Positions 1 through 12,096 of a stretch of DNA of 12,096 nt are shown here, in pieces (the first letter of the stretch is position 1; every line of letters begins with the position of its first letter). Where the stretch lies: the NCBI GenBank assembly GCA_018830745.1, contig JAHJRU010000099.1:1-12096 (forward strand), written 5' to 3'. The translations under genes and the position numbers were made by a program. Source of the stretch: Chloroflexota bacterium. Its GTDB lineage: Bacteria; Chloroflexota; Dehalococcoidia; Dehalococcoidales; JAHJRU01. The notes beneath the pieces were generated by a model. The model was not told the DNA's origin and did not search any database. It was given only the letters and a program-made list of their open reading frames with translations.

Positions 1-727
1 CCGCCGCCGCCGAAGTATTGGTAGCTACAAAAGCGCTCGATGCCAATCCACCGGCGGTGAGGGCACTGCCGGCATTAAAGCCAAACCAGCCAAACCAGAG
101 TAGACCAGCACCAAGCAACACCAGGCTAATATTGTGGGGCTCCATAGCCTCCCCATGACGAAAGCCTTTGCGGGGACCGAGCATCATGGCTAAAGCCAGG
201 GCAGAGATGCCTGCGGTGATATGAACCACTGTACCACCGGCAAAATCTAGGGCACCCAGGCTGATTAACCAGCCACCATCACCCCACACCCAATGCGCCA
301 CCGGTGCATAAACAAAGGTCAACCACAACGCCGAAAATACGAGCAGGGCGCTAAATTTAATCCGCTCTACCACCGCTCCGGTGATAAGGGCTACCGTAAT
401 TACGGCGAACATAGCCTGAAATACCATGAAAGCCAGGTGAGGTACTGTCGTCGCATAGATAGCAGAGGGCTCCTGCCCCACTCCTCTGAGGCCAAGAAAG
501 TCAAGGCCACCAATAAAACCGCCTATATCCGATCCGAAGCCCAGACTGTAGCCATAGAGCACCCAGAGCAGGCCAACCAGAGCCAGGGCAATGAAGCTCA
601 TCATCATGGTCGAGAGTACGTTTTTCCGCCTCACCATGCCGCCATAGAACAGGGCTACTCCCGGCGTCATTAGCATAACCAGCGCCGATGAAATTAAAAT
701 CCAAGCGGTGTCACCGGAACTAACCAC
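1..727 (-). CDS. amt: Ammonium transporter (Amt family), 3' end cut off by the window
   Basis: Polytopic inner-membrane channel for ammonium/ammonia. Translating the minus strand gives a typical Amt N-terminal half: [19 protein letters not shown] (first helix), then [34 protein letters not shown], and the family signature [10 protein letters not shown], which holds the conserved Asp and the first His of the pore's twin-His pair. It ends in ATNTSAAA at the window edge, so roughly 240 of about 400-450 residues are present and the second pore His lies outside. There is no good ATG. I chose GTG at 727 (VVSSGDTAW...), with GGAGAG about 15 bases upstream, which is a long spacing. The frame stays open upstream into the hisF end, so a longer form is possible. 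No signal peptide is seen, though many Amt proteins have one. It lies 55 bp behind hisF on the same strand and may share the hisHF transcript. No glnK-type regulator gene is visible in the window. Confidence 0.93.
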
Positions 728-782
728 CAGATTAAACCCACTCTCTCCGCAGACAATGTCACTGCGGAAAATAATCGCCCCC

Positions 783-1550
783 CTAAGTCCGTACCGGAAT
801 TCCCCGGTCTGAAAGGAACTGTTTCGTCTTGGCAATGGAATAGGTCCCGTAATGGAATATGCTGGCTGCCAGGACAGCATCCGCCTTGCCTTCAGTCAAT
901 ACCTGATAAAGGTCCCTCAGCGTGCCGGCGCCACCGCTGGCAATTACCGGCACGGTCACCGCTTCTGAAATAGTACGGGTGAGCTCAATATCATATCCTG
1001 CTTTATGCCCGTCAGCGTCCATGCTGGTAAGCAGAATTTCCCCCGCGCCAAGCTCCACCGCCTGTTTTGCCCAATCAACGGCATCTATCCCAGTCGCCTC
1101 CTGCCCGCTGGAGACATAGACCTCCCAGCGCGTCACCTCGCCATCTCCCACCCGCTTGGCATCTATGGCTACTACAATGCACTGGTTACCAAATTTCTCG
1201 GCTCCCTCACTTATAATGGCTGGTTTGCGCAATGCGGCAGTGTTTATTGAAACTTTATCGGCGCCAGCCTTCAACATGCGCCGCATATCCCCGATATTAC
1301 GAAGACCACCACCTACCGTCAACGGCATGAATACCCTCTCTGAGATGCGCTCTACAACGTCCACCATGGTATCACGCCCTTCCGGGGTAGCCGTGATGTC
1401 CAGAAATACCAGCTCGTCGGCGCCCTCTTTATAATAGAAGTCAGCCAGCCCCACCGGGTCACCAGCATCCTGTAAGCGGATGAAGCTCTTACCCTTTACT
1501 ACTCTGCCCCCCTTCACATCCAGGCAGGGAATAATCCTCCTGGTCAGCAT
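783..1550 (-). CDS. hisF: Imidazole glycerol phosphate synthase, cyclase subunit HisF
   Basis: Cytosolic TIM-barrel subunit of IGP synthase. It uses ammonia delivered from HisH to convert PRFAR into imidazole glycerol phosphate and AICAR in histidine biosynthesis. The protein is 255 residues, the normal family length. The start [20 protein letters not shown] carries the catalytic Asp near residue 11. IDAKR near residue 130 carries the second catalytic Asp. The phosphate-binding glycines are seen in TVGGGLRNI and ASGGAGT. The ATG at 1550 has GGAGAGG nine bases upstream. hisH lies 45 bp upstream on the same strand, so the two subunits are co-transcribed. No hisA is present between or beside them here. 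It ends with TAG at 783-785, and amt follows. Confidence 0.97.
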
Positions 1551-1595
1551 CCGCCTTTACCTCTCCGTCTGTGCATTTTCTCTATCACCTTCCGC

Positions 1596-2210
1596 CTAGC
1601 CTGCCCTGAGAGCAAACCGGATGAAATTATCATACATCTTGAGCCCGTATTCACCGCTCTTTTCCGGGTGAAACTGGGTGGCCACCAGGCTGCCTCTGGC
1701 GACGACACTGCAGAACGAGATGCCATATTCTGTCTCGCCAGCCACCAGCGAGCTATCCTCCGGCTCGGCATAGTAGCTATGCACGAAATAAAAATTAGCT
1801 TCGTCGGGTATGCCATCAAACACCGGATGAGCGGTTTTTTGTTTAACCTGGTTCCAACCCATGTGGGGTATCTTCAGCCCCCCGGGCAGTCTTCTAACTC
1901 GCCCCGGCAGGACACCAAGGCAATCATGCCAGCCACCTTCTTCGGTCCCGGTAAACAGCATTTGAAGTCCGATACAAATGCCAAGAAAGGGACGCCCGGC
2001 GGCAATGAACTGGCGGATGGGTTCAACCATACCCAGTTCCTCCAGGCTTTTCATGGTATCACCGGCGGCACCAACACCGGGCAGTATTACCGCCTGAGCG
2101 CTGAGTATATCGTCGGGGCGACTGGTTATCTTCATGCCGTAGCCCAGCTTGGCAAGCGCATTGGTCACGCTGCGCAGATTACCGGCACCATAATCAACTA
2201 CGGCAATCAT
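1596..2210 (-). CDS. hisH: Imidazole glycerol phosphate synthase, glutamine amidotransferase subunit HisH
   Basis: Class I glutaminase subunit that hydrolyses glutamine and channels ammonia to HisF. The protein is 204 residues, typical for HisH. The start MIAVVDYGAGNLRSV is the family N-terminus. PGVGAAGDTM supplies the oxyanion-strand region. FLGICIGLQMLF carries the nucleophilic Cys, and the FHPEKSG motif near residue 180 gives the His and Glu of the triad. The ATG at 2210 follows a strong ribosome binding site, GGAGAGGAG, six bases upstream. It is the first gene of a leftward unit (hisH-hisF, possibly amt). Its promoter can be seen at 2347-2319, giving a leader of about 100 bases. Confidence 0.97.
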   Translation of the reverse strand: MIAVVDYGAGNLRSVTNALAKLGYGMKITSRPDDILSAQAVILPGVGAAGDTMKSLEELGMVEPIRQFIAAGRPFLGICIGLQMLFTGTEEGGWHDCLGVLPGRVRRLPGGLKIPHMGWNQVKQKTAHPVFDGIPDEANFYFVHSYYAEPEDSSLVAGETEYGISFCSVVARGSLVATQFHPEKSGEYGLKMYDNFIRFALRAG

Positions 2211-2298
2211 TCAAGTCTCCTCTCCAGCAACAGATGGACTATCCTCAATCATGTCAGGAGAAATAGGCCTAGTAAAAATATTCTCCACCGGGACATAA

Positions 2299-2316
2299 GC
2301 GGTAGTCTATTACCGC
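2299..2316. repeat. Inverted repeat over the hisH start point, possible operator
   Basis: GCGGTA (2299-2304) and TACCGC (2311-2316) are perfect inverted copies separated by six bases. The repeat sits across the predicted hisH transcription start, where a bound repressor would block initiation. The half-site recurs in the repeat at 2442-2476, which favours a protein-binding site over a chance hairpin. The regulator is unknown. Confidence 0.5.
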
Positions 2317-2318
2317 AT

Positions 2319-2347
2319 ATAATACCATAGGTTTTTCACCGTGTCAA
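2319..2347 (-). promoter_or_regulatory. Sigma-70-like promoter of hisH
   Basis: Read on the minus strand, TTGACA (2347-2342, full consensus) is followed after exactly 17 bases by TATTAT (2324-2319, five of six). A TGG directly before the -10 resembles an extended -10 element. The expected start point is near 2312, about 100 bases before the hisH ATG. It is the best promoter match in the window. Confidence 0.8.
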
Positions 2348-2441
2348 TACCCGAATATCCTTTTTCCAGTTTCAATTATACCGCACACTTAGCTTCATCT
2401 GACCTGATATCGGAAGTTATACGATTTTCAAAAAGTGCATA

Positions 2442-2476
2442 TATACGGTAATATTATAGCATATTTTTACCGCATA
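2442..2476. repeat. Second inverted repeat with the same half-site
   Basis: TATACGGTAA (2442-2451) and TTACCGCATA (2467-2476) are inverted copies matching at nine of ten positions around a 15-base AT-rich centre. The centre reads TATAAT on the minus strand (2458-2453) and TATTAT on the plus strand (2452-2457). No well-placed -35 box was found for either, so I call it a binding-site candidate rather than a promoter. Its half-site matches the one at the hisH start point. Confidence 0.4.
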
Positions 2477-2558
2477 TGCCGCAACCGTGCCAGTCAGGAG
2501 AGGAACAACCACGCTCCTTCTAAACCCATCCAGGACATATCCAGCCAGCACCTATTAA

Positions 2559-2586
2559 TTGACTCAAACGCCAAGTCCGTGATAAC
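2559..2586 (+). promoter_or_regulatory. Probable promoter of the korDABC-hdr operon
   Basis: TTGACT (2559-2564, five of six) is followed after 16 bases by GATAAC (2581-2586, four of six). The expected start is near 2592-2594, about 55 bases before the korD ATG. The -10 match is modest, so confidence is limited. Confidence 0.45.
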
Positions 2587-2592
2587 ATCATT

Positions 2593-2620
2593 ATTTGGTG
2601 GGTTCCTCCCCACACCAAAT
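2593..2620. repeat. Palindrome or 5' hairpin in front of korD
   Basis: ATTTGGTG (2593-2600) pairs perfectly with CACCAAAT (2613-2620). After one bulged A, two more G-C pairs extend the stem. It starts at the predicted transcription start and ends 27 bases before korD. No T-run follows on either strand, so it is not an intrinsic terminator. It could be an operator or a 5' mRNA hairpin. Confidence 0.45.
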
Positions 2621-2647
2621 CACCGAGAAAGCAATACAATAACTGTT

Positions 2648-2932
2648 ATGAAGATATGGCGAAAAGCGCTGGACCTGAATAAGGTAAAGCCCAGCCGAGG
2701 TCAAATTGAAATTATGGAAGACCGGTGCAAGGGATGCCGGTTTTGCATTGAGTTCTGTCCCAAACACGTCCTGGAGGAATCCAAGGCTTTTAACGCCAAA
2801 GGATATCACCCCGCCCAGGCGGCACAGCCCGAAGATTGTGTGAACTGCGGTCTCTGCGAGATGCTTTGCCCTGAATTTGCCATAAAAGTAACGGAGGAAG
2901 AGAAGGTCAAGGAAGTTGTGAGACATGGCTAG
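2648..2932 (+). CDS. korD: 2-oxoacid:ferredoxin oxidoreductase, ferredoxin-like delta subunit
   Basis: Small 94-residue protein with two [4Fe-4S] motifs: CKGCRFCIEFCP (Cys 27, 30, 33, 37) and CVNCGLCEMLCP (Cys 64, 67, 70, 74). In the Kor/Vor family this subunit takes electrons from the TPP/Fe-S core and passes them to ferredoxin. The ATG at 2648 (MKIWRKALDL) gives a normal length but has no strong ribosome binding site. ATG 2714 is an in-frame alternative with GAGGT 12 bases upstream, which would remove 22 residues. The frame is open back to 2435, but that extension lacks any family resemblance. The stop overlaps the korA start by 8 bases, so translation is probably coupled. Confidence 0.9.
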   Translation: MKIWRKALDLNKVKPSRGQIEIMEDRCKGCRFCIEFCPKHVLEESKAFNAKGYHPAQAAQPEDCVNCGLCEMLCPEFAIKVTEEEKVKEVVRHG

Positions 2933-4076
2933 AAGAGGTCCTCTGGTGGGCGAGTTCTTTATGAACGGCGATATTGCCTGCGCCGAAGGCGGAATAAGCG
3001 CCGGGTGCCGCTTCTTTGCCGGCTATCCCATCACGCCAGCTACGGAGGTAGCCGAGCGAATGGCGGCCCGACTGCCCGAGGTCGGTGGCACTTTCATCCA
3101 GATGGAGGATGAGCTGGGCTCAATGGCGGCTATTCTGGGCGCTTCCTGGGCCGGTGTCAAGTCCATGACCTCTACATCCGGGCCCGGATTCAGCCTGATG
3201 ATGGAGAACCTTGGCCTGGGAATCATGCTGGAAACTCCCTGCGTCGTAGCTAATATCCAGCGGGCTGGACCCTCCACCGGACTGCCCACGTTAACCGGCC
3301 AAGGTGATATGATGCAGGCACGCTGGGGTTCTCATGGACCATACAGCATTATCGCTCTGTGCCCAAGCTCCCCACAGGAATGCTACTATCTGACCATCAA
3401 GGCATTTAACCTGTCTGAGCAGTATCGCCTCCCGGTGCTCGTCATGGCCGACGAGATAGTGGGCCATATGAGTGAGAAGGTGGTAATACCACCACCGGAA
3501 GACATCCCCTTAACACCAAGACGCCAACCCACTACCCCACCGGGCGAATACGTGCCCTTCCAGCCGGATGAAGACCTTGTGCCCCCTATGGCCAATGCCG
3601 GAGATGGCTATCGCTTTCATGTTACCGGTCTCACCCATGATGAGAGAGGCTACCCCGTAATGACGGCGGCGGCACAGGATAAGCTGGTAAGACGGCTGAT
3701 TGACAAGATAGAGGTAAACAAGGCGGACATTATTGAGATTGAAGAAGACGGCACAGAGGATGCCGATGTCATCGTCTGCTCCTACGGTATCTCAGCCCGT
3801 GTCTCACAATATGCCGTTGAACTCGCCCGGGGCGAAGGTATTAAAGTGGGTATGCTCCGGCTCATCACGGTCTGGCCTTTCCCCGAGGAGAGAATCAGAC
3901 AGTTAGCCAGGCAAACCAAAACCTTCATCGTCCCGGAGATAAACTCCGGGCAGATTGTGCTGGAGGTGGAGCGCTGTGCCGGGGGCAAAGCCGAGACTTT
4001 ACTCCTGCCTCACATGGGTGGCAGTGCCCATCGTCCGGAGACTATATTAGAAGCTATCAGGAGCGCAGTTAAATGA
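2925..4076 (+). CDS. korA: 2-oxoacid:ferredoxin oxidoreductase, alpha subunit
   Basis: 383-residue alpha subunit of a four-subunit 2-oxoacid:ferredoxin oxidoreductase, which oxidatively decarboxylates a 2-oxoacid to an acyl-CoA (or runs in reverse) with ferredoxin. Visible features are AGYPITPATEV (residues 32-42), the acidic QMEDELGSMAA (about 59-69), TSTSGPGFSLM (82-92) near the TPP pocket, and AGPSTGLPT with GQGDMMQARWGSHG (114-138). The C-terminal half (about 255-383) is the transketolase C-terminal-like domain, ending in PHMGGSAHRPETILEAI. The closest family is the 2-oxoglutarate type (KorA), but branched-chain or other 2-oxoacids cannot be excluded by eye. It overlaps korB by four bases (ATGA), and AAGGAAG lies upstream of the ATG. 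Confidence 0.93.
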   Translation: MARRGPLVGEFFMNGDIACAEGGISAGCRFFAGYPITPATEVAERMAARLPEVGGTFIQMEDELGSMAAILGASWAGVKSMTSTSGPGFSLMMENLGLGIMLETPCVVANIQRAGPSTGLPTLTGQGDMMQARWGSHGPYSIIALCPSSPQECYYLTIKAFNLSEQYRLPVLVMADEIVGHMSEKVVIPPPEDIPLTPRRQPTTPPGEYVPFQPDEDLVPPMANAGDGYRFHVTGLTHDERGYPVMTAAAQDKLVRRLIDKIEVNKADIIEIEEDGTEDADVIVCSYGISARVSQYAVELARGEGIKVGMLRLITVWPFPEERIRQLARQTKTFIVPEINSGQIVLEVERCAGGKAETLLLPHMGGSAHRPETILEAIRSAVK

Positions 4077-4972
4077 ATGACGACGGCTCAGAGCAGACAC
4101 AAGAGATGGACCAGTATTTGAGGGAAGACCGCATGCCCCATATCTGGTGCCCGGGCTGTGGAATAGGCTCAGTCCTCCACTGCTTTCTCAGCGCTTTAGT
4201 TAAAACCGATATAGACGCCGATAAGGTGTGTGTCGTTTCTGGCATCGGCTGTACCGGCCGCGCTGCCGGGTATGTCCATCTGGACTCATTCCATACTACG
4301 CATGGCAGAGCCATACCCTTCGCTACCGGACTAAAATTGGCTAATCCAGAACTGCAAGTGGTGGTCTTCTCGGGAGACGGCGACCTCGTAGCCATCGGGG
4401 GAAATCACCTGATTCACGCCGCCCGCAGAAATATAGATATGACCATAATATGTGTCAACAACTTCAACTATGGAATGACCGGTGGCCAGCTGGGGCCAAC
4501 TACCCCGCTGGACGCCCGTACCGCCACCTCACCCAGCGGCAATTACGAACGGCCCTTCAATATACCCTACCTGGCCGCCGCCAGTGGCGCCACCTATGTT
4601 GCCCGCTGGACATCAATGCACGTGCGCCGACTGGAGCAGACCATTAACGAAGCCCTCTTAAAAAGGGGGTTTAAGTTCATCGAAGTCATTGCCCCCTGCC
4701 CTACGGTATACGGTCGCATGAACCGACAGCCCACCGGCATGGACCAGATGAGATACTACCAGGAAAACAGCGTTATCCAGCACGGTGCCGACCCCAAGGA
4801 CGTGGATATTGACCTCAATGGCAAGATTATCGTGGGCAAGTTTATCGATATCGATCTTCCGACATACAGCGACCTTCAGCTGAGAGTTGAGCAGAAAGCC
4901 TTCGGGCCGGAAGAGTCCAAAGGCGAAGCGGTCAAGAAAAAGGCGGCTACAGCCGCTTCAAAGTCCAAATAG
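4073..4972 (+). CDS. korB: 2-oxoacid:ferredoxin oxidoreductase, TPP-binding beta subunit
   Basis: 299-residue catalytic beta subunit. The TPP/Mg motif runs from GDGD (residues 101-104) to VNNFNYGMTGGQ (about 128-139). The cluster ligands expected for this family are present: WCPGCG (Cys 26, 29), GIGCTGR (Cys 60) and APCPTVYG (Cys 209), which together hold one [4Fe-4S]. HTTHGRAIPFATGLK (74-88) is the conserved loop next to the cofactor. The last about 20 residues are a Lys/Ala-rich tail (KKKAATAASKSK) outside the core fold, of unknown role. It starts inside the korA stop, and korC begins 10 bases after its TAG. Confidence 0.95.
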   Translation: MNDDGSEQTQEMDQYLREDRMPHIWCPGCGIGSVLHCFLSALVKTDIDADKVCVVSGIGCTGRAAGYVHLDSFHTTHGRAIPFATGLKLANPELQVVVFSGDGDLVAIGGNHLIHAARRNIDMTIICVNNFNYGMTGGQLGPTTPLDARTATSPSGNYERPFNIPYLAAASGATYVARWTSMHVRRLEQTINEALLKRGFKFIEVIAPCPTVYGRMNRQPTGMDQMRYYQENSVIQHGADPKDVDIDLNGKIIVGKFIDIDLPTYSDLQLRVEQKAFGPEESKGEAVKKKAATAASKSK

Positions 4973-4982
4973 GTAATATATT

Positions 4983-5546
4983 ATGCATCGAGATGAGATA
5001 GTAATAGGTGGACTCGGCGGACAGGGCATTGTCCTGGCCGGCTATATCATGGGCAAAGCCGCCGCCCTCTTTGATAAGAAGAATTCCACTCACACCCAGG
5101 ACTATGGACCGGAAGCCAGGGGAGGCGCCTGCCGTACCCAGGTAGTCATATCGGATGACCCCATCTCATATCCCTACATTGACAACCCCTCAGTCCTGGC
5201 GGTTATGTCCCAGGGAGCCTATAATACCTACTCCCCCACCATGCGCCCGGATACCATGCTGCTCATTGACGAAGACATGGTCAAACCGGAAAAGTCAAAA
5301 GACACCCGTATTTTCACCATCCCGGCTACGCGCATAGCTCAGGAGCTTGGTCGGGCGGCAGTAGCCAATATCGTCATGCTGGGATTTATCACCGCCGTTA
5401 GCCAGGTGGTATCCAGGGACGCCATGAAACAGGCAGTGCTTGAATCCGTGCCCAAGGGCACCGAGGAACTGAATACCAAAGCCTTTGACCGCGGCTATGC
5501 CCACGGTCTGGAACAACTGACGCCAAGCGAGGGCAAGGGAAAATGA
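4983..5546 (+). CDS. korC: 2-oxoacid:ferredoxin oxidoreductase, gamma subunit
   Basis: 187-residue gamma subunit. IVIGGLGGQGIVLAG at the start (GLGGQG, residues 10-15) is the family nucleotide/CoA-side loop, followed by TQDYGPEARGGACRTQVVIS (39-57), typical of Kor/Vor gamma chains. It completes the korDABC set and is expected to form the CoA-binding part of the heterotetramer. The ribosome binding site is weak (AGGT). The last four bases (ATGA) overlap the start of the large flavoprotein gene, which ties that gene to Kor by translational coupling. Confidence 0.93.
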   Translation: MHRDEIVIGGLGGQGIVLAGYIMGKAAALFDKKNSTHTQDYGPEARGGACRTQVVISDDPISYPYIDNPSVLAVMSQGAYNTYSPTMRPDTMLLIDEDMVKPEKSKDTRIFTIPATRIAQELGRAAVANIVMLGFITAVSQVVSRDAMKQAVLESVPKGTEELNTKAFDRGYAHGLEQLTPSEGKGK

Positions 5547-8500
5547 GTGGGGAAGCCCTGGTAATCGGCGGAGATATTCATGGCGTTCAGACCGCATTAG
5601 ACCTGGCCGATAGCGGCATAAAGGTGACACTGGTCGAACCGTCGCCAGCTCTCCAAGTTAACGGCGTTAATCCTGGCAAAAGCTGGTGGCATAACCAGCC
5701 TGAGTCACTCCGTTTGATACCAAAGCTCCTGAAAGCCTCCAGTCACCCCAATATCAAAGTTCTCACCAGCGCCAGCGTATCCAGGATTAAGGGAAACAGG
5801 GGCGATTACCGCGTAAACGTGGTTCAGCAGCCCCGATACGTAAATGTGGACACGTGCACCAGCTGCGCCCGGTGCGAGCGTGAGTGCCCGGTAAACGTAA
5901 TTCCGCTATCCGGTAAAACTGCCGACGGCCATAAAGCAATTCATCGCCCTGATTTTGGGATAAAATCAGCCCCTTCTACTTATATGATAGACAAGAGGGG
6001 AATACCCCCCTGCACCGCCGCATGTCCGGCCGGAATTAACGTCCAGGGCTATGTTGCCTTGATTTCCAAGGGCAAGATAGACGAAGCGCTTGACATGATA
6101 ACAGACGCCGTGGCTTTCCCGCGGGTACTGGGGCGGATATGCACCCATCCCTGTGAGGATGCCTGCACCCGCAGCCAGGTAGACAAAGCGGTATCAATAT
6201 GCGCCCTGAAAAGGTATGCGGCGGACAACAGTTCCCCCCGCGCCTCCCTGAAAAGGACACACGAAACAAACAATCACGTGGAATCAACCCATCCTCGGGT
6301 GGCTATTATCGGCGCCGGACCAGCTGGCCTGACGGCAGCGCGTGATTTAGCGCGAATGGGGCACCGCTCGACTGTCTTCGAAGCCCTGCCTGCCCCCGGT
6401 GGCATGATAACCTTTGGTATGCCTCGATTCCGCCTGCCCCGTGAGGTGCGGCAAGCCGATATCAACGATATTGTGCGCCTGGGTATTGAAATCCGGACTT
6501 CCACCCCCATCGGGAAGGACCTCACCATCCCGGAGCTGCAACAGCAGGGATATGAAGCCATTCTCATCGCTGTTGGCGCCCATAGAAACCAGCGGTTGGG
6601 TATCCCCGGCGAAGGCCTGGAGGGAGTTATCAACAGCATCGCTTTTCTACAGGCTTTCAACTTAAAGCAGCCGGTTACCGTGGGTAAAAAAGTAGTGGTC
6701 ATTGGTGGCGGCTACACCGGTATAGACTCAGCCCGCACCGCCGTCCGTCTTCATTGTGAGCGTGTCTTGGTGGTCGATAGATATTCCAAGGGAATGCTAA
6801 CCGCCAACCCGGATGAGATTACCGAAGCCGAGGAAGAAGGGGTCGAATTTGATTATCTGGTAGCACCAATCAGGATTGTCGGTCAATATGGAAGGGTGGC
6901 TGGCATCGAGTTCCGGCGAATGCGACTGGGGAGGCCAGACTACTACGGACGACGCCATACTATCCCGATAGAAGGAACAGAATTCTTGGTCGAGGCCGAT
7001 ACCGTAGTCGTGGCCACCGGACAGAGACCCGGACTGGCATTCCTTATGGGAGACACTACCCTGACGGAAGGGGGGAAGCATATTGTTGTTGACCCCCTTA
7101 CCCTGGCAACCAAGATTCCCGGGATATTCGCTGCCGGTGACGCCGCCAGACCCGGCGCCCCGATGATAAATGCCATCGCCGAGGGACGCCAGGCGGCTAT
7201 CTCCATTGACCGGTATCTGCGCGGCGATGACCCGGCCGCCAACCGCTCGCTGGATAAAGTCAAGCCCGTAGAAGTCAACCTGGACGAAGTATATATCCCG
7301 CCAACAGAACGCCAGCCGCTGCCCTGCCTCAAATATGAATTCAGGATTGGAAACTTCGAAGAGGTGGAGCTGGGTTATAACGCCGGAACAGCAATCAAGG
7401 AAGCCGAACGATGCTTGAACTGTGCTACCTGTAGCGAGTGTATGGAATGCGAACGAGCCTGCGAACTCGGTGCCGTAGAGCACAATATGACACCAACACA
7501 GGTCCAACTCGAAGTTGACGCCATCGCCGTAAGGGAAAACCTCGATACTCAGCTGTGGGAATCCGAGGTAATAGGCTCATCCACCCGGCGTTCTGGAATC
7601 TACCTGATACCATCTTCGCCCGATGGGGAGCTATACCCGGCCTCAGCCGTCGCCAGCCGGATAATGGTTGACCTGACGAAGAGACACGCGGTAGATAAAG
7701 AAAAACCTCGGGTTGTCCGGGAAGCAATCAGAACGGATTTTGTGGAAGCTGGCGAAGCCAGAAGCCAGAGAGCTGTCAGCCCTGAAGAGCCGAGGGCAGG
7801 TATCTTTGTCTGCGATTGCGGCGGCAGCATCGGCGAGGTGATAGATTTACCGAATGTAGTGGCGTACTACCAGGGAAAGGGCAACATCGTTTTGTCCCGA
7901 CAGGTTGAATACGCCTGCACCGATGAGGCTGATAATGAGATATTTGATTTAGCCCGAGAGCATGGCCTCACCCACGTAGTCTTAGCCGCCTGCTCCTGCT
8001 GTAACCTGGACCAGATTTGCTTCAGTTGCTCTGACCGCCGGGTCAAGTGTAAATCCAACCTGCTGAGCACCCAGTTGAGAGATAATATTTACTACGAGTT
8101 CGTCAATATCAGAGAGCACTGTGCCTGGGTACACGGGCACCAGTCGGAGGCAGCCACGGCTAAGGCCAAGAAGCTGATTGGTGCCGGGCTAGCCCGCGCT
8201 CTTGAAAGCCAGCCATCGAGCCGGAAAAGTATCAATATCGAGAGAAGCACCCTGGTAGTTGGCGGCGGTTTAAGCGGCCTGCGCGCTGCTGCTGACCTGG
8301 CCTCGCAGGGCTTTCAGACGACACTGATTCGGAAATACGGGTCATATGGAGAACCAGAAAAGGAGTTTGAATCGGCCGGAAACAAGCTGGAAAAAGAACT
8401 GCTCAGTCAGGGAACAACCGTATTAAGCAATGCAGAGCTTTTAAATATCGCCGGCCAGGCCGGCCGGTACCGGGCTTCAGTCAGCCAGAACGGACAATTG

Positions 8501-9040
8501 CGGCAGTTTACGATTGGAGCAATTATCTTCGACCTCAGCGGCGGGACCAATAACCATCCGGATAGCTCGCTTACGAAAAATACGGAGCTGCCGCCTTTCA
8601 TATTTAAAACTATCGACGACGGGAATCATCCGCTGTTGAAATGGGAATCCGGTATGGAACCGGCATCCAGCCAGCCACCCGGCGTATTTTTGTGCGGCAC
8701 CGGGCAGGCAGCCGACAACATAACCGAGGCACTAATGCAGGGGGCAGCCGCCGCCAGCAAGGCAGCGGTCCTGATGAGCAGAGGCACCATCGAGGTAGCC
8801 CAGACTTGCGCCTCCGTTGACCAGTCGAGATGTCGCGGTTGTGGCACCTGTGAAACCGTCTGTGGATTCGGGGCTATCGCCCTGACGGAGAGGATTCCAG
8901 CCATTATGTGCGCCCAGGTGGATGAAGGGTTATGCCAGGGCTGCGGTCTATGCGTGGCTCACTGCCCGTCCGGAGCCCTCAGCCAGAACGGTTACAGCGA
9001 CCGCCAGATTTCTGCCTCCCTTAAGGCAATCCTTACCTAA
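5543..9040 (+). CDS. HdrA/GltD-like multidomain flavin and iron-sulfur fusion protein
   Basis: 1165-residue cytosolic fusion with no membrane segments. Domains in order: (1) residues 1-100, a shortened HdrA-type FAD domain (VIGGDIHG, then HPNIKVLTSASVSRIKG); (2) ferredoxin motif CTSCARCERECP (Cys 105-115); (3) about 150-230, GltD/DPYD-type Fe-S helical domain (Cys 157, 161, 200, 204, 208, 220); (4) about 250-562, GltD/NfnB-like FAD and NAD(P) domains with GAGPAG (257-262), GGGYTGID (388-395) and AAGDAARPGAP (530-540); (5) six-Cys CxxC repeat 624-640; (6) about 751-890, HdrA N-terminal domain (GIFVCDCGGSIG); (7) about 900-1085, a second degenerate HdrA FAD domain (VVGGGLSG); (8) Cys 1097-1107 and 1131-1141, two ferredoxin motifs, the first with Gly where Pro is usual. 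Known HdrA proteins bifurcate electrons at FAD, and GltD-type domains exchange hydride with NAD(P)H. I infer an NAD(P)H entry or exit module for the Hdr complex encoded downstream. No gene symbol is safe. Confidence 0.85.
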   Translation: MSGEALVIGGDIHGVQTALDLADSGIKVTLVEPSPALQVNGVNPGKSWWHNQPESLRLIPKLLKASSHPNIKVLTSASVSRIKGNRGDYRVNVVQQPRYVNVDTCTSCARCERECPVNVIPLSGKTADGHKAIHRPDFGIKSAPSTYMIDKRGIPPCTAACPAGINVQGYVALISKGKIDEALDMITDAVAFPRVLGRICTHPCEDACTRSQVDKAVSICALKRYAADNSSPRASLKRTHETNNHVESTHPRVAIIGAGPAGLTAARDLARMGHRSTVFEALPAPGGMITFGMPRFRLPREVRQADINDIVRLGIEIRTSTPIGKDLTIPELQQQGYEAILIAVGAHRNQRLGIPGEGLEGVINSIAFLQAFNLKQPVTVGKKVVVIGGGYTGIDSARTAVRLHCERVLVVDRYSKGMLTANPDEITEAEEEGVEFDYLVAPIRIVGQYGRVAGIEFRRMRLGRPDYYGRRHTIPIEGTEFLVEADTVVVATGQRPGLAFLMGDTTLTEGGKHIVVDPLTLATKIPGIFAAGDAARPGAPMINAIAEGRQAAISIDRYLRGDDPAANRSLDKVKPVEVNLDEVYIPPTERQPLPCLKYEFRIGNFEEVELGYNAGTAIKEAERCLNCATCSECMECERACELGAVEHNMTPTQVQLEVDAIAVRENLDTQLWESEVIGSSTRRSGIYLIPSSPDGELYPASAVASRIMVDLTKRHAVDKEKPRVVREAIRTDFVEAGEARSQRAVSPEEPRAGIFVCDCGGSIGEVIDLPNVVAYYQGKGNIVLSRQVEYACTDEADNEIFDLAREHGLTHVVLAACSCCNLDQICFSCSDRRVKCKSNLLSTQLRDNIYYEFVNIREHCAWVHGHQSEAATAKAKKLIGAGLARALESQPSSRKSINIERSTLVVGGGLSGLRAAADLASQGFQTTLIRKYGSYGEPEKEFESAGNKLEKELLSQGTTVLSNAELLNIAGQAGRYRASVSQNGQLRQFTIGAIIFDLSGGTNNHPDSSLTKNTELPPFIFKTIDDGNHPLLKWESGMEPASSQPPGVFLCGTGQAADNITEALMQGAAAASKAAVLMSRGTIEVAQTCASVDQSRCRGCGTCETVCGFGAIALTERIPAIMCAQVDEGLCQGCGLCVAHCPSGALSQNGYSDRQISASLKAILT

Positions 9041-9059
9041 ATTAAACGTAGCAAGTCCC

Positions 9060-9518
9060 ATGACTAAGTTAGATGAATATATTACTACTGATTTTGAACC
9101 ACGCATTGTAGGCTTTGTCTGCAACTGGAGCGCTTACAGCGGCGTGGAGATGGCAGGGATAAATAAGATGGAATACCCTGCCGGCATCAACCTTATCCGC
9201 TTAATGTGCCTCGGGCGACTGAATATCGGCTTAATCCTCAAGGCGTTCGAGTTGGGCGCTGACGGCGTGATGTTGCTGGGATGCCCGCCCGATGACTGCC
9301 ATTACGAGTGCGGGGGCGCCAAAGCGCAGGAAGTACTAGCCCAAGCAAAAGGGGTGCTGAACCTGCTGGGTATCGACCAGAATAGACTGGCTTTAATAGA
9401 AGTACCACTGGGCAGGGAAGACCTCCTGCTCAGGCAGGTATCTACCTTTGTTAAACGTATAGGCAAACCAAAGCCCAACTCCCGCCGCCGGAAGGCGAAA
9501 GTGGCCAGCCCGGTATAA
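9060..9518 (+). CDS. mvhD: MvhD/FrhD-type hydrogenase iron-sulfur (delta) subunit
   Basis: 152-residue [2Fe-2S] electron-transfer protein of the MvhD/FlpD family, which hands electrons from a hydrogenase, formate dehydrogenase or NADH module to HdrA. The family pattern is clear: IVGFVCNWSAYSGVEMAG (16-33), LIRLMCLGRLN, FELGADGVMLLGC and DDCHYECGG. The Cys are 21, 50, 75, 80 and 84. The usual CNWC is CNWS here, so Ser 24 replaces one conserved Cys. A basic tail (KPKPNSRRRKAK) closes the protein. The ATG at 9060 matches the family start. It lies 19 bp after the fusion gene and has no clear ribosome binding site. The frame is open upstream to 8922, but that part only overlaps the fusion gene. 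With no hydrogenase in view, the GltD part of the fusion is the likely electron partner. Confidence 0.9.
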   Translation: MTKLDEYITTDFEPRIVGFVCNWSAYSGVEMAGINKMEYPAGINLIRLMCLGRLNIGLILKAFELGADGVMLLGCPPDDCHYECGGAKAQEVLAQAKGVLNLLGIDQNRLALIEVPLGREDLLLRQVSTFVKRIGKPKPNSRRRKAKVASPV

Positions 9519-9530
9519 GAAGGATTTATA

Positions 9531-10676
9531 ATGACCAGAATCAAGCGGATAATCGCCGATACCAGCGCTTACTCCTGCCTCGATTGCGGCAAGTGCACCG
9601 TCACCTGCCCTATATCCCACTATGACCCTGACTACTCACCGAGAAAGCTGGTTCACCGCGCCCTCAGCGGCGATGGCACCGAACTGTTGAAAAACGGGCA
9701 GCTCTGGTCCTGTATCACCTGCTCCATGTGCGAGGAAAAGTGCCAGTCCGGCGTCCAGTATACCGATTTAATCCGTTCTCTCAGGATAGAGGCGCACGAT
9801 TCAGGGGAAGCGGGCGAATGCACCCACGGCGGCGCACTTCAATCCCTGATGCACATCATGACGGCTAATTCCCTCAGACAGAACCGGCTGGGCTGGGTAG
9901 ATAAGACCCTGAAAACAGCCACCAAGGGCGAAACACTGTATTTCGTTGGCTGTCAGCCGTACTTCGATGTGCTGTTCTCCGATATCGGGGTAAAAGGTAT
10001 AGGCACAGCCAGGGGAGCGGTGAAGCTCCTCAACCAGCTGGATATTACGCCGGCGCTAATGCCGAACGAACGCTGCTGCGGACATGACCTGCTCTGGGCA
10101 GGAGATATGAAGAACTTCGCCAAGCTGGCCAAGCACAACCTGAAAGAGATAAGCAAGACTAAAGCCAGGCGGGTGGTCACTACCTGTCCGGAGGGATATT
10201 TAACCCTGAAAGAAGAATACCCGCGCCACTTCGGGAGCCTGGATTTCGAGGTAATCCACATATCCCAACTGCTGGCCGAAGCGGTGACTGAGGGCAAACT
10301 GAAATTCCGCCGCACGCCCAAGAAGGTCACCTACCACGACCCCTGCCGGCTGGGCCGGTTCTCCGGCATTTATGCCGAACCACGCGCCATAATAGACGCC
10401 ATTCCGGGGGTGGAGCTGGTGGAGATGTACCACAACCGCACCAGCGCCCTCTGCTGCGGCACCCAGGCCTGGATAAACTGCGGCACCATCAACAAGCAGA
10501 TTCAGGTGGAACGCCTGCGTGAGGCTAAGGCTACCGGAGCTGAGATAATGCTGACGTCCTGCCCCAAGTGCCAGATACACCTGAAATGCGCCATGCATGA
10601 CCAGAATCTGGGGGAGGAGCTGCAAATAGAAATAGAGGACTTGACCAGTTTTGCCGCCAGAGCGTTGATTGGGTAG
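9531..10676 (+). CDS. hdrD: HdrC-HdrB fusion (HdrD-like) heterodisulfide reductase subunit
   Basis: 381-residue soluble protein. The HdrC part (1-about 90) has two [4Fe-4S] motifs: [12 protein letters not shown] (Cys 16-26) and [11 protein letters not shown] (Cys 61-71). The HdrB part (about 134-381) has two CCG domains: Cys 141, CC 182-183 and CPEG (219-222), then Cys 272, CC 308-309 and CPKC (344-347). In methanogen HdrB these Cys build the paired noncubane clusters that reduce a disulfide. Here the last Cys of the first module is Gly 222. CoM-S-S-CoB is not expected in a bacterium, so the substrate is unknown. The symbol is by architecture only (HdrC then HdrB in one chain, as in HdrD). 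AGAAGGA lies six bases before the ATG. The TAG stop overlaps the ribosome binding site of hdrA. Confidence 0.9.
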
Positions 10677-10687
10677 GAGGAATCGAT

Positions 10688-12096
10688 ATGAGCGATGAAA
10701 ATGTGAGAATAGGCGTGTTTGTCTGCGATTGCGGCAAGAATATTGCCGGCTTTGTGGACACGGAAGCGGTCAGAAAGTACGCCGAGGGTCTGGACGATGT
10801 GGTCGTCTCGGTGGGAAACCAGTATACCTGCTCTGACCCCGGACAGGAAGATATAAAGAAGCATATTCGGGAAAACGACCTCAACCGCATCGTGGTGGCT
10901 TCATGCTCGCCCCGCCTTCATGAGCCTACCTTCCGCACCTGCACCGCCGAGGTCGGCCTTAACCCCTATCTGCTGGAAATGGCTAACATCAGGGAGCAGT
11001 GCAGCTGGGTTTATTTTATTAATGATACGGCGACCACCGAGAAAGCCAGGGAGCTCGTGGGAATGGCGGTTGCCCGGGCGCGCCGGCTCCAGCCACAGCA
11101 TGAAAATGAGTTTCCCGTCACCGATGCCGCCCTGGTAATCGGCGGTGGAATCGCCGGTATTCAGGCATCCCTTGACCTGGCAAATTCCGGGCATACGGTC
11201 TACCTGGTGGAAAGGCAGCCCTCCATCGGCGGGATGATGGCACAACTGGACAAGACCTTTCCCACTATGGACTGCTCTATATGAATACTCGGTCCTAAGA
11301 TGACGGATGTCGGTCGACATCCCCGAATCAAGCTCCTGACCCTGAGCGAAGTCGAAGAGGTCACCGGATACGTCGGTAACTTCAACGTAAAAGTGCGTAA
11401 AAAGGCGCGCTACGTTGATGAAAACGACTGCATCGCCTGCGGCGAATGCGTTGACGTATGCCCGGAAATAAAATCGGACGAGTACCAGCAGGGCTTTGCC
11501 CACCGCAAGGCGATTTATATTCCCTTCCCCCAGTCCATCCCCTCCTCCTACACGATAAATATGGACGACTGCCTGGGCAATAATCCCATCGCCTGCGGCA
11601 AGTGCCTGGAAAAATGCGATAAGAAATGCATTGACTTCGATATGCAGGATGAGATTATCGACCTCAATGTGGGCACCATCATCGTGGCTACCGGACTGGA
11701 CGTCTATGACCCCACCGAGCTGGATGAATACGGTTACACCAAGTTCGAAAATGTGGTTACCAGTCTGGAGTTCGAGCGCCTTATCTGCGCCGGCGGACCG
11801 ACTAATGGCCACTTCGTCAGGCCCGGCGACGGCACAACGCCGAAGCGCATCGGCTTCATCCAGTGCGTCGGGTCACGGTCGGCCAAGCACGGACATCCCT
11901 ACTGCAGCAACATATGCTGCATGAATACCATAAAGGACAGCCTGCTGTTAAAAGAGCATTACCCTGATACTGAAATCATTGTTTTCTACATCGATATACG
12001 CGCCTTCGGCAAGGGTTTCGAGGACCTGTTCAATCGCAGCAAGAAGATGGGAGTACGCTACCTGCGCGGCATACCGGGCTATATCGAAGAAGACCC
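10688..12096 (+). CDS. hdrA: Heterodisulfide reductase subunit HdrA, selenocysteine-containing, 3' end outside the window
   Basis: Flavin subunit of the Hdr complex, the known site of flavin-based electron bifurcation in HdrABC systems. I read it through the in-frame TGA at 11282-11284 as Sec 199, giving 469 codons before the window ends (HdrA is usually about 650 residues or more). Order: HdrA N-terminal domain ([27 protein letters not shown]); FAD Rossmann motif GGGIAG (152-157); [19 protein letters not shown] with CxxU at 196-199; ILGPKM; the [20 protein letters not shown] block; ferredoxin [12 protein letters not shown] (248-258); second Cys set 295, 303, 306, 310, 314; and QCVGSRS followed by CSNICCM. 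Translation after the TGA stays fully open and matches the family, so this is not a pseudogene. AGGAGG lies seven bases before the ATG. Residues of about 109-116 coincide with an adapter-like sequence and should not be trusted. Confidence 0.93.
11021..11042 (+). other. Match to Illumina P5 adapter inside hdrA, probable assembly artefact
   Basis: AATGATACGGCGACCACCGA followed by GA is identical to the first 22 bases of the Illumina P5 oligonucleotide. It translates as NDTATTE within [11 protein letters not shown], a string often met in contaminated metagenome proteins. The AT-rich bases just before it (from about 11010) may belong to the artefact too. The reading frame is unbroken, and the segment has the same length as in the paralogous module of the fusion protein (AWV-8 residues-TAKA), so it seems to replace native bases rather than insert extra ones. 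Confidence 0.85.
11282..11284 (+). other. In-frame TGA read as selenocysteine (Sec 199 of HdrA)
   Basis: The TGA falls exactly where HdrA proteins carry the second Cys of the CxxC before ILxPKM (here C-S-I-U-I-L-G-P-K-M). HdrA is an established selenoprotein family at this site in some methanogens and anaerobic bacteria. The downstream hairpin supports recoding. Confidence 0.9.
11305..11322 (+). promoter_or_regulatory. Bacterial SECIS hairpin for the HdrA Sec codon
   Basis: GGATGTC (11305-11311), loop GGTC (11312-11315) and GACATCC (11316-11322) form a perfect 7-bp stem. The GGUC apical loop is the same as in the well-studied E. coli fdhF SECIS. The loop begins 27 bases after the TGA, within the spacing known for bacterial SECIS elements but longer than in fdhF. 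It should bind SelB and direct Sec insertion. It also codes for HdrA residues 206-211. Confidence 0.85.

What the first reader, a model, noticed from the sequence alone, without database searches (positions are those of the whole stretch)
11282..11322. HdrA is a selenoprotein with a textbook bacterial SECIS
Seen: TGA in frame, family-matching translation on both sides, and a perfect 7-bp stem with a GGTC loop starting 20 bases after it. Known: HdrA carries Cys or Sec at this CxxC/U position. Inference: the FAD-proximal redox site uses Sec, perhaps to tune potential or rate. Standard gene calling would give a truncated 198-residue protein and a separate fragment starting at ATG 11300.
Basis: partly seen in the sequence, partly recalled or inferred. 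Interest (0 to 1): 0.82.

Follow-up and report, generated by a model that had tools for sequence, protein, structure and literature searches.

The report
Selenocysteine-containing HdrA electron-transfer protein gene
A stop codon inside a bacterial energy-metabolism gene is very probably read as the rare amino acid selenocysteine, guided by a small RNA hairpin just after it; this is a clear new case of a selenoprotein family that was already known.

Summary
TGA 11282-11284 is codon 199 of an HdrA2-type gene (10688 to contig end), followed 20 nt later by GGATGTC-GGTC-GACATCC (11305-11322). By folding energy the hairpin is unremarkable (z -0.73); comparison decides. Of 82 genes (window plus 81 orthologues), 67 have TGA here and 15 Cys. 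The inner six pairs form in 67 of 67 TGA genes and 0 of 15 Cys genes. One pair, T:A or C:G, changes at least 11 times on a tree. Codons 207, 208, 209 and 211 show the strongest codon constraint of 419 scored, beside 199 itself. The 72%-complete genome has a second UGA-at-Sec-site gene, FdhA, and half of SelD at a contig edge. SelA, SelB and tRNA-Sec were not found in it; relatives with the same TGA gene have them. Sec-HdrA of bacteria has been in print since 2006 (PMC1794560; PMC5029168 counts 103), so this is a new member of a known kind. An apparent Sec-to-Cys reversion in Chloroflexota, SelA kept in five of ten genomes, is a modest extra. The Sec's chemical role is untested.

The parts
10688..12096 (+). 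hdrA2-type gene, first 469 codons; runs off the contig end. In the 73 of 82 rows whose end is on the locus, 597-667 codons follow the Sec/Cys codon
   Evidence: NF040770 HdrA2 741 bits over residues 7-468; 5odc HdrA E 3.8e-178; lengths; C-terminal MvhD-like part in 58 of 58 Sec and 15 of 15 Cys loci with >1 kb downstream
11282..11284 (+). UGA Sec codon, residue 199, in D-C-S-I-U-I-L-G-P-K-M
   Evidence: TGA in 67 and a Cys codon in 15 of 82 rows, window included
11305..11311 (+). 5' arm of bSECIS stem, GGATGTC
11312..11315 (+). apical loop GGTC
   Evidence: GGTC in 67 of 67 TGA rows, 1 of 15 Cys rows
11316..11322 (+). 3' arm of bSECIS stem, GACATCC
9531..10676 (+). fused HdrC-HdrB-like gene (4Fe-4S plus two CCG stretches), directly upstream
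   Evidence: Pfam CCG, Fer4 types; homologue just upstream in 46 of 67 Sec and 10 of 15 Cys loci
9060..9518 (+). MvhD/FlpD-like gene (no in-frame TGA; start inferred inside ORF 8922-9518)
   Evidence: Pfam FlpD 126.5 bits
5543..9040 (+). large FAD/NAD(P)-binding plus HdrA-like fusion (HdrL-like by my reading), 1165 aa
   Evidence: Pfam Pyr_redox_2, Fer4_20, Fer4; HdrA-like stretches
2435..5546 (+). four genes of a 2-oxoacid:ferredoxin oxidoreductase (ferredoxin-like, alpha, beta, gamma)
   Evidence: Pfam Fer4, POR_N, PFOR_II, TPP_enzyme_C, POR; substrate not tested

Best explanation
The gene encodes a selenocysteine-containing HdrA2-type subunit of a probable electron-bifurcating HdrABC-MvhD complex in a Chloroflexota bacterium close to Dehalococcoidia (host placed by the nearest named relatives of the gene). 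During translation SelB with Sec-tRNA binds the GGUC-loop hairpin 20 nt behind UGA 199 and Sec is inserted in place of termination (shown: codon, hairpin, covariation; inferred: SelB binding and insertion). The product has a CxxU motif about 50 residues behind the FAD-binding glycine motif. Most likely the Sec works beside the bifurcating flavin, as a redox-active or flavin-tuning residue that Cys can replace (inferred). The complex probably links the neighbouring 2-oxoacid:ferredoxin oxidoreductase to an MvhD/HdrCB branch (inferred from gene order).
For: TGA aligned to Cys in homologues: 67 TGA and 15 Cys of 82 rows; the Sec rows span 11 named phyla by record title, 8 rows unnamed. Inner stem in 67 of 67 against 0 of 15; GGT at G209 in 67 of 67 against 23% of Gly codons elsewhere in the same genes; CGA in 41 of 67 at R210 against 6% of Arg codons elsewhere. 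Covarying pair TA 41, CG 24, TG 2, at least 11 changes on a tree of the 67 Sec rows built with residues 199 and 208-213 masked. Codon constraint at 207, 208, 209, 211 is the highest of 419 codons beside 199. Second Sec-site UGA in the genome's FdhA, aligned to a non-standard residue X in 9t1s_L. SelD C-terminal half on C248; no SelU found. G023 and G035 have SelA, SelB, SelD and tRNA-Sec; G006 has SelA, SelB, SelD. SelA over cut-off in 13 of 15 further Sec-HdrA genomes. bSECIS model in PMC13188914 (passages: G in the first two loop positions, UGA-to-loop 16-37 nt for most): here GG and 27 nt.
Against: No SelA, SelB over cut-off or tRNA-Sec found in the window's own genome; it is 72% complete and the Rfam look scored 96 of 141 candidates. 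SelD alone is not proof: the abstract of PMC5029168 reports orphan SelD without any known selenium trait, and the Se-cofactor trait was not tested here. The hairpin is not unusually stable. SelA was not found in 2 of the 15 Sec-HdrA genomes. Not seen in any call: expression or mass-spectrometry data. FAD proximity and function of the Sec are untested.
Confidence: 0.97

Rival explanations
1. The TGA is a sequencing or assembly error of a Cys codon, or a true stop in a broken gene.
For: The genome is fragmented and its SelA, SelB and tRNA-Sec were not found. A plausible case of this kind was seen elsewhere: G005 has TGA at a ferredoxin Cys with only a weak fold behind it.
Against: The same TGA stands in 67 of 82 rows from separate records, with open frame on both sides, and the constrained hairpin is found in the TGA rows only.
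Confidence: 0.01
2. The hairpin's conservation reflects protein constraint on D-V/A-G-R-H, or recent spread of one gene copy, not a SECIS.
For: Cys rows keep G-R-H or G-K-H too. Some phyla mix on the tree (Zixiibacteriota needs 4 changes).
Against: Cys rows use other codons for these residues. Elsewhere in the same Sec genes codons vary (median conditional identity 0.44) while these four are fixed. Recent spread would fix the whole gene, not five codons; pairing is kept through at least 11 changes.
Confidence: 0.01
3. UGA is decoded by near-cognate read-through or a reassigned code rather than as Sec.
For: SelA, SelB and tRNA-Sec not seen in the own genome.
Against: UGA ends two other genes of the window (POR alpha and gamma). 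The two in-frame UGA followed up in this genome both sit at the known Sec site, in HdrA and FdhA. A SelD half is present.
Confidence: 0.01

Closest known systems
Sec-containing HdrA of bacteria and methanogens (NF040770, CxxU; PMC1794560, PMC2702500, PMC5029168, PMC13188914)
   Same: Same protein family with Sec at CxxU; bacterial SECIS inside the coding region behind the UGA
   Different: Host is Chloroflexota; next to 2-oxoacid:ferredoxin oxidoreductase and HdrL-like genes rather than the frhA/frhD/glpC setting described in PMC1794560
HdrA of solved methanogen complexes (5odc, 8rvu, 7bkb)
   Same: CxxC at the aligned site (DCSICIL, DCSMCIL, DCSQCIL)
   Different: Printed as Cys in those chains; the window gene has TGA, and its orthologues carry a C-terminal MvhD-like part
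Sec-containing FdhA
   Same: In-frame UGA at the known Sec site; present in the same genome
   Different: Sec there binds Mo or W (recalled); different sequence behind the UGA

Membership tests
bacterial selenoprotein (UGA + bSECIS) | In-frame UGA aligned to Cys in homologues | tested here: met
   67 TGA, 15 Cys of 82 rows
bacterial selenoprotein (UGA + bSECIS) | Hairpin with G in the first two positions of a 3-9 nt loop, loop 16-37 nt from UGA (rule from passages of PMC13188914) | tested here: met
   GGTC loop, 27 nt from UGA; conserved pairing. Fold energy alone not significant
bacterial selenoprotein (UGA + bSECIS) | Sec machinery in the genome | tested here: inconclusive
   SelD half found; SelA, SelB over cut-off and tRNA-Sec not found at 72% completeness; all four in relatives G023 and G035
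bacterial selenoprotein (UGA + bSECIS) | Sec in the protein | not testable with these tools
   needs mass spectrometry or selenium labelling
HdrA2 (NF040770) | Curated full-length score 1100 bits | tested here: inconclusive
   741 bits over profile positions 1-458 of 777; the gene is cut by the contig end
HdrA2 (NF040770) | C-terminal MvhD-like part (feature of M. acetivorans HdrA2 per PMC6019823, passages) | tested here: inconclusive
   off the contig in the window; present in 73 of 73 orthologue loci with >1 kb downstream
HdrA2 (NF040770) | HdrB/HdrC-like and MvhD-like genes beside it | tested here: met
   Pfam CCG, Fer4 types, FlpD
electron-bifurcating Hdr complex | Flavin-based bifurcation | not testable with these tools
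   needs enzyme assay

The most novel reading that the evidence does not exclude
The CxxU pair is an actual electron relay beside the bifurcating FAD: the missing step between the MvhD-type [2Fe-2S] cluster (ElpC in the paper) and the flavin, which a 2025 structure paper calls an unknown mechanism over about 25 A (PMC12350162, passages). Ten Chloroflexota HdrA appear to have gone from Sec back to Cys, five of them in genomes that still have SelA, giving natural Sec/Cys pairs to test it.
Probability: 0.08. Interest if true: 0.75.

Novelty: new member of a known kind. Interest (0 to 1): 0.28.

Why it matters
It corrects a gene that standard annotation splits in two, and shows that an almost letter-identical bSECIS runs through Sec-HdrA genes of 11 named phyla, a ready signature for finding such genes. 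The Sec and Cys versions in related Chloroflexota give matched pairs for asking what selenium buys in flavin-based electron bifurcation. The kind itself is established, so the surprise is small.

Tried and rejected
Folding energy as evidence: not significant. Rfam on the window: nothing over gathering scores. tRNA-Sec in the own genome by Rfam (best 40.7 bits, gathering score 47; 96 of 141 candidates scored), by a DNA query from G023 (no positive control in that call) and by an anticodon-arm pattern that did find G023, G016 and G035: none. RF01852 is not specific near its gathering score (over it in 5 of 14 control genomes), so only hits near 70 bits, or ARAGORN tRNA-Sec calls, were counted. 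An outer four-pair extension of the stem in the window's fold is not conserved among Sec rows and was dropped. The first-pass table missed minus-strand loci such as L027, mended; one search returned nothing because of a wrong tblastn option. Residue labels printed (D208 to H212) are one too high; one search gives the right numbers, 207-211. Structure prediction was not run, since its output lists no coordinates from which a Sec-FAD distance could be read. A SelD that serves only selenouridine was considered and is unlikely (no SelU in G000).

The 82-row set is the window, G023 (L027) and the best 80 of 289 confirmed loci; the other 209 were not returned or examined, so the 67:15 ratio holds for close orthologues only.

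Full report
What is there. The window is the whole of contig C76 of a 1.53-Mb, 273-contig genome estimated 72% complete. The nearest named relatives of the gene are Chloroflexota MAGs, first a Dehalococcoidia bacterium (isolate S120, 82% identity). Reading TGA as Sec, the frame from 10688 gives 469 codons to the contig end with one TGA, codon 199, in MDCSIUILGPKM. The product matches NF040770 HdrA2 over its whole available length (741 bits) and methanogen HdrA of known structure (5odc, E 3.8e-178), printed with Cys at the aligned residue.

The hairpin. GGATGTC GGTC GACATCC lies at 11305-11322, 20 nt after the TGA. Its energy is not exceptional (z -0.73, 51 of 200 shuffles as good), so energy alone would not have justified the claim.

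Comparative test. I took the window, G023 and the best 80 of 289 orthologous loci of the genome scan, 82 rows in all, and read the aligned codon: TGA in 67, TGT in 9, TGC in 6. In 67 of 67 TGA rows the inner six pairs form and the loop is GGTC; in 0 of 15 Cys rows do all six form (2 to 5 do), and 1 of 15 has GGTC. The seventh, outermost pair forms in 49 of 67. The pair at offsets 28/35 from the TGA is TA in 41, CG in 24 and TG in 2: Val GTC goes with Arg CGA in 41 and CGG in 2, Ala GCC with Arg CGG in 24. On a tree of the Sec rows with these columns masked it changes at least 11 times. In the TGA rows Asp is GAT, Gly GGT and His CAT in 67 of 67, against 43%, 23% and 38% elsewhere in the same genes. 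Of 419 codons scored for identity among rows with the same amino acid, only 199, 207, 208, 209 and 211 reach 1.0; the median is 0.44. In the Cys rows 207, 208, 209 and 211 score 0.44, 0.29, 0.34 and 0.52. This is RNA-level selection tied to the UGA.

Sec machinery. Own genome: SelD over cut-off as a C-terminal half starting at base 2 of contig C248 (133 bits); no SelA; no SelB over cut-off; no tRNA-Sec; no SelU. It also has FdhA on C273 with one TGA, at the residue that is non-standard (X) in 9t1s_L. Relatives with the TGA HdrA: G023 has SelA, SelB, SelD and tRNA-Sec; G035 has SelA, SelD, SelB and tRNA-Sec; G006 has SelA, SelB and SelD, with only what looks like the 3' part of a tRNA-Sec near a contig end. 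SelD of G006, G023, G035 and G040 itself carries one TGA. The missing genes in G000 are best explained by incompleteness; orphan SelD is known from other bacteria (abstract of PMC5029168), so SelD alone would not settle it.

Evolution. On a quick maximum-likelihood tree of 89 rows (82 plus 7 paralogues as outgroup) the Sec/Cys label needs 2 changes. Five Bacteroidota Cys rows lie outside a 77-row group (SH-aLRT 94, not starred). Ten Chloroflexota Cys rows lie inside it, in a starred 11-row group with Sec row L083, which reads as one Sec-to-Cys reversion. SelA is over cut-off in 13 of 15 Sec-row genomes tested, 5 of 10 Chloroflexota Cys-row genomes (a sixth has a sub-cut-off end fragment) and 1 of 5 Bacteroidota Cys-row genomes; so the reversion does not simply follow loss of SelA. 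SelB, SelD and tRNA-Sec were not tested in those 30 genomes. The 2006 survey's table gives no Sec-to-Cys event for HdrA (passages). I did not run a clade test.

Surroundings and likely role. Upstream lie a fused HdrC-HdrB-like gene, an MvhD-like gene, an HdrL-like fusion and four subunits of a 2-oxoacid:ferredoxin oxidoreductase (names beyond the Pfam hits are my reading). An HdrCB homologue sits just upstream in 46 of 67 Sec and 10 of 15 Cys loci; a homologue of a 2-oxoacid oxidoreductase gene is within the locus in 10 and 5 (flanks are 4 kb or less, 5 Sec loci have under 1 kb upstream, so these are lower bounds). The likely function is a flavin-based electron-bifurcating or confurcating Hdr complex. 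The Sec follows the FAD-binding glycine motif; the Pfam Pyr_redox_2 match spans residues 149-199. From memory, this is where glutathione-reductase-type flavoproteins hold their redox disulfide next to the flavin, which suggests but does not show FAD proximity.

Known or new. Sec-HdrA in bacteria was described in 2006 (PMC1794560, passages: 16 HdrA selenoproteins), in Desulfobacterium autotrophicum in 2009 (PMC2702500, passages), counted as 103 selenoproteins in 42 organisms in a survey of more than 5200 (PMC5029168, abstract and passages), and listed as CxxU under NF040770 in a 2026 review (PMC13188914, passages). My searches and the passages read (three of those papers deal with Chloroflexi) showed no text on Sec-HdrA in Chloroflexota; that is no proof that none exists. 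Verdict: real, well supported, a new member of a known kind.

Noticed in passing
L172 (G000:C273) 10-1872: Second likely selenoprotein gene of the same genome: FdhA with UGA at the Sec site, at a contig start; the stretch behind it folds (not tested against shuffles).
   Followed up: yes
L181 (G022:C43) and L180 (G040:C171): Paralogous, about 46% identical HdrA with TGA at the same CxxU site but a different stem-loop sequence. G040 has SelA and SelD; G022 has SelB but no SelA, and no SelD over cut-off.
   Followed up: partly
L179 (G005:C63): HdrA paralogue with TGA where a ferredoxin cluster Cys is expected and only a weak fold behind it; SelA, SelB and SelD not over cut-off in that genome, though RF01852 has a 52-bit hit there: perhaps a sequencing error or a decaying gene.
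   Followed up: partly
L162 (G006:C73, about 296): 3' part of a tRNA-Sec whose 5' part does not match; near the contig end, probably an assembly break.
   Followed up: partly
L074, L076, L077, L087, L098: Cys-HdrA in Chloroflexota genomes that keep SelA; L076 still has the GGTC loop.
   Followed up: partly
window 2-2210, minus strand: Open frames that look like an ammonium transporter, HisF and HisH by eye (recalled); no search was run on them.
   Followed up: no
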